Shown here piece after piece: positions 1-64,000 of a stretch of 64,000 nucleotides of DNA. This DNA is from a candidate division TA06 bacterium. Its GTDB lineage: Bacteria; Edwardsbacteria; AC1; EtOH8. Each line of letters starts with the position of its first letter. Position 1 is the first letter of the stretch. The stretch spans positions 1 to 64,000 of the forward strand of contig JACRJI010000015.1 in NCBI GenBank assembly GCA_016235665.1, given 5' to 3'. Position numbers and translations under genes: made by a program. The notes under the pieces are model-generated. The model did no database searches, had not been told where the DNA came from, and saw nothing but the letters and a program-made list of their open reading frames with translations.

Positions 1-619
<619 letters not shown>

Positions 620-700
620 AAAATATTAAATTTTATAAATGGAAAATTTAAAAAAACGATCCAGAAACTCAATCATATGTACACTGTGCTTGCTTGTTCA

Positions 701-713
701 GTTTTCAAAGAAC
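701..713 (-). promoter_or_regulatory. boxA-like antitermination site in the rRNA leader
   Basis: The minus-strand leader between the rRNA promoter and the 16S 5' end contains GTTCTTTGAAAAC. This closely resembles the bacterial rrn boxA (core CTTTGAAAA), where the NusB/NusE complex loads. Position and sequence both fit; function is inferred. Confidence 0.6.
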
Positions 714-752
714 TAAAAATCAGTCGCTTCCTAACGTCCCGTAGAGTTTGTA

Positions 753-781
753 ATTATACACGAACAGCCCCTTAATGTCAA
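753..781 (-). promoter_or_regulatory. rRNA operon sigma-70 promoter
   Basis: On the minus strand TTGACA (776-781) and TATAAT (753-758) are separated by 17 bp, an exact match to the sigma-70 consensus. Transcription should begin near 746, about 125 nt before the mature 16S 5' end. The region from 782 to 870 holds nothing else I can recognise. Confidence 0.9.
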
Positions 782-870
782 GTACCAATTTAAAGAATTA
801 TCATTATTTTTGAATTTTTATTAACAAAGCCCTGTTCATGGGTATCCGGCATTTAAAAACGGCCAAACAT

Positions 871-899
871 TTGACTTTTCATCCCTGTTGGGTTATCAT
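871..899 (+). promoter_or_regulatory. sigma-70 promoter of the metallophosphoesterase gene
   Basis: TTGACT (871-876) and TATCAT (894-899) are separated by 17 bp and face the downstream gene. A strong ribosome binding site AGGAGG at 924-929 follows, 3 nt before the ATG at 933. The rRNA promoter and this one are divergent and about 90 bp apart. Confidence 0.65.
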
Positions 900-932
900 T
901 GAAACCAATCAGAATGATTAATTAGGAGGTTT

Positions 933-2036
933 ATGATCCGCACCCTGGCCGTTGCTTTCATGGTGGCCCTGCTGTTTACGCTGATGGGCCTGATGCACTT
1001 TTACGTTTACAAGAGAACCGGCGCCCTGCTGGGATTGCCCAAAAGCCCGGCGCTTTTCATTGCCCTGACCCTTTTGACCATTCTGTTCCCGCTGGCCATG
1101 ATCCTCTCGCGCACGGTGGACGGTCCTTTAGTGAGGGTACTATATATCGCCGCTGCTTCCTGGCTGGGCTTGGTGTTCCAATCGTTCACCGCCTCGGCCC
1201 TTGTCCACCTGATCCAGTTGCTTTTTGACCTGGCCCGCCATCCCCTAGGCCAGAGAACCCTGGGCTGGTCAACAATCGGCCTGAGCCTGCTGGTTTTCTT
1301 CTACGGCCTGTTGAACGCCGCATTGATCCGGACCACCGAGATAACCATCGGGATTAAGGGCCTAAGAGAACCAAAAGTCACCATCGCCCTGCTGACCGAT
1401 ATCCACGTCGGTGCGGTTTATGGTCCAAAATACCTGCAGAATATAGTGGACCGAACCAATGCCCTTAACCCCAACCTGGTGGCCATTGCCGGGGACCTGT
1501 TCGATGGTTCGGCCAAGCCTGATTACCGCCTGGTGAAGCCCCTGGAAGGCCTGCAGGCCCCTGCCTTCTTCGTCACCGGCAATCATGAGGTTTACGAGGG
1601 TCTGGACGTCACCACCGAACTGGTGTCAAAAACAGGAGTGACGGCACTGCGCAACCGGTTAGCTAAGTTCCAGGGGCTGCAGATCATTGGTCTGGATGCT
1701 CCCTTGCGGGAAGGAAGAAAATCCGGGATTTTTGATAAATTTGACGGTACTATAGACCCGGACAAGCCCTCAATATTGCTTTATCACATACCTGTAGGAC
1801 TGGAACAGGCCAAGGAACGGGGGATAGACCTTCAGCTTTCCGGACACACCCACAACGGCCAGATGTTCCCATTCAATCTCTTGATGCCCCTGTTTTACAG
1901 ATTTTACAACGGATACGGCCGGGATGGCGATTTTCAGATCTACGTCTCCCACGGAGTTGGCAACTGGGGGCCGCCTTTAAGGATAGGCTCCCGAAGCGAG
2001 ATAATTAAAATTGACATAGTGCCGGCGGAAAAGTGA
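933..2036 (+). CDS. membrane-anchored metallophosphoesterase (YkuE/YaeI-like)
   Basis: 367 residues. The first about 130 residues contain four hydrophobic segments (about 3-23, 41-58, 68-84, 113-131). The rest is a calcineurin-like metallophosphoesterase domain with all metal-binding motifs: DIH (156-158), GDLFDG (187-192), GNHE (216-219) and GHTHNG (304-309). Family members hydrolyse phosphodiester or phosphomonoester bonds, and membrane-bound ones such as YkuE/YaeI are linked to envelope lipid or UDP-sugar-lipid turnover. The exact substrate cannot be read from sequence. It is a single-gene unit with its own promoter and a terminator shared with the convergent glycosyltransferase gene. The start is fixed by the AGGAGG site. 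Confidence 0.85.
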   Translation: MIRTLAVAFMVALLFTLMGLMHFYVYKRTGALLGLPKSPALFIALTLLTILFPLAMILSRTVDGPLVRVLYIAAASWLGLVFQSFTASALVHLIQLLFDLARHPLGQRTLGWSTIGLSLLVFFYGLLNAALIRTTEITIGIKGLREPKVTIALLTDIHVGAVYGPKYLQNIVDRTNALNPNLVAIAGDLFDGSAKPDYRLVKPLEGLQAPAFFVTGNHEVYEGLDVTTELVSKTGVTALRNRLAKFQGLQIIGLDAPLREGRKSGIFDKFDGTIDPDKPSILLYHIPVGLEQAKERGIDLQLSGHTHNGQMFPFNLLMPLFYRFYNGYGRDGDFQIYVSHGVGNWGPPLRIGSRSEIIKIDIVPAEK

Positions 2037-2043
2037 AAAGATT

Positions 2044-2072
2044 AAGGGACGGTTCTAAAAGAACCGCCCCTT
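2044..2072. terminator. bidirectional terminator between convergent genes
   Basis: Inverted repeat AAGGG-CGGTTC (2044-2055, one mismatch) and GAACCG-CCCTT (2061-2072) with a 5-nt loop. On the plus strand it is followed by ATTTTG. It lies between two convergent genes and touches the stop codon of the minus-strand gene. Confidence 0.8.
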
Positions 2073-2913
2073 ATTTTGTCAGTAACTTATGCGCCTGCAG
2101 CGCCGCTTTTAGATATATCTTTTGCAGCATATTCGGCAGGTGGTTCTTTTCAAAGAACAAGTACATCGATCTCCGGTGTTCTTCTTCCATCCGGTCCTTC
2201 TCCTGCTCCGAACTCTTGCCCCAATGGTGAATGAGCCCGGCTTGGGGCACATAAAACGCCTGCCAGCCGTGGTTTGAAGCAGTCAGACAAAGATCAATAT
2301 CCTCCAAGTACATGAAATATCTATCGTCTAAAGCTCCTGTCTGTTCCAGCATCTCCCGTCTTAAAATAAGACAGACTCCGGCCAGAGCGGGAACGGCGGA
2401 AGGCTGGTCATTCGGCAGACCCCGGAGCATGTACCGGGAAGATCCTGGATTGCCTGGCCAAATGGCAGTAATAGGTGATTTGCGGGAAAAAAGAATGTTA
2501 AGGTAACCAGGAATGGCCCGGATGGTAGGCTGGAGGCTGCCGTCGGGATTATGGACCCTGGGGCCGGCCAGACCTGCTTTCGGGTTTGACTCCATGAAAT
2601 CGAATAAGCTTTTAAGGCAACCCGGCTCCACCAGGGTATCGGGGTTGAGCAGGACCGGGTACTTCCCGGATGAAGCTTTGATTCCAATATTACAGGCGGC
2701 GGCAAACCCCAGGTTTTGGGAATTGGCTATCAGCTTGGCTTCGGGATATTTTCGGGCCAGCATGGCCTGACTTCCGTCAGTTGAATCGTTGTCAACCACT
2801 ATCACTTCGTAACTGATGCCCCCGGCCGCTTTGATGGAATCCAGGCACCGGGAAAGCAGTTCCCCTACATTGCGGTTGACTATGATCAGGCTTATGTCAT
2901 TTTTAGCAGTCAT
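2071..2913 (-). CDS. family 2 glycosyltransferase (rhamnosyltransferase-like)
   Basis: 280 residues. It has the GT2 fold signature: SLIIVNRNVGELLSRCLDSI near the N-terminus, VVDNDSTDGS for nucleotide-sugar binding, LNPDT as the DxD-type metal motif, and YLEDIDLCL as the catalytic ED motif around residue 195. Its layout matches the rhamnosyltransferase-like group often found in cell-wall and O-antigen loci. There are no membrane helices, so it is cytosolic or peripheral. A terminator lies between it and the upstream gene, so it probably has its own promoter, which I did not identify. Donor and acceptor are unknown. Confidence 0.85.
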   Translation of the reverse strand: MTAKNDISLIIVNRNVGELLSRCLDSIKAAGGISYEVIVVDNDSTDGSQAMLARKYPEAKLIANSQNLGFAAACNIGIKASSGKYPVLLNPDTLVEPGCLKSLFDFMESNPKAGLAGPRVHNPDGSLQPTIRAIPGYLNILFSRKSPITAIWPGNPGSSRYMLRGLPNDQPSAVPALAGVCLILRREMLEQTGALDDRYFMYLEDIDLCLTASNHGWQAFYVPQAGLIHHWGKSSEQEKDRMEEEHRRSMYLFFEKNHLPNMLQKIYLKAALQAHKLLTK

Positions 2914-2940
2914 TTGCAGCTTTTCAGTTTAGTCGGCTAA

Positions 2941-2972
2941 AAAACAGAGACGAAACAATTCGTCTCTGTTTT
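2941..2972 (-). terminator. intrinsic terminator after the DPM1-like gene
   Basis: Stem AAAACAGAGACGAA (2941-2954) pairs perfectly with TTCGTCTCTGTTTT (2959-2972) around a 4-nt loop. On the minus strand a run of T follows. It ends the operon whose last gene is at 2995. Confidence 0.85.
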
Positions 2973-2994
2973 AAATTTTCAGGTCATCTTTCCT

Positions 2995-3708
2995 TTATAA
3001 TTGCCCGGTCAGCCTCAGCCACTGCAGCCGCCAGACCATCCAAACCGCCTCGTAGACGATCTTCTTAGACATCTTGGACTGCCCCACCTTTCGTTCCTCG
3101 AAAATGATGGGAACCTCTGTCACCTTAAAACCTTTGTAATAAGAGTTGAAATGCATTTCAATCTGAAAGGCATACCCGTTGGATTTGATCCGGTCCAGGT
3201 TGACGGCCTCAAGCACTTTCCGCTTGTAACATTTGAAGCCACTGGTCAGGTCACGCACCGGCACTCCGGTCACCACCCGGGCGTAAATGTTGGCAAAATA
3301 TGAGAGCAACAGCCTCTTCAAAGGCCAGTTGACCACGTTGACCCCGTCCAGATAGCGAGAGCCTATCACCAGGTCAAAGTCCCTGATCTTCTCCAGGAAG
3401 ACGGCCAGCGTTTTGGGCGGATGCGAGAAATCAGCGTCCATTTCGCAGATCAGGTCATAACCCTTGGAAAGCGCCCATTTGAAACCGGTGACATAGGCCG
3501 TGCCCAGCCCCATCTTGCCCGGCCGGTGAATGACGTGAACCCTCTGGTCCTTTTGGGATATCTCATCCAAAAGCCTGCCGGTGCCGTCCGGCGAATTATC
3601 GTCTATCACCAGCACCTCGAACACCTGGTTCACCGACTGGATCTGGGAGATGATCTCGGCAATGTTGCCTTTTTCATTATAGGTGGGTATTATCACCAGC
3701 GCCTTCAT
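2995..3708 (-). CDS. polyprenol-phosphate mannosyltransferase-like glycosyltransferase (DPM1 type)
   Basis: 237 residues, the length of the soluble bacterial and archaeal DPM1-like enzymes. N-terminal MKALVIIPTYNEKGNI, VIDDNSPDGTG, the metal motif EMDADFSHPP (about residues 92-101) and LTSGFKCY are hallmarks of dolichol/polyprenol-phosphate mannose synthases. The family moves a sugar from GDP-mannose (or a similar donor) to polyprenyl phosphate at the cytoplasmic face. There are no C-terminal membrane helices. It follows the coiled-coil gene by 52 bp and is the last gene before a terminator. The product would supply a lipid-linked sugar for extracytoplasmic enzymes such as the TMTC-like protein at 15.3-17.0 kb; that link is inference. 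Confidence 0.85.
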   Translation of the reverse strand: MKALVIIPTYNEKGNIAEIISQIQSVNQVFEVLVIDDNSPDGTGRLLDEISQKDQRVHVIHRPGKMGLGTAYVTGFKWALSKGYDLICEMDADFSHPPKTLAVFLEKIRDFDLVIGSRYLDGVNVVNWPLKRLLLSYFANIYARVVTGVPVRDLTSGFKCYKRKVLEAVNLDRIKSNGYAFQIEMHFNSYYKGFKVTEVPIIFEERKVGQSKMSKKIVYEAVWMVWRLQWLRLTGQL

Positions 3709-3760
3709 GGAATGACTCCTAGGATTATGGTTTAAGGTTTCAACAATTGTTCAATAGATA

Positions 3761-6700
3761 TTAAGTGAATAAGCCCGATTTTTTCTCAGCTTGCAGTTCC
3801 AGATCCTCCAGCACCCTCTTTTGATCCTCGATCTTTCTGGTAAGTTCATTCAGCTCCTTGCTGCGGGCCTGATACTCGGCGGCTTCCGCCGACAGTATCT
3901 TTAAGCGTTTTAGGATGACTGACTCCTCCTCGGACTTCTGGCTGACCGATTTTTGTTTTTCCTCCAACTCACGTTCCAGGGATGCTTTCATTTTATCCCA
4001 ATTTTCCTTGAAGGAAGCGCTCTCTTTCTGTTCGTTTTTCAGGCTGATCAACTGCTGATCCAGTTCATCTCTCTGGCGCTGTTTGGCAGTAAGTTCTTCC
4101 TCATTCTGACGCACCATCTCGGTGACATCATCCAACTGCCTGTATTTGTCGTCCAATTGGCTCTGGACGGAAATCAACTGTTGTTTTACCTGTTTTTTGG
4201 CGGTCTCCGTCTCTTGTGCCATCTGTAAAAGCTCATCGTTCTGGTTTTTCTGCCTTTGCTCCATTTCCTGGCGGGCCTGGTCTTTGGCAGCCTCGATCTC
4301 CTGGTTCAGCCTCCTAAGCTCTTCGTTCTGGTCTTTCCGATTTTGCTCCATTTCATGACGGGCCAGTTCGAGTTCCTTATGCACCACTTGCAGATCATTT
4401 TGGGCTTGATCGCGGTTGTTCTTCAGGGTTTCCAGTTCTGCCTGGACTTTGCCGTTCTCTTCTTCCATCCGCCGGCCTTGAGATTGCCTTTCCGTAATTT
4501 GCTCATTCAAGCCGTTCAATTCCCGGTTCTTGCCGTCCACCAACTGGTTCAAATTGGCCAGCTCGGATTCAGCGGTCATGGCGCTCCGGGCCCTTTCCTG
4601 CATCAGCTCCTGATTCTGCTGGTTGACCTCCTCCAATTCCCGGCGGCTTTCTTCCACCTGTTGTCTGGTTTGTGACGCCTGTTGCTGAAGTTCTTTAAGG
4701 CTGGCCAACTGCTGTTCTATCTGGGATTGCTGTTGTTTCTGGAAAGGCACCGCCTCCTTGATCCACTGCTCCACTTCCCGCTTTTGGGCCTGGAGCATTT
4801 CCCGGGCCTGGTTCAGTTCCCGTCCGCTTTGGTTGAGCAGTTTGATCTCATCCTTCAGCCTCTGGCGCTCGTCTTCCAGAGCAGCCACCTCAGCGCTGAG
4901 TTTTTGCTGTTCCCCCGCGGTTTGGCCCAGTTGGGACAGGGAATCGTTAACGCTGGCCTGCAGGGCCTGATATCTGGACTCCAGGGCTGCGTGATCGGCC
5001 TTCTTCTGATTGATCTCATTTTGCAGAGCCGATCGTTCCTCGCCCAGCTTATCATATTCCTCCTGGGACTGGATTAGTGCCTCCTTGGTCCGCTCCAATT
5101 CATTGGTTGCTTTCACTTGATTTTGCTGAGCCTCGGTCAATGAGCGGTTTATCTCCTCCAATTGCTGGATGGAGATATCACGGGAGCCTTCCAGTTGTAG
5201 TTTGTCCTGCTTCAAGGCCTCGAGCTGGACAAAGGCAGATTTGATATCGGCCTGCAGTTTTTGAAGTTTGCCCTCGGCCTCCAGCCTGAAATTCTCCCGC
5301 TGGCTGATCTTAGCCTCAGCCTCCGACAGTTTTTTCCAGGCCTGCTCCAGGCCTGTTTCCATCGATTGTTTCTGCCGGGACATTTCATCGATTTTTTGGG
5401 CTATTGCCAGACCATCGGTTTTCAATCCGTCTATCTTCTGCTGCAAAAGCTGCTGGATATTCTGGCGGTTGGCAGTGCTCTGCTGAAGTTCTTCGATCCC
5501 CTTTTCCAGGCTGGCCACCTGTCGGTTGCGTTCCACCAAAAGACTTTCCGCTCCGGTCAGCTCCTCCTGATTCCGCTGGATGTGCCCCTCTATCTCGGAC
5601 CTGGCCTTGGAAAGGGTCTCCGTCTCATTTTTTAGAAGATACAATATCTGCTGCTGCTGGGACACCTGATTTTGCAACTGTTCCAATTGAACGTTTAAAT
5701 TCTCCTGCTGGCTCCGGCCCTCTTTGATGCTTGCCTCCAGACTCACCGCCTGATCTTTGTCCGATTGCAGGGACTCTTGACTGGCGCGCAGATCCTGGCG
5801 CAAACCCTCCAATACTCCCTCCAGCACCATTGACTGGTGGAGTTTCTCGTCTGTCTCCTTTTGTTTCTGTTCCAACTGGCGCAGGATGTTTTCCAATTCG
5901 CTGTTTTTCCCGATCCGATCCTGTTCCGTCGCTGCTATTTGCTCTTTCAGGTCATTCCTGGCCTGCTCGGTGGCATCTTTTTCCCTGTGCAACGATGCAG
6001 TTTCCGACCGGACAGTATCCAGCTCGGCCTTGGTCTGTTCCAGCTGAGCTATCAATGTGGAGAGGGAATTCTGTTTGGCCGCCAGTTCACCGTCCAATAT
6101 TTCCGACTGGGCCTTATGCTGGCCGATGACAGAGATCACCGATTCCATCTGGGATTTGGCCGACTGGATCTGGTCCAGCAACTGCCCGTGGCGTACCGAT
6201 GATTCTTCGATCTCCCGCTGCAAGGCCAGGCTCTGCTTTTCCAGCCCGCTGACGTCACGGGTCCGGTCCTTCATGGTAGCCAGGATCTGGGTCAGTTCTC
6301 CCTTGAGCTTGGCCTGGTATTGTAAAAGTTCCTTCCGTTCCTTTTTGGAACGGTTCAGTTTTTTAAGGGTGTGGGCGGTTTCCTTGCGTCTTGTTTTTAT
6401 CTCGTCATCCAAAAGCTTTTTCTGGGAAAGCTTCAAAGCCAGGGCTTCGTCTATCGGAAGATCAGGCTCCTTATGGAATATTCTTTTCACCCCCCCCGTT
6501 GCGGCAGCCCATGCGGCAGCGGCGCCTTCAAAGAACCGGGTCAGGATGCTCTCTTTCCCGGAGGAATGATCGTCAAACTCTCCATCCTGCTCCGGCTCCG
6601 GAGCGACTGGAGACGATTCCGGATCGGCTGCAGCAGAAGCAGGCTGATCTTCGATTGAATGCTCCGGCTGGATCTCCTGTTCAGATTGGATTGCCGGTTC

Positions 6701-7294
6701 CGGTTGGCTGATATCCCCGGTATAGACCGCCTCTGTCACGGCTGGTTCCCCGGCAGCTTCCGCAACAGGGATAATATCATCAACGGGAGCATCGGCCGGC
6801 TGTTCTGCACCGGATCCCAATGTCTGGCGGCGTACCAGAAAGCGTGCCGCAAACTCCTTGACATCTTTTCTTATCTGCGAGATCATGGAAGAAGCGGTTG
6901 CCATGGGCTCCAGATCATTCTCGGACTCTGCAACTGACCGGTCCGCGTCTTGCGCCGGTTCAGCATTCTGCTTCATGATCCCTGACATTTCCGGAATGTC
7001 ATCGGACGGAGATGGGTCGCCGGATTCAAACTGTTCTTCATAAAACTCAGCGCTTTTATCCCCAGCAGACGCCTGCTCCTCCGCGGGTTCATTCTCCGGA
7101 GGGGGCAGCAGCCCATCCCCGGAAGTACTGGCGGTTCCGGCTTTGAAATAATTCATAAGCCTGGAGATAAGTCCCCGTCCCCCTGACCGGGCCCGGGATC
7201 CTGCCTCCACAGGAACTTCATCCGGAACTGGGGAAACGACCTCCACTTCCTGCTCCCGGTTCAGCTCTTCTTTTTCCAGTCTTTCTTCATCCAT
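3761..7294 (-). CDS. 1177-residue coiled-coil protein with acidic N-terminal region
   Basis: I do not recognise a named family. Residues 1-250 are acidic and rich in Pro, Glu, Ala and Ser, so probably disordered. Residues about 251-275 are Ala-rich and mildly hydrophobic. From about 285 to the end the sequence is almost uninterrupted heptad-like, Gln/Glu/Lys/Leu-rich coiled coil, like SMC or myosin rods but with no Walker motifs and no head domain. Two adjacent units of 29 residues near residues 980-1040 are near copies (DNA period 87 bp at 4231-4364). There is no signal peptide or clear membrane helix. The start overlaps the end of mutS by 8 bp, so the two are translationally coupled. Cytoskeletal or scaffold roles are possible but unproven. 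Confidence 0.7.
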   Translation of the reverse strand: MDEERLEKEELNREQEVEVVSPVPDEVPVEAGSRARSGGRGLISRLMNYFKAGTASTSGDGLLPPPENEPAEEQASAGDKSAEFYEEQFESGDPSPSDDIPEMSGIMKQNAEPAQDADRSVAESENDLEPMATASSMISQIRKDVKEFAARFLVRRQTLGSGAEQPADAPVDDIIPVAEAAGEPAVTEAVYTGDISQPEPAIQSEQEIQPEHSIEDQPASAAADPESSPVAPEPEQDGEFDDHSSGKESILTRFFEGAAAAWAAATGGVKRIFHKEPDLPIDEALALKLSQKKLLDDEIKTRRKETAHTLKKLNRSKKERKELLQYQAKLKGELTQILATMKDRTRDVSGLEKQSLALQREIEESSVRHGQLLDQIQSAKSQMESVISVIGQHKAQSEILDGELAAKQNSLSTLIAQLEQTKAELDTVRSETASLHREKDATEQARNDLKEQIAATEQDRIGKNSELENILRQLEQKQKETDEKLHQSMVLEGVLEGLRQDLRASQESLQSDKDQAVSLEASIKEGRSQQENLNVQLEQLQNQVSQQQQILYLLKNETETLSKARSEIEGHIQRNQEELTGAESLLVERNRQVASLEKGIEELQQSTANRQNIQQLLQQKIDGLKTDGLAIAQKIDEMSRQKQSMETGLEQAWKKLSEAEAKISQRENFRLEAEGKLQKLQADIKSAFVQLEALKQDKLQLEGSRDISIQQLEEINRSLTEAQQNQVKATNELERTKEALIQSQEEYDKLGEERSALQNEINQKKADHAALESRYQALQASVNDSLSQLGQTAGEQQKLSAEVAALEDERQRLKDEIKLLNQSGRELNQAREMLQAQKREVEQWIKEAVPFQKQQQSQIEQQLASLKELQQQASQTRQQVEESRRELEEVNQQNQELMQERARSAMTAESELANLNQLVDGKNRELNGLNEQITERQSQGRRMEEENGKVQAELETLKNNRDQAQNDLQVVHKELELARHEMEQNRKDQNEELRRLNQEIEAAKDQARQEMEQRQKNQNDELLQMAQETETAKKQVKQQLISVQSQLDDKYRQLDDVTEMVRQNEEELTAKQRQRDELDQQLISLKNEQKESASFKENWDKMKASLERELEEKQKSVSQKSEEESVILKRLKILSAEAAEYQARSKELNELTRKIEDQKRVLEDLELQAEKKSGLFT
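4231..4364 (-). repeat. tandem 87-bp in-frame duplication in the coiled-coil gene
   Basis: The segment starting gctcatcgttctgg at 4231 recurs as gctcttcgttctgg at 4318, and similarity continues through the ctccattt and cgggcc blocks. The 87-bp period encodes 29 residues, including EMEQ followed by QNEEL or QNDEL, so heptad phase shifts by one residue per copy. Confidence 0.7.
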
Positions 7295-9875
7295 CTTTGC
7301 CGTCCTCTTTGGTCATGTCTTTAAGCCTGGCCAGTTTATTTAATGCCTCTATCGGTGTCAGGGTTTCGGGATCGACCGATCTTATCTCTTTTAGCACCGC
7401 CTGCTCCTGCCGGTTGAAGATCGTTTCCCCTGTTTCATTTTGGGAAACCGGGTGCCGGGCCAGCCGTGGGGTCTGGTCCCCGGACAGAGCGTCCGATTCC
7501 AAGTTAAAAAGGATCTCTCGAGCCCGTTCTATGACGGCCTTGGGCAGACCGGCCAGCTTGGCTACCTGCACTCCATAGCTCTGCCCTGCCGGACCGGCCA
7601 CCACCTGTCGCAGGAAGATTATCTCGTCCCCCCACTGTTTGACCGACATGGAATAGTTCTTGATCCCGGTCATCCAGGATGACAGCTCAGTCAGTTCATG
7701 ATAATGAGTGGCGAACAGTGTCTTGCATCGCGTCTGATCATGCAGGTATTCGCTGACCGCCCAGGCGATGGCCAGCCCGTCAAAGGTGCTGGTACCCCGT
7801 CCGATCTCGTCCAGCAACACCAGACTTCTGCCGCTGGCATTGTTCAGGATGTTGGCGGTCTCATTCATCTCGGCCAGAAAGGTGCTGACCCCCTTGGCCA
7901 GGTCGTCCGAAGCCCCGATCCGGGTGAAGACCCGGTCGATCACTCCGATCTGGGCCTGCTGGGCCGGAACGAAGGAGCCGATCTGGGCCAGGATCACTAT
8001 CAGCGCAATCTGCCTTAAGTAGGTCGATTTACCGGCCATGTTGGGCCCGGTCAATATTATCAGCCGGTTCTGGTCGCCGTCCAGCAGGGCGTCGTTGGCC
8101 ACGAACTGCCCCAGCCGGAAATTCTTCTCCACCACCGGGTGCCGGCCTCCCTGGATGAACAGCCTTGATTCTTCGTCCACCAGCGGCCGGCGGTAACCGT
8201 TCTCCACCGCGGCCAGGGCCAGTGAATAGATGGCGTCAATGGCCGCAACGGCCTCGGCTGTTTCCTTGATCTTTGAGCTTTGTCCGCAGACCTTTTCCTT
8301 CAATCCGTTGAAAAGTTCCAGCTCCAACTGCCGGATCTTTTCCTCGGCCCCCAGCACCTTGTCCTCGTAGGCCTTGAGCTCCTCGGTGATGTAACGCTCG
8401 GCATTGGTCAGGGTCTGCTTGCGGATGTAATTTTGGGGGATAGAATCCAGGTTGGCCTTGCTGATCTCGATGTAATACCCAAACACGCTGTTGAAGCCGA
8501 CCTTCAGGGAATTGATCCCGGTACGCTCCCGCTCAGTCTTCTGCAGTCCGGCGATCCAGGATTTGTCGCCTGAGGCCAGGGCGTTCAGCTGGTCCAGCTC
8601 CGGACTGTATCCCGGGCTGATGAATCCGCCCTGCATGAAGGCCAGCGGAGGCTCGGGAACTATGGCCTTGTTGATCAGCAGGCAAAGGTCTTCCATATCA
8701 TGCAGCCCTGCGCTCTGTCCGCTCCAGTATTCCCCTCCGGGCAATAATGCTTTCATCTGTTTAGCCGCATCCAGCGACTGGGCCAGTCCCAGCAGGTCCC
8801 GGGGCCCGGCCCGGTGGCAGGTTATCCGCCCCAGCAGCCGCTCCAGGTCCTGCACTTTCTTGAGCTGGGCGGCCAGGTTCTCCCGGTGCGGACGGGAGTT
8901 AAACAGCGACTCCACCGCATCCTGGCGGACCTTGATCCGGGGCAGGGACAGAAGCGGGGCCGCTAGAAAGCGCCGCAGCAGCCGGGCACCCATCGGCGTC
9001 AGGGTCTTATCTATGGCCTCCAGCAGGCTGGACTGGCCGGGCGCACTTTCCGGCAGCAAGGCCAGGTTGCGGATGGTGGCGTTGTCCAGCAGCATTTGGC
9101 TGGAAAGGCTGTAGGGCGTAAGTTTGGCGATGTGCCCCACTGATGTCTTCTGGTTGTCCTCCAGATAGCGCAGAGCGGCCCCGGCTGCGGACGTGGCCAA
9201 TTCCATATCTTGGCAGCCGAACCCAGCCAGGGAAGCGGTCTTGAAATGATCCAATAATCTGCGCCGGGCGGATTCCCCGTCAAAACGGTAATCGTCCTGC
9301 AGGGTCAGGGCAAAACCGGATACTGCCGACTTTAAAGCATCGGCCTGTCCTTTTGGGACAAGTATCTCCGCAGGCTGGCTGCGCCCCAGCTCGTCAGCCA
9401 GGTCGGCCAGCGGCAGTTCGGTCAATCTGAGGTTTCCAGCCGGGAGATCGCACAAAACCAGGCCGCAATTGGTTCCCTGAACCTTGACCGCCGCCAAAAG
9501 ATTTTCCCGGCGCTCCTCCAAAAGCGAGGGCCGCATCACGGTTCCGGGAGTGATGACCTCGGTCACCGCCCTTTTGACTATGCCCTTGGCCAGCTTGGGG
9601 TCCTCCACCTGGTCGCAAATGGCCACCTTGTGCCCGGCCTTGATCAGCCTGGTCACATAGCGTTCCAGGGCATGATGGGGAATCCCTGCCAGGGGAACAT
9701 TATTGTCTTTGCCGTGATTGCGGGCGGTCAGCACGATCCCCAGAACCCTTGAGATCAGCACCGCGTCATCAAAAAAGGTCTCGTAAAAATCTCCCACCCT
9801 AAAAAGCAGCACAGCATCCGGATGCTCCTGCTTGATCTGATGGTACTGGGCGATCATGGGGGTGATCTTTTCCAT
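7287..9875 (-). CDS. mutS: DNA mismatch repair protein MutS
   Basis: Full-length MutS of about 862 residues. The N-terminal mismatch-binding domain has the Phe-x-Glu site in RVGDFYETF, and connector and lever domains follow. The ATPase domain carries Walker A TGPNMAGKS, Walker B LVLLDEIGRGTS and the FATHYHEL motif. It recognises mismatches and recruits MutL, which is not in this window. I chose the ATG at 9875 (MEKITPMIAQYHQI) because it matches the usual MutS N-terminus. The frame stays open to a TTG at 9917. It follows the TPR-SPOR gene closely and overlaps the coiled-coil gene downstream. Confidence 0.97.
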   Translation of the reverse strand: MEKITPMIAQYHQIKQEHPDAVLLFRVGDFYETFFDDAVLISRVLGIVLTARNHGKDNNVPLAGIPHHALERYVTRLIKAGHKVAICDQVEDPKLAKGIVKRAVTEVITPGTVMRPSLLEERRENLLAAVKVQGTNCGLVLCDLPAGNLRLTELPLADLADELGRSQPAEILVPKGQADALKSAVSGFALTLQDDYRFDGESARRRLLDHFKTASLAGFGCQDMELATSAAGAALRYLEDNQKTSVGHIAKLTPYSLSSQMLLDNATIRNLALLPESAPGQSSLLEAIDKTLTPMGARLLRRFLAAPLLSLPRIKVRQDAVESLFNSRPHRENLAAQLKKVQDLERLLGRITCHRAGPRDLLGLAQSLDAAKQMKALLPGGEYWSGQSAGLHDMEDLCLLINKAIVPEPPLAFMQGGFISPGYSPELDQLNALASGDKSWIAGLQKTERERTGINSLKVGFNSVFGYYIEISKANLDSIPQNYIRKQTLTNAERYITEELKAYEDKVLGAEEKIRQLELELFNGLKEKVCGQSSKIKETAEAVAAIDAIYSLALAAVENGYRRPLVDEESRLFIQGGRHPVVEKNFRLGQFVANDALLDGDQNRLIILTGPNMAGKSTYLRQIALIVILAQIGSFVPAQQAQIGVIDRVFTRIGASDDLAKGVSTFLAEMNETANILNNASGRSLVLLDEIGRGTSTFDGLAIAWAVSEYLHDQTRCKTLFATHYHELTELSSWMTGIKNYSMSVKQWGDEIIFLRQVVAGPAGQSYGVQVAKLAGLPKAVIERAREILFNLESDALSGDQTPRLARHPVSQNETGETIFNRQEQAVLKEIRSVDPETLTPIEALNKLARLKDMTKEDGKDG

Positions 9876-9921
9876 CAACGGACCCGGCCAATGGCTGAAT
9901 TTATTGGAAACAGGCAATGTC

Positions 9922-10971
9922 TCATTTTTGCACCAGCATGGTTTTGATGCCGTAGGCTCTCAACAGTTTTTGGGAGGCATTCCGGGCCTCCTCTTTTCCG
10001 CCGTAGGGTCCGGCAAAAAGCCGGTAGCTGCGTCTGTTCTTGGAACCGCTGCTGTCCACCCGGCACTGGTGATCCTGTTTCTCCAGCCGCTTTTTCCAGT
10101 CGGCCATCACGGCCCGGTCCCGGTAAACTCCAACCTGCAGATAATACCTTTGGACGTTTCCCAGTTTTGGCCCAGGTACGGCGGTTTTAACCGGCGGGGA
10201 TTTAATGGCTGGGATTTCGTCCGTTGAAGCCGGAAGGCTGTCTTCCTGGGCCTCGGGGCTGTCCTCGATGTCGGACAAAAGCTGTTCCCGGGCCTCCCCG
10301 GCTTCGTAACTCTCGGGATAAAGCTCCAGGATCTGTCGCCAGTAATAATTGGCCTGGGCCGAATCGCTTTTCAGCCTCCAGCAATCGGCCAGGGAACGAA
10401 CGATGGCCGCCCCCCGAAAATTCTGGGGGTATTGCTGGACGAAGGCCTGGGCATAGGATGCCCCCTGGGTCAGGCTGTCCGCGGCCAGCGCCATCAGGGC
10501 CAGCCGGTACAGGCTTTCGCTGCCGGGCGGGGTCTGGCCGTAGCGGGAATAGGTGAAAAGATAGCGGGTCTTGGCCTCGGGGAAGGCTCCGGCGTTCTGG
10601 CAGTACTGGGCCGTGGCAAATGCCGCCTGAGGCGCCAAAGCGTGGGTGGGGTGGTTGTCCAGGATGAACTGGTAATGAGCAAAGGCGTTGGTCCCGCTGT
10701 TCTCTATCCGGGCCAGGGTGAAATGGGCCTCGGCCAGAAGTTTTCCCCGGGGATGGTGCTTAAGAAACTTTTGGTAGGCCTCCACCGCCTGGGGGTATTT
10801 TCCGGTCTGGCAGTATTGCCAGGCGATGTTGTATTCCTCTTCCTCGGTCATGGCCCAAAGCAAGGATATGCCCAGCAACAAGAGAGACAGGGCAAGCAGA
10901 AAGACCCTGACTATTTTAAACTGAAAAAACAGCCCGTATGGCTTCCTATTTTTTAATTTCCCATTTCCCAT
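9922..10971 (-). CDS. TPR and SPOR domain envelope protein
   Basis: About 349 residues from the ATG at 10971. An N-terminal signal or anchor helix (VRVFLLALSLLLLGISLLWA) is followed by several TPR-like units (EEEEYNIAWQYCQTGKYPQAVEAYQKFL and later repeats). A C-terminal SPOR domain (about the last 75 residues, YYLQVGVYRDRAVMADWKKRL to LLRAYGIKTMLVQ) follows a Pro/Ser linker. SPOR domains bind denuded glycan strands of peptidoglycan, so a periplasmic wall or division role is likely. The frame is open to 11022, but that start would overlap the upstream lipoprotein gene; the later ATG leaves an 8-bp gap. Confidence 0.8.
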   Translation of the reverse strand: MGNGKLKNRKPYGLFFQFKIVRVFLLALSLLLLGISLLWAMTEEEEYNIAWQYCQTGKYPQAVEAYQKFLKHHPRGKLLAEAHFTLARIENSGTNAFAHYQFILDNHPTHALAPQAAFATAQYCQNAGAFPEAKTRYLFTYSRYGQTPPGSESLYRLALMALAADSLTQGASYAQAFVQQYPQNFRGAAIVRSLADCWRLKSDSAQANYYWRQILELYPESYEAGEAREQLLSDIEDSPEAQEDSLPASTDEIPAIKSPPVKTAVPGPKLGNVQRYYLQVGVYRDRAVMADWKKRLEKQDHQCRVDSSGSKNRRSYRLFAGPYGGKEEARNASQKLLRAYGIKTMLVQK

Positions 10972-10979
10972 ATTTAAAG

Positions 10980-11471
10980 TCAATACAGTTCCCTCTTCCC
11001 GGCTACGGTCTGCACCACCCACTGAAAACCTATGAAGGAATAGCCCGTGGATGCTTCATCGCGACGGGAGGTCCAGGTGATCTTCCCGTAATGGGGAACA
11101 TTGTCAGTTTTGATGAAAAACGACTTCCCCAGCAGGGAATTATCCAAGGTGATCTCGTTATAGTAGCCCGAATCGGGGGCCACATCACCGGTGCCCAGTT
11201 TTATGCCGTAATTGGAGCGCAGCTGGACTGTGGCCGGCGAAGTAGCGGAAAGCCACCATAACTGAAAACTGCCATAGTTGGCCGTCCCGCTTTTGAAATA
11301 AAATACGTCCGGCGAATCGCCCTGGCTCACGCCCAGCGAATCATAACCGGAAATAACTGTACTATCCGGAGCTTCGGTGGGCGATTTACTGCAGCCGGCC
11401 GCCAAAGTCAAAAGGGTCAGCAGACCAAAGATCCAAACCGGCCAAATAGATATATTTTTTCTTTTAACCAT
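10980..11471 (-). CDS. putative lipoprotein of unknown function
   Basis: 163 residues. It has a basic start MVKRKN, a hydrophobic segment and a lipobox LAAGC around residues 23-27, so it is a predicted lipoprotein. The mature part, about 137 residues, is rich in aromatic residues, Gly, Ser and Thr, with short predicted beta strands. I recognise no family. It is first in a run of minus-strand genes (lipoprotein, TPR-SPOR, mutS, coiled coil, DPM1-like) and has its own promoter at 11480-11508. Confidence 0.7.
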   Translation of the reverse strand: MVKRKNISIWPVWIFGLLTLLTLAAGCSKSPTEAPDSTVISGYDSLGVSQGDSPDVFYFKSGTANYGSFQLWWLSATSPATVQLRSNYGIKLGTGDVAPDSGYYNEITLDNSLLGKSFFIKTDNVPHYGKITWTSRRDEASTGYSFIGFQWVVQTVAGKRELY

Positions 11472-11479
11472 AATCTTAC

Positions 11480-11508
11480 ATTTTAGCCTATAAGTCTATC
11501 ATTTTCAA
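11480..11508 (-). promoter_or_regulatory. sigma-70 promoter of the lipoprotein-mutS gene run
   Basis: On the minus strand TTGAAA (11503-11508) and TAAAAT (11480-11485) have a 17-bp spacer. The -10 lies 8 bp from the ATG at 11471, so the transcript would be nearly leaderless if this promoter is used. Confidence 0.55.
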
Positions 11509-11524
11509 CAAAAAACTGCAATAA

Positions 11525-11551
11525 AAAACGGGCTTTTTTTAAGCCCGTTTT
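11525..11551 (-). terminator. intrinsic terminator after the ABC transporter operon
   Basis: Stem AAAACGGGCTT (11525-11535) and AAGCCCGTTTT (11541-11551). On the minus strand it is followed by TTTTTTATT. It overlaps the stop codon region of the gene ending at 11550. Confidence 0.85.
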
Positions 11552-12407
11552 AATTAATCTTTCGTCCGCCTTTGGCGTAAACTTTTCCCGCTTTCTGATC
11601 CCAAAAAAATACGCCGCCCAAAGGATCATCAGGTATCCTTTTTATGTATCCCCACAACACCAGGTCTTTAATCACAGATATCTTTCTTTTTTCCTGTTTT
11701 TGGAATGTATCAGACAATTCCTGCAGCCGTTTGAGGATCATTTCCCTGTCGATCTTATCAATGTAGAACTGGGCTAAGGTCTTTTCTGTTTTGTTTCCGG
11801 TCTTATTAAGAAGCTCCACCCACAAGGCCCGGGATGTTTCCAGGTCCTTGCCCTTTCGCATGGCAAAAGCAGCAAAACGCCCCGGCATTTCCGGAGCTCC
11901 GGTCTGGCGGGAGGAAACGGTGAACCACCGGCCAGCCTCCCTGTAATTGCGGGAGAATACAAAATGGACGAAGCCCCGGAAAAATGGAATGGTCCAGTCT
12001 TCCGGGTTGTTCTCCATTCCCTTTTTCATCAGCCGGTCGGCGGCCGGAACGTCGGCGGCATCGTGGGCCAGCAGCAAAGCTCCGAAGTTATAGGCTACTC
12101 TGAAATCTGGAGCCAGCACGCTTAAGATGTCGAACATGTGCCCCAGATATTTATACTGCCGGTCGGTCAAAGTATGCTGGCCGTAATACTGGACGGTCTG
12201 CAGCCAGATCCAGTCGCCGGCCAGGTTGTCGTAGCCGAAGGCCGCGGCCTTGGTCACGGCGGCATTGGGAAAATACATCATCTCGCCCTGCCGGTTTTCC
12301 TTGACCAGCATATCCAGCTTTACCTGGCTGAAAAAAACGATCCCCGCACCCAGCAAGGCCAGGGCCAGTTTGACCGGATTGCTTTTTATGATTCCGGCCG
12401 CCCCCAT
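11550..12407 (-). CDS. membrane-anchored helical (TPR-like) protein in an ABC transporter operon
   Basis: About 285 residues. An N-terminal hydrophobic helix (PVKLALALLGAGIVFFSQ) anchors a long helical domain with TPR-like features: YDNLAGDWIWLQTVQYYG, LAPDFRVAYNFGALLLA, NNPEDWTIPFFRGFVHFVF. Such proteins with conserved Trp/Tyr-rich repeats often accompany ABC-2 transporters in poorly studied phyla; I know no assigned function. The ATG at 12407 overlaps the permease stop by one base (TGATG), and a GTG at 12410 is an alternative. It is the last gene of a four-gene operon. Confidence 0.7.
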   Translation of the reverse strand: MGAAGIIKSNPVKLALALLGAGIVFFSQVKLDMLVKENRQGEMMYFPNAAVTKAAAFGYDNLAGDWIWLQTVQYYGQHTLTDRQYKYLGHMFDILSVLAPDFRVAYNFGALLLAHDAADVPAADRLMKKGMENNPEDWTIPFFRGFVHFVFSRNYREAGRWFTVSSRQTGAPEMPGRFAAFAMRKGKDLETSRALWVELLNKTGNKTEKTLAQFYIDKIDREMILKRLQELSDTFQKQEKRKISVIKDLVLWGYIKRIPDDPLGGVFFWDQKAGKVYAKGGRKIN

Positions 12408-13174
12408 CACTTGAAATCCTTCTTTTCAAAGATCAGGGAGGTTATCATCAGCACCGCCATGATATAGGCTCCGCTGTAGGACAACGACCACCAGACCTGG
12501 GGCCATAAGACCGGCTGGTCGAACACCGCCTGGTTCTTAAGATCCAAATTTCCCATGTTGGGCAATAGATAGTAGAATATTTTTAGGGTGGTCTTGATCA
12601 GGCCGGCCGGCAGCCGCTGGGCCAGGTTTAATATATCGCGGTTAAGGGTCCCGGCCAGATACAGACAGAAGGTGAAAACCGCTCCCAGGATCGGGGACGA
12701 TAGGCTGGAGAAAAAAAGCGCGATGGAGTTGATCACCGAAACCTTTAAAAATGTCATGCCGATAGGCATCAGAAGACTTAATGGAAATTTACCGTCAAGG
12801 ATAAGGATGCCAGCCGTAAAGATGGCCGTCATCAGGATTATCATCAGCCCCAGCAAAAGTTCCATCCCCAAATATTTTCCCAGCAAAAAGTAAAATCTTT
12901 CCACCGGCTTGGAAACGATCACATGGATGGTCCGTTTCTCCACTTCCTTGTAGACCAGGGTGGTGCCCACCACTATGGCCAGCATGATACTGAGAAATTC
13001 TATCCCGGCCAGACCGAAATCCCGCAGGATTCGGGAATGTTCACCCAGGGTCAATGGCACCAAAGCAGTAACGCTGAAAAGGATCAGGAACAGATATGCC
13101 AGCAGGGCGTACAGGGTTTTGGATCGCAGCCCCTCAATAAAAGTATTTTGGGCTATGGCCCATATTTTATTCAT
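12407..13174 (-). CDS. ABC-2 type transporter permease
   Basis: 255 residues with about six hydrophobic segments. The N-terminal amphipathic stretch MNKIWAIAQNTFIEGLRSKTLYALL and the loop YKEVEKRTIHVIVSKPVERFYFLLGKYLG are typical of ABC-2 permeases (the latter is the conserved cytosolic loop that contacts the ATPase). It overlaps the ATPase gene by 8 bp and so forms an exporter with it. The substrate is unknown. Confidence 0.88.
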   Translation of the reverse strand: MNKIWAIAQNTFIEGLRSKTLYALLAYLFLILFSVTALVPLTLGEHSRILRDFGLAGIEFLSIMLAIVVGTTLVYKEVEKRTIHVIVSKPVERFYFLLGKYLGMELLLGLMIILMTAIFTAGILILDGKFPLSLLMPIGMTFLKVSVINSIALFFSSLSSPILGAVFTFCLYLAGTLNRDILNLAQRLPAGLIKTTLKIFYYLLPNMGNLDLKNQAVFDQPVLWPQVWWSLSYSGAYIMAVLMITSLIFEKKDFK

Positions 13175-14096
13175 CTTGCGCTACCTCCCGGGAAAAGAAT
13201 TCCTCCAAACTTTCCTTCTGGGGGACTATGCTTACCACCTGTCCCCCGTTTTGGGCGATGATATCCAGCGCCCGGGGCACGCCGGATTCCTGTTTTAAGT
13301 TGAACAGCCATTGCTCCTGGACCTGGCTGGCGGAGAGTGATAATTCCGACAGCAGTTTTTCAGTTTTAGGACTGATATTTCGGCAGCCGAACTCCACCGC
13401 TTTGATCTTGGCGTTCAATAACTGGTTCAGATTTCCGGCCCTCAGCAGTTTGCCCTTGTTGATGATAGCCACCTGATCGCAGACCATCTCGGCGTCAGGA
13501 AGAATGTGGGAACTGAAGAATACGGTTTTGCCTTTTGATTTAAGGTCCAGAATTATATCCTTGAATTCCTTGCGGCCCAGGGGATCCAGTCCGGTCAAAG
13601 GCTCGTCCAGCACTACCAGCTCCGGGTCGTTGATCAGGGCCTGGGCCAAACCTATCCTTTGCAGCATGCCCTTGGAATATTTACGCATCTGCAGGTCGGC
13701 GGCGTGGGTGAGGTTGACCAGGACCAGAAGTTCCTTAGTCCGGTCTTTTAGTTTAATGCTGTTTATATCGAACAACCGGCCGCAAAAATTTAGAAATTCG
13801 CGCCCGGTTAAATAATCATAGAAATACGGGGACTCCGGCAGGAACCCAACACTCTGCTTAGGTTCCGTTTCCCAGGAGTTTTTACCGAATACAATGGCCT
13901 GGCCCTGGCTGGGCCGGATGATGCCCATCAGGGTCTTGATGGTGGTGGTCTTGCCGGCCCCGTTGGGGCCAAGAAAGCCAAATATCTGCCCCGGCTCTAC
14001 CTCCAAGTTCAAGCCCTTGAGCACGGTTTGGACCGGGGTCCAAAAGTGCCTTTGGTAGGTTTTGCGCAGGTTTATCAGTTCTATTGCCTTGCTCAT
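13167..14096 (-). CDS. ABC transporter ATP-binding protein
   Basis: 309 residues. Walker A is GPNGAGKTTT (near residue 45), the ABC signature YSKGMLQRIGLAQAL and Walker B LVVLDEPLTGLDP are followed by the H-loop FFSSHIL. The C-terminal 90 residues form the extra regulatory domain seen in ABC-2 exporter ATPases of the CcmA/NatA type. It pairs with the permease encoded immediately downstream. Confidence 0.93.
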   Translation of the reverse strand: MSKAIELINLRKTYQRHFWTPVQTVLKGLNLEVEPGQIFGFLGPNGAGKTTTIKTLMGIIRPSQGQAIVFGKNSWETEPKQSVGFLPESPYFYDYLTGREFLNFCGRLFDINSIKLKDRTKELLVLVNLTHAADLQMRKYSKGMLQRIGLAQALINDPELVVLDEPLTGLDPLGRKEFKDIILDLKSKGKTVFFSSHILPDAEMVCDQVAIINKGKLLRAGNLNQLLNAKIKAVEFGCRNISPKTEKLLSELSLSASQVQEQWLFNLKQESGVPRALDIIAQNGGQVVSIVPQKESLEEFFSREVAQDE

Positions 14097-14467
14097 TTTA
14101 ACTTTCCTACGGCTATTCCCACTTTCCAGTTTTTCCCCTTTTTTATGGTCATGGTGCCTGTCTTGTAACGGGTTAGAACTGCCTGGTCATTTTTTTTAAA
14201 AACCACCTGATAATACACTAGGGCCCTGGTCTGGCTTTCGTAAACCGTGGAAACGCTGTCCAGATAAAGCCATTCAATATTTTGGGGCGTGTTAATGAAC
14301 TCGGAGGTCATACCATCAAGATAGTAGACCTGGGTCCTTAACACTTCATCCTTGTCGCCTGCAACCATTGCCTTCCAAAAGTATCTTACCGCTGCTTCTG
14401 GGCTTTTATCTTTGTTGATGCAGCCGCAGAAAAGGAACAACAACAATATCGTTGTCATTTGTTTCAA
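14093..14467 (-). CDS. small putative lipoprotein
   Basis: About 124 residues from a TTG at 14467, giving MKQMTTILLLFLFCGC at the N-terminus, a short lipoprotein-type signal with Cys near residue 16. A GGGAG site lies 11 nt upstream of the TTG. The ATG at 14458 and a TTG at 14500 are alternatives. The mature part (SPEAAVRYFWKAMVAGDKDEVL, then beta-rich) resembles small NTF2-like DUF4878-type lipoproteins; that match is tentative. The last 4 bases overlap the ATPase gene start, so it heads the ABC operon. Confidence 0.65.
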   Translation of the reverse strand: MKQMTTILLLFLFCGCINKDKSPEAAVRYFWKAMVAGDKDEVLRTQVYYLDGMTSEFINTPQNIEWLYLDSVSTVYESQTRALVYYQVVFKKNDQAVLTRYKTGTMTIKKGKNWKVGIAVGKLK

Positions 14468-14591
14468 ATATCTATCTTCTCCCTTGTTCTGTAGTAGCAA
14501 TTCACTTGGCCTTTTTATCCATTCAATTTGTGACCATTTACAGATACTTAGGCATAGTGAGCTGAATTATCCCTAAGGATAAACTTCCCAT

Positions 14592-14633
14592 AAAAAAAGG
14601 GGTAGGCCGTAAAATGTTACAGCCTACCCTTTT
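14592..14633 (-). terminator. intrinsic terminator after the pilin gene
   Basis: Stem AAAAGGGGTAGGC (14595-14607) and GCCTACCCTTTT (14622-14633) with a small bulge. On the minus strand the run TTTTTTT follows. It insulates the pilin gene from the ABC operon downstream. Confidence 0.85.
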
Positions 14634-14644
14634 GGCGAGGTTTA

Positions 14645-15115
14645 TTACTGGCCGGAAGTCAACATCAAAGGCAGAAGAGATGTTTTGCCAAAACCAGAGA
14701 TGCGATAAGCACCGGAAGCATTAGTATTAGTGGCATCGTTCAAGCTGTCGGTGTAACCCACCTCACCCTTTGTAGTGGCATCATCATCAACCATGGGTGC
14801 GGCCACATCTGCAGTAAAGGGATTCTTAAAGTTGGCTGGCAATAAATTTACTGTCCCGCCGAAAATGGAATTAGTGTTGCCGGCAGCCAAGGCGTTGGCC
14901 TCCGAGACCTCGGTAGCTATATCAACCGGATATACACCATCGGCCTGGGTGCTGAAGTCTTCGGCCGCCAGCTGGGCGGTGTGCATATTGGCTTTTACCG
15001 AGCCTTCCTTGGCTCTGTCCTGCATGGACATGAAGTTCGGAATGGCGATGGCCGCCAAAATACCGATGATGACCACCACGATCATCAGTTCAATTAGAGT
15101 AAAACCTTTTTTCAT
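14645..15115 (-). CDS. pilA: type IV major pilin-like prepilin
   Basis: 156 residues. A four-residue class III leader MKKG is cleaved before F in G-FTLIELMIVVVIIGILAAIAIP. Glu5 of the mature protein is present. The helix continues into a C-terminal globular domain of about 100 residues without an obvious disulfide pair. The short leader and helix fit T4a/T2S pilins. A good RBS (AAAGGAG) precedes the ATG, a sigma-54 promoter lies 67-82 bp upstream, and a terminator follows directly, so it is probably monocistronic and highly expressed, as expected of a major pilin. The first 65 mature residues closely match the pilin half of the fusion protein at 19441-20520. Confidence 0.92.
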   Translation of the reverse strand: MKKGFTLIELMIVVVIIGILAAIAIPNFMSMQDRAKEGSVKANMHTAQLAAEDFSTQADGVYPVDIATEVSEANALAAGNTNSIFGGTVNLLPANFKNPFTADVAAPMVDDDATTKGEVGYTDSLNDATNTNASGAYRISGFGKTSLLPLMLTSGQ

Positions 15116-15181
15116 GTTTGTTCTCCTTTTTGTTAATTATTAGGGTGGTTATAAGTTGTTCCTTTTATATCCAATTTATAA

Positions 15182-15197
15182 TGCAAATGACATGCCA
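15182..15197 (-). promoter_or_regulatory. sigma-54 (-24/-12) promoter of the pilin gene
   Basis: On the minus strand the 16-mer TGGCATGTCATTTGCA matches TGGCAcgNNNNTTGCA at both conserved cores (GG and GC, 10 bp between them). It lies 67 bp before the pilin ATG, leaving about a 55-nt leader. PilR/sigma-54 control of pilA is established in Pseudomonas, Geobacter and Myxococcus; the activator candidate here is encoded at 21605-23776. Confidence 0.85.
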
Positions 15198-15304
15198 GAC
15201 AAAAATGGATGGTTTTTTAAGGTTTTTTACCCAAAATAATGTGATTTTCATTTTAAAATCATCGCAAAATGCAACAATATCAATCTGCAAGTGTTCAGAT
15301 GATT

Positions 15305-17014
15305 TTAAAACCTCTTTTTACCTATCTCAACTGCTTTATTGTATTCTTCAATTCCCTTAACAGTATCTCCCAAGTCAAAATACACTTTAGCTAATAATTT
15401 CCTTGTATCTGCCATGTTAGGATTTAAATTTAATGCTCTGATATATTCTTCACGCGCCTTGATATTTTCCCCATTTGACTGATAAACCCTTGCCAGCTTG
15501 GAATGCGCCTCAGCGTAATCCGGACTTAAGCTGATTACTCTATTATAATATTGCCTTGCTTTATCCCGATCCCCTTTGCGCTTAAGCAGGTCTCCCAGTT
15601 GGAGTAAAATCTTGAAATTATTTGGTTCTAAATTAATGGCTTTGAGATAGTATTTTACCGCTTGATCAGTTTCCTTTTCCATTTCGAAGATTAATCCCAG
15701 ATTGCTGTATGGTGCCGCCCAATTAGTGTTGAGTTTGGTTGCTTGAAGGTAATGCTCCTTTGCCTGGTCCAATTTTCCTTCTTTTTGATAAATAACACCA
15801 ATATTATTATGAGAAAAGGGCGAGCTTGGTGATGATTTGACCGCGCTTTCCCAACAGGATTGCGCATTTGCAAAAACATTTATATACCTACTGGTTTTCA
15901 GGGAAAAAGCCGCCAAGCTAATAAAGAAAATTGCATATTGGTATTTTACCGGTATTCTGATCACGGTTTTTAGGCTGGCCAGCATAAGCGTAAACCCTAT
16001 AAACGGGAGATACAAACGCTGCTCCATAAAACCGGGCAGGTTGGGGCTGAACAACAGCGGGGGCAGGAGAAAAGAAATGAAGATCAGCAACCCTAAGCTG
16101 AATAATTTTTTAGAGCCAATACTTTGGCTGATCAACAAAAACGCCGCAATTGCTGATCCAGCCAAGCCCCAAATAATTGACATATCCGGTCGTACCGGAA
16201 CTATAGCCAGATTGACAGGGAAAAAGATCTTACCCCAGTAAGTTACCAGGCCAAAGAGTATATCCGAAAATCTACTTACATGAATGTCATTCAACCCCAA
16301 GTTAGGTAATTTTAAAGTAAAATAACCAGCGTATAGGATCACCCAGCTAGAGATAAGATAAACCCAGATCTTTACCGGCGCTTTATTGTCTATCACCCAA
16401 AGCAGATAAACCGAAAATATTAAGGGTAGAATCAAAGCCGATTCTTTGGTAAAAAAAGCCAGCCCGGTGAATGCCAAGTGCCCCAAAAGCCATCTTAACT
16501 TGTGATTTTCCCCATAGTTTATCAAAGTGATCATGGTCGACATGCTGAATAATGCCATCAGGGAATCATTCCTCCCGGGGATCCAGGCCACGGCCTGGCT
16601 TAATACCGGATGAGCGGAAAATAACAGAGACAACAGCAATGACCTTGTTTTTGGGACCCCGAGCCTGAGCATAAACAGCCATAACAACCAGGAGGTCAAA
16701 ATATGAATTATTATATTAGTAACATGATAGATCATCGGTGCTATTCCACCGATGGCCGCATCCACCATTAAGCTTAAGGTTAATACTGGCCGGTAATACC
16801 AGCTTTGGTGTCGTCCCCCGAAAGCATCCTTTAAAAATATCTTTCCTATGTTCCCGAGATCAGACAAGATACCATAATTGCTGATGACCAAATCGGTATC
16901 GTCATAATGGGAATAGCCAAAGTTTACTGCCGGAAAATAAACCAGCAAGATTAAGGCCATCAAGACACCATAAGGCCTCCATGATTTAGTAAGTTGTTCT
17001 AATGAATATCTCAT
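15305..17014 (-). CDS. TMTC-like membrane O-mannosyltransferase candidate with TPR repeats
   Basis: 569 residues. About ten hydrophobic segments span residues 15-375. The first extracytoplasmic loop has YDD (37-39), then YYRP (73-76) and the TMTC-family block HPVLSQAVAWIPGRND (135-150). Residues about 385-565 are about five TPR units (for example NNIGVIYQKEGKLDQAKEHYLQA). Animal TMTC1-4 proteins have this order and O-mannosylate cadherins using a lipid-linked mannose donor; bacterial homologues are largely uncharacterised. It sits between a pilin gene and a transporter/SpeE-like gene, 21 bp after the latter. The context suggests a pilin or surface-protein glycosyltransferase, but this is inference. 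Confidence 0.75.
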   Translation of the reverse strand: MRYSLEQLTKSWRPYGVLMALILLVYFPAVNFGYSHYDDTDLVISNYGILSDLGNIGKIFLKDAFGGRHQSWYYRPVLTLSLMVDAAIGGIAPMIYHVTNIIIHILTSWLLWLFMLRLGVPKTRSLLLSLLFSAHPVLSQAVAWIPGRNDSLMALFSMSTMITLINYGENHKLRWLLGHLAFTGLAFFTKESALILPLIFSVYLLWVIDNKAPVKIWVYLISSWVILYAGYFTLKLPNLGLNDIHVSRFSDILFGLVTYWGKIFFPVNLAIVPVRPDMSIIWGLAGSAIAAFLLISQSIGSKKLFSLGLLIFISFLLPPLLFSPNLPGFMEQRLYLPFIGFTLMLASLKTVIRIPVKYQYAIFFISLAAFSLKTSRYINVFANAQSCWESAVKSSPSSPFSHNNIGVIYQKEGKLDQAKEHYLQATKLNTNWAAPYSNLGLIFEMEKETDQAVKYYLKAINLEPNNFKILLQLGDLLKRKGDRDKARQYYNRVISLSPDYAEAHSKLARVYQSNGENIKAREEYIRALNLNPNMADTRKLLAKVYFDLGDTVKGIEEYNKAVEIGKKRF

Positions 17015-17035
17015 TCCCCGGCCTTATTCTATACC

Positions 17036-19369
17036 CTAATGCTTCCGTAATAATTCGTTTTTTAATTTTTTCCATCGGTACAGAGAATTACCATCTAATA
17101 TATATTTACGGTTGGGGTCATATTTTTGTCGCCAAAGGGGAAACTCCGTGTAAGGGTTATTATCTGTAATGATTGCTGCACCCCTGGTAAAATCCGCAAG
17201 ATCAGTTGGATGAAGGAGAAAGTATTTCAGCAGACTTCCAGGATTGGGCACCAATGAATCCCACTCGGTCAGATCGTTTATGATTGCGGTATCTTTGTCT
17301 GCAGATTTAAAACGCTCAATATCTGCGGTATAAGGTTCTTTAAAGCCTGTCAAATATATTCCAGGGAAGCGGGGTCCGCCCCAAGCCATGGCATTGGGAA
17401 AAGCTTTATTAAATGTAGCCAAAATCATCATTACCTCTGTATAAGCTGCCGGAGGCACCCAAAGGCACATTACTCCGCCGGAATTCAGTCTTTGATTGCA
17501 TAATTCAAAAAACTCCAGGGAATACAGGTTCACCGTGCCCCCGCTCCACAACGGAGGGGCTGGATCCATGGTAATCACGTCATAAGTATTGTCACGCATC
17601 AGAAGGAAATTACGTCCGTCATCGATATAATGTCTGACACGGGGGTTGGATAGAACTTCTCTGCCATCACCATGAAAATAATCAAAGCATTCGTATGTTT
17701 CCGGCACTAATTCCACGGTTTCGCAATTCAGCCACTGATGGCGGGAGGCTGAGCGAAGAGTCGTCCCCATCCCAAAGCATACCACCAGGATTTTTTTGGG
17801 ATTTTGGCATAGAAGAAGCGGTAGATGAGCCATTATTTTTGTTTCTATGCACAAATGGGTCATTCCAATGCCATTAACCAGTAGGCTGGATTGCATAGGG
17901 TCATTTTCCCTGCCAATTACAGTAGTGGATGCAGTAGAACTTTCTTTGTGGAAGTAGATAGCCGCATCCTTCCCATATATTCTGACCATTTCATTTTTTA
18001 TGGCAGATAAAAAAGGATCCGGGGCGACCGATCCCCACCACAAAACTGCCCCGGTCGCCAGGATAAGCAACGAAGTGTATAAAACACTATTTTTCCGGCT
18101 CAAGCTTAGCAGCAGAGCAGTAACGGAAATCATAAGGTTGACCCCGCCCAGCATCAACAGTGACCATTTCGTGCCTATAAATCCTACCAGTACAAAGCCA
18201 CAAAACAACGACCCCAAGATACACCCGATGGTATTGGCTGAGTAAAGATGGCCCGTGCTTTGGCCTGTAGTTCTCTCCTCCGAGACGAAACCTTTGGAGA
18301 TGATTGGAAATATAGCGCCTAAAATAAAAGTTATGGGAAAAATAATTACCAGAGGAACCAATATTATATTGTTGAAGTCAATAGCTGAAGAGATGGTGAC
18401 CGGTTTGAAAAATCCGTAAAAATAAAATCCGATAATGCTGTATATTGTTATACATGCTTGAGCCAGCCCAAAAACATATAACGGATCATTGATCCTTTTT
18501 GAAAACAGGGCCCCGGTATAACCACCCAAAGCTACGCCGGATAAATAAATGCCCAACATCATACTGAATGAATACATTGATGTGCCCAGATACAATTGCA
18601 ATGTCCTAGCCCATATTATTTCATAACCCATTGCAGTAAAGCCACTAAGGGCAAACATAAGTAAAATAATCTTTTTTATTGCCAGCCGGTATGGTGAGAT
18701 ACTACCTGCGCCTGCTTGGATTTGTTTTTCGCTGGAAACAATGACCCTTTTATTGAATAAATGCATAGCGGCAAATGAAACAGCAAGATTGATAAGCACA
18801 CCGATTAAAACAGTATTCAATTCTCCGATCAGCCCAATTAAAATCAAACCGCTGACGATTACACCCAATGCTGCTCCAAAAGTGTTAAGGGAATACAAAA
18901 AACCCAGCCTTTGGGAGTATTCCGTGTTAAATCTTTTTGTGTAGGATGCAAGTAATGGCAGTGTACTTCCCATCAGGCTGGTAGGAATTATAAGAATAAA
19001 AAAAAGCAACGAGGATTGTACAATGGTCAGAACCATCCTGCTGCCGCCTGCAAATGCGTATGCAACTCTATACAACGGAATCAAATTATTATAGCCGACC
19101 ATAAAGATTAATGCCGTAACTCCTACCCCGGCTTCTATCACGGCATATAACCATAATGGCTTTGTATAATTGTCAACTATTTTCCCAGTAAAATAACTGC
19201 CAAGAGCTAGTCCGGCCATAAAGGCTGCCAAAACCAAGGATGTTGCATAGACTGTGCTACCCAATATCCGGGAAAGCATTCTCAACCAAACAGTTTCATA
19301 AATCAACCCTGATAGGCCAGAAAAGAAAAATAATAGATAAATGACTGTTTTTTCTTTTATACTGCGCAT
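17036..19369 (-). CDS. polytopic membrane protein fused to spermidine-synthase-like domain
   Basis: 777 residues. The first about 430 residues contain roughly 12-14 transmembrane segments with MFS-like or spermidine-synthase-associated repeats (FFFSGLSGLIYETVWLR, then ALSGFTAMGYEIIWAR, showing an internal duplication). The C-terminal about 330 residues form a Rossmann methyltransferase/spermidine synthase-type domain: VCFGMGTTLRSA in place of the usual GGGxG loop, VELVPE, DDGRNFLL and ITMDPAPPLWSGGTVNLYS. The changed glycine motif makes polyamine synthesis doubtful. Such fusions are common in soil and sediment bacteria; their function is not established. It is likely co-transcribed with the TMTC-like gene. 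Confidence 0.75.
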   Translation of the reverse strand: MRSIKEKTVIYLLFFFSGLSGLIYETVWLRMLSRILGSTVYATSLVLAAFMAGLALGSYFTGKIVDNYTKPLWLYAVIEAGVGVTALIFMVGYNNLIPLYRVAYAFAGGSRMVLTIVQSSLLFFILIIPTSLMGSTLPLLASYTKRFNTEYSQRLGFLYSLNTFGAALGVIVSGLILIGLIGELNTVLIGVLINLAVSFAAMHLFNKRVIVSSEKQIQAGAGSISPYRLAIKKIILLMFALSGFTAMGYEIIWARTLQLYLGTSMYSFSMMLGIYLSGVALGGYTGALFSKRINDPLYVFGLAQACITIYSIIGFYFYGFFKPVTISSAIDFNNIILVPLVIIFPITFILGAIFPIISKGFVSEERTTGQSTGHLYSANTIGCILGSLFCGFVLVGFIGTKWSLLMLGGVNLMISVTALLLSLSRKNSVLYTSLLILATGAVLWWGSVAPDPFLSAIKNEMVRIYGKDAAIYFHKESSTASTTVIGRENDPMQSSLLVNGIGMTHLCIETKIMAHLPLLLCQNPKKILVVCFGMGTTLRSASRHQWLNCETVELVPETYECFDYFHGDGREVLSNPRVRHYIDDGRNFLLMRDNTYDVITMDPAPPLWSGGTVNLYSLEFFELCNQRLNSGGVMCLWVPPAAYTEVMMILATFNKAFPNAMAWGGPRFPGIYLTGFKEPYTADIERFKSADKDTAIINDLTEWDSLVPNPGSLLKYFLLHPTDLADFTRGAAIITDNNPYTEFPLWRQKYDPNRKYILDGNSLYRWKKLKNELLRKH

Positions 19370-19440
19370 AGTATATGAAAAAATCCTTTTTACATTAAAT
19401 GTCTTGCAATATGCAATGGTGTTACACTACTGCTATGCTT

Positions 19441-20520
19441 TCAGTTTGCAGAACCACCACTGAAAGATTGGGTTATTACTGCAATTTTTCCAAAACCGCT
19501 TATCATATATCCTCTGGCAACGGGACTTATCCCTCCGTTCAGGTTGCCGTTCAAGTCATAACTTGTGTAAAATACATCTCCACTTATTTCTGTTACCGGT
19601 GGCCCGCCAGGAAGATTGTCTAATGCGTTCGATGCAGGATTAAAGGGATTTACATAACCAAAATGCGGGCTTATCAAAGCGTTAGCAGGGAATGGCGGCT
19701 TTCTGGCTCCTTCGGCAATAGAAGATTCAATATCAATATCAACAACATCCGAGATTTTAGTATCAAGGTTATCCGGGTAAAGCCCGTCAGACCTGGCCGC
19801 AAAATCCTCCACCACCAATTGCAGAGTATGCATGTTGGACTTGGTGGAGGCCTCCAACGCCCGGCTACGCATGTTTATATAATTGGGAACCGCAATGGCC
19901 GCAAGTATTCCTATGATCACTACCACTATCATCAACTCAATAAGGGTAAAGCCCCTGGTGCCTGATTTTTTGATCTTTTCCTGCAATGAACCCAGTTCCT
20001 TCAGCATTTCCTGCTCGGTCTTTTTCTCCTGCTTTAATTTTACGGAAATGGATGCCACTTCGGCCAGTATGGCGTCCATCCTGCTCCTCTCGTGCTCCAT
20101 CTGCAATTTTACTTTTTCCACCATTCCGTTGAACTGATCAGCCAGGTGGTGATGCTCGTCTCCCTTACGAAATTTCATAGGTTGCTTGGGCCAGTTTCCT
20201 TCGCTTAATCCTCGTAGACCGTTATTCAATCTAACCAAAGGTCCCGCTATCTTGTGAGAGATGAAAAGCCCTAACCATATTATCAGTGCTACGGCTAGGG
20301 GAATGGTTACAAATAGAATTTTATGGACTCGGTCAAAAACCTGAATAATGGAAAGACTTCCCGAGGCATAAGCTGAAGAAGTCAGTTCATTCCAAATCAC
20401 AAAATAGATTATACCACCCACCAGCAAGATGCCTAATAAGGCTACAGCTAAGATCCTGATCACTATTCTATACTGCAGATCCTTGTGGGGCAGGATGTTT
20501 GACCTTCGGTTTGAACCCAT
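19441..20520 (-). CDS. HAMP-domain membrane protein fused to a type IV pilin
   Basis: 359 residues in one uninterrupted frame. Residues 19-43 and 67-88 are two transmembrane helices with a basic N-terminus (MGSNRR), followed by a HAMP domain (about 88-140; ISHKIAGPLVRLNN, KGDEHHHLADQFN), a coiled coil (about 140-187) and then a complete prepilin: TRG-FTLIELMIVVVIIGIL, with the peptidase site at G190/F191 and Glu5 at E195. The C-terminal 169 residues resemble the stand-alone pilin. Two helices put HAMP, coiled coil and cleavage site in the cytoplasm, where prepilin peptidase acts. The RBS is AAGGAG, with a sigma-54 promoter upstream. There is no kinase, MCP or other output domain. Confidence 0.85.
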   Translation of the reverse strand: MGSNRRSNILPHKDLQYRIVIRILAVALLGILLVGGIIYFVIWNELTSSAYASGSLSIIQVFDRVHKILFVTIPLAVALIIWLGLFISHKIAGPLVRLNNGLRGLSEGNWPKQPMKFRKGDEHHHLADQFNGMVEKVKLQMEHERSRMDAILAEVASISVKLKQEKKTEQEMLKELGSLQEKIKKSGTRGFTLIELMIVVVIIGILAAIAVPNYINMRSRALEASTKSNMHTLQLVVEDFAARSDGLYPDNLDTKISDVVDIDIESSIAEGARKPPFPANALISPHFGYVNPFNPASNALDNLPGGPPVTEISGDVFYTSYDLNGNLNGGISPVARGYMISGFGKIAVITQSFSGGSAN

Positions 20521-20553
20521 GTTGAACTCCTTGTTGTATTTTAAGCATATTAC

Positions 20554-20569
20554 TGCAATATATATGCCT
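20554..20569 (-). promoter_or_regulatory. sigma-54 promoter of the HAMP-pilin fusion gene
   Basis: On the minus strand AGGCATATATATTGCA places GG and GC at the right spacing for -24/-12 (consensus TGGCAcgNNNNTTGCA; only the first base and the cG differ). It lies 34 bp upstream of the ATG at 20520, with the RBS between. This is the same promoter class as the pilin gene. Confidence 0.75.
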
Positions 20570-20603
20570 GACAGGTTTTGCTCCGGTAATTACTAATGAA
20601 AGG

Positions 20604-20689
20604 AGGTAATACCCGACACGGTTCGGCAGTCTCACCACTGGTAAAGCCATTGCTTCGCCAAGCTCAGCACAAGTATGGCCTTGTTACCT
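20604..20689. other. stem-rich intergenic segment upstream of the HAMP-pilin promoter
   Basis: AGGTAA (20604-20609) pairs with TTACCT (20684-20689) and encloses further small stems: CCGA/TCGG (20613-20626), ACC/GGT (20634-20642), GCCAT/ATGGC (20646-20650 and 20675-20679) and GCTT/AAGC (20652-20663). It lies in the 285-bp gap between the fusion gene and the glycosyltransferase gene, upstream of the sigma-54 promoter, so it is not in that transcript. It could be a 3' UTR structure of the upstream genes or chance pairing. Confidence 0.3.
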
Positions 20690-20697
20690 TTGATGGA

Positions 20698-20735
20698 TGT
20701 CTTTAACCCAGCCCTTAAGGGCTGGGTTAAAGACA
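20698..20735. repeat. 38-bp perfect palindrome centred on CCCTTAAGGG
   Basis: The left half TGTCTTTAACCCAGCCCTT is the exact reverse complement of the right half. It lies 71 bp after the stop of the minus-strand glycosyltransferase gene. There is no T-run on either side, so it is not a typical intrinsic terminator, though the RNA hairpin would be very stable. Confidence 0.8.
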
Positions 20736-20805
20736 GATACTGTTCCCAGTCATAGGTCGTTCACAGCCTTTACTTTAGTCTACTTCCGCAATATATGCCA
20801 GGCAA

Positions 20806-21531
20806 TTAGTATTGTCTGAAGCCGTTGAACAAAAAGCGCACGGCCTGCCAAATAGTGGCTACTCCGTATTGTAAACTGCGGACAAAGTTGATGCTGGAGG
20901 CTTCCTTAAAATAGCGCACCGGCACCGAGATCTCCCCTATGCGGTAATCTTTTTGGACAGCCGCAAAAAGCATCTGGGTATCAAACACGAAGTCATCAGA
21001 GAATTTATTGAAATCTATGTTCTCCAGCACTTCTCTCCGGTAGGCCCTCATCCCGGTGTGCCACTCGGAAAGGTTCTGCCCGCTGACCAGGTTCTGGAAA
21101 AAAGTCAGCGCCCGGTTAGAAACATACTTGTAAAGAGGCATTCCCCCGGCCAGGGCCTCGCGCCGGGAGCGGATCCGGGTGCCCAGCATCAGGTCAAAAT
21201 ATCCGGCTGAGATCAATTCCACAAAATATTTGATGATCTTGGGGTCGTACTGGTAATCCGGGTGCAGCATCACTACTATTGAAGCCCCGGCCTCCAGGGC
21301 CAGCTTATAGCAGGTCTTCTGGTTTCCGCCATAGCCTGTGTTTTGGGAATGCCGGTGGACGGTCAAACCTAGTTTTTTGGCCAGCTGTACCGTGCCATCG
21401 CTGCTGTGGTCATCCACCAGTATCATTTGGTCCACAAAATCCCCGGGAACCTCTTTCACCGTCCGCTCCAAGGTCTTTTCAGCAAAATAGGCCGGAAAGA
21501 CCACTACCACTTTGTTTTTTATATCAGGCAT
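20806..21531 (-). CDS. soluble polyprenyl-phosphate glycosyltransferase-like protein (GT2)
   Basis: 241 residues. The GT2 motifs are VVVFPAYFAEKTLERTV, LVDDHSSDGT and the metal-binding HPDYQYDP (in place of DADxQ), then LMLGTRIRSRREA and the acceptor-side motif EWHTGMRAYRR. There are no membrane helices, unlike GtrB-type enzymes. It belongs to the DPM1/GtrB branch that loads a sugar onto polyprenyl phosphate, so it could feed extracytoplasmic glycosylation. It follows the sigma-54 activator gene by 73 bp, with a palindrome between, and precedes the HAMP-pilin gene. Confidence 0.82.
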   Translation of the reverse strand: MPDIKNKVVVVFPAYFAEKTLERTVKEVPGDFVDQMILVDDHSSDGTVQLAKKLGLTVHRHSQNTGYGGNQKTCYKLALEAGASIVVMLHPDYQYDPKIIKYFVELISAGYFDLMLGTRIRSRREALAGGMPLYKYVSNRALTFFQNLVSGQNLSEWHTGMRAYRREVLENIDFNKFSDDFVFDTQMLFAAVQKDYRIGEISVPVRYFKEASSINFVRSLQYGVATIWQAVRFLFNGFRQY

Positions 21532-21568
21532 TCTTTTCGATTTGCATATTATTTTCGTGAAAGGCCTT

Positions 21569-21598
21569 TCATAGCCCCGACCTTAAGGTTGGGGCTAT
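21569..21598. repeat. 30-bp near-palindrome centred on ACCTTAAGGT
   Basis: CATAGCCCCGACCTT and AAGGTTGGGGCTATG are complementary apart from one G-T wobble. It has the same design as the palindrome at 20698-20735: a C-rich left arm, a G-rich right arm and a CCTTAAGG centre. It sits 7 bp beyond the stop of the sigma-54 activator gene, so the two elements flank the glycosyltransferase gene. Confidence 0.75.
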
Positions 21599-21604
21599 GT
21601 ATCA

Positions 21605-23776
21605 TTACCCCTTTATCCCGTACAGCTTCAGCTTACGGTAAAGTGTGGCGTAATGGATGCCCAGTTTCTTGGCTGCATGGGTCTTGTTTCCCCCGCAGCT
21701 TTGGATCATGCTCAAGATTATCTGTTTTTCCTCGTCCTTCAGCGAACTGGAGGTTTTAGTTTGAAATTGCTGTATCTGCCCAGAATCGGGAATAACATTG
21801 GTTGATTTTTTAAAAAGGTCGGATGGCAGGTGGTTCTTTTCTATAGACGGTCCCTTGCTTAGGACCACCGCCCTCTCCATTACATTCTCCAATTCCCGGA
21901 CATTCCCCGGCCAACGGTAGCCCAATAAGAATTCCCGGGCTTCCGGTGACAGTATTTTGGAGGACTTGCCCTGGCGGCGGCAGTATTTATTCAGAAAATA
22001 ATCGGCCAGCATTAAAATGTCTTGGCCCCTCTGCCGCAAAGGCGGCAGTTCCAGCTGGATGACATTTAGCCGGTAAAAAAGGTCCCGGCGGAATTTTCCG
22101 TCTTCCACTGCCTTGTAAAGATCGACATTGGTGGCAGATATCAGACGGACATCAACTTTGATAGGCTTGGAGCCACCCACCGGCACCACTTCGCGCTCCT
22201 GTAACACCCGCAGCAGTTTTACCTGAATGGCGGGAGAGGTTTCGGAAACCTCGTCCAGAAAGAAGGTGCCACCCTCGGCCGCCTGAAACAGGCCAGGTTT
22301 GTCGCGAAAGGCTCCGGTAAAAGAACCCTTGACATGCCCAAACAACTCGGATTCCAGCAAGGTCTCCGGCAGTGCCGCACAATTGATCGACACGAATGAG
22401 GAGGCACTGCGGGGACTGAGCCGGTGAAGTTCCCTGGCTATCAGCTCCTTTCCGGTGCCGGATTCGCCAAGGATCAAAACGGTGCTCTGGCTGGGGGCCA
22501 CCTGCTGGACCAATCTCAAAATATCCAGAAAATTATTACTCTGCCCGATAATAGCGCCTTCCTGACTGCTTATTTCATCTGGGCCGGGCAGGTTTTCCGG
22601 GTTTTCGATCCTGGCAAAGCGGATGAAATCGGCCATAGTCTTTTTTATGGCCTCGGCCTTCTGTTTTATGGTCTCGGCGGCCTGACCGTGCTCCGGACTG
22701 TCCATCAAAATGGCAGCTTCCCGGTTTATCTGCTCGATGGCCGGCTGGATCACCTGCAGCAGGGTTTGGGATAATTCCCTGACATTTTCCAAGCGCTCCA
22801 TTTCCTGAAGTCTGGTCTCGATCTTTTTGGCCTCCGTCAGATCCTGAAAGATTGCAATGATACCCTGCAGCCGGCCGTCACCATAGCGGATGGCATTGGT
22901 GCTGATGCCCAGGGGGATCTCCCGGCCGTCTTTTACTGTCAGAACCACCTCGTTACGGATGATCCGCCCAGGATCGCCGGAAAGACTTTGATGCAGGATC
23001 GCCGAAAGCGGCGATAATCCCTCACCCAGAAGGGTCTGATGACTGGCGCCGGTCACCAGGGCCGGATCAAGTCCCAATATCTGGGCGCCCGCCCGGTTGC
23101 AGAATTTGATCTGCCCCTGGGTGTTCAGGGTCAGCAGTCCGCTGCCCATTTTTTCCAGGATATCCCCGGTGGAAAGCCTGAGTTCTTCCCAGGCCTGGTT
23201 GGCCGCTTCCAGCAGCTTTCCCTTGGCCTGCAGGCGTTCGGCCAGAAGCCCAGCAAAGGCCGCCACCAGATAAAAACATATGGCATAGATATATCCCCTA
23301 AACAAAAAATCGGCGCTGAAGGCCGATATAAAATCAATCTTATCTGCAATTACGGCCGCTTTCCGGAAGGTCTGAAACTCCAGCGCCAGTATTCCGGCGT
23401 AAGCTAGACCAGAGATGGTTGCGGTAAATATCGCTCCCTTGACCAGCCGGGTATTGGCGGCGGCTATGATTGCCAAAAAAAACAGCAGGGAAAACGGATT
23501 TTCGGCTCCCCCGGTAATCCTTATGAACAGAAATATCCATGCTACGTTAAGCACCATCTGGCCGTAATCCCATCCCCAGTTGATAAGCTTGATATGGCCC
23601 AACCTGAGCAGCGTAGAAAACAGGCAGAAGGCCAAGCCGGCCCATACCGCCAGGCCTAAATTCAAAGGAAGTGCCCCCAGACGGTTAAGGGCCATGGCGC
23701 TTCCAGTCATTATGACGACCAACAGGATCCGGCCAAATGTTATGGCCGGATCGTTTTTAAATATTGTTTTTATCAT
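21605..23776 (-). CDS. membrane-bound one-component sigma-54 activator (PilS-PilR-like fusion without phosphotransfer)
   Basis: 723 residues. About five to six transmembrane helices (residues 13-180) as in PilS are followed by a PAS domain (about 200-315). A helix pair at about 327-390 (ERLENVRELSQTLLQVIQPA to MADFIRFAR) aligns with a DHp domain but has Gln341 where the phospho-accepting His should be. There is no HATPase or receiver. Then comes an AAA+ sigma-54 activation domain: Walker A GESGTGKE (437-444), GSFTGA loop (484-489), Walker B GGTFFLDE (502-509) and RWPGNVRELENV (621-632). A Fis-type helix-turn-helix (about 696-718) ends it. It is the obvious candidate activator for the sigma-54 promoters of the two pilin genes. 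Confidence 0.88.
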   Translation of the reverse strand: MIKTIFKNDPAITFGRILLVVIMTGSAMALNRLGALPLNLGLAVWAGLAFCLFSTLLRLGHIKLINWGWDYGQMVLNVAWIFLFIRITGGAENPFSLLFFLAIIAAANTRLVKGAIFTATISGLAYAGILALEFQTFRKAAVIADKIDFISAFSADFLFRGYIYAICFYLVAAFAGLLAERLQAKGKLLEAANQAWEELRLSTGDILEKMGSGLLTLNTQGQIKFCNRAGAQILGLDPALVTGASHQTLLGEGLSPLSAILHQSLSGDPGRIIRNEVVLTVKDGREIPLGISTNAIRYGDGRLQGIIAIFQDLTEAKKIETRLQEMERLENVRELSQTLLQVIQPAIEQINREAAILMDSPEHGQAAETIKQKAEAIKKTMADFIRFARIENPENLPGPDEISSQEGAIIGQSNNFLDILRLVQQVAPSQSTVLILGESGTGKELIARELHRLSPRSASSFVSINCAALPETLLESELFGHVKGSFTGAFRDKPGLFQAAEGGTFFLDEVSETSPAIQVKLLRVLQEREVVPVGGSKPIKVDVRLISATNVDLYKAVEDGKFRRDLFYRLNVIQLELPPLRQRGQDILMLADYFLNKYCRRQGKSSKILSPEAREFLLGYRWPGNVRELENVMERAVVLSKGPSIEKNHLPSDLFKKSTNVIPDSGQIQQFQTKTSSSLKDEEKQIILSMIQSCGGNKTHAAKKLGIHYATLYRKLKLYGIKG

Positions 23777-23819
23777 GCAGTTGTTATTTTTTACTGCTGC
23801 GTTAAATGACTACTCTATT

Positions 23820-23835
23820 CCCGTCATTCTGAGCA
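23820..23835. repeat. short GTCATTCTGAGC-type dispersed element (possible)
   Basis: The 190-bp gap between pilC and the activator gene contains CCCGTCATTCTGAGCA. This resembles the GTCATTCTGAGCGAAGC-type short repeats seen in many bacterial genomes, but only one degenerate copy is present here. I see nothing else in this gap. Confidence 0.25.
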
Positions 23836-23966
23836 CGACTGAAAGCCGGTCTGACTAAGAGTTTTGTCAATGGCACCAGGGTAAATTCTTCGGGTGATAG
23901 TTAAACAGCATTTCTCGCAAAGGCGGAACGCCCGCATCATCCTGATAAAGGAATATTCCTTAACAG

Positions 23967-25181
23967 TTACTTCCCCCCCATCATAGCCGAAGTCATAGTG
24001 AAGATGGGAAGGTACATAGCCACTACCATTCCGCCGATGCCCAGACCCAGCACCACCATGATGATGGGCTCCATGGCCGCAGTCAGACCCTCCACCGCGC
24101 CGTCCACCTCTTCATCGTAGAAATCGGCTATCTTGTTCAACATCTCGTCCAGACCGCCGGTAGCCTCGCCCACCGCCACCATCTGAACCACCATTGGAGG
24201 ACATATCTTCATGGTCTTTAACGGTCCGGAGATGGTCTCGCCGCCGCCGATCGATTTGCGGGCGAACATGATGGCGTCCGACACTACCCGGTTGCCGGCG
24301 GTCTTGGCCGTTATCTCCAGGGCATCCATAATGGCTACGCCCGAGGAAAGCAGTGTCCCCAAAGTGCGGGCAAATCTGGCTATGGCCGATTTCTGCTGAA
24401 GATCCCCCAGGACTGGGAGTTTCAGCATCAATGAATCCAAATATAGCTGGCCCTTATCGGTTTTGTACCATCTCTTGATACCCACCACCGCGCCTACCAC
24501 CACTACAATAATGGCAATGATCCATTTTTGCAAGAATTTTGAAAGCGCTACCACAAACAAAGTCGGACCCGGCAGCTTGGCGCCCATCCCGGCAAACATC
24601 TTCTCGAAGATGGGAATGACAAAGATCAGAAGGATGGCGGCGGCGCCGATACAAACCGATATCAGGATAACAGGCATGATCATGGATCGTTTTACCTTGC
24701 CGACCAAAGCTTCGTTCTTTTCCAGATATATGGCCAGCCGGTTAAGGATGTTGTCCAAGATACCGCCGGCCTCACCGGCCGCCGCCATGTTGATGTACAA
24801 CTCACTGAAAGTTGTTTTTTGCCGCTTCATGGCTTCGGCCAGAGTGGATCCGCCTTCAACGTCGGTCTTGATCTGTTCAATGACCTTGCGCATGGTGGGA
24901 TTGTCGTTCTGCGATCCCAGAATTTCCAGACACTGTACCAAGGGAAGTCCGGCATTGATCATGGTGGCGAACTGCCGGGTGAAGATGGAGAGATCCTTGC
25001 CGCTGACCTTGGCCGCCCCGAAGCTTAGCTTCATAAGATCTTTGGGTTTGTTCCTCACCGACGAGACTATGATATTGCGTTTCCTTAACGCCTCAATTAC
25101 CGCTGCCTCGTTCTCGGCGGTCAGTTCTCCCGAGACGATCCCTGATTTGGAATCCCGGCCCTTCCATATATATATTGGCAT
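23967..25181 (-). CDS. pilC: type IV pilus inner-membrane platform protein PilC
   Basis: 404 residues, the usual PilC/GspF length. An N-terminal MPIYIWKGRDSKSGIVSGELTAENEAAVIEALRKRNI segment leads into two T2SSF domains. The motif KDLSIFTRQFATMINAGLPLVQCLEIL opens the first, and FARTLGTLLSSGVAIMDALEIT opens the second. Three membrane helices lie near residues 170-195, 215-240 and 370-395. It anchors the assembly ATPase and pilin at the inner membrane. It follows pilT by about 50 bp in the pilB-pilB-pilB-pilT-pilC order. Confidence 0.95.
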   Translation of the reverse strand: MPIYIWKGRDSKSGIVSGELTAENEAAVIEALRKRNIIVSSVRNKPKDLMKLSFGAAKVSGKDLSIFTRQFATMINAGLPLVQCLEILGSQNDNPTMRKVIEQIKTDVEGGSTLAEAMKRQKTTFSELYINMAAAGEAGGILDNILNRLAIYLEKNEALVGKVKRSMIMPVILISVCIGAAAILLIFVIPIFEKMFAGMGAKLPGPTLFVVALSKFLQKWIIAIIVVVVGAVVGIKRWYKTDKGQLYLDSLMLKLPVLGDLQQKSAIARFARTLGTLLSSGVAIMDALEITAKTAGNRVVSDAIMFARKSIGGGETISGPLKTMKICPPMVVQMVAVGEATGGLDEMLNKIADFYDEEVDGAVEGLTAAMEPIIMVVLGLGIGGMVVAMYLPIFTMTSAMMGGK

Positions 25182-25233
25182 GGGAACGCTCCTTTTTTTG
25201 GTTTAATTTTACATTATTATATTTTGGTAAAAC

Positions 25234-26307
25234 TCAGACGGGTAGAGCCTGACGGCGTTTTATCATCTGGTCCAGTTCTTCGCTGTTGGGAGTATAATCG
25301 AAAATAGTGTCCATACTGACCTTCTTATCCATGAATAATTGGAACAGAGCCTGGTTCATGGTCTGCATTCCGTACTTGGAACCTGCCTGGATCAAGGAAT
25401 ATATCTGGTGGACCTTGTCGTCCCGGATCATGGCCTTGATGGCCGGAGTGCAGACCATCACCTCCAACGCCATCACCCGGCCGCCCTTGGTCAAAGGCAG
25501 CAGCTGCTGGGTCATCACCCCCTCCAGCACGAAGGCCAGCTGGGCCCGCACCTGGGGCTGTTGGTAAGCCGGAAAAGCATCAATGATGCGGTGAATGGAT
25601 TCGGCCGCCGAATTAGTGTGCAGAGTGGCAAAGGTCAAGTGTCCGGTCTCGGCGATGCGAAGGGCCGACTCAAATGTCACTAGGTCGCGCATTTCTCCCA
25701 CCAGCACCACATCGGGATCCTGTCGCAGCACGTATTTCAAGGCATTTTCGAAGCTCTTGGTGTCGGCCTCCAACTGGCGTTGGTTAACCACTGATTTCTT
25801 ATGGCTGTGCATGTACTCAATTGGATCCTCCACCGTCAGGATGTGGGCCCGGCGCTCGGTGTTCACCTTGTCCAGCATGGTGGCCAAAGTGGTGGATTTG
25901 CCCGATCCGGTAGGCCCGGTCACCAATACCAGCCCCCTGGGCTTGGAGGCCAGTTCGGCAGCCACCGGAGGAAGTCCCAGATCCTGGAAGGTGCGTATCT
26001 CCCAGGGAATAGTCCTTAAAGCCATGGCCACGCATCCCCGCTGCAGAAAGATATTTCCCCGGAACCGGGACAGGCCCTGAACGCCGAATGAAAGATCCAG
26101 TTCCTGCTCCATCTCAAATCTTTTCTTCTGGCGGTCGTTGAGGATGCTGTAGGCTAAAGACTGGGTCATATCAGGGGTAAGTTTGTCATGAGTGCTTTGC
26201 ATCAATTCGCCGTCGATCCGGAAGACCGGCGGCACCCCGGCGGTAATATGAAGATCGCTGGATTTCTTCTGGATCATTTCCTCCAGCAGTTGCTGTAAGG
26301 TGATCAT
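25234..26307 (-). CDS. pilT: type IV pilus retraction ATPase PilT
   Basis: 357 residues. It has a PAS-like N-terminal domain (MITLQQLLEEMIQKKSSDLHITAGVPP), Walker A VTGPTGSGKSTTLA, Asp box ILTVEDPIEY, Walker B DVVLVGEMRD, the His box TGHLTFATLHTN, and an AIRNLIRE-like motif (TPAIKAMIRDDK) needed for retraction in PilT. It depolymerises pili, giving twitching and DNA uptake. It is the only retraction ATPase in the cluster, facing three PilB-type proteins. Confidence 0.95.
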   Translation of the reverse strand: MITLQQLLEEMIQKKSSDLHITAGVPPVFRIDGELMQSTHDKLTPDMTQSLAYSILNDRQKKRFEMEQELDLSFGVQGLSRFRGNIFLQRGCVAMALRTIPWEIRTFQDLGLPPVAAELASKPRGLVLVTGPTGSGKSTTLATMLDKVNTERRAHILTVEDPIEYMHSHKKSVVNQRQLEADTKSFENALKYVLRQDPDVVLVGEMRDLVTFESALRIAETGHLTFATLHTNSAAESIHRIIDAFPAYQQPQVRAQLAFVLEGVMTQQLLPLTKGGRVMALEVMVCTPAIKAMIRDDKVHQIYSLIQAGSKYGMQTMNQALFQLFMDKKVSMDTIFDYTPNSEELDQMIKRRQALPV

Positions 26308-26503
26308 CTTATGCCCTGTCTATGTTTATTGATAATGAGTTGATTTCTTTGCCTGTTTAGCAGCATGTGCCATAAGTTTTCTATAATCGGCCGCATAAAT
26401 TGCAAAATGAATTGAATCGAATGGGCACAATTACAATTACGATTTCCAGTTTATTATTACCGCCTTTATATCATTTGGACATTATACTAAATCATTGCTG
26501 GTT

Positions 26504-28264
26504 TTATCCTTCGGCAGTTTCCCGGATCATCTCTTCCACCGTGGTCATACCCTGTTTGACCTTGCCCCAGGCGTCCATTCTCAGGGTCAGCATTCCTTCT
26601 TTAACTGCTGTGGCCCTGATGGTGGTTACCGGCTCCCGCCTTAATATCTGAGCCCGCAAGGTCCGGGATATGGGCATGACCTCATAAAGGCCCACCCGTC
26701 CCTTATATCCTGTGTTATTGCATACCGCACAGCCCTTTCCCTTGTAAAAAGTCACACCTTTGAGTTCCTCCGGAGCGATGCCCAGATCGGTCAGCACCTT
26801 GGGATTGTATTCATGGGTGTCCTTGCAGGCTTTGCATATCCGGCGCACCAACCGCTGGGCCTGGATTAGCACCGTGGACGAGGCCACCAGGAACGGATCC
26901 ACTCCCATGTCCACCAAACGGCTGATAGTGGATGGAGCGTCGTTAGTGTGCAGGGTGGATAGCACCAGATGCCCGGTCAGGGCCGCCCGGATGGCGATGG
27001 AAGCGGTGGGGCCGTCCCGGATCTCCCCCAGCATGATGATATTAGGAGCCTGCCGGAGCATGGAGCGCAGAGCCAGCCCGAAGGTGAAACCGATGCCGGC
27101 CTCGGCCTGAATCTGGTTTACGCCTTTCAGATTATATTCTATGGGATCCTCAACCGTCATGATGTGCCGGTCCGGGGTGTTCAGCTGAGAAAGAGCAGAA
27201 TATAGGGTGGTGGTCTTGCCCGATCCGGTGGGCCCGGTGATCAGCACAATGCCGTATGGAGCGTGGATGGATTTCATGAAATTGCGCAGGGCATCCTCGG
27301 TGAACCCGAAGTTGGCCAGATCCAGGGTCAGGGAGGACGAGTCCAGGATACGCATCACCACTTTTTCCCCAAACAACACCGGCAGAGTGGAAACCCGGAG
27401 GTCGATTTTCTTGTCCAGCACTTTGATGGCGATGCGTCCGTCCTGGGGCTTGCGCCGCTCGGTCACGTCCAGCTTGGACATGATCTTCAAGCGGGAGACC
27501 AGCGGGGATTTCATCTTCATGGGCGGCTCCATCAGGGTCACCAGTACGCCGTCCTGCCGCAGCCGGATCCGGAACACCTTTTCATAAGGCTCAACGTGGA
27601 TGTCCGAAGCTCCCCGGCGCACCGCCTCGGTCAGAATATAATTGGCCATCTTGACCACTGGGGTTGACTGTCCGGCCTGCTGGGCCGAAATATCGTCCTC
27701 TTCTTCCAGACCTTCATCCACCATCTCCACGTTCCCAAAGTCACCATCCAAGGTCTCTTCGTGCTCCGGCAATTTTTCTATGTCATCGGATTTGGTCTGG
27801 GCCAGATCGCCTCCCTCAGCAATGACCTGCAGGTCCCGTCCCAAAGGATAGTGCTGTTCCAATAATTTTTTAACCGCGCTGTAAGCGGCCACCACCGGCT
27901 TGACCTCCTGGCCGGTCAAAAATTTTATATCTTCCAGAGCATAAAAATCGGAAGGATCTATCATGGCCAGAGTCAGCGAACGGCCCAGTTTCTTGATCGG
28001 GATCACCATGAATTTGTTGGCAATGTCGGGCCGGATCATTTTTATCACCGCCGGCTCCACCTGAAAGTTAGAAAGATCCAGCGAAGGAACATTGAACTGC
28101 CGGGAAACGAACTGCAGCATTACGTTCTCGGTCACTACACCCAGCCGGATCAGGGTAGCCACCAGCGGCTCGCTGGTGGTGCGCTGCTCGGTTGCGGCTT
28201 TGTCATACTGAGCCTGGGTTATCAGGCCCATTTTTAATAGCATTTCGCCTATGTTTTGCGCCAT
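26504..28264 (-). CDS. pilB: PilB/GspE assembly ATPase, paralogue 1
   Basis: 586 residues. The N-terminal MshEN-like domain (IGEMLLKMGLITQAQYDKAA) is followed by an acidic linker at about 155-200, then the ATPase with Walker A ITGPTGSGKTTTLY, Walker B IIMLGEIRDG, His box TGHLVLSTLHTND and the tetracysteine zinc motif CKAC with CAVC. The second MshEN-type repeat has decayed (EPLVATLIRLGVVTE lacks the RLG/KLG start). It is the third of three tandem paralogues in transcription order and the nearest to pilT. Walker B reads GEIRDGPTASIAI instead of the usual GEIRDxETA. Confidence 0.93.
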   Translation of the reverse strand: MAQNIGEMLLKMGLITQAQYDKAATEQRTTSEPLVATLIRLGVVTENVMLQFVSRQFNVPSLDLSNFQVEPAVIKMIRPDIANKFMVIPIKKLGRSLTLAMIDPSDFYALEDIKFLTGQEVKPVVAAYSAVKKLLEQHYPLGRDLQVIAEGGDLAQTKSDDIEKLPEHEETLDGDFGNVEMVDEGLEEEDDISAQQAGQSTPVVKMANYILTEAVRRGASDIHVEPYEKVFRIRLRQDGVLVTLMEPPMKMKSPLVSRLKIMSKLDVTERRKPQDGRIAIKVLDKKIDLRVSTLPVLFGEKVVMRILDSSSLTLDLANFGFTEDALRNFMKSIHAPYGIVLITGPTGSGKTTTLYSALSQLNTPDRHIMTVEDPIEYNLKGVNQIQAEAGIGFTFGLALRSMLRQAPNIIMLGEIRDGPTASIAIRAALTGHLVLSTLHTNDAPSTISRLVDMGVDPFLVASSTVLIQAQRLVRRICKACKDTHEYNPKVLTDLGIAPEELKGVTFYKGKGCAVCNNTGYKGRVGLYEVMPISRTLRAQILRREPVTTIRATAVKEGMLTLRMDAWGKVKQGMTTVEEMIRETAEG

Positions 28265-28316
28265 TTTATTTTTCTTGTATTGTTGATTGATTATTCCGCC
28301 GTAACTCTTCCCGGGA

Positions 28317-30038
28317 TTAGTCGGCAGCCACGGTTTCCTTCATTACCTCGTCGATGGTCGTCATCCCGTTCATCATCTTGGTGATGCCGTCCATTCTCAG
28401 GGTAGGCATGCCCTCCTCTATGGCCTTGGCCTCTATCTCGGCGCTAGTGGCCCGGCGCATGATCAATTCACGGATGGCCGGGGTGATGGGCAGTATCTCT
28501 GCCAGGGCCAACCGGCCCTTGTAGCCGGAGTTCCGGCACTCGGAACAGCCCCGGCCCTTGACGAAATTGGCTTTGGAAAAGTCAATCTTGGAATGAGCGA
28601 ATTCCTCAAGCAACCTTTGATCGGGCTGATACGGCTCTTTGCAATTCTGGCAGACCTTGCGCACCAGCCGCTGGGACTCCACCACCAGCAGCGAGGATGA
28701 TATCATGAAGGGCTCCACCCCCATGTCCACCAGACGGGTGATGGTCAGACAGGCACTATTGGTGTGAACGGTGGAAAGCACCATATGCCCTGTCAGAGAT
28801 GCCCTGATGGCTATCTCGGCTGTCTCCTTGTCCCGGATCTCACCCACCATGATGATGTTGGGATCCTGCCGCAAAAAAGCCTTCAGGGCGGCGGCAAAGG
28901 TGGTGCCTCCGTCCTCGTGCACCGCCACCTGGTTGATGCCCATCAGGCTGTATTCCACCGGTTCCTCGGCCGTCATGATGTTGACATCGGGCTTGTTGAC
29001 CTCCTGCAAGGCCCCGTAGAGGGTGGTGGTCTTGCCGCAGCCGGTGGGACCGGTAACCAAGGCGATCCCGAACGGGGTGTGGACCGCCTTTAAAAGATGT
29101 TTCAGGGGCCCGGGCTCAAATCCCAACAGGTTCAAATCAAAGGTAACGGTGCTCCGGTCCAGAATACGCATGGCCACCTTTTCCCCGAAGGCCGAAGGGA
29201 TGATGGATACCCGAAGATCAATGGGCCGGTCCATGACATTAAGCCGGAGACGGCCGTCCTGGGGCATCCGCTTCTCCTCCACCTTAAGTTTGGAGATGAT
29301 CTTGATCCTGGCCACCAGCGATGATTTCATCTTAAGTGGCGGCTGCATCACTTCGTGCAGCACACCATCCACTGACATCCTCACCCGCATGTCCTTTTCG
29401 TAAGGCTCCAGGTGAATGTCGGTGGCGTGGCGCTTGACGCCTTCGGCGATCAGGGCATTGATCAGTTTGGCGGCCGGGGAATTTTCGATGGCCGCCGTCA
29501 TCTCGGACATGGCGTCGCCCCCGTCGTCCTTCTCCTCCTCCAGCACCTCCAGGCCGCCCTCTTCGCCCTCGGTCGTCTCTTCCATGGATTGCATCACTTC
29601 CTCCAGCATCCCGGAGGCGCCGTAATTCTTGTCGATGGCGGTCCAGATGGCAGATTCCAGAGCCAAGGCCGGATGGACCTCGAACCCGGTGGAGAACTTT
29701 ATCTCCTCCATGGCGTGAAAATTGGTGGGTTCTATCATGGCCACAGTCAAGACCCGCCCCAGCCGGTTAAGCGGTAACACCCCGTATTTTTGGGCCAGTT
29801 TGGCCGGGATCAGGCCTAGGATGGCCTTGTCAAAATTATAATCGTTGAGGTTCACCGCCGGCACATTGAACTGCTTGGACAAGAACTGTAATATCTCATC
29901 CTCAGTGATGTAACCAAGCTTGGCCAGCACCGACCCCAGCTTGCTTCCGGTGGACTGCTGTTCTTTTAAAGCCTTATCCAGCTGCTCCGCGCTGATCATC
30001 CCGGACTTTAAAAGCATGTCGCCGATTTTTAACGCCAT
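28317..30038 (-). CDS. pilB: PilB/GspE assembly ATPase, paralogue 2
   Basis: 573 residues. Two MshEN-like repeats (KIGDMLLKSGMISAEQLDKA and KLGSVLAKLGYITEDEI) precede an acidic, Glu-rich linker (about 150-180), then Walker A VTGPTGCGKTTTLY, Walker B IIMVGEIRDKETA, His box TGHMVLSTVHTNS and zinc motif CQNC with CSEC. All catalytic elements look intact. MshEN domains in PilB homologues bind c-di-GMP, but the key Arg of the first repeat is Lys here, so binding is uncertain. Confidence 0.94.
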   Translation of the reverse strand: MALKIGDMLLKSGMISAEQLDKALKEQQSTGSKLGSVLAKLGYITEDEILQFLSKQFNVPAVNLNDYNFDKAILGLIPAKLAQKYGVLPLNRLGRVLTVAMIEPTNFHAMEEIKFSTGFEVHPALALESAIWTAIDKNYGASGMLEEVMQSMEETTEGEEGGLEVLEEEKDDGGDAMSEMTAAIENSPAAKLINALIAEGVKRHATDIHLEPYEKDMRVRMSVDGVLHEVMQPPLKMKSSLVARIKIISKLKVEEKRMPQDGRLRLNVMDRPIDLRVSIIPSAFGEKVAMRILDRSTVTFDLNLLGFEPGPLKHLLKAVHTPFGIALVTGPTGCGKTTTLYGALQEVNKPDVNIMTAEEPVEYSLMGINQVAVHEDGGTTFAAALKAFLRQDPNIIMVGEIRDKETAEIAIRASLTGHMVLSTVHTNSACLTITRLVDMGVEPFMISSSLLVVESQRLVRKVCQNCKEPYQPDQRLLEEFAHSKIDFSKANFVKGRGCSECRNSGYKGRLALAEILPITPAIRELIMRRATSAEIEAKAIEEGMPTLRMDGITKMMNGMTTIDEVMKETVAAD

Positions 30039-30166
30039 ATTTCCTGATATCCTGATATTATAGTGTTGACCGTCTTTTGAAAGAAACCATACCTGTCCGA
30101 AAAATCATGCCAATGTTCAAAGCTTCCTACACGAAAGCGCCGCTTCTTGCATCCCGCCATTAATGA

Positions 30167-31861
30167 TCAATCGGCCACTGTTTTGGCGATCACAGTTTCC
30201 AGCGTGGTTATTCCTTTCCTGACCTTGTTAAAACCGTCCTGACGCAGCAGCTGCATCCCCTCCTTGACGGCCATATCCCTGATCTCATCGGTGGAGGCCC
30301 GGCTCAAGATCAGCTTGCGGATGGCCGGACTGATCACCAATATCTCGTATAGTCCTATCCGTCCCTTGAACCCTGTGCGGTTGCAGTCCATGCAGCCAGC
30401 ACCCTTGTAGAAGGTAACCCCTTCGAACTCGGCCGGGTCTGCCCCCAGTTTGGTTATCAGTTCCGGCGTAATGCTGGGATCCGGCTGTTTGCAGTTTGGA
30501 CAGATGGTCCGCACCAGCCGTTGAGCCTCGATGACATTGACGGTGGCGGCGATCAGGAAGGGCGGGATCTCCATGTCCAGAAGACGGTTCAGACTGCTGG
30601 GGGCGTCATTGGTGTGCAGGGTGGAAAGCACCAAATGCCCGGTCATAGCCGCGGTCATGGCAATTTCGCCGGTCTCCCGGTCCCGGGTCTCCCCCACCAG
30701 GATGATGTTGGGGTCCTGGCGCAGAAAGGCCTTTAAAGCCACGGCAAAAGTATACCCGATCTCGGGGTGGATGTTCACCTGATTGATGCCCATGATGTCG
30801 AATTCCACCGGGTCCTCGGCGGTGCTGATGTTGACCTTGGGGGTATTGAGCCGGTTGATCAGCGAATAAAGGGTCATGGTCTTTCCCGAACCGGTGGGCC
30901 CGGTGATCAGGATCATCCCATTGGGCTTGGAAGAGGCGGCCAAAAAATTCTCCATCGGTTTACCCTCCAGCCCCAGTTTAGTCAGATCGGAGGAAAGGCC
31001 TGACTGGCGAAGGATCCGGATACATATCTTCTCGCCGTGTTTAATGGGCATGGTGGAGACGCGAAAATCCACGTTCTGGTCGCCGGCCTTCACCGAGAAC
31101 CTACCGTCCTGTGGCAGGCGGCGCTCGGTCAGGTTCAGCCGGGAAAGCACCTTGATGCGGCTGGCCACCGCGGCCGCAATCCGCTTGGGCGGAGACATGG
31201 CTTCCTGCAGCACCCCGTCAATGCGGAAGCGTACCCTTAAAACCTTTTCGTAAGGTTCGATGTGGATGTCCGAGACCCCTCGCTTGACTGCATCAAAGAC
31301 CATCTGGTTGACCAGTTTGACCACCGGGGCCGCTTCCATGTCGGCCTGGGTGACCACATCCTCCTGTTCCTTGTCCACAAATTCCACCTGGCCTTCCTCT
31401 TCCTGAACCGCCTTCATGGCTTCGTTAAGTCCGGCAGAGCCGGCGTAAAGCTTTTCCAGGGCCCGGGCAATGGCGGTGTCGGCGCAGACCAGCGGTTTTA
31501 CCTCCATCCCGGTCAAAAACTGGATATTCTCCAATGTGAAGACGTCGGCCGGATTGGACATGGCCACCTGCAGGGTCCTGCCCTGTCGGGCCACCGGGAT
31601 CACCTGGCACTTCTGGGCTACATCGGCCGGGATCAGCTTCAGCACCAGGGGATCGATCTCTTTGTTGGAAAGATTGATGGTAGGCACATTGAACTGCTTG
31701 CCAAGAAAGTCGGTGGTGGCTTCCTCGGTAATGAATTTCATTTTTATCAGGCAGGCCCCCAGTTTGTCACCGCTGCTCTTTTGCTCCACCAGGGCCTTCT
31801 CCAGCTGTTCCTTGGTGATCAGCCCGGCCTGCAGCAACATGTCTCCCAGTTTAAGTGCCAT
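30167..31861 (-). CDS. pilB: PilB/GspE assembly ATPase, paralogue 3 (first in operon)
   Basis: 564 residues. MshEN-like repeats KLGDMLLQAGLITKEQLEKA and KLGACLIKMKFITEEATTDF are followed by a short linker and the ATPase with Walker A ITGPTGSGKTMTLY, Walker B IILVGETRDRETG, His box TGHLVLSTLHTND and zinc motif CPNC with CMDC. Walker B has GETRD where the family usually has GEIRD. It is the first gene after a sigma-70 promoter (32009-32038), so it probably leads the pilB3-pilB2-pilB1-pilT-pilC operon. Which paralogue is the main pilus motor cannot be told from sequence. Confidence 0.94.
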   Translation of the reverse strand: MALKLGDMLLQAGLITKEQLEKALVEQKSSGDKLGACLIKMKFITEEATTDFLGKQFNVPTINLSNKEIDPLVLKLIPADVAQKCQVIPVARQGRTLQVAMSNPADVFTLENIQFLTGMEVKPLVCADTAIARALEKLYAGSAGLNEAMKAVQEEEGQVEFVDKEQEDVVTQADMEAAPVVKLVNQMVFDAVKRGVSDIHIEPYEKVLRVRFRIDGVLQEAMSPPKRIAAAVASRIKVLSRLNLTERRLPQDGRFSVKAGDQNVDFRVSTMPIKHGEKICIRILRQSGLSSDLTKLGLEGKPMENFLAASSKPNGMILITGPTGSGKTMTLYSLINRLNTPKVNISTAEDPVEFDIMGINQVNIHPEIGYTFAVALKAFLRQDPNIILVGETRDRETGEIAMTAAMTGHLVLSTLHTNDAPSSLNRLLDMEIPPFLIAATVNVIEAQRLVRTICPNCKQPDPSITPELITKLGADPAEFEGVTFYKGAGCMDCNRTGFKGRIGLYEILVISPAIRKLILSRASTDEIRDMAVKEGMQLLRQDGFNKVRKGITTLETVIAKTVAD

Positions 31862-32008
31862 AAACTATTTCACCTCCGTCATTATTACAAGGGGAATTTT
31901 AATGTGCCAATTGGCCCGCTGATCACCATGTTCACTTTGAACTTCATGATATATGTTGAATGGCCAGGAGAAAAACAAAGACGCACTTTACAAACCCAGC
32001 AACAATTT

Positions 32009-32038
32009 ACTATACCATAGACGACAAGGGGTTGTCAA
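32009..32038 (-). promoter_or_regulatory. sigma-70 promoter of the pilB-pilT-pilC operon
   Basis: On the minus strand TTGACA (32033-32038) and TATAGT (32009-32014) have an 18-bp spacer. They lie in the 326-bp gap between pilB3 and comEA. The leader would be about 140 nt. The rest of that gap is AT-rich and contains the comEA terminator. Confidence 0.7.
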
Positions 32039-32120
32039 GCAATACCAATTATTTAATATAACATAATTAAAACCGGAAATAAAGGGTTTTTTGCAATAAT
32101 TTTCAAGTATTTTGGCCAAT

Positions 32121-32147
32121 AAAAATACCGGCCTGTAGCAGCCGGTA
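32121..32147 (-). terminator. intrinsic terminator after comEA
   Basis: Stem TACCGGC (32126-32132) and GCCGGTA (32141-32147) with an 8-nt loop. On the minus strand TTTTTATT follows. It separates the sprA-comEA unit from the pilus operon. Confidence 0.82.
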
Positions 32148-32187
32148 AATTAAAGATGTTTGGGACCAAAATAAATCCCCGCTCTCA

Positions 32188-32622
32188 CTATTCCACCGTT
32201 ACATGTTCCATCAGTTGGCTCAGCCGCTTTGGGCCAATGCCTTTTACGTTTCCCAATTCATCCGCCTTTTTAAATCCCCCTTTGGCGGCCCTGTAGTCAA
32301 TGATCCTTTGGGCCATGGCCGGTCCGACATTTGGAAGTTTTTCCAGAGCCTGCTGTGATGCTTGATTGATATTCACCTTTTGTGCCGGAAAATATTTCCG
32401 GCTTTGCCTGTACGATGTTTCCACATCGCCGGTGGCTGAACCGGATGAAAGTCCTTGGGCCGAACCGCTGTCAACTGGCGCCGGCAGGTTGGCAATAATG
32501 CTTTTCAATCCGGGGGCAAAACCGGGATGGCTTTTCTTGTAGACCAGGATGGCTGTGCCGGTCACAAAAGCTGCTATCAGGAAGATCACGGCCTTTTTTT
32601 CGTCAGGAGTGAATCCGAACAT
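32188..32622 (-). CDS. comEA: ComEA-like membrane protein with helix-hairpin-helix domain
   Basis: 144 residues. One membrane helix near residues 12-28 is followed by a Ser/Gly-rich linker and a C-terminal tandem HhH domain: VNINQASQQALEKLPNVGPAMAQRIIDYRA and ELGNVKGIGPKRLSQL. ComEA binds incoming double-stranded DNA in the periplasm during transformation. Type IV pili nearby fit a competence role, but no ComEC or DprA is in view. It starts 5 bp after sprA and shares its transcript. Confidence 0.85.
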   Translation of the reverse strand: MFGFTPDEKKAVIFLIAAFVTGTAILVYKKSHPGFAPGLKSIIANLPAPVDSGSAQGLSSGSATGDVETSYRQSRKYFPAQKVNINQASQQALEKLPNVGPAMAQRIIDYRAAKGGFKKADELGNVKGIGPKRLSQLMEHVTVE

Positions 32623-32627
32623 AACAG

Positions 32628-35600
32628 TTAAAAAGTTATGGTGACGGTGGTGTTAAGACTGTAGGACTCGCTGTCCAAGGTGGGCATTTTTGCGTCTGTG
32701 CTGCTGGTATACGAACCGCTTAACTCCCCCTTTATGTTCCGGGTGAAATTATAGGTGGCATTGGGAGAAATGGATATGTCGGTTTTATTGTTTATGAATT
32801 TTTCATCGGGGATATCCTTCACATCAACTCCGATGTCCAGGGCGGGGGCAGAAATAGTATTGGAATAACTGGCTTGCAGACCCAGGTTAAGATCGCTTTT
32901 GAATTTGAACCTCTTCTTCCCCATCTTCCACAATTTCAGCACAAAACCCTGGGGAGCGCTGAAGGAATAATTCCCTGAAGCGCTGATCTTCATATTTCGG
33001 GAATAGGCTTTTTGCCAGCCGCTGGGAAATTCAGCGGAGGTCACCGGTAAACGGCTGTCCGTAGTGGAGTAATCAAAGGAAGCCTGGGTGCTGACCTGTT
33101 TTTTCCATCTGGCATTAAGCGAGATCAGGGGACTGAAACTGTGGTTGATGGTCCAGCTGGTAGTATCCCGGTCCCGGCCGGCCTGGAAGGCCATTTCCTC
33201 GCGCTTGGAATAGTTGCTGTTAAGGTTGGCACTGGCCAGCATTTTGATCATTTTCAATGCCTTCTCCACCGAGTTCAGGCTGACCCTCAGGTCAGGCCAG
33301 GTAGTACCCTGCCGGGAGATGGCGCTGTTCGGCTCCCAGGTCCAGGAATCGCTGCGTTGCCATCCGGCATTGATGCTTAGCTGCCCAAGCGAAGCCCCGG
33401 TGCTGGCCGAATAGCTGTTGGTGATGCCGGCCCGGTCCGAGGCCAGGGGGGCATAGCTTTCGGAGTAAAGCGGCCTTCGCCGCCATCCCAGTTGATAATA
33501 GATATCGGGGTAAATTACATCTGTCCGGCTGTACAGACCCGAGGAACTGTTGGTTTTGCTCTGGGAAATAGTTATGTCCAGCGGATTGATCTTCTTCAGT
33601 ATCTTTTCTACCTGAATGACCAGCCACAAAGGAGTCCCAGCCTCGGTGGAATCGTCCTTGGATTCGTTTCGTAGTGCAGTTATTTTTATCAGCCACTTGG
33701 CTATTTCCAGATTTCCGTTCAGCGAAAGATTATTGGCGTTTGAAATGTTCAGGAGCGACGCGGAATCTGGCCTGCTGGGGACCAGATAGGCCTGGTTGGT
33801 CTGGCTATAAGTGGTGCTGTAATTAAAATTTGGCTGGATCAGCTTCAGCCAGGTAAGGGTGGTATGGTAATCCACCGTCTGGGAGCGGGAGACCTCCGCA
33901 CCCAGCCCGTATTTCCAGGCCAGCTCGCCGGCCCCGGTCCTTTGCAAAAGATTGCGGCTAGTGGAAAAACGGTAATTTAATGGATCAGCGACCTGCCAGG
34001 AAAGCTGGGCGCTGCCGCCCCTGGTCAGTCCGCTGCCTGCGGTGCTTACCGCGTTGACCTGCTTGTCCAGGTTCCAGTGCCAGGTACGTTTATTGTTAAC
34101 AGCAAAAGAAAGCCCCGATGGCAGGTAATAAAGCTTAAGCCAGTCGCCAAGGCCCAGACTCCTCCTTGTTGCGGGTGTCCACCCCCAGCTGAGATCGGTA
34201 TTGATGGTGGTGGAACTGTCAGAATTATACCTATCGCTGGAAGTGCTCCGGTTCCAGGCCAGCGAAGCCGACATCCGGTCTATGGTAAAATCAGTCAACC
34301 ACCACCGGGAAGGGTTTTTACTAAGATCCACTTTTATGTTCCGGCCCCGGGTCCATTCCATTTGTTCGGAGCTTTCCTGATCGGTCAGCTTGCGGTCGTC
34401 TCCGCCATACCAGGGATAGCTTTCGGACAGACTGGCCCCGAAACTTACCGGGACCTTAAGCCCCAGACGGTTAAGGTAGAATTTATCCAGCTGCAGGCTT
34501 CCGCCCAGATTGTAACTTAACCTTTGGGCCAGGGCCGGAGCTTGGCCCATGGTGTACCAATATGCGTCTCTGCGGTCATACCCCAGGCTGAGGGAAAACA
34601 GGTCGGCTATCCCTATCTTTACGCTGGCGATTACTGCCGTGCCCCGTTCCCGCCGCACTTCATCTAACCGGAGGTTATCAAACAATACCTCGCCGCTGTA
34701 TGGGATTAGCGTGTCCGGATTGAGCACGCCCAAATACAAAGCACCGATATTGGCCAAATTGGGTGTGCCCTTGACGGTATATGCACCCTTTGTCTTAAGA
34801 CCCAAAGAATTAGTATCAAGCGTTTTCACGCTGGTAAGTTCGTCCAGGTTCAACGTCAGTTCCTGCCAACCGGAGGTAAGCTGGCCGGTGTATTGATAAT
34901 AAGGGCTGGAGCTGTCTGCGTTCGAAGCCAACCGGATCAAGTATTGCCCGGCTCCGAGGCTGTCTTTTACCCAGAGCTTGAGTTTTTTATAACCAGTATA
35001 ATTGTTTTCCCGGGTGTTGGTGTTCCTTTGGGCCAGGGCCAAATGTCCGGGTTTAAGATTGGCCAGCTTTAAGACCAGACTTTGCTCGAATTTGGGATGC
35101 CCATTCTCATCGTTCTCCACCGTATTGGGCGGCGGAAGGTAGTCGGCATCGTCCTTGTTGTTTTTAACAGTTATGTTGAATTCTTCCGTGCTGTCCACCG
35201 GAATGGGATACAGCGCCGGGACGATCGGTTTTTCCTGCCACCGGTTGCCCGATACTTCCACCAGGGCCAGTTCTACCTCTGCCGAAGCGGCTTCACAACT
35301 GTCCACCCAGACCCGGGCATAGTAGATATTGCCCCAACCGGATTGATTACCGACAGCTTTAGCCGAATCCAGCGGCACAGAGAACTTTCGCCAGTTGTTA
35401 GCATTGGGTTCTCCATTGCTGTCCGAAAGATTAAAGGTAAAGGTATAATAACTGTTGGTTTGTTTCCAGACGGTCCCGGGACCATTGCCCGACAGCTTCA
35501 GATCTTCGGTATCGTATATCCCGTTGCCTTCGGTGCCGTTGTATTTGGAAGAATCGGTGGCAAGAAAATCGTCGTTCCCGTCATCGCCTGAATTGATATC

Positions 35601-38318
35601 ACGATCGTTATCATCTCTTTTTATCATATCTAAACCGATGTCATTGTCTCCGGTATATATCTGCTGGGCGGCTGGTGCCAAAGATTCAGCATCCACAATT
35701 CCTGGCCGGCCTTTGATATAACCCCAGGCATCCCGCCTTACCTGGTCCATGTCCATCTCCTCTCCGAAGTCTATGTGCAGTCGGACCGCAATATTGTCTT
35801 TGGTCCTGACCCAGACGTTAAGCAGTTTGCTCTGGCTCAGGTCCATCCCGTTCCTGCTTAATAGCTGGGTTACACCAGACCAGGAACTATCGCCGGCGGC
35901 AATATCCGGCTGATGATAGATTTTAAGAGTGGTCACGGGGTCTTTTCGCAGGGTAGAATCGGTGATGGCCGGGTTGATCTCTCCCTGGGTCACCTTGGCG
36001 GTGGGATTATACCAGAATGCCCTGGCGGCAAATTGTTCCCTGGTCTTGTGAAAGCTGGAGTCGGGGAGGCCGGAATGAACCCAGCCCTGGCGATATAGAT
36101 TCAGGCCGTCGGTCAGCTTGGTGCCGTCCATATCGTCCAGATAAACTTCGCCCTTGGTATTGGGATTGGGAAAGTTGGCCGCAGCCTCACCGGAAACCTC
36201 AAAATTTGAGGCAGCCTCTGTTTCCACCCCTGGCAGGTAATTGGCCAACGCCGTCAAGAACCCTGGACTGGTCTTGTAATATCCGTCCAGGCCGGCTACT
36301 ATCATCGTTTTGGGCTCCTCGCCCAACCGGGGCTTGGTCTCAAGGCTTTGCTCGCTGCGGTAAAGCCAAGTCCCTCCCAGTTGAGCATGTTCGCCAAGTT
36401 TATAAATACCGCGCATCCCGGCTAGTGTCTTGGTGCCGAATGAGGCCCAAGGCATGAATTGATAGCTGATGTTGAGGCTGGTTCCGGCCTGAATCACCTT
36501 TTCCCGGTAGGCCTCGGCAAAGGTGACGGTGCCAGTCTCATAATCCACCGTATACTGGCTTGAAGGCACATTCTCCCCTCCGATGCTTACCTGGACGCTT
36601 CCTTCTATCAACTGACCGGCAACATCCAAATTATAAATCGCCTGCTTGGTAAGATAGCTGATCACTATCTGGTATTGGGGAGTGACCCTCTCAAGATTGG
36701 AACTGTCGTAAATGGCTGGATTACGTACAGGAAGGACCGGATCATCAAAGGGGCGGGTCCAGTGGGGACGGGGCATCAGATCAAAGGAAAAATATCCCTC
36801 GGATATGCTGCCAAATTTCTCAAATTCAATCACTCCGTTGGAGTCGGTCAGACTCATCAGATCCGTGAACAATCTTCCGCTGGCTGAATCCCGGGACTGG
36901 ACATCAGACCCCGAACTGGATATTTTCTTAACATCGATCTTAAGGCTGCTTTCCACAATGTCATTGGAACCTATGTTATAAAAGTTCCTGAACTCATAGT
37001 TCCAGGCATACCCGTCTCGCGACAAACTGTCCGCGGGGCGGCAATTTTCGGGTTTGATTACGGCAACATTTGGCAGGCTGGTGGTATCGAAGACGGTCTG
37101 GTCTGGATAATATTGCCCGTTCTGGGTTTTATATGCCACCAACAGCGCATCGGTGGTCTGAAGACCATATGCCAAGGTCAATAGATAACCATTGCCTCCG
37201 CCTAATCGTTCATATTTGAACTCCTCAATCAATTTCTTTTCCACCGCTACGTAACTTCTTGTGAAGGCAACGGAATCCATTACGTTAAAATCAAGCCAGC
37301 TGCGGTTCAGCCCAAAGACTTTTTTTGTGCCGGTTTGTGTTTGAGTCTGTGAATTCACATAAACTCTCATGTCGGTTATGGGATCGTTGGTGTCCGCCAC
37401 CGGTATCCAGAAAAAACGATGGGCTATGAAATCCTTGTCGTAAAGCTTGTTCTCCTTCTGCTGGCTTTGGCCCACAAATTTCTTGGTCTCGCCCTGCCCC
37501 TCGTCCTTGCTGGCAATGGCGGTCAGTTCCAGGCCGCCCAGCTTGGCCACCCCCTTGATGCCGAACAGCCCCTTGTGCTGGGTGCTTAAGCCGCCGATGA
37601 GCGATGATCCCGCCAGGCTGAACTCGGTGTCACCGGCCTCCAGCCTTTGTAATATCTCATCCTCCTTGCCTTCGTAATAGAGGCGGATCTTGCTTTTTTT
37701 GTCGGTCAATGCTTCGCTATTCCAGTCGATCAGAACGTGCAGCCGTTCCCCGATGATGCCCTCCAGATTCACTTGTTGTTCCTGCTTTATTTTCAGGGCA
37801 AAACTGCCTGTATTCCCGGCAACCTCGGTGGTTTTTTCCCTGCCGTAGTTATTGGTCTGCTGGCCGCCTATGGTGATCTTTTCGCTGCCGCTGATCTTTA
37901 TCTGGGCCCCGGAGCCCAGTATCTTGCCGATTCCAGGCAACGGTACTTTGATGTCCGGGATCAATCCTTCGCCTGAGCGATCGGCGGCCGCCTTGGCCAA
38001 AAAGTCAGCATTGTTCTGCCGCCATAAGGTTGACAACCCGGCCTGGCGGCGCTTCAGCCCAAAACCTTCCAAGGTATTGAATTTCTGGAAAAGGGGAAAG
38101 TCCCTGTACATTTCCAGTTCCAGCATAGCGTTAAGATTCAGATCCAGGCTGTCCTTGACCGAAATGTTCTGATCCCTGGCCTGCTGTCCGATAAACCCCG
38201 AAGCCAGCGAATCAAGAGAACCCTGCTCCTGGGCTATAGCCATGCCTGCACCGGCCAGTGTTGCCAGGAAAAGTGACAGGCTGAACTTTACGATCTTATT
38301 TATGAAAAATGGTTTCAA
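32628..38318 (-). CDS. sprA: SprA-like giant outer-membrane protein (type IX secretion translocon family)
   Basis: 1896 residues, shorter than the roughly 2400 of Bacteroidota SprA. A signal peptide (about 1-29, ending AGAGMAIAQ) is followed by a SprA-type N-terminal region (IRLYYEGKEDEILQRLEAGD, LFGIKGVAKLGGLELTAIASKD). A central periplasmic/plug-like stretch (EVYLDDMDGTKLTDGLN) leads to a long C-terminal half of alternating Trp/Tyr-rich beta strands ending in aromatic Phe (TTVTITF), as in beta-barrels. In Flavobacterium SprA is the 36-strand barrel that exports type IX cargo. The start is TTG at 38318; no ATG fits better. No other T9SS genes are in the window. Confidence 0.85.
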   Translation of the reverse strand: MKPFFINKIVKFSLSLFLATLAGAGMAIAQEQGSLDSLASGFIGQQARDQNISVKDSLDLNLNAMLELEMYRDFPLFQKFNTLEGFGLKRRQAGLSTLWRQNNADFLAKAAADRSGEGLIPDIKVPLPGIGKILGSGAQIKISGSEKITIGGQQTNNYGREKTTEVAGNTGSFALKIKQEQQVNLEGIIGERLHVLIDWNSEALTDKKSKIRLYYEGKEDEILQRLEAGDTEFSLAGSSLIGGLSTQHKGLFGIKGVAKLGGLELTAIASKDEGQGETKKFVGQSQQKENKLYDKDFIAHRFFWIPVADTNDPITDMRVYVNSQTQTQTGTKKVFGLNRSWLDFNVMDSVAFTRSYVAVEKKLIEEFKYERLGGGNGYLLTLAYGLQTTDALLVAYKTQNGQYYPDQTVFDTTSLPNVAVIKPENCRPADSLSRDGYAWNYEFRNFYNIGSNDIVESSLKIDVKKISSSGSDVQSRDSASGRLFTDLMSLTDSNGVIEFEKFGSISEGYFSFDLMPRPHWTRPFDDPVLPVRNPAIYDSSNLERVTPQYQIVISYLTKQAIYNLDVAGQLIEGSVQVSIGGENVPSSQYTVDYETGTVTFAEAYREKVIQAGTSLNISYQFMPWASFGTKTLAGMRGIYKLGEHAQLGGTWLYRSEQSLETKPRLGEEPKTMIVAGLDGYYKTSPGFLTALANYLPGVETEAASNFEVSGEAAANFPNPNTKGEVYLDDMDGTKLTDGLNLYRQGWVHSGLPDSSFHKTREQFAARAFWYNPTAKVTQGEINPAITDSTLRKDPVTTLKIYHQPDIAAGDSSWSGVTQLLSRNGMDLSQSKLLNVWVRTKDNIAVRLHIDFGEEMDMDQVRRDAWGYIKGRPGIVDAESLAPAAQQIYTGDNDIGLDMIKRDDNDRDINSGDDGNDDFLATDSSKYNGTEGNGIYDTEDLKLSGNGPGTVWKQTNSYYTFTFNLSDSNGEPNANNWRKFSVPLDSAKAVGNQSGWGNIYYARVWVDSCEAASAEVELALVEVSGNRWQEKPIVPALYPIPVDSTEEFNITVKNNKDDADYLPPPNTVENDENGHPKFEQSLVLKLANLKPGHLALAQRNTNTRENNYTGYKKLKLWVKDSLGAGQYLIRLASNADSSSPYYQYTGQLTSGWQELTLNLDELTSVKTLDTNSLGLKTKGAYTVKGTPNLANIGALYLGVLNPDTLIPYSGEVLFDNLRLDEVRRERGTAVIASVKIGIADLFSLSLGYDRRDAYWYTMGQAPALAQRLSYNLGGSLQLDKFYLNRLGLKVPVSFGASLSESYPWYGGDDRKLTDQESSEQMEWTRGRNIKVDLSKNPSRWWLTDFTIDRMSASLAWNRSTSSDRYNSDSSTTINTDLSWGWTPATRRSLGLGDWLKLYYLPSGLSFAVNNKRTWHWNLDKQVNAVSTAGSGLTRGGSAQLSWQVADPLNYRFSTSRNLLQRTGAGELAWKYGLGAEVSRSQTVDYHTTLTWLKLIQPNFNYSTTYSQTNQAYLVPSRPDSASLLNISNANNLSLNGNLEIAKWLIKITALRNESKDDSTEAGTPLWLVIQVEKILKKINPLDITISQSKTNSSSGLYSRTDVIYPDIYYQLGWRRRPLYSESYAPLASDRAGITNSYSASTGASLGQLSINAGWQRSDSWTWEPNSAISRQGTTWPDLRVSLNSVEKALKMIKMLASANLNSNYSKREEMAFQAGRDRDTTSWTINHSFSPLISLNARWKKQVSTQASFDYSTTDSRLPVTSAEFPSGWQKAYSRNMKISASGNYSFSAPQGFVLKLWKMGKKRFKFKSDLNLGLQASYSNTISAPALDIGVDVKDIPDEKFINNKTDISISPNATYNFTRNIKGELSGSYTSSTDAKMPTLDSESYSLNTTVTITF

Positions 38319-38379
38319 CAGTCATCTTTAAAAAAACGTGAAAAATATTGTTTCATGGTTCACCAGGCAGTCACTAGTT

Positions 38380-38408
38380 AGTATGGTAAATCATGTTAAT
38401 CCTGTCTA
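38380..38408 (-). promoter_or_regulatory. possible sigma-70 promoter of sprA-comEA
   Basis: On the minus strand TAGACA (38403-38408) and CATACT (38380-38385) have a 17-bp spacer. Each hexamer is one or two bases from consensus. It lies about 60 bp upstream of the TTG start and back to back with the lptF promoter. Confidence 0.4.
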
Positions 38409-38446
38409 ATTGGTTTCCAGCCTTTCCGCCGGAATGTAGAAAATCC

Positions 38447-38475
38447 TTGCATTTTTGAGAATTACAGGTTAATAT
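38447..38475 (+). promoter_or_regulatory. sigma-70 promoter of lptF-lptG
   Basis: TTGCAT (38447-38452) and TAATAT (38470-38475) have a 17-bp spacer. Only 7 bases separate the -10 from the ATG at 38483, so the transcript would start at or next to the start codon. No Shine-Dalgarno sequence is seen before that ATG. Confidence 0.6.
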
Positions 38476-38482
38476 TAAGCCC

Positions 38483-39709
38483 ATGAAAATAATGGACCGC
38501 TATCTTTTAAGGGAGCACCTGGCCCCCTTTTTCTTTGCGCTGGCAGTCACCACCTTCATCCTGCTGATGGACAAACTGTTTGAGCTGATCGACCTTTTGA
38601 TCGGCAAACGGGTGGCCGGGCTGTTGGTGCTGAAGATCTTTGCCTTAAGCCTGCCCTCGATTCTGGCTCTGACCGTGCCCATGGCGGTGCTGGTGGCGGT
38701 GTTGATGACCTTCGGCCGCATCTCCGGCGACAATGAACTGACCGCGCTTAAATCCGCCGGACTGCCGCTGTCCCGGCTGCTGGTGGCCCCGGTCCTGGCC
38801 GGGATGGCTTTGACCCTAGGCCTGTATTTTTTCACCGACCGGATACTGCCCGAGGCCAACCACTCTCTGAAAAACACCTTTATGGCCATCTCCTCCGCCA
38901 AACCGGCCCTGCGGCTGAAGGAGAACACATTCGTTTCCGATTTTACCGGCTATAATATCCTGGTGGGCAAAGTGGATGCCGGCAGTTCCCGCCTGCACAA
39001 GGTCACCATATACGAAAGCATTCCCAACGGCTACCCCCGGACCATTATCGCAGACGAGGGACAGCTGACCATGATGACCAGGCAGAATGTTCTGCGGCTG
39101 GAGCTGTGGCGGGGCCAGATCCACGAAGCCGACGTCAAGGATCCCCGGACCTACCATAAAATGGATTTCAACACCCACGTCATCAACCTGCCCCTGGACC
39201 CGGCCACGGTTCAGACGGTGCAGGCCCAGCGGGGAGACCGGGAGATGACCTCCAGAATGATGCAGGGACAGATCACTCAGATAGAACAGACCATCGCCCC
39301 GGTAAGAACCCAGCTGGCTGATTCTGCCCGGCTCTCGGCCTGGCAGAAAGAACAGTTCAAGCAGGACATCCACAATAAGACCAGCGACATCCGACGTTAT
39401 CAGGTGGAAATTCAAAAGAAGCTCGCCATTCCATTTGCCTGCCTGGTCTTCGTATTATTAGGAGTGCCACTGGGATCGATGACCAGAAAGGGTTCCATGG
39501 GCGCCAGTATCGGCATGGCACTAGGATTTTTTGTGCTCTATTACCTGGCTTTGGTGGGCGGCGAAGAACTGGCCGACCGCCAGATAGTGTCTCCCTGGCT
39601 GGCCATGTGGGTGGCCAACATTGCTTTGGGAACCTGCGGAGTCCTGCTGCTTTTGTGGCAGAATTCTGAAATTGACCTTCGCAAACTGATCACCAAAAAG
39701 GCAAAATGA
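38483..39709 (+). CDS. lptF: LPS export permease LptF (YjgP/YjgQ family)
   Basis: 408 residues. It starts MKIMDRYLLREHLAPFFFALAVTTFILLM, the standard LptF/G N-terminal amphipathic helix plus first membrane helix. Three N-terminal helices are followed by a periplasmic jellyroll domain (about 130-290) and three C-terminal helices. The periplasmic part includes a charged coiled insert (about 255-310, IEQTIAPVRTQLADSARLSA) longer than in E. coli. It works with LptG and LptB2 to lift LPS from the inner membrane. Its last codon overlaps the lptG start (ATGA). Confidence 0.93.
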   Translation: MKIMDRYLLREHLAPFFFALAVTTFILLMDKLFELIDLLIGKRVAGLLVLKIFALSLPSILALTVPMAVLVAVLMTFGRISGDNELTALKSAGLPLSRLLVAPVLAGMALTLGLYFFTDRILPEANHSLKNTFMAISSAKPALRLKENTFVSDFTGYNILVGKVDAGSSRLHKVTIYESIPNGYPRTIIADEGQLTMMTRQNVLRLELWRGQIHEADVKDPRTYHKMDFNTHVINLPLDPATVQTVQAQRGDREMTSRMMQGQITQIEQTIAPVRTQLADSARLSAWQKEQFKQDIHNKTSDIRRYQVEIQKKLAIPFACLVFVLLGVPLGSMTRKGSMGASIGMALGFFVLYYLALVGGEELADRQIVSPWLAMWVANIALGTCGVLLLLWQNSEIDLRKLITKKAK

Positions 39710-40800
39710 AGATCATAGACCGCTATCTGATCCGGGAATTCCTCAAAACCATGCTGCTGGCCTTGGTTTCCTTTGTACTGCTCTTCATCCTGGTGGATGT
39801 CTTTGAAAAGCTGGACATTTTCATCGACGCCAAAGCCAAGCTTTGGATGGTGGCCCTTTATTATTTGTATCAGATTCCCTACATTCTGGTGTTGACCCTA
39901 CCGGTGGCCATGCTTTTGGCCAGCATGGGAACCATCAGCCAGATGTCCCGGCATTACGAGATTGTGGCCCTTAAATCATCCGGCATCAGCCTCAATCGCG
40001 TATTCATGCCGCTTTTAATGCTGGGCCTTTTGGTAAGCTTGCTGGTGCTGGGATTTGGGGAAACCGTGGTCCCTTTCACCAACCAAAAACGGGGAAATTT
40101 GGAGCGCCAGGACATCCGCAAGCGCAGCCTGCATTTTGAAACTATCCGCAATGATCTTTATTATGCCGGAACCGGCGGCAGATTTTATTTCATTAAAAGA
40201 TACGATGTTCCCAAAGCCTCCATGGACTCGGTGGTGATCTGGCAGATGGACACCCTGAACCGGCTGGCGGTGCGGGTGGACGCCCCCAGAGGGTTATGGG
40301 TCAACGACCACTGGGAGCTTCAGGGAATCAAAGGAACGCCCATCATCAGGCGCCAGTTCATCAACGACCAGATGCTGGAGGACAGCCTCCAGTTCCTGGC
40401 TTTAACCGGGTTTGCCGAGACCCCGGAATCATTCACCAAAAGGGTGCTGCTGCCGGACGAGATGAACTTTGCCCAATTATCCAGGTATATAGATGCCCTG
40501 CAGCGCTCAGGCGGGGATGCCCACCGCTATGTGGTGGACCTCTACTTCAAGCTTTCATTCCCCTTCGCCAACTTCATCATTCTGCTGTTCGGGCTTCCCA
40601 TCCTATCCAATTCCCGCAAAAGCGGGGCCACCCTTAGTTTTTCCCTTTCGCTGCTGGTCTGCTTTGTATTTTGGGGGATATTGCAGACCGGCCGGGCCCT
40701 GGGCCATAATGCTTCCCTGCCGCCCACGGTGGCGGCCTGGCTTCCCAATCTGCTATTCGGAGCGCTGGGCTTGTACATCCTTTACCGGGCTCCCAAATAA
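39706..40800 (+). CDS. lptG: LPS export permease LptG (YjgP/YjgQ family)
   Basis: 364 residues. N-terminus MKIIDRYLIREFLKTMLLALVSFVLLFILVDVFEKLD matches its partner, which shows they are paralogues. Three N-terminal and three C-terminal membrane helices flank a periplasmic domain (about 130-265). The ATGA overlap with lptF gives coupled translation and equal dosage, as expected of the heterodimer. LptA, LptB, LptC and LptD are not in this window. Confidence 0.93.
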   Translation: MKIIDRYLIREFLKTMLLALVSFVLLFILVDVFEKLDIFIDAKAKLWMVALYYLYQIPYILVLTLPVAMLLASMGTISQMSRHYEIVALKSSGISLNRVFMPLLMLGLLVSLLVLGFGETVVPFTNQKRGNLERQDIRKRSLHFETIRNDLYYAGTGGRFYFIKRYDVPKASMDSVVIWQMDTLNRLAVRVDAPRGLWVNDHWELQGIKGTPIIRRQFINDQMLEDSLQFLALTGFAETPESFTKRVLLPDEMNFAQLSRYIDALQRSGGDAHRYVVDLYFKLSFPFANFIILLFGLPILSNSRKSGATLSFSLSLLVCFVFWGILQTGRALGHNASLPPTVAAWLPNLLFGALGLYILYRAPK

Positions 40801-40960
40801 AAAAAGACCGTCTTCCTCAGATCCCCGGATCAAAACAAAATATCCACCGCCCCTTAACGCTGTTTATCTAAAGCAAAAAGGGGATAAAGGATATTTGGTT
40901 TTTGCCGGAAGAAACTGACTTAAACGGCCGTTAGTGTTTCCTCTTAGTTTTGTTTTCATC

Positions 40961-40996
40961 GGGCCAGACTGTATTCATTAGGATACAGCCTGGCCC
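40961..40996. terminator. terminator hairpin between lptG and ahcY
   Basis: GGGCCAG-CTGTAT (40961-40974) pairs with ATACAG-CTGGCCC (40983-40996), with one internal mismatch and an 8-nt loop. On the plus strand ATTTTATATTT follows. It sits between convergent genes and probably serves both. Confidence 0.7.
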
Positions 40997-41024
40997 ATTT
41001 TATATTTAAGCCTTAAACTGTAAC

Positions 41025-42381
<1,357 letters not shown>

Positions 42382-42387
42382 GATCAC

Positions 42388-43533
42388 TTACTTTTTAGCC
42401 GCTGCCCTAAGCTTGGCGGCCATGTCTGTCTTTTCCCAGGTAAAGCCTTCCTCCTCGCGTCCAAAGTGGCCGTAGGCCGCGGTCCGGCGGTAGACGGGCC
42501 GTTTCAGGTTAAGCATAGAGATGATGCCATGGGGAGTCAGATCAAAGTGCTGACGGATGATCTTGGTGATCTTGCCGCTATCCACCTTGCCGGTGCCATA
42601 AGTGTCAACCGCAATGGAGACCGGCTCGGCCACTCCAATGGCATAAGCCAGTTGTATCTCACAGCGATCGGCCAGTCCGGCCGCCACCACATTCTTGGCG
42701 ATGTACCGGGCGGCATAGGCTGCGCTCCGGTCCACTTTGGAGGGGTCCTTGCCCGAGAAGCAGCCGCCGCCGTGCCGGCCCAGCCCGCCGTAGGTGTCCA
42801 CGATGATCTTGCGCCCGGTCAGGCCGGAATCGCCCTGGGGCCCGCCGATCACGAAGCGCCCGGTGGGGTTGACCAGGATCTTGGTCTTGTCGTCCATCAG
42901 CTTGGCATTGACAACCCGGTTGATCACATGCTTGATGATATCCCGCTTGACCCTATCCTCCTTGACCTCGGGATTATGCTGGGCGGAGATCACAATGGTG
43001 TCAACCCGCTTGGGTTTGCCGTTGTCGTATTCCACCGTCACCTGGGACTTGCCGTCGGGGCGGAGGTAATCCAGGGTCCCCTTCTTGCGGACCTCGGAAA
43101 GCCGCCGGGTCAGCTGATGGGCCAGTTGGATGGGCATGGGCATCAGTTCCGGAGTGTCGTTGCAGGCGTATCCGAACATCATCCCCTGGTCACCGGCTCC
43201 GCCCACATCCACCCCCATGGCGATGTCGCCGGACTGCTCCTGGATGGAGGTCACCACGGCGCAGGATTCGTAATCGAAACCGGTCTTGGCGTCGGTATAA
43301 CCGATATCTTTGATGGTCTCCCGCACGATCTTGGGAAAGGGAATATAGCAGTTGGTGGATATCTCTCCGACCACTACTACCAGCCCGGTGGTTACCAGGG
43401 TCTCGCAGGCCACCCGGCCGTTGGGATCCTGCTCCAGAATGGCGTCCAGAATGGCGTCCGATATCTGGTCGCAGACCTTGTCGGGATGGCCCTCGGTCAC
43501 CGACTCCGAACTGTACAGGACTCTTTCTACCAT
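42388..43533 (-). CDS. metK: S-adenosylmethionine synthetase
   Basis: 381 residues, normal MetK length. [20 protein letters not shown] at the N-terminus, [12 protein letters not shown] (methionine-binding) and the P-loop-like [21 protein letters not shown] are diagnostic. It makes SAM from ATP and methionine. The RBS AGGAGAAA precedes the ATG. A sigma-70 promoter at 43561-43590 overlaps the end of the previous gene. Confidence 0.98.
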
Positions 43534-43560
43534 TGATTTTCTCCTAAAGTGAATGGTTTA

Positions 43561-43590
43561 TTTATAACATTTCCATTTAAGTCAGGTCAA
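43561..43590 (-). promoter_or_regulatory. sigma-70 promoter of metK-ahcY
   Basis: On the minus strand TTGACC (43585-43590) and TATAAA (43561-43566) have an 18-bp spacer. The -35 lies inside the end of the sugar nucleotidyltransferase gene, so the operon boundary is close. Confidence 0.55.
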
Positions 43591-44554
43591 TTTCCGAGCC
43601 ATCCCCCAAGTTAAGCCGGCGTTGTTTGCCCCGGATCGTAGCGTTGTCACCCAACAACGAATTCTGGAGCATCATGGTCTCGATTTGGACGTTGCCGCCG
43701 ATGATGGTATTGGATATTATGGAATTTTTTATGTGACTGCCGGCGGCGATGGAAACATAGGGCCCGATGATGCAGTGTTCCAGCTTGGCGCCGGGGTCGA
43801 TATAGACCGGCGGGTTGATCACCACACCCGGCCGGGGGGTGGGATGGAGCGAACTCATCTCCAGCAGCTGACGGTTGGTCGAAAGCAACGTCTCCGGTTT
43901 GCCGCAGTCGTACCAGCCATCCACGGTAAAGGATTCCATGGTCTCGCCCTGTTCCAGCATCAACTGCAGGGCGTCGGTCAGCTGGTATTCCCCCTTGGTT
44001 TTGATCTTTTTCTGGTACAGCTGGTCGATGGCGGCGTACAACCGGGGCATTTTTCTGATCAGGTAAATCCCCACTATGGCCAGATTGGTCTTGGGATGTT
44101 CAGGTTTCTCCACCAGCCTGGATATTTTTTTGCCGTCCAGCTCCACCACCCCGAACCGCCTGGGGTCGGCCACCTGCTTCACTCCGATCTGGGAATTGGG
44201 CTTGGAAATGACGTCTTTAAAGCTGGTCTTGAATATGGTGTCCCCCAGGATGATGATGGCGTCATCGTCTCCCACCGTCTGCTTGGTGAGATAGATGGCG
44301 TCGGCCAATCCCTTGGCCTTTTCCTGGGTGACGAAGGTGGTTTTGAACTTGAAATTGCCTTCGACGTACTCCCTAATTTTGTCGCCCATATGGCCGATGA
44401 CCAGAATCACCTCGTCGATGGGCAGGCCCTGCAGCTGGCTCAGGATATGACCGATAATGGGCTTTCCTGCCACCGGGATCAGCACCTTGGGCGTGCTGTG
44501 AGTGTGGGGCCTTAGACGCGTACCGGCCCCTGCTACCGGGATGATGGCTTTCAT
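43577..44554 (-). CDS. sugar-1-phosphate nucleotidyltransferase with beta-helix tail
   Basis: 325 residues. The N-terminal pyrophosphorylase signature KAIIPVAGAGTRLRPHTHSTPK and VEKPEHPKTNLAIVGIYL match RmlA/ManC-like enzymes. The C-terminal about 80 residues (VVINPPVYIDPGAKLEHCIIGPYVSIAAGS) form a short left-handed beta-helix, as in bifunctional or hexapeptide-bearing members. It activates a sugar phosphate (Glc-1-P or Man-1-P) with a nucleotide. It overlaps the PGI/PMI gene start by 4 bp, so it probably uses the sugar phosphate that enzyme produces. Confidence 0.88.
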   Translation of the reverse strand: MKAIIPVAGAGTRLRPHTHSTPKVLIPVAGKPIIGHILSQLQGLPIDEVILVIGHMGDKIREYVEGNFKFKTTFVTQEKAKGLADAIYLTKQTVGDDDAIIILGDTIFKTSFKDVISKPNSQIGVKQVADPRRFGVVELDGKKISRLVEKPEHPKTNLAIVGIYLIRKMPRLYAAIDQLYQKKIKTKGEYQLTDALQLMLEQGETMESFTVDGWYDCGKPETLLSTNRQLLEMSSLHPTPRPGVVINPPVYIDPGAKLEHCIIGPYVSIAAGSHIKNSIISNTIIGGNVQIETMMLQNSLLGDNATIRGKQRRLNLGDGSEIDLT

Positions 44555-45624
44555 TTTCCTCCCCCCAGTTTGCTTTTGAGGAATTTTATCCTCTCCACCG
44601 GAGTGGGATCAGCCTGGTCCAGAAGCGCCAGGTAGTAGCTGGTCATGTCGCCCAGGAAAATAGCCGAGAACAGTCTTGCCAGAAGCGACTGCCCCCGGGT
44701 TTCTAGCTTGATTATCCCGGCCGCCTCGGTCTTTAAGATATCCGAGATGATACCGGCCCGGAGCTCGTTGGATTTATGATCTTCCCGGTCCGACAACATC
44801 ACGATTTTGGTGCTTTGGCGGATCTGGGGAAGCTCCTGCCAGCCTACGATCTCGTTGTGGCAGAGTTCGGGGAAAAATGCGCAATAGGAAAGCATCTTGG
44901 AATTTTCGTTGATCTGGTTGGTCCAGCGCCGGGCCACCGGCCACAGGCTGTCCACCGAGGAATAGATCACCGTCAGGTAGTTTTGGAGTTTCAGGGCCAG
45001 CTCTTTGGCCTGGTTTTTGGGAGCCGGATTTTCCAGGGCAAACTCCGCAGCCAAAGTATCCAGCAGGGAGACCGCTTCCACCGCCTCGGAACGGGAAGCC
45101 TTGATCAGACCGAGTTTGGTCAGCATCCCCCAAAGCCCGAAGAACGAATATCCCAAGGCTCCCCGCGGCGGCAGTCCGCCGGGGATGATCAGGCAGGGAT
45201 TGTTATTTTGCTGACATAATGATTTTAACTTTCCACCGGAAGTGATGGCCATTATCCGAAGACCTTTCTTTTGGGCCTGGTGATAGGCGGAGAGGGATTC
45301 CTCGGTATCGCCGGAATAACTGCTGATCACGGCCAGGTCATTCGTCCCGGCCCAGCCCGGCAGCCCGTAATTCCGCTGAACCCACACCGGCATGGCCATC
45401 TTGTCCTGGCCGTAGGCCGAAATGATGTCGCCGGCGATGGCCGACCCCCCCATCCCGCAGATGATCAGGCTGCGGCAGGGATCGCCGGTTAAGGACATTT
45501 CAGTTTTATCGACAATCTCCAGCACTTCCCGGGCCTGCCGGGGCATGGAACAAATGACCCCGTACATATCTGAGGGGTCAGCTGATTTCAGGAACGATGG
45601 TTCGAGATTATTCAGGTCTATCAT
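44551..45624 (-). CDS. bifunctional phosphoglucose/phosphomannose isomerase
   Basis: 357 residues of two SIS domains. IICGMGGSAIAGDIISAYG, AVISSYSGDTEESLSAYHQA and NHxxx-type catalytic LCHNEIVGWQ are characteristic of the archaeal/actinobacterial bifunctional PGI/PMI. It interconverts glucose-6-P, fructose-6-P and mannose-6-P, feeding GDP-mannose or related donors. It overlaps both neighbours by 4 bp in the three-gene operon with the acyltransferase and nucleotidyltransferase. Confidence 0.92.
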   Translation of the reverse strand: MIDLNNLEPSFLKSADPSDMYGVICSMPRQAREVLEIVDKTEMSLTGDPCRSLIICGMGGSAIAGDIISAYGQDKMAMPVWVQRNYGLPGWAGTNDLAVISSYSGDTEESLSAYHQAQKKGLRIMAITSGGKLKSLCQQNNNPCLIIPGGLPPRGALGYSFFGLWGMLTKLGLIKASRSEAVEAVSLLDTLAAEFALENPAPKNQAKELALKLQNYLTVIYSSVDSLWPVARRWTNQINENSKMLSYCAFFPELCHNEIVGWQELPQIRQSTKIVMLSDREDHKSNELRAGIISDILKTEAAGIIKLETRGQSLLARLFSAIFLGDMTSYYLALLDQADPTPVERIKFLKSKLGGGK

Positions 45625-46199
45625 TTCAACGGTCCTATCTTTTTACCGTGGTTGACATACTTACGTCCGCAATCGGGGCAGACTGATATTTTGCCCTTTT
45701 TGAAATCCAACGCCCCGCCGCATTCGCACATCCATCCCATCTGGCGGGCCGGCACCCCGGCCATCACGGCGTAATCCGGCACATCCCTGGTGACCACCGC
45801 CCCGGCTGCCACCATGGCATGCCTTCCGATGACTATTCCGCACAGGATGGTGCTGTTGGCCCCCAGCGAAGCGCCCTTCTTGACCAGGGTGGGGATCCAT
45901 TTCCCGTGCTTGGGGTAGGCCGCCCGGGGATTGAGATCGTTGGTAAAGACCACCGAGGGCCCGCAGAAGACCTGGTCCTCCAGGGTCACCAGATCGTAGA
46001 TGGAGACGTTGTTCTGCAGCCGGCAGCCGTTGCCGATGACCGCCCGGCCGGAGATATAGCAGTTCTGGCCGATACTGCAATCCTGGCCGATGGTGGCCCC
46101 CCGGCAGATATGGCAGAAATGCCAGATCTTGGTCCCTTTTCCCACATTGACCGGCAGGTCGGCAAAGGATGTTTTATGCAAAAAATATTTTGTCAGCAT
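45621..46199 (-). CDS. left-handed beta-helix acyltransferase with C-terminal zinc-ribbon-like motif
   Basis: 192 residues. Hexapeptide repeats cover residues 15-140 (IGQDCSIGQNCYISGRAVIGNGC and the NDLNPRA loop), matching WlbB/WbpD-type sugar N-acetyltransferases that use acetyl-CoA on UDP-amino sugars. The C-terminal 35 residues contain CECGGA and CPDCGRKY, a likely zinc ribbon common in this subgroup. It could acetylate a 3-amino-uronic acid, consistent with the UDP-sugar dehydrogenase at 60584, but no matching aminotransferase is in view. It heads its operon under the promoter at 46264-46292. Confidence 0.8.
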   Translation of the reverse strand: MLTKYFLHKTSFADLPVNVGKGTKIWHFCHICRGATIGQDCSIGQNCYISGRAVIGNGCRLQNNVSIYDLVTLEDQVFCGPSVVFTNDLNPRAAYPKHGKWIPTLVKKGASLGANSTILCGIVIGRHAMVAAGAVVTRDVPDYAVMAGVPARQMGWMCECGGALDFKKGKISVCPDCGRKYVNHGKKIGPLK

Positions 46200-46263
46200 A
46201 TTGCTTCCGGTCAGTCATAAGGTGCGGTTATGATGTTGCAGTTTTGTCCGAATATATCTTTTA

Positions 46264-46292
46264 ATTATACCAAATAAACCGGTCAAAGTCCA
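46264..46292 (-). promoter_or_regulatory. extended -10 sigma-70 promoter of the acyltransferase operon
   Basis: On the minus strand TATAAT (46264-46269) is preceded by TGG, giving an extended -10, with a weak -35 TGGACT (46287-46292) and 17-bp spacer. It marks the division between the sugar-nucleotide operon and the large polysaccharide operon. Confidence 0.6.
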
Positions 46293-46307
46293 TAAATAAG
46301 CAACAAC

Positions 46308-47723
46308 TTAATAGGCGTTATTGGGGAACAAAACCTGGATCACGGTCTTAAACAATATCTTGATGTCCATCAGCAACGACCAGTGTTCTATGTAAAATAT
46401 ATCGTACTTGGTCCGCTCGATAATCGAGGTGTCTCCCCTCAAACCGTTGATCTGGGCCCAGCCCGTTACCCCGGACTTGACCTTGTGGCGCGAGGCATAG
46501 CGTGGAATCTGTTCCTTGAATTTGGCCACAAAGAACGGGCGTTCCGGCCTGGGACCCACCAGGCTCATATCGCCTTTCAGGACATTGTAGAACTGGGGCA
46601 GTTCGTCCAGGCTGTATTTGCGCATGAAGCTTCCCAGCCGGGTGCGCCGGGGATCGCCGTCCTTGGCCCAGACCGGGCCGCTCTGTTCCTCGGCATCCAT
46701 CCGCATGGAACGGAATTTATACATCTTAAAGGTGGTGCCGTCATAGCCCACCCTTTCCTGGGAGTAAAAGGCCGGTCCTTTGGATCCCAGTTTGACCAGG
46801 CCGGCCAGCACTAACATCAGCGGCGAGAGCAATGCCAGGGCCGTAACGGAGCTGGACAGATCAAAGGCCCTTTTTATCAGAAGGTCCCAGTCGGACATGG
46901 GCACCACCCGCAGGTTGATCAGGGGTATGTCCCCCAGCTGGGAGACGCTGGTGTCGTGGCTGATAATCCCTATCAGGTCGGGCACGAATTTCAGCTCGAT
47001 CTGGCGGTGTTCTATCGCATTGACTATGTCGGGCACTTTCCCCTGGTTCTGCTGGGGAAGAACGATGAAAAGGGTGTCCAGGGAATGCTGGTCCACCAAA
47101 GCCGAAAGGTCTTCGATCTTAGCCAGGTTTATCCCGGGTTTTCCATTCTGCTGCGAGGCGTTGCAGCAATCGGAGATGCCGATCAGCAGATCGATCCGGT
47201 AACCGTATTCCGGATGTTTTTCTATCTGCTCCAGTATCTTTTGGGCGGTCTCCCCGTTGCCCACCAGCCCCGCTCTTTTAAGCCCCAGTCCGTATTTGCT
47301 CATCAGCCAGCGGTAAACCTTCACCGCTATGATCCGTTCTATGGAAAGCAGCACAAAGCCGATGATGGTGGCCAGGCCCAGCACCAGGCGGGACCATACC
47401 ACCTCGCGGTAAAAGAAGGAAAAGGCCATGATGGCCACCAGCCCCACCACCGTTCCCTTGGCCACCCGGTAGATCTCCTCGTCGCTGGTCATGATCTGGC
47501 GGCTTTCGTACAGGCCCACCATCCAAAAAATGAAAACCCACAGGATCCCCACCGCCACCGAGGCGCTGAAATAATAGAAATAGGGGGGGATGCCCTTGGG
47601 CACCAGTATCCAGCCGGAGAGGAAGCGGATCCAGTAGGAGATGGTGAAGGACAGGAAGATGATCAGGGCATCCATCAGCATTAGGATGCCGGAGAATGTC
47701 AGCTGGCCTTTGCGGGTGAACAT
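46308..47723 (-). CDS. undecaprenyl-phosphate sugar phosphotransferase (WbaP/WcaJ family)
   Basis: 471 residues. Five membrane helices (about 8-290) with a Rossmann-like CoA-binding_3 domain (about 145-275) precede the bacterial sugar transferase domain: KRAFDLSSSVTALALLSPLM, KFRSMRMDAEE, SLDELPQFYNVLKGDMSLVGPRPE. It transfers a sugar-1-phosphate from a UDP-sugar to undecaprenyl phosphate, the first committed step of exopolysaccharide/O-antigen assembly. It is downstream of the glycosyltransferases in the operon, so it probably initiates the same polymer. Confidence 0.93.
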   Translation of the reverse strand: MFTRKGQLTFSGILMLMDALIIFLSFTISYWIRFLSGWILVPKGIPPYFYYFSASVAVGILWVFIFWMVGLYESRQIMTSDEEIYRVAKGTVVGLVAIMAFSFFYREVVWSRLVLGLATIIGFVLLSIERIIAVKVYRWLMSKYGLGLKRAGLVGNGETAQKILEQIEKHPEYGYRIDLLIGISDCCNASQQNGKPGINLAKIEDLSALVDQHSLDTLFIVLPQQNQGKVPDIVNAIEHRQIELKFVPDLIGIISHDTSVSQLGDIPLINLRVVPMSDWDLLIKRAFDLSSSVTALALLSPLMLVLAGLVKLGSKGPAFYSQERVGYDGTTFKMYKFRSMRMDAEEQSGPVWAKDGDPRRTRLGSFMRKYSLDELPQFYNVLKGDMSLVGPRPERPFFVAKFKEQIPRYASRHKVKSGVTGWAQINGLRGDTSIIERTKYDIFYIEHWSLLMDIKILFKTVIQVLFPNNAY

Positions 47724-47748
47724 TATTGCTTCATATATAAATTTGTTA

Positions 47749-48726
47749 TTATTTATTTATTGTAATGGTCTTGAACAGACCGCCGGTTATACCGGCGAAC
47801 TGAAACAATGAACGTCCCATCAAAACAAGAGGGCTTAATATCCCCGCAGTTAGATCGCGTTTGACAGCCTTGATCGTGAAAGGAATGGTGGACAGAAGAA
47901 AAGAGAACAAAACCGCGGCTGGTATAAATTTTAGTTTTTGATCGAAGACCCAAAGCGCAGCTGCTATCATTAAAAGCGGGAACAGCAGGGTTTGCAGTTT
48001 CATCAATTGAGGTGTATGTCCGTCTTTGATCATTTTGTTGGGATTTTTCCTGACCGCCACCATCCGCCAATAGGCAAACTTGTATTTCTTTTTGAAATAA
48101 CTGATCCAGGTGCTTGGATGAGTATGATAGACAACAGCCTGGGGGTTGAATACCATTTTCAAACCGGCATTAGACATTCGAAAGGATAACTCCACGTCCT
48201 CTGCGCAGGCCACTGGGAAACTGGTATCATATCCCTGAAAACGCAAAAAAACATCCCGTTTAAATCCGGCGGAGTATGTATCTATGAAATCAATATACTT
48301 GGATTTCCTTAAAAGATCATACTTATCTTGGTATTCAATTTGAACAAAACGGGCGGCCAGCTCTTTTTGCCTGGTCTTATATATCCCCTTGGCGCCGCAT
48401 AAATCCTGTTCTTTTTCAAACGGAAGAAGCATGTGATTTATCCAATCTGGGTCCGGGACGCAATCAGCATCCGTGAAAAGTATGATATCCCCCTGAGCCG
48501 CCTTGGCGCCGTTGTTCCTGGCTGCGGCCGGCCCGGCATTACCCTGTTTAAGCAATTTTATACCGGTGTATTTGCCAGCGATCTCAGCGGTTCCGTCGGT
48601 CGAGCCGTCGTCCACTACAATTATCTCATAGTCTGATCTGCCGGCAGTCTGGTTCGAAAGTGCCTCCAGGCATTGCCCTATTGTTTTTTCTGAATTATAA
48701 GCCGGAATGATTACCGAGGTCCTCAC
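47749..48726 (-). CDS. family 2 glycosyltransferase with C-terminal membrane helices
   Basis: About 325 residues from a GTG at 48726 that overlaps the upstream stop (GTGA); an ORF extension to 48777 would overlap the previous gene more. RTSVIIPAYNSEKTIGQCLEAL, VVDDGSTDGTAEI, DADCVPDP and the catalytic CAEDVELSFR identify GT2. Two to three hydrophobic segments lie at the end (about 255-330). It is at the GC-rich end of the polysaccharide operon, next to the radical SAM gene. Confidence 0.85.
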   Translation of the reverse strand: MRTSVIIPAYNSEKTIGQCLEALSNQTAGRSDYEIIVVDDGSTDGTAEIAGKYTGIKLLKQGNAGPAAARNNGAKAAQGDIILFTDADCVPDPDWINHMLLPFEKEQDLCGAKGIYKTRQKELAARFVQIEYQDKYDLLRKSKYIDFIDTYSAGFKRDVFLRFQGYDTSFPVACAEDVELSFRMSNAGLKMVFNPQAVVYHTHPSTWISYFKKKYKFAYWRMVAVRKNPNKMIKDGHTPQLMKLQTLLFPLLMIAAALWVFDQKLKFIPAAVLFSFLLSTIPFTIKAVKRDLTAGILSPLVLMGRSLFQFAGITGGLFKTITINK

Positions 48727-50186
48727 TTTTTGCCGCCTCCGTATGTACCCCGGAAAATATGCCGTCCCAGGGTCCACCCCCCCTTGGCCAAACGCTTGAA
48801 TTCCTGGAGATCGGTAAGACCGTCGATCATTTTACGGAAGATATATGACGGGCGTATGTAGAACTCTTTTCTGGCCCGGTCGCAGAACTCCACCAATTCG
48901 GTATTGGACAATCCCGGCCGGCTGACTATGCTGTTATGCATCCCATCCGGCGTCAGCCACTCCCTGAAATCGCTGGTGGTAAGAAAGCCGTTGCTCTTGG
49001 CCCACTGATAGGCCTCGGTCCCGGGATAGACCATTATCGGAAAAAATTGGGCTGTGTCCGGATTAAGCTCCTTGGCGAATTTCAGGGTCGTCTCCAAAGT
49101 ATCTTTTGTCTCTCCGGGATTGCCTACCATAAAGCAGCCGTGCAATTTTATCCCGGCCTTTTTGGCGTCCTTAAAGAACTGTCTGACCCGCTCCACCTTC
49201 ATGGCTTTCTTCATCTGGTCCAGCACTGCCTGGTCGCCGCTTTCCACTCCCACGCAGAAAAGCCGGGCCCCGGCTTTCCTCAGCATTACCATGGTTTCCA
49301 GGTCCACATCGCAGCGGGAATTGGCCGACCACTTTATCTTGATTCCCCGGCGAAGGATCTCTTCGGCGAACTCCAGGCACCTTTTCTTGTTGAAGGTCAG
49401 GGTGTCGTCTTCGAACATAAGTTCCTCGACGTCGGGGAAATTCTTTAAAATAAACTGGATCTCGTCCACTACATTGGGTATGGACCGGAGACGCGGCTTG
49501 TGACTGCAGAACACCTGGGGATAAACGCAATAGACGCACTGATAGGGGCAACCCCGGCCGGTGATGACGGTGATTATGGGATACTGGCTGTGGGCGTAAA
49601 AATAATCCTTGTAATCCAGGTGTTTAAGATATGCCTGGCTGACGAACGGCAGGGAATCAACATCCACCCTCAGCTCCCGCTCCCCGGTTTTAATGATCTT
49701 TCCGCCAGTCCTGAGAACCAGGCCTTTGACATCGCTGACAGATTGGCCGGAGCCCAATTTTGCCGCCAGTTCTACCAGGGTGTCTTCATACTCCCTCATG
49801 GCTACGGCGTCTATGGATCCATTCAAGCCCAGGCTTTCCTCGGGCAGGGCTGAGACGTGGGGTCCGACCAAGACCACGAAGGATGCAGGCAGAAGCTCCT
49901 TAATACTGGCCCCGGTCTCCACATCGCTGAAAATGCTGGGGGTGCTGGTGTCAATGACGACCAGTTTGGGGTTGAACTCTTTGATCGTATTTTCAACCTG
50001 TTCCCAGGCCAGGCCCTTTGCCGGGCAATCGATCAGCTTCACCTGATGGCCCTTTTGGTCGAGGGCTTCGGCGGCAAAGGCCAGCCACATTGGGTAGTAA
50101 AATGTGCCGCTTTTAGTAACGGCTGGGCTGCGCTGTTCGCGGGAGAATTTATTGAGAAAGGGTGGGTTTAAAAACAATATATTCAT
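48723..50186 (-). CDS. B12-binding domain radical SAM protein
   Basis: 487 residues. The N-terminal about 170 residues are a cobalamin-binding-type Rossmann domain (MNILFLNPPF, YPMWLAFAAEAL, VVIDTSTPS). The radical SAM core has the CxxxCxxC cluster in GRGCPYQCVYC, with GVESGDQAVLDQMKK and HGCFMVGNPGETKDT later. Members catalyse methylations and varied modifications of lipids, sugars or natural products; which one is unknown. Its place in a glycan operon hints at sugar or lipid-carrier modification, which is inference. It overlaps both neighbours by 4 bp. It is GC-rich and forms the left border of the AT-rich cassette. Confidence 0.85.
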   Translation of the reverse strand: MNILFLNPPFLNKFSREQRSPAVTKSGTFYYPMWLAFAAEALDQKGHQVKLIDCPAKGLAWEQVENTIKEFNPKLVVIDTSTPSIFSDVETGASIKELLPASFVVLVGPHVSALPEESLGLNGSIDAVAMREYEDTLVELAAKLGSGQSVSDVKGLVLRTGGKIIKTGERELRVDVDSLPFVSQAYLKHLDYKDYFYAHSQYPIITVITGRGCPYQCVYCVYPQVFCSHKPRLRSIPNVVDEIQFILKNFPDVEELMFEDDTLTFNKKRCLEFAEEILRRGIKIKWSANSRCDVDLETMVMLRKAGARLFCVGVESGDQAVLDQMKKAMKVERVRQFFKDAKKAGIKLHGCFMVGNPGETKDTLETTLKFAKELNPDTAQFFPIMVYPGTEAYQWAKSNGFLTTSDFREWLTPDGMHNSIVSRPGLSNTELVEFCDRARKEFYIRPSYIFRKMIDGLTDLQEFKRLAKGGWTLGRHIFRGTYGGGKK

Positions 50187-51103
50187 TTTTTATTTAAACT
50201 CGTTTCCTTATAATGTAATTTTGCAGAAACACCATCAATACTCCCTTTGAACCAAGCAACAAGGGTCTCTAATGGCGTATCAGATTTAATAGACTGATAA
50301 ATCTTATATGGCGTAAATAATATAATATGCAATAATATGCCATACCAAACATAAATAATATTGAAATTTTTTCTCAGAACAATTATTCTGCTTCTTGCTC
50401 TGTTGTAAAATGCAAATGGCGTAATTCTTATCCCTTCTACCTTATGCCAGGCGACAGCAGAAGGAACATAAATAAGTTTAAATCCCGCTTTTGCAGCTCG
50501 GAGACAAAAATCAACATCCTCCTCATAAAAGAATATATCTTCATCTAACAAACCTATTTCTTCAAATACTTCTCGTTTTATTAACATTATACAACCCGTC
50601 ATAAAAGTAGCATTTACATATTCATCTTTAAACACTTTGGGAATTCTATTTTTTTCGGGCACAACATTTCCCCCAGTCCAACAATTAAAATGGCCGCCAC
50701 CTTGCCAAATTATGTCTTTTTTGTGAGAATAAAATATCCTGGGGCCTGCAACACCACATCTATTATTTGCAACAAAGGCCTTTAGTAAATTATTTATACA
50801 ATTAACATCCAAGAAAGCATCATTATTTAACAATAATATATAATCCGGGTTTTCTTTAATGGCCTTTATAACGCCAATATTTATACCTCTGCTAAAACCT
50901 TCGTTCTTATCATTAACGATAAATTCTATTGACCTTTCATCTACATATTTCTCTTTAAGTATTCTGCCTGAATCGTCGGTAGATCCATTGTCGACAATAA
51001 TAATCTTGGAAACAATAGTAGAGCTATTCTTTAGAGAGTTAACACACTCCAGGGTATCATGCAAATTATTCCAATTTAGAATAATAACATAGATGTTATT
51101 CAT
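50183..51103 (-). CDS. family 2 glycosyltransferase
   Basis: 306 residues. The GT2 motifs are NIYVIILNWNNLHDTLECV, VDNGSTDDSGRI, LLNNDAFL (DxD-like) and FFYEEDVDFCLRAAKAGF. It is of the rhamnosyltransferase-like type. Codon use is clearly AT-rich compared with the radical SAM gene just upstream in the numbering, so it begins the transferred cassette. It is paralogous to the GT2 at 52373-53257. Confidence 0.88.
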   Translation of the reverse strand: MNNIYVIILNWNNLHDTLECVNSLKNSSTIVSKIIIVDNGSTDDSGRILKEKYVDERSIEFIVNDKNEGFSRGINIGVIKAIKENPDYILLLNNDAFLDVNCINNLLKAFVANNRCGVAGPRIFYSHKKDIIWQGGGHFNCWTGGNVVPEKNRIPKVFKDEYVNATFMTGCIMLIKREVFEEIGLLDEDIFFYEEDVDFCLRAAKAGFKLIYVPSAVAWHKVEGIRITPFAFYNRARSRIIVLRKNFNIIYVWYGILLHIILFTPYKIYQSIKSDTPLETLVAWFKGSIDGVSAKLHYKETSLNKK

Positions 51104-51117
51104 ATCAACTATGGCGT

Positions 51118-52332
51118 TTATTTGATTGCGTTAATTAATTTTGCTTCCAACCGATCGTTAGCGTTATCTAACGACCATTTTTCAGCAACAATTCTTCTTC
51201 CGTTTTCACCAAGTTCAATTGCCTTACGGGAATTGCACAATAGATCGTTGATCGCATCAGCCATTGACTCAGGTTCAGCGTCTACTAATAACCCATTTAT
51301 CCCATTTGTAATTGTTTCACGCACACCACCCTCTTTAACAGCAACAACTGGAAGGGAACAGGCATTTGCTTCCAAAGGAGCGTAACCAAATGGTTCCAAC
51401 CGGGGTGCATAAGTCAGCATTTTTGCATTAGAATACAATTCAACCAACTGCAGGTCTGTTACATTTGATAGTATTTTTATGGGTACGCACCTGTCTTCAG
51501 CAAGTCGTATAATCATATTCTGATATTCATTATTTATGAAATTTGATACTATCACTAATAATGGTCGTGGCTCTGCTATGTGGCCCATGGCGTTAACAAT
51601 GAAATCAATGTTTTTGTTCTTGGTAATTGAACCTACCATTATAATATAATTGTCTTTATGAGTTAAATTATCAGTTTTAAATAAGTTTGTATCGACCCCT
51701 AAATAACATACCTCGGAATTTATTCCATAAGCACGAAGAACGCTTTCACGGCTGAAGTAAGAATTTACAAGTAGCTTTTTGAAGGCACGCGCGTTAGTTA
51801 TTTCTTCTCTGGCTTTCAATTTATAGAACTCATGCACCCCCATATCCTCGATGAAAGATGGAATCTGCGACAATCCTTTTGGGACATTAGGCAAGGCTAA
51901 TGGATTGTTATTATTTGCCTCAAATATTGATCTTTTAGGTTCTTGCAAATAAAGAACAGATGGCAGATTTGAATAGCGGCCAATAAACGGCGAAGCCATA
52001 AATTGGCAAGTGTTGGCAAACAATAAATCGTATTCTGTATTACATAATTGAGAGGCACTTTTGATAGCATTATTTTTTAAATTAATTATATTTAGCCGAT
52101 GCCCTATCAATCTCTTTAGTTTATCATACTTGCTTACTGCTTGCTTATCATAATACTTACAATCAGTAATTGTCACTTTTACCTTTGCAGATAAATCAAG
52201 AAATGACCTATCAGCACATGACGGTTGCCATACTTCAATATCATGCCCTCTCTCAATTAAACCACAAATGTGGTTATATAAAGCCCTTTTCCCTCCACCA
52301 CTTGGCAGATTGTGCCAAACAGCAATCTTCAT
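51118..52332 (-). CDS. family 4 glycosyltransferase, copy 1
   Basis: 404 residues. The N-terminus MKIAVWHNLPSGGGKRALYN and C-terminal YAPRLEPFGYAPLEANACSLPVVAVKEGG, the nucleotide-sugar-binding EX7E motif of GT-B fold GT4 enzymes, identify the family. It shares its opening and its C-terminal motif almost word for word with the GT4 at 54148-55413, indicating a duplication. It lies in the AT-rich cassette; the sugar is unknown. Confidence 0.88.
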   Translation of the reverse strand: MKIAVWHNLPSGGGKRALYNHICGLIERGHDIEVWQPSCADRSFLDLSAKVKVTITDCKYYDKQAVSKYDKLKRLIGHRLNIINLKNNAIKSASQLCNTEYDLLFANTCQFMASPFIGRYSNLPSVLYLQEPKRSIFEANNNNPLALPNVPKGLSQIPSFIEDMGVHEFYKLKAREEITNARAFKKLLVNSYFSRESVLRAYGINSEVCYLGVDTNLFKTDNLTHKDNYIIMVGSITKNKNIDFIVNAMGHIAEPRPLLVIVSNFINNEYQNMIIRLAEDRCVPIKILSNVTDLQLVELYSNAKMLTYAPRLEPFGYAPLEANACSLPVVAVKEGGVRETITNGINGLLVDAEPESMADAINDLLCNSRKAIELGENGRRIVAEKWSLDNANDRLEAKLINAIK

Positions 52333-52372
52333 ATATTTTTACTTCTATATGACATTAATTGCGCCTCTCAGA

Positions 52373-53257
52373 TCATTTACCATATTGGATCACACTTAGC
52401 AACCCTTTATAAGCTTCAATTAGTTCTCTGTGTTTGCCACGAGATACATATTTAAACGAATCCCTTATGATTATTATAGGTAAGATTATCATGAATACTA
52501 TTTTATGAATTTGAGTGCCATTTGATTGGTTAAGCAATAATCTATTACGCCAACGGAAATAACTTTGATAACTATTATATTCACCTCCTGAAGTTGCCCC
52601 GGTATGATGATAAACAACAATATCTGGCACATATTTTATTGAGTAACCAGATCTCCTGGCACGCAAACAATAGTCAACATCTTCGTAATAACTAATATAT
52701 TTTTCTCCCAGCAAACCTATTCCTTTAATTACTTTTGTATCTATCCACATAGCACAACCACTGGCAAAATCAACATCCCTTATAATATTAAATTGATTCC
52801 TGTCACATTCATCCTGTCCAATATTCATAGCCATCGCTTGCTTGTTCTTAACATATCCTCCGCATGCCCATATAATATCTGAATTATAATAATATATTTT
52901 GGGTGCCAATATCGCAGCTGTTTCTGAGAATTTCATAAATAGATTTAGCGTATTGGGGGATAGAATTGCATCATTATTTAACAACAGTATATAGTTGGGA
53001 TTATAATTCTTTATTGCATACCTGGTTGCAATATTATTACCTATGGCATAACCATAATTTTTATCCAATGGCATTAAATCAATATTTGAAAGACGTTTTA
53101 ATTTTTCAATGGAATCATCATTGGAACCATTATCCGCAACAATAATTTTAACTATTATATTAGGGTCATACTTAATGCTTTCAATTGCCTTAATTGTCAG
53201 ATCAGCTTTACACCAATTGACAATTACTATAGCTACATCGACATTCATAGATACCAT
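52373..53257 (-). CDS. family 2 glycosyltransferase
   Basis: 294 residues. The motifs are VAIVIVNWCKADLTIKAI, VADNGSNDDSIEKL, LLNNDAIL and SYYEDVDYCLRARRSGY. It is a second member of the rhamnosyltransferase-like GT2 group in the cassette and similar in plan to the GT2 at 50183-51103. A C-terminal hydrophobic stretch (VFMIILPIIIIRDSF) may attach it to the membrane. Confidence 0.88.
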   Translation of the reverse strand: MVSMNVDVAIVIVNWCKADLTIKAIESIKYDPNIIVKIIVADNGSNDDSIEKLKRLSNIDLMPLDKNYGYAIGNNIATRYAIKNYNPNYILLLNNDAILSPNTLNLFMKFSETAAILAPKIYYYNSDIIWACGGYVKNKQAMAMNIGQDECDRNQFNIIRDVDFASGCAMWIDTKVIKGIGLLGEKYISYYEDVDYCLRARRSGYSIKYVPDIVVYHHTGATSGGEYNSYQSYFRWRNRLLLNQSNGTQIHKIVFMIILPIIIIRDSFKYVSRGKHRELIEAYKGLLSVIQYGK

Positions 53258-53279
53258 GATAACATATTTATAATATTTC

Positions 53280-54104
53280 TTAACCAGAAATATATTTTTT
53301 CCAGTTAATTGTTGGTGCTAAATATTTTTTTTCAACATGTGTCCCTAATGCAGGTATTGGTATCCAGAGTTTTCTTCTTTTGCCAAATAATATATATGGC
53401 CAACAATAATACCAAGCTTTCGCAATGATTCGAAACATCTCGATATCAGTAAAATAATAAAATAGACATTTTACAACATTTAGTTTATGCTTTGTTAAGC
53501 TAATCCAAAGGCTCGCATCAAGATTCCCTGTTGAATAACTTAAAAACACTTTCTTTGTTTGCTCTAATATTTTTTTCTTTGTAATAAATGTTAGACAAGT
53601 AGAATTTGCTGTTCTCCAATGATGATCCCCAAATAATTGTAAATAGTTGTTGTGTTTATGTAATTCATATGTATATAAATCAAGATGATCATAAACAGAA
53701 ATAAAGTCAACATTTTCAACATTATTTAGATAATCAACCATGTGGACAATGCTATTTGGCAAGTAAAGATAATCATCCTCAGCAAAATAGATTGTCTCCG
53801 ATTGGTTTTGAGACAACAACAATTCTATTTGTTTTTTGAAAGTCTCTTTATTCCCAACACCATTTACTCTTACGATCTCGAGATCATCTTCACTAAAATA
53901 TTTGTGGAATAATTCATTATATTCGTAAGGGCAATTATCTAAAATGGCAAACATTTTAACTTTTAATGGCCCAAGAGCTTTCTTAAATGAACAAAGACAT
54001 ACCTCTGATAATTTATATTTATCTGTTTTATGGACGAACGGGGTTTTCGACACTAACGGATAAATACGATACGCAACAACTAAATCATATTTTCCTAATG
54101 ACAT
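53280..54104 (-). CDS. unassigned protein, possible glycosyltransferase
   Basis: 274 residues that I cannot place in a named family. It has YRIYPLVSKTPF near the start and an acidic motif ETIYFAEDDYLYLPNSI at about residues 95-111 that looks like a GT-A metal/nucleotide-binding site. Later come DHLDLYTYELHKH, TANSTCLTFITKKKILEQ and a Trp/Lys-rich tail. There are no clear membrane helices or signal peptide. It lies between two glycosyltransferase genes in the AT-rich cassette, so a sugar-transfer role is likely but unproven. Confidence 0.55.
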   Translation of the reverse strand: MSLGKYDLVVAYRIYPLVSKTPFVHKTDKYKLSEVCLCSFKKALGPLKVKMFAILDNCPYEYNELFHKYFSEDDLEIVRVNGVGNKETFKKQIELLLSQNQSETIYFAEDDYLYLPNSIVHMVDYLNNVENVDFISVYDHLDLYTYELHKHNNYLQLFGDHHWRTANSTCLTFITKKKILEQTKKVFLSYSTGNLDASLWISLTKHKLNVVKCLFYYFTDIEMFRIIAKAWYYCWPYILFGKRRKLWIPIPALGTHVEKKYLAPTINWKKYISG

Positions 54105-54147
54105 TTAATTGCCCCTATGTAATGTATATTTAAAAGTTTAACAAAAG

Positions 54148-55413
54148 CTAACAAACTTTAACCGGTGGCATTCCTTTGTTGTTTTTATTCTGACACGCCT
54201 TTTCCAACAGCTGTTCAAGGTGCTTTGTTGCAATGTGCAATGACCATTTTTCTTTTACCTGCAATCTCCCGTTTTTCCCAAGTGATTCCCTGACACTCTG
54301 ATTATTGAGTAAATACTTAATTGCATCTGCCATTTGTGATGGTGAATAATCAACCAAAATCCCGTTAACATTGTTGATTATAGTTTCCCTTAGCCCACCT
54401 TCAGCAATTGCAACAACTGGGATTTCACATGAATTTGCTTCTAATGGAGTAAACCCAAAAGGTTCTAAGCGCGGTGCATATAAAAATATTTTTGACTTGT
54501 TTAAATACTGCAACATTGTTTTATCGCTAACATTAGTCATAAATTCTACAACTACATTTGATTGCAGGGCCTCTTCAATTAGCTTATCTTTATAATCTTG
54601 ATTACTGCCATTACCAATGCAAACTAAGGAAGGCTTATCCGGACCTAATAATGAAAGGGCTTTGATAATAAAACCAATGTTTTTACTTGGGGCTATTGCA
54701 CCAACTGTGATTACAATGTTGCTTTTAATAACACCTTCGTCGGGCATAAAATGATCGGCATCTATGCCTAAATAGCATACGCTTGATTGAAGACCGTACG
54801 CCCGCAACACATTTTCCCTGGAAAAATATGAATTTACAAGAATATCATCAAAGGAAGCAGCATTACGATATTCCTCCCTTACTTTAAAACGCATCTGATG
54901 TATTCTTATGTGATCTTCAATTGTGTTGATCAAGTAATTACTAATATTTTCGCCGCGTCGATATTTCTCACGGGCTTTCCAGGGATACTCTGGCAATGCT
55001 TCATATAGTACACGACACGGCTCTTGTAAATAAAGCACTTTAGGAATAGCTAAATATCTCCCAATGTGTGGAGCACTAAAATATTGACAAGGGTGCGCCA
55101 ATAATACATCATAACCACCCAACCTGATTTCACCTGCACAGCGACGGCAACTTATGTCAAGTTCCCGATATAGCTTCCATTTACGAATCAATCGCATCAG
55201 TTTATTTCCGACGTTCCCTGGTAGCGTCATAGCTTCACCAATCGGCAACACATGCTCTGTAATCAATTGATCTAATGGTAAATACTCGCGGTCTGCTGTT
55301 GATGGGCACCATGCTTCTACATGATGCCCTAATGATAGCAATCCTTTAACCTGATCATACAGCGCTCTTTTACCACCACCATTCGGCAAGTTATGCCAAA
55401 CTGCAATGCGCAT
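54148..55413 (-). CDS. family 4 glycosyltransferase, copy 2
   Basis: About 421 residues from the ATG at 55413, one base after the flippase stop. The frame is open to 55461, but the shorter start matches its paralogue (MRIAVWHNLPNGGGKRALYD). YAPRLEPFGFTPLEANSCEIPVVAIAEGGLRETI is the GT4 acceptor/nucleotide motif. It is paralogous to the enzyme at 51118-52332. Confidence 0.88.
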   Translation of the reverse strand: MRIAVWHNLPNGGGKRALYDQVKGLLSLGHHVEAWCPSTADREYLPLDQLITEHVLPIGEAMTLPGNVGNKLMRLIRKWKLYRELDISCRRCAGEIRLGGYDVLLAHPCQYFSAPHIGRYLAIPKVLYLQEPCRVLYEALPEYPWKAREKYRRGENISNYLINTIEDHIRIHQMRFKVREEYRNAASFDDILVNSYFSRENVLRAYGLQSSVCYLGIDADHFMPDEGVIKSNIVITVGAIAPSKNIGFIIKALSLLGPDKPSLVCIGNGSNQDYKDKLIEEALQSNVVVEFMTNVSDKTMLQYLNKSKIFLYAPRLEPFGFTPLEANSCEIPVVAIAEGGLRETIINNVNGILVDYSPSQMADAIKYLLNNQSVRESLGKNGRLQVKEKWSLHIATKHLEQLLEKACQNKNNKGMPPVKVC

Positions 55414-55414
55414 A

Positions 55415-56674
55415 TTATAACCATCCCAATCGTAAAAGATATATCCCTTGTTTCCGGACAAAACGAATCATTAATAACAATATCATTATTTCGGATATTA
55501 AATAAATAAATGCCGTTCCAGAATCTTTATACATGGGAACAAATATAAATGACAAAACGAGAGATATCAAGCCAGGAATAAGAACTGACATTAAGAAATC
55601 CTTTGTACGCCCTATATTAATTAGTATTTGAGTGCCATAAATATTATCAATATAAATGCTTAATGGCAATATAGCCATGATCATTATAAGTTTATTTATA
55701 TGGGCTGAATGACTGCCAGTAATCATTTGTATAAATATATCAGGGAAAAGTATTAATGTCAGAAAGATCGCAAAAAAAGTAATTCCTCCCCAAAACAATA
55801 CTTTTCTTAAAAACTTGATTGCGTTTTCACGAGATTCACAAAACAATTTACTTACCCTTGGGAATATTGCTGTGCTTATAGGCGCACATAATGCAATGAA
55901 TACTTTTACTATTTTATCAGCAACTGCGAAATATCCCACTGTTTGATTGTTTGTCATTATACCAAGGAGAAATATGTTTGTATTATTTACAAGCGTTGAA
56001 GAAAGGATTGTTAAAAACACATCCTTTCCGTCTATTATTGTTTTTATAAGATCATTTTTTTCGGGTATTATCAATTTTATCGGTCTGTATTTTATTATTA
56101 CCAGCAAACTGATTGTTGCTGCAATTATTACTCCCATAGACTGAATAACAACCAACAAGAACAGATCATTTTTAGTGTTCACAAAAATAAATATACATGC
56201 GGTTGTGATTATTTTTGCTATTACATTAAATATTGCGATATATTTTGTTAATTCTATACCTTGATAATACCATACTGGAAATATTAAATTACCCAAAACA
56301 CTAATTAATGAAACAGTATAAAGTTTCCAATCATTTGTAAATTTCGGAACAGCAAATACAACTAGTACCATTATAAATATGCTAATAATAAAAAATAAAG
56401 TTTTTACAGCCATGACCGATGAGAATATTTCCGAAAGCCTTTGTTTATTATCGCGAGCAATCGAAACATCCCTCGTGGCTGTCAAATTAAAGCCGTAATC
56501 TGTTAATGTCGTAAAATATTGATTGAACGAGAATACAAATGTGTATAACCCGAATCCATCAATTCCAAGCACTCTAACTAAATATGGGAATGTAATCAAT
56601 GGGAAGGCATAATTAATGAATTGCACACCCATTAATGAAAACATATTTTCTAATATTATTTTACGTTCACTCAT
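55415..56674 (-). CDS. wzx: polysaccharide flippase (Wzx type, MATE/PST superfamily)
   Basis: About 419 residues from the ATG at 56674 (MSERKIILENMFSLMGVQFIN). Twelve or so hydrophobic segments, with PLITFPYLVRVLGIDGFGLYTFVFSF and the central YPIKLIIPE loop typical of Wzx proteins. It flips undecaprenyl-linked repeat units across the inner membrane. Its start overlaps the polymerase stop by 8 bp. It lies in the AT-rich cassette. Confidence 0.85.
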   Translation of the reverse strand: MSERKIILENMFSLMGVQFINYAFPLITFPYLVRVLGIDGFGLYTFVFSFNQYFTTLTDYGFNLTATRDVSIARDNKQRLSEIFSSVMAVKTLFFIISIFIMVLVVFAVPKFTNDWKLYTVSLISVLGNLIFPVWYYQGIELTKYIAIFNVIAKIITTACIFIFVNTKNDLFLLVVIQSMGVIIAATISLLVIIKYRPIKLIIPEKNDLIKTIIDGKDVFLTILSSTLVNNTNIFLLGIMTNNQTVGYFAVADKIVKVFIALCAPISTAIFPRVSKLFCESRENAIKFLRKVLFWGGITFFAIFLTLILFPDIFIQMITGSHSAHINKLIMIMAILPLSIYIDNIYGTQILINIGRTKDFLMSVLIPGLISLVLSFIFVPMYKDSGTAFIYLISEIMILLLMIRFVRKQGIYLLRLGWL

Positions 56675-58043
56675 GATTTGGCAAATAATCAAAAGAATTT
56701 GTTTTGTTTAGCTGTACATTGCTTGACAACATTTTTATACATATTGCCCACATTAACCAGAAAAATGGACCATAACTCTTGGAGTTTATTATATAATCTA
56801 TTTGGCTATGCATCAGTGTACCTAGCAAGGCAGGAGCAAAAAGAAGAAATATTGCCATTGTGGTTTTAGGATCACTGCGATATTTTTTAAAAAATAGATA
56901 GAACGGAAACGCAAGTATTGCCATCATTAATATAATACTGATTCCACCGAATTCAACACCATATCGCAACAACATATTGTGGGGATCATCATGTATTTCG
57001 TTAAATATTCGATAAGGGAATTGACCAGGGCCTGTTCCGATAAATATCCCATTTTTTATTTGCACCAAGCAATCCCACCACATTGATAAACGATACAACG
57101 TTGAAAAGTCAACTTTTATGTTTTGCACTCGAAATATTATTTGATTAATGAATGGCCTAAGCAGAAATAATACTGTTAACAGAGAGATGATTATTGGCAA
57201 TATTTTTATTTTTTTATCTGTTAACATTTTCCCGAATATAAAAGTTACAACAGCCATGAATAACCCGACTAATGACCCTCGTGACATCATTGTAAGTGCT
57301 ATAAAAAAAGCAGAAACGACAATAAATTGCATAAAAATATTTTTCACCCATCGCCCTTTCCACAAATCCATACTGGTATACCCGAACACTGCAATAAAAA
57401 TAAGGATATCGGCTAATCGATTGCTTCCATTCCCCGGTATCGATAATTTACGAAACAATGCAAATGTAAAAGCACTGACATTTAAATCATTTTGTACCAA
57501 TATGGACATAAAAGCGATTATTGCCTCTATCACTATAAACCCGAACAAGAATGGTAAACCTCTTACTAATATCCATTGCTGTCCTTCATTTGAGATATAT
57601 TCATCCTGTATCAAAACATAAAGCATAAAGGGGATAATGGCTAAAGTTGTATACCATTGAATCCCTAGATATAAAAAATGCCATTTTGCAACGGTAAATA
57701 GTCCTAACAGAATAATTATCAACCATGAAACGGTTACAATATCAAAACTAATAATTTGTTGCTTCCTATACATTCTATTGAGAAGTAAGTAGAAAAACGT
57801 TATACACATTAGCACATAACTTGCTTTCATAATTGAAGGGGCTGGTGCAAAATTAAGTAGTATACTTATGAAAATAATGACTTCAGGTCGTTTCCTAAAC
57901 AATAACAATATTAACACTAACATGGCTATTCCAAAAAGAACAATAATTGGAACCCACATTTGGAATACAACCATTAACAAAATTCCCAACCCTATACAAA
58001 TAAATATAGTTAGTATTTTATTGGAAATACACATTTTTAACAA
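56667..58043 (-). CDS. O-antigen polymerase/ligase family membrane protein
   Basis: 458 residues with about ten to twelve hydrophobic segments. The large periplasmic loop near residues 325-390 carries GTGPGQFPYRIFNEIHDDPHNMLLRYGVEFG, matching the Wzy_C/O-antigen ligase superfamily pattern (GxGxGxF...HNxxL). It polymerises repeat units or ligates them to lipid A core; next to Wzx and Wzz a Wzy role is favoured. It is the last AT-rich gene before wzz. The alternative start MCISNK is 9 bp downstream. Confidence 0.82.
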   Translation of the reverse strand: MLKMCISNKILTIFICIGLGILLMVVFQMWVPIIVLFGIAMLVLILLLFRKRPEVIIFISILLNFAPAPSIMKASYVLMCITFFYLLLNRMYRKQQIISFDIVTVSWLIIILLGLFTVAKWHFLYLGIQWYTTLAIIPFMLYVLIQDEYISNEGQQWILVRGLPFLFGFIVIEAIIAFMSILVQNDLNVSAFTFALFRKLSIPGNGSNRLADILIFIAVFGYTSMDLWKGRWVKNIFMQFIVVSAFFIALTMMSRGSLVGLFMAVVTFIFGKMLTDKKIKILPIIISLLTVLFLLRPFINQIIFRVQNIKVDFSTLYRLSMWWDCLVQIKNGIFIGTGPGQFPYRIFNEIHDDPHNMLLRYGVEFGGISIILMMAILAFPFYLFFKKYRSDPKTTMAIFLLFAPALLGTLMHSQIDYIINSKSYGPFFWLMWAICIKMLSSNVQLNKTNSFDYLPNHE

Positions 58044-58089
58044 TATTTTTATCAGATTATTGGTGATTGCGAGGGTCTACTGCCTTTTT

Positions 58090-59277
58090 CTATTTTAAAA
58101 TGCTCTTTAATGCCATAAATCGTTCTTTGTAAATTGGATCATGTGAATAATAATCAAAGGCATAATTTACAATAATTGCACAAACGCCCATAATTAAACC
58201 TATCATCATACCCATTATAGTAATGATTGACCGTTTCGGCCAGCTCTTTTTATACGGCGGAGTAGCCCTTTCCAAAAACTGAATCTTAGGCGTATCCTTG
58301 GCTTCCATTATCTTGGCCTGCTCCAACTGCTGGACCAAAAGCCCATATACCTCCTGGTGTATCTTCACATCCCGCATCCGGCGGCCCAGTTCCATCCCTA
58401 TGTCTGGGGCGCTGGCAAAAGGAACAAAAAGGTTCTTGTTCTTGCTTCCCTTCATCAATTCATTCAACTGCTGTTCGGCCTTGCTTATCTGGTTTTCCAA
58501 ACTCATGATCTGGGGGTTTTCGGCCGTGCCGTAGGATTTCATGGCCTCCATCTCAATCCTCTGTCCTACGATCTTGCCCTCCAAGGCCGCCGACATCTCT
58601 ATCACCGCCTTCATTTCATCATTCAACGAAACCGTGCGAAATCGCTTTTGAAAGACATTCAACGAGTCTTCCAGTTTTTTCAACAATGCTTCTTCCTGGT
58701 CCAGCCTTTTCTCTATGAACTCCCTGGCCTTGCGGCCCTGGTTCATGGTCAGACCGGTGTATACCCGGTCCAATGCTGTGCCGTAGCAGTTGGCTATCTC
58801 GGCCGCCTTATTCTTGTCTTTATCTTCCACCGTAATAGTGATGAATCTCTCTTCCCCCACTTTTACGGCGGTGGCCTTGGAAAGTTTTAAACTTACATTG
58901 TACATGGCCTTTTGGGGATCCTTGGCGAAGACCTTATCCTTCTTGTAATGCTCCACCAGACCGCACTCGTCAATGACAATTCCAGCTATGGTACCGCTTT
59001 TAAGCATGTAAGCGAAAACATCAGAAGGAGTGACCATACCCGGCATGAATCCCACCCCGCCGATCTCCGGGTCGCTGGTAAAACTCCCTTTTAGGGCCAG
59101 GCTCATCAAATTCACGCCCTGATTAACCGGCGGCATCAATGTGGCTGTAGCCTTGTATTTTACCGGGATCACCAGGCTTAGCCCGGCCGCAAATACTGTA
59201 AAAGCCAGGGTAATGTAAATGATCTTCCTGCGTTCTTTGACCAACAGGTAAAGCAGATCATAAAAGCTGTTTATCAT
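58090..59277 (-). CDS. wzz: chain-length determinant (Wzz) protein
   Basis: 395 residues. An N-terminal membrane helix (IIYITLAFTVFAAGLSLVIPV) precedes a periplasmic domain with coiled coil (about 170-330, ending in a Pro-rich TPPYKKSWPKRSI). A C-terminal helix completes the Wzz fold. There is no BY-kinase domain. It sets polymer length with Wzy. Base composition changes inside the gene: the last about 50 codons (58090 to about 58240) are AT-rich like the cassette and the rest is GC-rich, which may be a recombination joint. Confidence 0.87.
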   Translation of the reverse strand: MINSFYDLLYLLVKERRKIIYITLAFTVFAAGLSLVIPVKYKATATLMPPVNQGVNLMSLALKGSFTSDPEIGGVGFMPGMVTPSDVFAYMLKSGTIAGIVIDECGLVEHYKKDKVFAKDPQKAMYNVSLKLSKATAVKVGEERFITITVEDKDKNKAAEIANCYGTALDRVYTGLTMNQGRKAREFIEKRLDQEEALLKKLEDSLNVFQKRFRTVSLNDEMKAVIEMSAALEGKIVGQRIEMEAMKSYGTAENPQIMSLENQISKAEQQLNELMKGSKNKNLFVPFASAPDIGMELGRRMRDVKIHQEVYGLLVQQLEQAKIMEAKDTPKIQFLERATPPYKKSWPKRSIITIMGMMIGLIMGVCAIIVNYAFDYYSHDPIYKERFMALKSILK

Positions 59278-59306
59278 GATATCGATATCTCCAAAAGTTT
59301 GAATTT

Positions 59307-59339
59307 TCCTCCGTGTCTCTGAGTCTCTGTGGCTTGTGT
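59307..59339. repeat. CACGGAG-type short repeat between wza and wzz
   Basis: The plus strand reads CCTCCGTGTCTCTGAGTCTC and continues CTGTGGCTTGTG. Its complement carries CACAGAG, CTCAGAG and ACACGGAGG at about 10-base intervals. It is similar to the arms at 42310-42381, here filling most of the gap between wza and wzz. Confidence 0.45.
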
Positions 59340-59340
59340 T

Positions 59341-60255
59341 CTACTTGGTCACCGACCAGACTATGAAGAACATGGTCAGCAGCTGCCCGGTCACCGAGAT
59401 ATAATCCCGCCAGCCCTTGATCTGCATCTCACCCACTATCACCACGTCGCCCGGCTCCACCGGTGTGGATTCCTTGGCGCTCAGTGACCTTCCGCCCCAG
59501 CGGTTGATCTTTATGTTGCTGGTACTGGCCCTGTCCCCGTAGCCTCCGGCCATCCCCAGGTAATAGCTGATGACCGTTCCCGGTTCAAAGACAAAGGTTC
59601 CGCCCTTCTGCACCTGGCCGACCACCGTTACCGTGGTCGGAGCGGTGGGCACTGTCACCACGTCTCCTTCCTTCAGCAGGACATTAACGGCCTGATCGTT
59701 GTCTATCACCAACTTGGTATAACTGATGCTGGCCACTTCCCCGGGCCGGGCGATGTTCTCGATCTTGATGTCCTCCTTGGTGGCCACCGGTGTAAATCCG
59801 CCGGCCATGGTTATCACATCCAAAAGCCTTTCGCCCGGCTTTACCTCGTAGCTGCCGGGTTTCCAGACCTGGCCGGCCACACGCACCGCGTTCTGGACCA
59901 CCGGAACGAAGATGATGTCCCCGTCCTCCACCTTGGGATTCTCCGACTGCTGGTTGAAGGCCAGATAGCTGTAAAGGTCCAGAGTGTCTATGGCCTGGCC
60001 GTGGCGGGTCAGTACTATGGTCCTTAGCGAGCCCTGCTCGCTGGCCCCCCCGGCCATGGCAAAGGCGGTGGAAACCCTCTCATAAGGTGGCACTGCATAA
60101 ATTCCGGGATTCTTTACCTGCCCCAGCACCTGTACCTTGATGACCGGTTTCTCCTTGGCCTCCACCGGCATAACCTGCTGGCCAATGGCCTGGGGAACGC
60201 CGCTTAAAAGCAAAGCCAAAACAAATGCTGCCGCCTTCTGCAATGATCTTCCCAT
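59341..60255 (-). CDS. wza: Wza/SLBB outer-membrane polysaccharide export protein
   Basis: 304 residues. A signal peptide (AAAFVLALLLSGVPQAIG) is followed by three SLBB-like units: KVQVLGQVKNPGIYAVPPYERVSTAFAMAGG, RVAGQVWKPGSYEVKPGERLLDVITMAGG and TVVGQVQKGGTFVFEPGTVISYYLGMAGG. There is no poly_export domain preceding them and the C-terminus ends in a hydrophobic helix (GQLLTMFFIVWSVTK), which differs from E. coli Wza. It forms or supports the export channel. It begins the operon after the structured leader; SD GGAGG is 7 nt upstream of the ATG. Confidence 0.85.
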   Translation of the reverse strand: MGRSLQKAAAFVLALLLSGVPQAIGQQVMPVEAKEKPVIKVQVLGQVKNPGIYAVPPYERVSTAFAMAGGASEQGSLRTIVLTRHGQAIDTLDLYSYLAFNQQSENPKVEDGDIIFVPVVQNAVRVAGQVWKPGSYEVKPGERLLDVITMAGGFTPVATKEDIKIENIARPGEVASISYTKLVIDNDQAVNVLLKEGDVVTVPTAPTTVTVVGQVQKGGTFVFEPGTVISYYLGMAGGYGDRASTSNIKINRWGGRSLSAKESTPVEPGDVVIVGEMQIKGWRDYISVTGQLLTMFFIVWSVTK

Positions 60256-60270
60256 TGATTTCCTCCAAAT

Positions 60271-60306
60271 AAAAATCCGGATGCCCGATATTTTAGGCGT
60301 CCGGAT
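60271..60306 (-). terminator. terminator-like hairpin directly before wza (possible attenuator)
   Basis: On the minus strand TCCGGAT at the left edge pairs with ATCCGGA across a GCC/GGC extended stem (60275-60306), followed by TTTTTATTT and then the wza SD sequence. A promoter lies upstream, so this would stop transcripts before wza unless antitermination occurs. Confidence 0.55.
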
Positions 60307-60354
60307 ATTTAATACCTTACTATTGCCGTTGAAATGTGACTAAGGTATAAAAAC

Positions 60355-60461
60355 AGGGCGCCTGTTTAGTTATAAAGCCAAGGCTAAAAAACAAAACAAC
60401 CAATGGCTGTTTGGCCGTAAATTCTCTGTTTTTTAGAAACCTCAAACTTTAATGGCGCCCT
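60355..60461 (-). promoter_or_regulatory. nested-stem RNA element in the wza leader
   Basis: The 328-bp gap between wza and the dehydrogenase gene holds a promoter and this element. Outer stem AGGGCGCC (60355-60362) and GGCGCCCT (60454-60461) encloses an inner exact 9-bp stem CTAAAAAAC (60384-60392) and GTTTTTTAG (60428-60436) and a small hairpin CCAA/TTGG. On the minus strand the outer stem is followed by GTTTTTATA, so the whole looks like a large terminator-linked regulatory structure. I recognise no known riboswitch class. Confidence 0.5.
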
Positions 60462-60505
60462 AATTTAGCTCCTTGCTGGGTTATTATCGTTTTTTCAGAT
60501 AGCTA

Positions 60506-60534
60506 ATTTTACCTCAAATACTTTGATTTGTCAA
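60506..60534 (-). promoter_or_regulatory. sigma-70 promoter of the wza-wzz polysaccharide operon
   Basis: On the minus strand TTGACA (60529-60534) and TAAAAT (60506-60511) have a 17-bp spacer. Transcription would start near 60499, giving a leader of about 244 nt to the wza ATG that includes the two structured elements. Confidence 0.75.
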
Positions 60535-60583
60535 GACATTAAACCGATGAATTACAAAGGGTAAGCCTTAAAACGACCCGGGT

Positions 60584-61894
60584 TTATTGTTTCCGCCCGA
60601 TCTTGACGATTTTGGGGCTTTTTATTCCCTTGGTGGCATTCCTGGTATCCACCACCAATTTGGAATTCTTTACTATCATCTTCAGGTCATATTCGGAATG
60701 GTTGGTGGTGATCAGGACGCAATCCACCGACCTTAACAGCTTCTGGGTCAATGGAACCGAGGTCAAGGACATCCCATGTTCCGAGAATTTCGGCACCCAG
60801 GGATCGTTGTAGATCAGCGACTTTACCTTGGGCCGCAAAAGCTCTATCACCTTGATGGCCGGGCTGCTGCGGGTGTCGTCGATGTCCTTTTTAAAGGCCA
60901 CTCCCAGCACCAGCACCTTGGACCGGGAGGCCGCCAGCCCGATGTCGGAAAGGGCGCTGATCACCTTGTCCACCACGTGATAGGGCATGTTCTCGTTGGT
61001 CTCGGCCGCCAGCTCTATGAAGTCGGTATGAAAGTCATATTCCTTGGCCTTCCAGGCCAGATAATAGGGATCGATGGGGATGCAGTGGCCGCCCAGACCG
61101 GGGCCGGGATAGAACGGCATGTAGCCGTAGGGCTTGGTGGCTGCGGCGTCCACCACCTCCCAGATGTCCACCCCCTCCATCCGCTCGCACAGGCAGGCCA
61201 GCTCGTTCACCAGGGCTATGTTGACGCTGCGGAAGATGTTCTCCAGCAGCTTGGTCATCTCGGCGGCCGAGGGCGAGGAGACCATCACCACCTGGCTGAT
61301 GATCTGCCGGTAAAGCAGGCCGGCCAGCTCCCCGCATTTTGGGGTCAGGCCCCCCACCACGGTGGGGGTGTTGGCGATGCCGAATTTCTTGTTGCCGGGA
61401 TCGATCCGCTCCGGGGAGAAGGCCAGGTAAAAATCCTTCCCGGCCTTCAAGCCGGTCTTCTCCAGGATCGGCTTGACCACTTTGGTGGTGGTCTCGGGAT
61501 AAGTAGTGCTGATCAGCACCACCAGCATTTCTTTGTGAAGATACCGGGCTATATCCTTAGTAGAGGAAATTATGTAGCTGATGTCGGGGTCCTTGGTGGC
61601 GGTAAACGGGGTGGGGACGCAGATCAACACCGCATCACAGCTTTTAAGCGCCTGGTAATCCCCGGTGGCCTTGAGCTTTTTCGTGCTGACCAGCTTTTTC
61701 AGCAACTGGTCGTCCACGTCGGCGATGTAATTCCTGCCGGAGTTGATGGAGGACACTTTCTTCTGGTCAACGTCAATGCCGATCACGTTAAAGCCCACCC
61801 GGCCAAACTCCACTGCCAGCGGCAGGCCCACGTATCCCAGGCCGATCACGCCCACCGTGGCCTTATGCGCTTCTATCTTGGTCTTCAGGTCCAT
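60584..61894 (-). CDS. UDP-N-acetyl-sugar 6-dehydrogenase (WbpA/WbpO-type)
   Basis: 436 residues. NAD-binding TVGVIGLGYVGLPLAVEFG, the substrate motif GPGLGGHCIPIDPYYLAWKA with the catalytic Cys, and the C-terminal LGVAFKKDIDDTRSSPA place it among UDP-sugar 6-dehydrogenases of the UDP-GlcNAc/ManNAc group. It makes a UDP-uronic acid by two NAD+-linked oxidations. It follows the rmlB-like gene and precedes the wza promoter. Confidence 0.92.
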   Translation of the reverse strand: MDLKTKIEAHKATVGVIGLGYVGLPLAVEFGRVGFNVIGIDVDQKKVSSINSGRNYIADVDDQLLKKLVSTKKLKATGDYQALKSCDAVLICVPTPFTATKDPDISYIISSTKDIARYLHKEMLVVLISTTYPETTTKVVKPILEKTGLKAGKDFYLAFSPERIDPGNKKFGIANTPTVVGGLTPKCGELAGLLYRQIISQVVMVSSPSAAEMTKLLENIFRSVNIALVNELACLCERMEGVDIWEVVDAAATKPYGYMPFYPGPGLGGHCIPIDPYYLAWKAKEYDFHTDFIELAAETNENMPYHVVDKVISALSDIGLAASRSKVLVLGVAFKKDIDDTRSSPAIKVIELLRPKVKSLIYNDPWVPKFSEHGMSLTSVPLTQKLLRSVDCVLITTNHSEYDLKMIVKNSKLVVDTRNATKGIKSPKIVKIGRKQ

Positions 61895-61974
61895 TACCTT
61901 AAAGCCTTTCGTAAAGATTTCCCTTTTTCAATGATACCCGAACCGGTTCGATAACCCTTGATTCGGCGGCCATA

Positions 61975-63000
61975 TCACTTGGCATCAGCCAGCCGCTGGC
62001 CATACCATTTACGGTAATATTCTTTGTACTCGCCGCTCTTCAGCTTACGCCACCACCATTCATTGTCCCGGTACCAATCGACGGTCAGCTTGAGCGCCTG
62101 TTCAAAGTTGTGGCCCGGCTTCCAGCCCAGGGCCTTCAGTTTGGATGAATCTATGCAATAGCGCCGGTCGTGCCCCGGACGGTCGGCTACGTATTTTATC
62201 AGGCTGGCCGGCTTGCCCAGTAATTCCAGCATCCGGGTCGCCATCACTATGTTGGGGGTTTCGCTGTCCGGCCCGCAGTTGTAGGCTTGGCCCACCTGGC
62301 CTTTCAGCAGCACCGTCTCGATCCCCTCCACATGGTCCATCACATACTGGTACTGGCGCACCTGTTTGCCGTCGCCGTACATCGGCAGGGGCTGATCGTC
62401 TATGGCGTTGGTGCAGAAAAGCGGCACCGCGTTCTCCGGATACTGGCGCGGCCCGATGTTGTTGGCCCCGCGGGTGATGGTTACCGGGGTGCCGTAGGTG
62501 GTGAAATAGGCAAACACCAGCAGTTCGGCGCCGGCCTTGCTGGCGGCATACGGGCTGCGCGCTTCAAAAGGATCTGTTTCCTTGGAGGCTCCGGTCATCA
62601 CCTGGCCGTAGACCTCGTCGGTTGAAACGTGGTGGAACCGCTCCAGCTTGTATTTGTTGACCGCCTCCAGGAGCACATAAGTGCCGTAGACATCGGTCTT
62701 GATGAAGGCATCGGGGTCCATGATGGACCTGTCGACGTGGGTCTCGGCCGCGAAATTTGCAATTACGTCGATCTTGTGCTTTTCAACCGTCTCGCCCACC
62801 GCCTGAGCATCGCAGATGTCAGCTTTGACAAAGGCATAGCGGGGATTTTTTCCGGCTTCCTTGAGGTTGTCCATATTGCCGCGATAGTTCAGTTTGTCGT
62901 ATACCACGATGCGGCATTCCGGATACTTGGCCAGCATATGATCCACAAAATGGCTGCCAATGAAACCGGCCCCGCCGGTGACCATAATTGTTTTATTCAT
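61975..63000 (-). CDS. rmlB: dTDP-glucose 4,6-dehydratase
   Basis: 341 residues from the ATG at 63000 (MNKTIMVTGGAGFIGSHFVD); the frame is open to 63090, but that would run into the epimerase gene. Extended SDR motifs are GGAGFIGSHF, the catalytic DEVYGQ loop region and YAASKAG, with TRGANNIGPRQYPENAVPLF. It removes water from dTDP-glucose to give the 4-keto-6-deoxy intermediate for rhamnose or other deoxysugars. Confidence 0.93.
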   Translation of the reverse strand: MNKTIMVTGGAGFIGSHFVDHMLAKYPECRIVVYDKLNYRGNMDNLKEAGKNPRYAFVKADICDAQAVGETVEKHKIDVIANFAAETHVDRSIMDPDAFIKTDVYGTYVLLEAVNKYKLERFHHVSTDEVYGQVMTGASKETDPFEARSPYAASKAGAELLVFAYFTTYGTPVTITRGANNIGPRQYPENAVPLFCTNAIDDQPLPMYGDGKQVRQYQYVMDHVEGIETVLLKGQVGQAYNCGPDSETPNIVMATRMLELLGKPASLIKYVADRPGHDRRYCIDSSKLKALGWKPGHNFEQALKLTVDWYRDNEWWWRKLKSGEYKEYYRKWYGQRLADAK

Positions 63001-63068
63001 ACTTGATAAAGTTGTCTGTTCGCAGATTAGTGTTTTCCGTTCCCAACATCCGTTCCCTGTTCCATGGG

Positions 63069-63524
63069 TCAGCCGTCCTTGCGCTCCCACTGGTAGGAAA
63101 TGTCGCTGCTGTGGGGATCCACCCGGTATTCATCGGGCTGGTTGTAGTTGTATGGCTCGGTGGGACAATTGATGACGAAGGCTTCCGATTCCGAGATGCA
63201 CTTCCAGCCGTGATAGACCCCTTTGGGAACCTGCACCAGCAGGGGGTTGTGCTCACCCAAAAAATATTCGTTGACCTCGCCTTTGGTGGCCGAGTTCTCC
63301 CGTTCGTCATACAGCACCAGCTTCAGCATCCCTTTTACACAGACGATGTTGTCGGCCTGGAGTTTGTGATAATGCCAGCCCTTGACCACTCCGGGGTAGG
63401 TGGTGCTTAAGTAGACCTGGCCGAATTTGGTGAATAGATCATCATCGCAGCGGAGCATTTCCATCAGCCGTCCCCGCTCGTCGGGGATGACCTTGAGCTT
63501 CTTGACTTTTACCCCCTCTATCAT
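63069..63524 (-). CDS. RmlC-like cupin, dTDP-4-keto-6-deoxysugar epimerase
   Basis: 151 residues. The RmlC-type jellyroll shows ERGRLMEMLRCDDDLF, TYPGVVKGWHYHKLQAD (the catalytic His is in the GWHYH motif) and PKGVYHGWKC. It is a member of the dTDP-4-dehydrorhamnose 3,5-epimerase family, possibly with a narrower 3- or 5-epimerase role. It sits between rmlB-like and reductase genes, so the trio makes a deoxysugar donor. Confidence 0.85.
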   Translation of the reverse strand: MIEGVKVKKLKVIPDERGRLMEMLRCDDDLFTKFGQVYLSTTYPGVVKGWHYHKLQADNIVCVKGMLKLVLYDERENSATKGEVNEYFLGEHNPLLVQVPKGVYHGWKCISESEAFVINCPTEPYNYNQPDEYRVDPHSSDISYQWERKDG

Positions 63525-63546
63525 CTATCACCTCAAATTTTTGAGT

Positions 63547-64000
63547 TTAGTCTTGCTTCCGCCAGTAATCCAACAGGCTCTCCAGGGTATCCTTAAGCAG
63601 GAACGAAGGGATCCAGCCGGTTTCGGTCTTGAGTTTGGAAGGATCGCCCCACAGCAGCGGAACATCCGCCGGACGCAGCAATGATGGATCGGTCTCGGTC
63701 TTTATGGATACTGTGCTCATCTTCAGCATCTGCTTCAGAGCTTCCTCCATGGAGACCGCCTGGCCGGAGCTGACGTTGTAAACCTCTCCCGGGCGCCCCT
63801 TTTCAGCCAGCAGCCGGTAGGCCTGGACCACATCACGGACATCGGAGATATCGCGCCGGGCCGAAAGATTGCCGACCCTGATCACCGCATCCCTATTCCC
63901 TTTTTCGATTCCGGCTATCTGCCGGGCAAATGAAGGCAGGGCAAAACTGTGTGGCTGGCCCGGTCCGGTATGGGGAAAGGGCCTGGCCACGATGGTCTCC
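63547..64000 (-). CDS. GDP-4-keto-6-deoxymannose reductase-like SDR, C-terminal part (start outside window)
   Basis: The frame continues off the right edge: ETIVARPFPHTGPGQPHSF reads in frame upstream of the first internal GTG at 63990. GNLSARRDISDVRDVVQAYRLL and GEVYNVSSGQAVSMEEAL match the C-terminal half of RMD/GMD-type reductases. It makes GDP-rhamnose or a related deoxyhexose. About 150 residues are visible. It is 22 bp upstream of the RmlC-like gene. Confidence 0.82.
   Translation of the reverse strand, partial: ETIVARPFPHTGPGQPHSFALPSFARQIAGIEKGNRDAVIRVGNLSARRDISDVRDVVQAYRLLAEKGRPGEVYNVSSGQAVSMEEALKQMLKMSTVSIKTETDPSLLRPADVPLLWGDPSKLKTETGWIPSFLLKDTLESLLDYWRKQD

Follow-up and report, generated by a model that had tools for sequence, protein, structure and literature searches.

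In studied bacteria, NusG-family elongation factors control a number of large glycan operons. In Bacillus, the EAR element of eps operons is a structured cis RNA that exerts antitermination on an exopolysaccharide operon; with this element, as with put RNA, the RNA itself binds polymerase. According to PMC12691694, LoaP, a paralogue of NusG, binds to a small hairpin of the UNCG type, and LoaP-dependent leaders (dfn, mln) carry an RNA hairpin early in the leader of a long operon and then an intrinsic terminator. RfaH acts with ops/JUMPstart, an element in the leader just ahead of polysaccharide genes, as described in PMC6358824 and PMC6775461.

We analysed the region 60256-60534 of a 64,000-nucleotide stretch of a Candidatus Edwardsbacteria genome (the window). 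We consider it probable, from sequence and predicted folding, that this region is the 5' leader of a wza-wzz-wzy polysaccharide operon and acts as a transcription attenuator in which a GGCGCCC strand may switch between a hairpin and a terminator arm. Like attenuators and attenuation riboswitches in general, it has a promoter, a structured domain, a proposed strand shared by the base of that domain and an antiterminator, and a terminator before the first gene; unlike them, it matches no Rfam family and, two short motifs aside, lacks a conserved aptamer-like core, and its switch pairing is uneven between genera. As in LoaP leaders, a hairpin and an intrinsic terminator are combined in the leader of a long operon (PMC12691694), but the genomes carrying the wza leader have no NusG paralogue and their leaders no UNCG site at one conserved place. 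The position just ahead of polysaccharide genes is shared with ops/JUMPstart elements (PMC6358824 and PMC6775461), whereas the ops octamer GGCGGTAG and an RfaH-like protein are missing and the likeness to JUMPstart is weak and limited to one genus. With EAR the leader has in common that it is a structured cis RNA on an exopolysaccharide operon; it differs in lacking an Rfam match to any such family. The leader is probably a lineage-restricted, new variant among transcription attenuator leaders. Literature listings on attenuated exopolysaccharide leaders, wza attenuation or riboswitches, EAR, LoaP and Edwardsbacteria showed no paper on it.

An earlier note on this DNA had brought up processive antitermination by NusG paralogues (RfaH/ops, LoaP, UpxY). 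In all 10 genomes of the family sample NusG gave one match per genome (E up to 0.1), and no locus-specific paralogue of the RfaH, LoaP or UpxY type was found; the NusG of the window genome lies, as read from the sequence, between secE-like and rplK-like frames. CsrA was found in 0/10 family genomes, with a detection control positive in 3 of 14 known genomes, and an ANTAR protein likewise in 0/10, with matches in 2 of 11 other genomes and a control positive in 0/14. With a single NusG and no detectable CsrA or ANTAR protein, control of the RfaH, LoaP or UpxY type is unsupported. The faint resemblance to JUMPstart without the ops core, also pointed out earlier, held for genus g1 (9 and 5 of 500 shuffles as good) and was lost in the other seven leaders (50 to 322 of 500); the best match to ops in the first 70 nt was 5 or 6 of 8 across nine leaders. 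UNCG words were scattered in the leaders, with none in G007 and no shared position. In Rfam 15, neither the window leader nor those of eight relatives reached gathering score with any curated family, be it a riboswitch, T-box, EAR or other RNA, in agreement with the former statement that no known riboswitch class fits, and permissive Rfam scans of three of the nine leaders returned unrelated sub-threshold matches only. No conserved short ORF with a ribosome site was found among the g1, g2 and g4 leaders: a TTG frame occurs in g1 alone, 5-codon frames occur in g2, and g4 has none.

Anatomy of the leader and its operon

All features of the leader lie on the minus strand, in the order promoter, AAGGAG, long hairpin, T5, linker hairpin, terminator, GGAGG and the ATG of wza at 60255 (Table 1). 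The sigma-70 promoter read in the earlier note was the sole match of this type when 59400-61300 was scanned, and we infer a transcription start near 60499. Both pairs of the nested 8-bp and 9-bp stem described before proved exact, with a T-run behind them. The two terminator-like stems claimed are both present in the window; only the gene-proximal one, however, is conserved. The terminator hairpin with its U-tract (60267-60306) directly abuts the GGAGG of wza and ends 11 bases before the start codon. Within P1 (60394-60418, minus strand), a terminator scan also listed another terminator-like stem, its tail rich in T, and genus g1 may therefore carry additional stop signals.

Table 1. Features of the wza leader and of the first two operon genes in the window
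Feature	Position	Strand	Remark
Sigma-70-type promoter TTGACA-17-TAAAAT	60506..60534	-	11/12 consensus matches; 11 or 12 of 12 in 9/9 leaders
Purine-rich AAGGAG between promoter and hairpin	60469..60474	-	similar purine runs in other leaders
Main long hairpin P1	60355..60461	-	long hairpin at same place in 9/9 leaders
P1 5' lower arm AGGGCGCC	60454..60461	-	exact 8-bp pair with 60355-60362
5'-arm motif RUUAAMGUYDG, window form AUUAAAGUUUG	60443..60453	-	kept in 9/9 leaders
Nested A+T-rich stem within P1	60384..60436	-	exact 9-bp ends (CTAAAAAAC/GTTTTTTAG, 60428-60436 with 60384-60392); specific to genus g1
P1 3' lower arm GGCGCCCT, proposed switch strand	60355..60362	-	exact 8-bp outer stem with AGGGCGCC
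T-run (T5) 3' of P1	60349..60353	-	present in two g1 leaders, absent in other seven
Linker hairpin AUACCUUA...UAAGGUAU, 8 bp	60312..60348	-	between P1 and terminator
Intrinsic terminator hairpin AUCCGGACGCC...GGGCAUCCGGAU	60275..60306	-	fold and shuffle test
Terminator 5' arm CGGACGCC, proposed partner of switch strand	60296..60303	-	within terminator hairpin
Terminator U-tract UUUUAUUU	60267..60274	-	sequence and shuffle test
wza-type polysaccharide export gene, SLBB domains, 304 aa	59341..60255	-	first gene after leader
wzz-type chain-length gene	58090..59277	-	next in operon after wza

The predicted fold of the window leader RNA (-71.0, against a shuffle mean of -50.9; z -4.76) was better than those of all 200 dinucleotide shuffles. 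Recomputed with an independent script, z was -4.82 in the window and ranged from -2.05 to -5.42 across the nine leaders. By sequence, an intrinsic terminator lies between promoter and first gene in 9/9 leaders; none of 100 shuffles was as good as the terminator in eight of them and 2 of 100 in the remaining one.

Downstream of wza, genes of the wzz, wzy, flippase and glycosyltransferase types follow on the same strand, and upstream of the leader there are genes of the ugd, epimerase/dehydratase and dTDP-sugar-isomerase types. The upstream neighbour varies, being ugd-type in the window and in L043, a gene of the FAD-dependent oxidoreductase family in L046 and an 886-aa frame in L044. After wza, a wzz-type gene was seen in the window and in L043; a wzy-type gene occurs farther downstream in the window as well as in L046. 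Because upstream neighbours vary while wzz and wzy are kept with wza, the leader appears to travel with wza. In L042, an additional frame of about 358 aa (3669-4745) stands between the wza and wzz frames; it is not in L043. At its other end, which is base 1 of the contig, the window carries part of a 16S rRNA gene (1-619, minus strand).

Conservation of the leader in Candidatus Edwardsbacteria

The family sample comprised 10 Candidatus Edwardsbacteria genomes, with leaders from four genera (g1 to g4, the window belonging to g1). A wza orthologue was found at E below 1e-120 in nine of them; G001 has none (best E 2.3e-5). The leader architecture stands in front of wza in all nine wza-carrying genomes, with the order promoter, RUUAAMGUYDG, a GCGCC-bearing strand (GGCGCC in seven leaders, AGCGCC in G002 and GGCGCGCC in G006) and CGGRCGYC inside the terminator. 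Folded singly, each of the nine gave a long hairpin with the motif in its 5' arm and the GCGCC strand (GGCGCGCC in G006) at its 3' base, and then the terminator. Comparison thus shows that in four genera wza is preceded, in constant order, by a fixed promoter, a structured RNA that is conserved, and an intrinsic terminator predicted from sequence.

A pattern of promoter plus motif matched once each in 9/10 family genomes (not G001) and in 0/11 outsiders, and its backwards control in 0/21 genomes. A three-part pattern matched in 7/10 family genomes, missing G002 and G006 because each has a variant of one part, and in 2 of 280 others, compared with 14 of 280 for the backwards control. The two outside matches, one between divergent frames and overlapping a start, the other inside the start of a coding frame, were taken as chance because neither precedes a polysaccharide export gene. 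An early pattern match in G001 was rejected since it is inside a coding frame, and a 22-base nucleotide match in the same genome was also rejected as a leader. Within the limits of the patterns used, these results indicate that the leader is single-copy per genome and tied to wza.

Nucleotide search of the leader against its own genome and 60 relatives recovered, besides itself, G002 alone at 95%; plain BLAST is blind to leader similarity outside genus g1, as sequences of different genera are too diverged. A search of phage records gave no match, and a scan of a genome collection gave five family records and two remote ones. Model R1, built from g4, retrieved g4 leaders exclusively, so that homology between genera is judged from position, architecture and short motifs; the g4-model alignment A5 (24 matches) contains chance matches and was not used. 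In g2, a segment of about 103 bp between the leader terminator and wza is 89% identical and in opposite orientation in G003 (L019 1286-1461) and G006 (L018, minus strand). It is near single-copy (one full copy per genome and one partial 79% copy in G003), contains no sigma-70-type promoter in either orientation, and is possibly an invertible element.

MAFFT alignments of all nine leaders misplaced the 3' half across genera, and for this reason no nine-sequence covariance model was made; paired changes were read by looking up the partner of each motif base across genera. The R of RUUAAMGUYDG forms A-U in g4 and G-C in g2 and is unpaired in g1 and g3; M forms A-U in g1, g2 and g4 and C-G in g3; Y forms U-A or U-G in g1 and g4 and C-G in g2 and g3; and D forms U-A in g1 and in g4, G-C in g2 and A-U in g3. 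In the full leader, the upper-arm pairs of g1 have a probability of about 0.5. The four g4 leaders alone showed no pair changed on both sides (RNAalifold), which means that the paired changes derive from comparison between genera. When motif and base were fixed and the rest was shuffled, upper-arm pairings as good arose, per 200 shuffles, 11, 2, 15 and 2 times with a single leader standing for each genus, for a combined Fisher p of 0.00027; this test was run on eight of the nine leaders, with G008 left out. The lower pairing (GGCGC with the 5' flank) clearly exceeded flank shuffles in some leaders only, with 1 of 200 as good in the window and 58 and 132 of 200 in g2. The letters of the motif are kept in each structural setting, be it a helix (g2, g4), an internal loop (g1) or a bulge (g3), which favours direct sequence recognition. 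The reading of the region as a candidate attenuation or antitermination leader, put forward from the window alone, was strengthened by this comparison with relatives: the architecture is conserved in 9/9 leaders, and pairs have changed on both sides between genera.

The proposed switch and competing explanations

GGCGCCC at the base of P1 can pair with GGRCGYC in the 5' arm of the terminator at 7/7 positions in six leaders, at 6/7 in the window and G006, and at 5/7 in G002; genus g1 has an A-C mismatch in this pairing. Compared with shuffles, the duplex was matched by at most 15 of 1000 in 8/9 leaders, whereas in G002 (189 of 1000) it was no better than shuffles. Chance complementarity is made easier by the palindrome GGCGCC, which in several leaders is present in both strands, and in 5/9 leaders another upstream stretch pairs more strongly with the terminator arm. 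For nascent RNA without the 3' arm of the terminator, the antiterminator lay 0 to 0.7 kcal/mol above the best fold in g4, 1.8 in g3, 4.0 to 4.8 in g1 and 7.5 to 10.5 in g2; energies of the mutually exclusive antiterminator are near balance in g3 and g4 and unfavourable in g1 and g2. The full-length RNA favours termination by 2.6 to 18.7 kcal/mol in all nine leaders, and termination is therefore the likely default.

The conserved long hairpin and the stop signal that follows it probably form an RNA on/off switch. RNA polymerase would start near 60499, and the long hairpin would fold first; by default the terminator would then form and transcription stop ahead of wza. If the base of P1 were opened or prevented from closing, the GGCGCCC on its 3' side could pair with GGRCGYC of the terminator, a step that is moderately supported, and this pairing, enclosing the linker hairpin, would let the polymerase read through. 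A small ligand or RNA-binding protein would most likely be recognised at RUUAAMGUYDG in the 5' arm. Attenuation as such appears well supported by the anatomy, and the particular GGCGCCC switch is a moderate hypothesis. More tentatively, the leader may represent a new class of cis-regulatory RNA, seen so far only in Candidatus Edwardsbacteria, that senses a ligand or protein via the RUUAAMGUYDG arm and turns a polysaccharide export operon on or off by shifting GGCGCCC between hairpin and antiterminator, in bacteria without the NusG-paralogue route.

The hairpin could instead be a loading site for an antitermination factor, or bind polymerase itself, rather than be a competing fold, so that polymerase passes this terminator and perhaps later ones. 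Such a mechanism would suit the long glycan operon downstream and the sequence recognition suggested by the motif, and LoaP leaders also combine a hairpin with an intrinsic terminator (PMC12691694); yet the family genomes have no NusG paralogue, CsrA or ANTAR protein, the leaders share no placed UNCG site and none matches Rfam, and we regard it as unlikely. That the terminator is favoured in all nine folds would equally be expected of an unregulated partial terminator which lowers or insulates wza expression, the hairpin protecting the 5' end. Since the scan of the window detected no terminator in the stretch from ugd to the promoter, the leader terminator could also stop read-through from ugd. 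A conserved motif and a long hairpin with paired changes, however, exceed what insulation needs, and g4 already has a separate terminator-like hairpin after ugd, seen in the sequence; we think this explanation improbable.

Promoter, structured RNA and terminator also make up a complete unit, which might be an independent small RNA some 210 nt long, in which case wza would be transcribed from another site. Downstream of the conserved promoter nothing scored above 8/12 in the nine leaders, which speaks against the downstream transcription start considered in the earlier note; weak promoter-like sites at 8/12 occur further downstream in G007, G008 and G009, but six of the nine leaders have none at 8/12 or above. 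In addition, the window terminator leaves no room for a promoter between itself and wza, there is no Rfam small-RNA match at gathering score, and the position before wza is kept in 9/9 leaders. A small RNA is accordingly very improbable.

The attenuator leader proposed here has limited reach, since it concerns a single operon in a single family of uncultured bacteria. Its nine sequences provide a compact, testable model built on a single switch strand and a single terminator, and they would give Rfam a regulatory RNA that it now lacks. The leader points to another solution for the control of a glycan operon in a deep lineage that has just one NusG.
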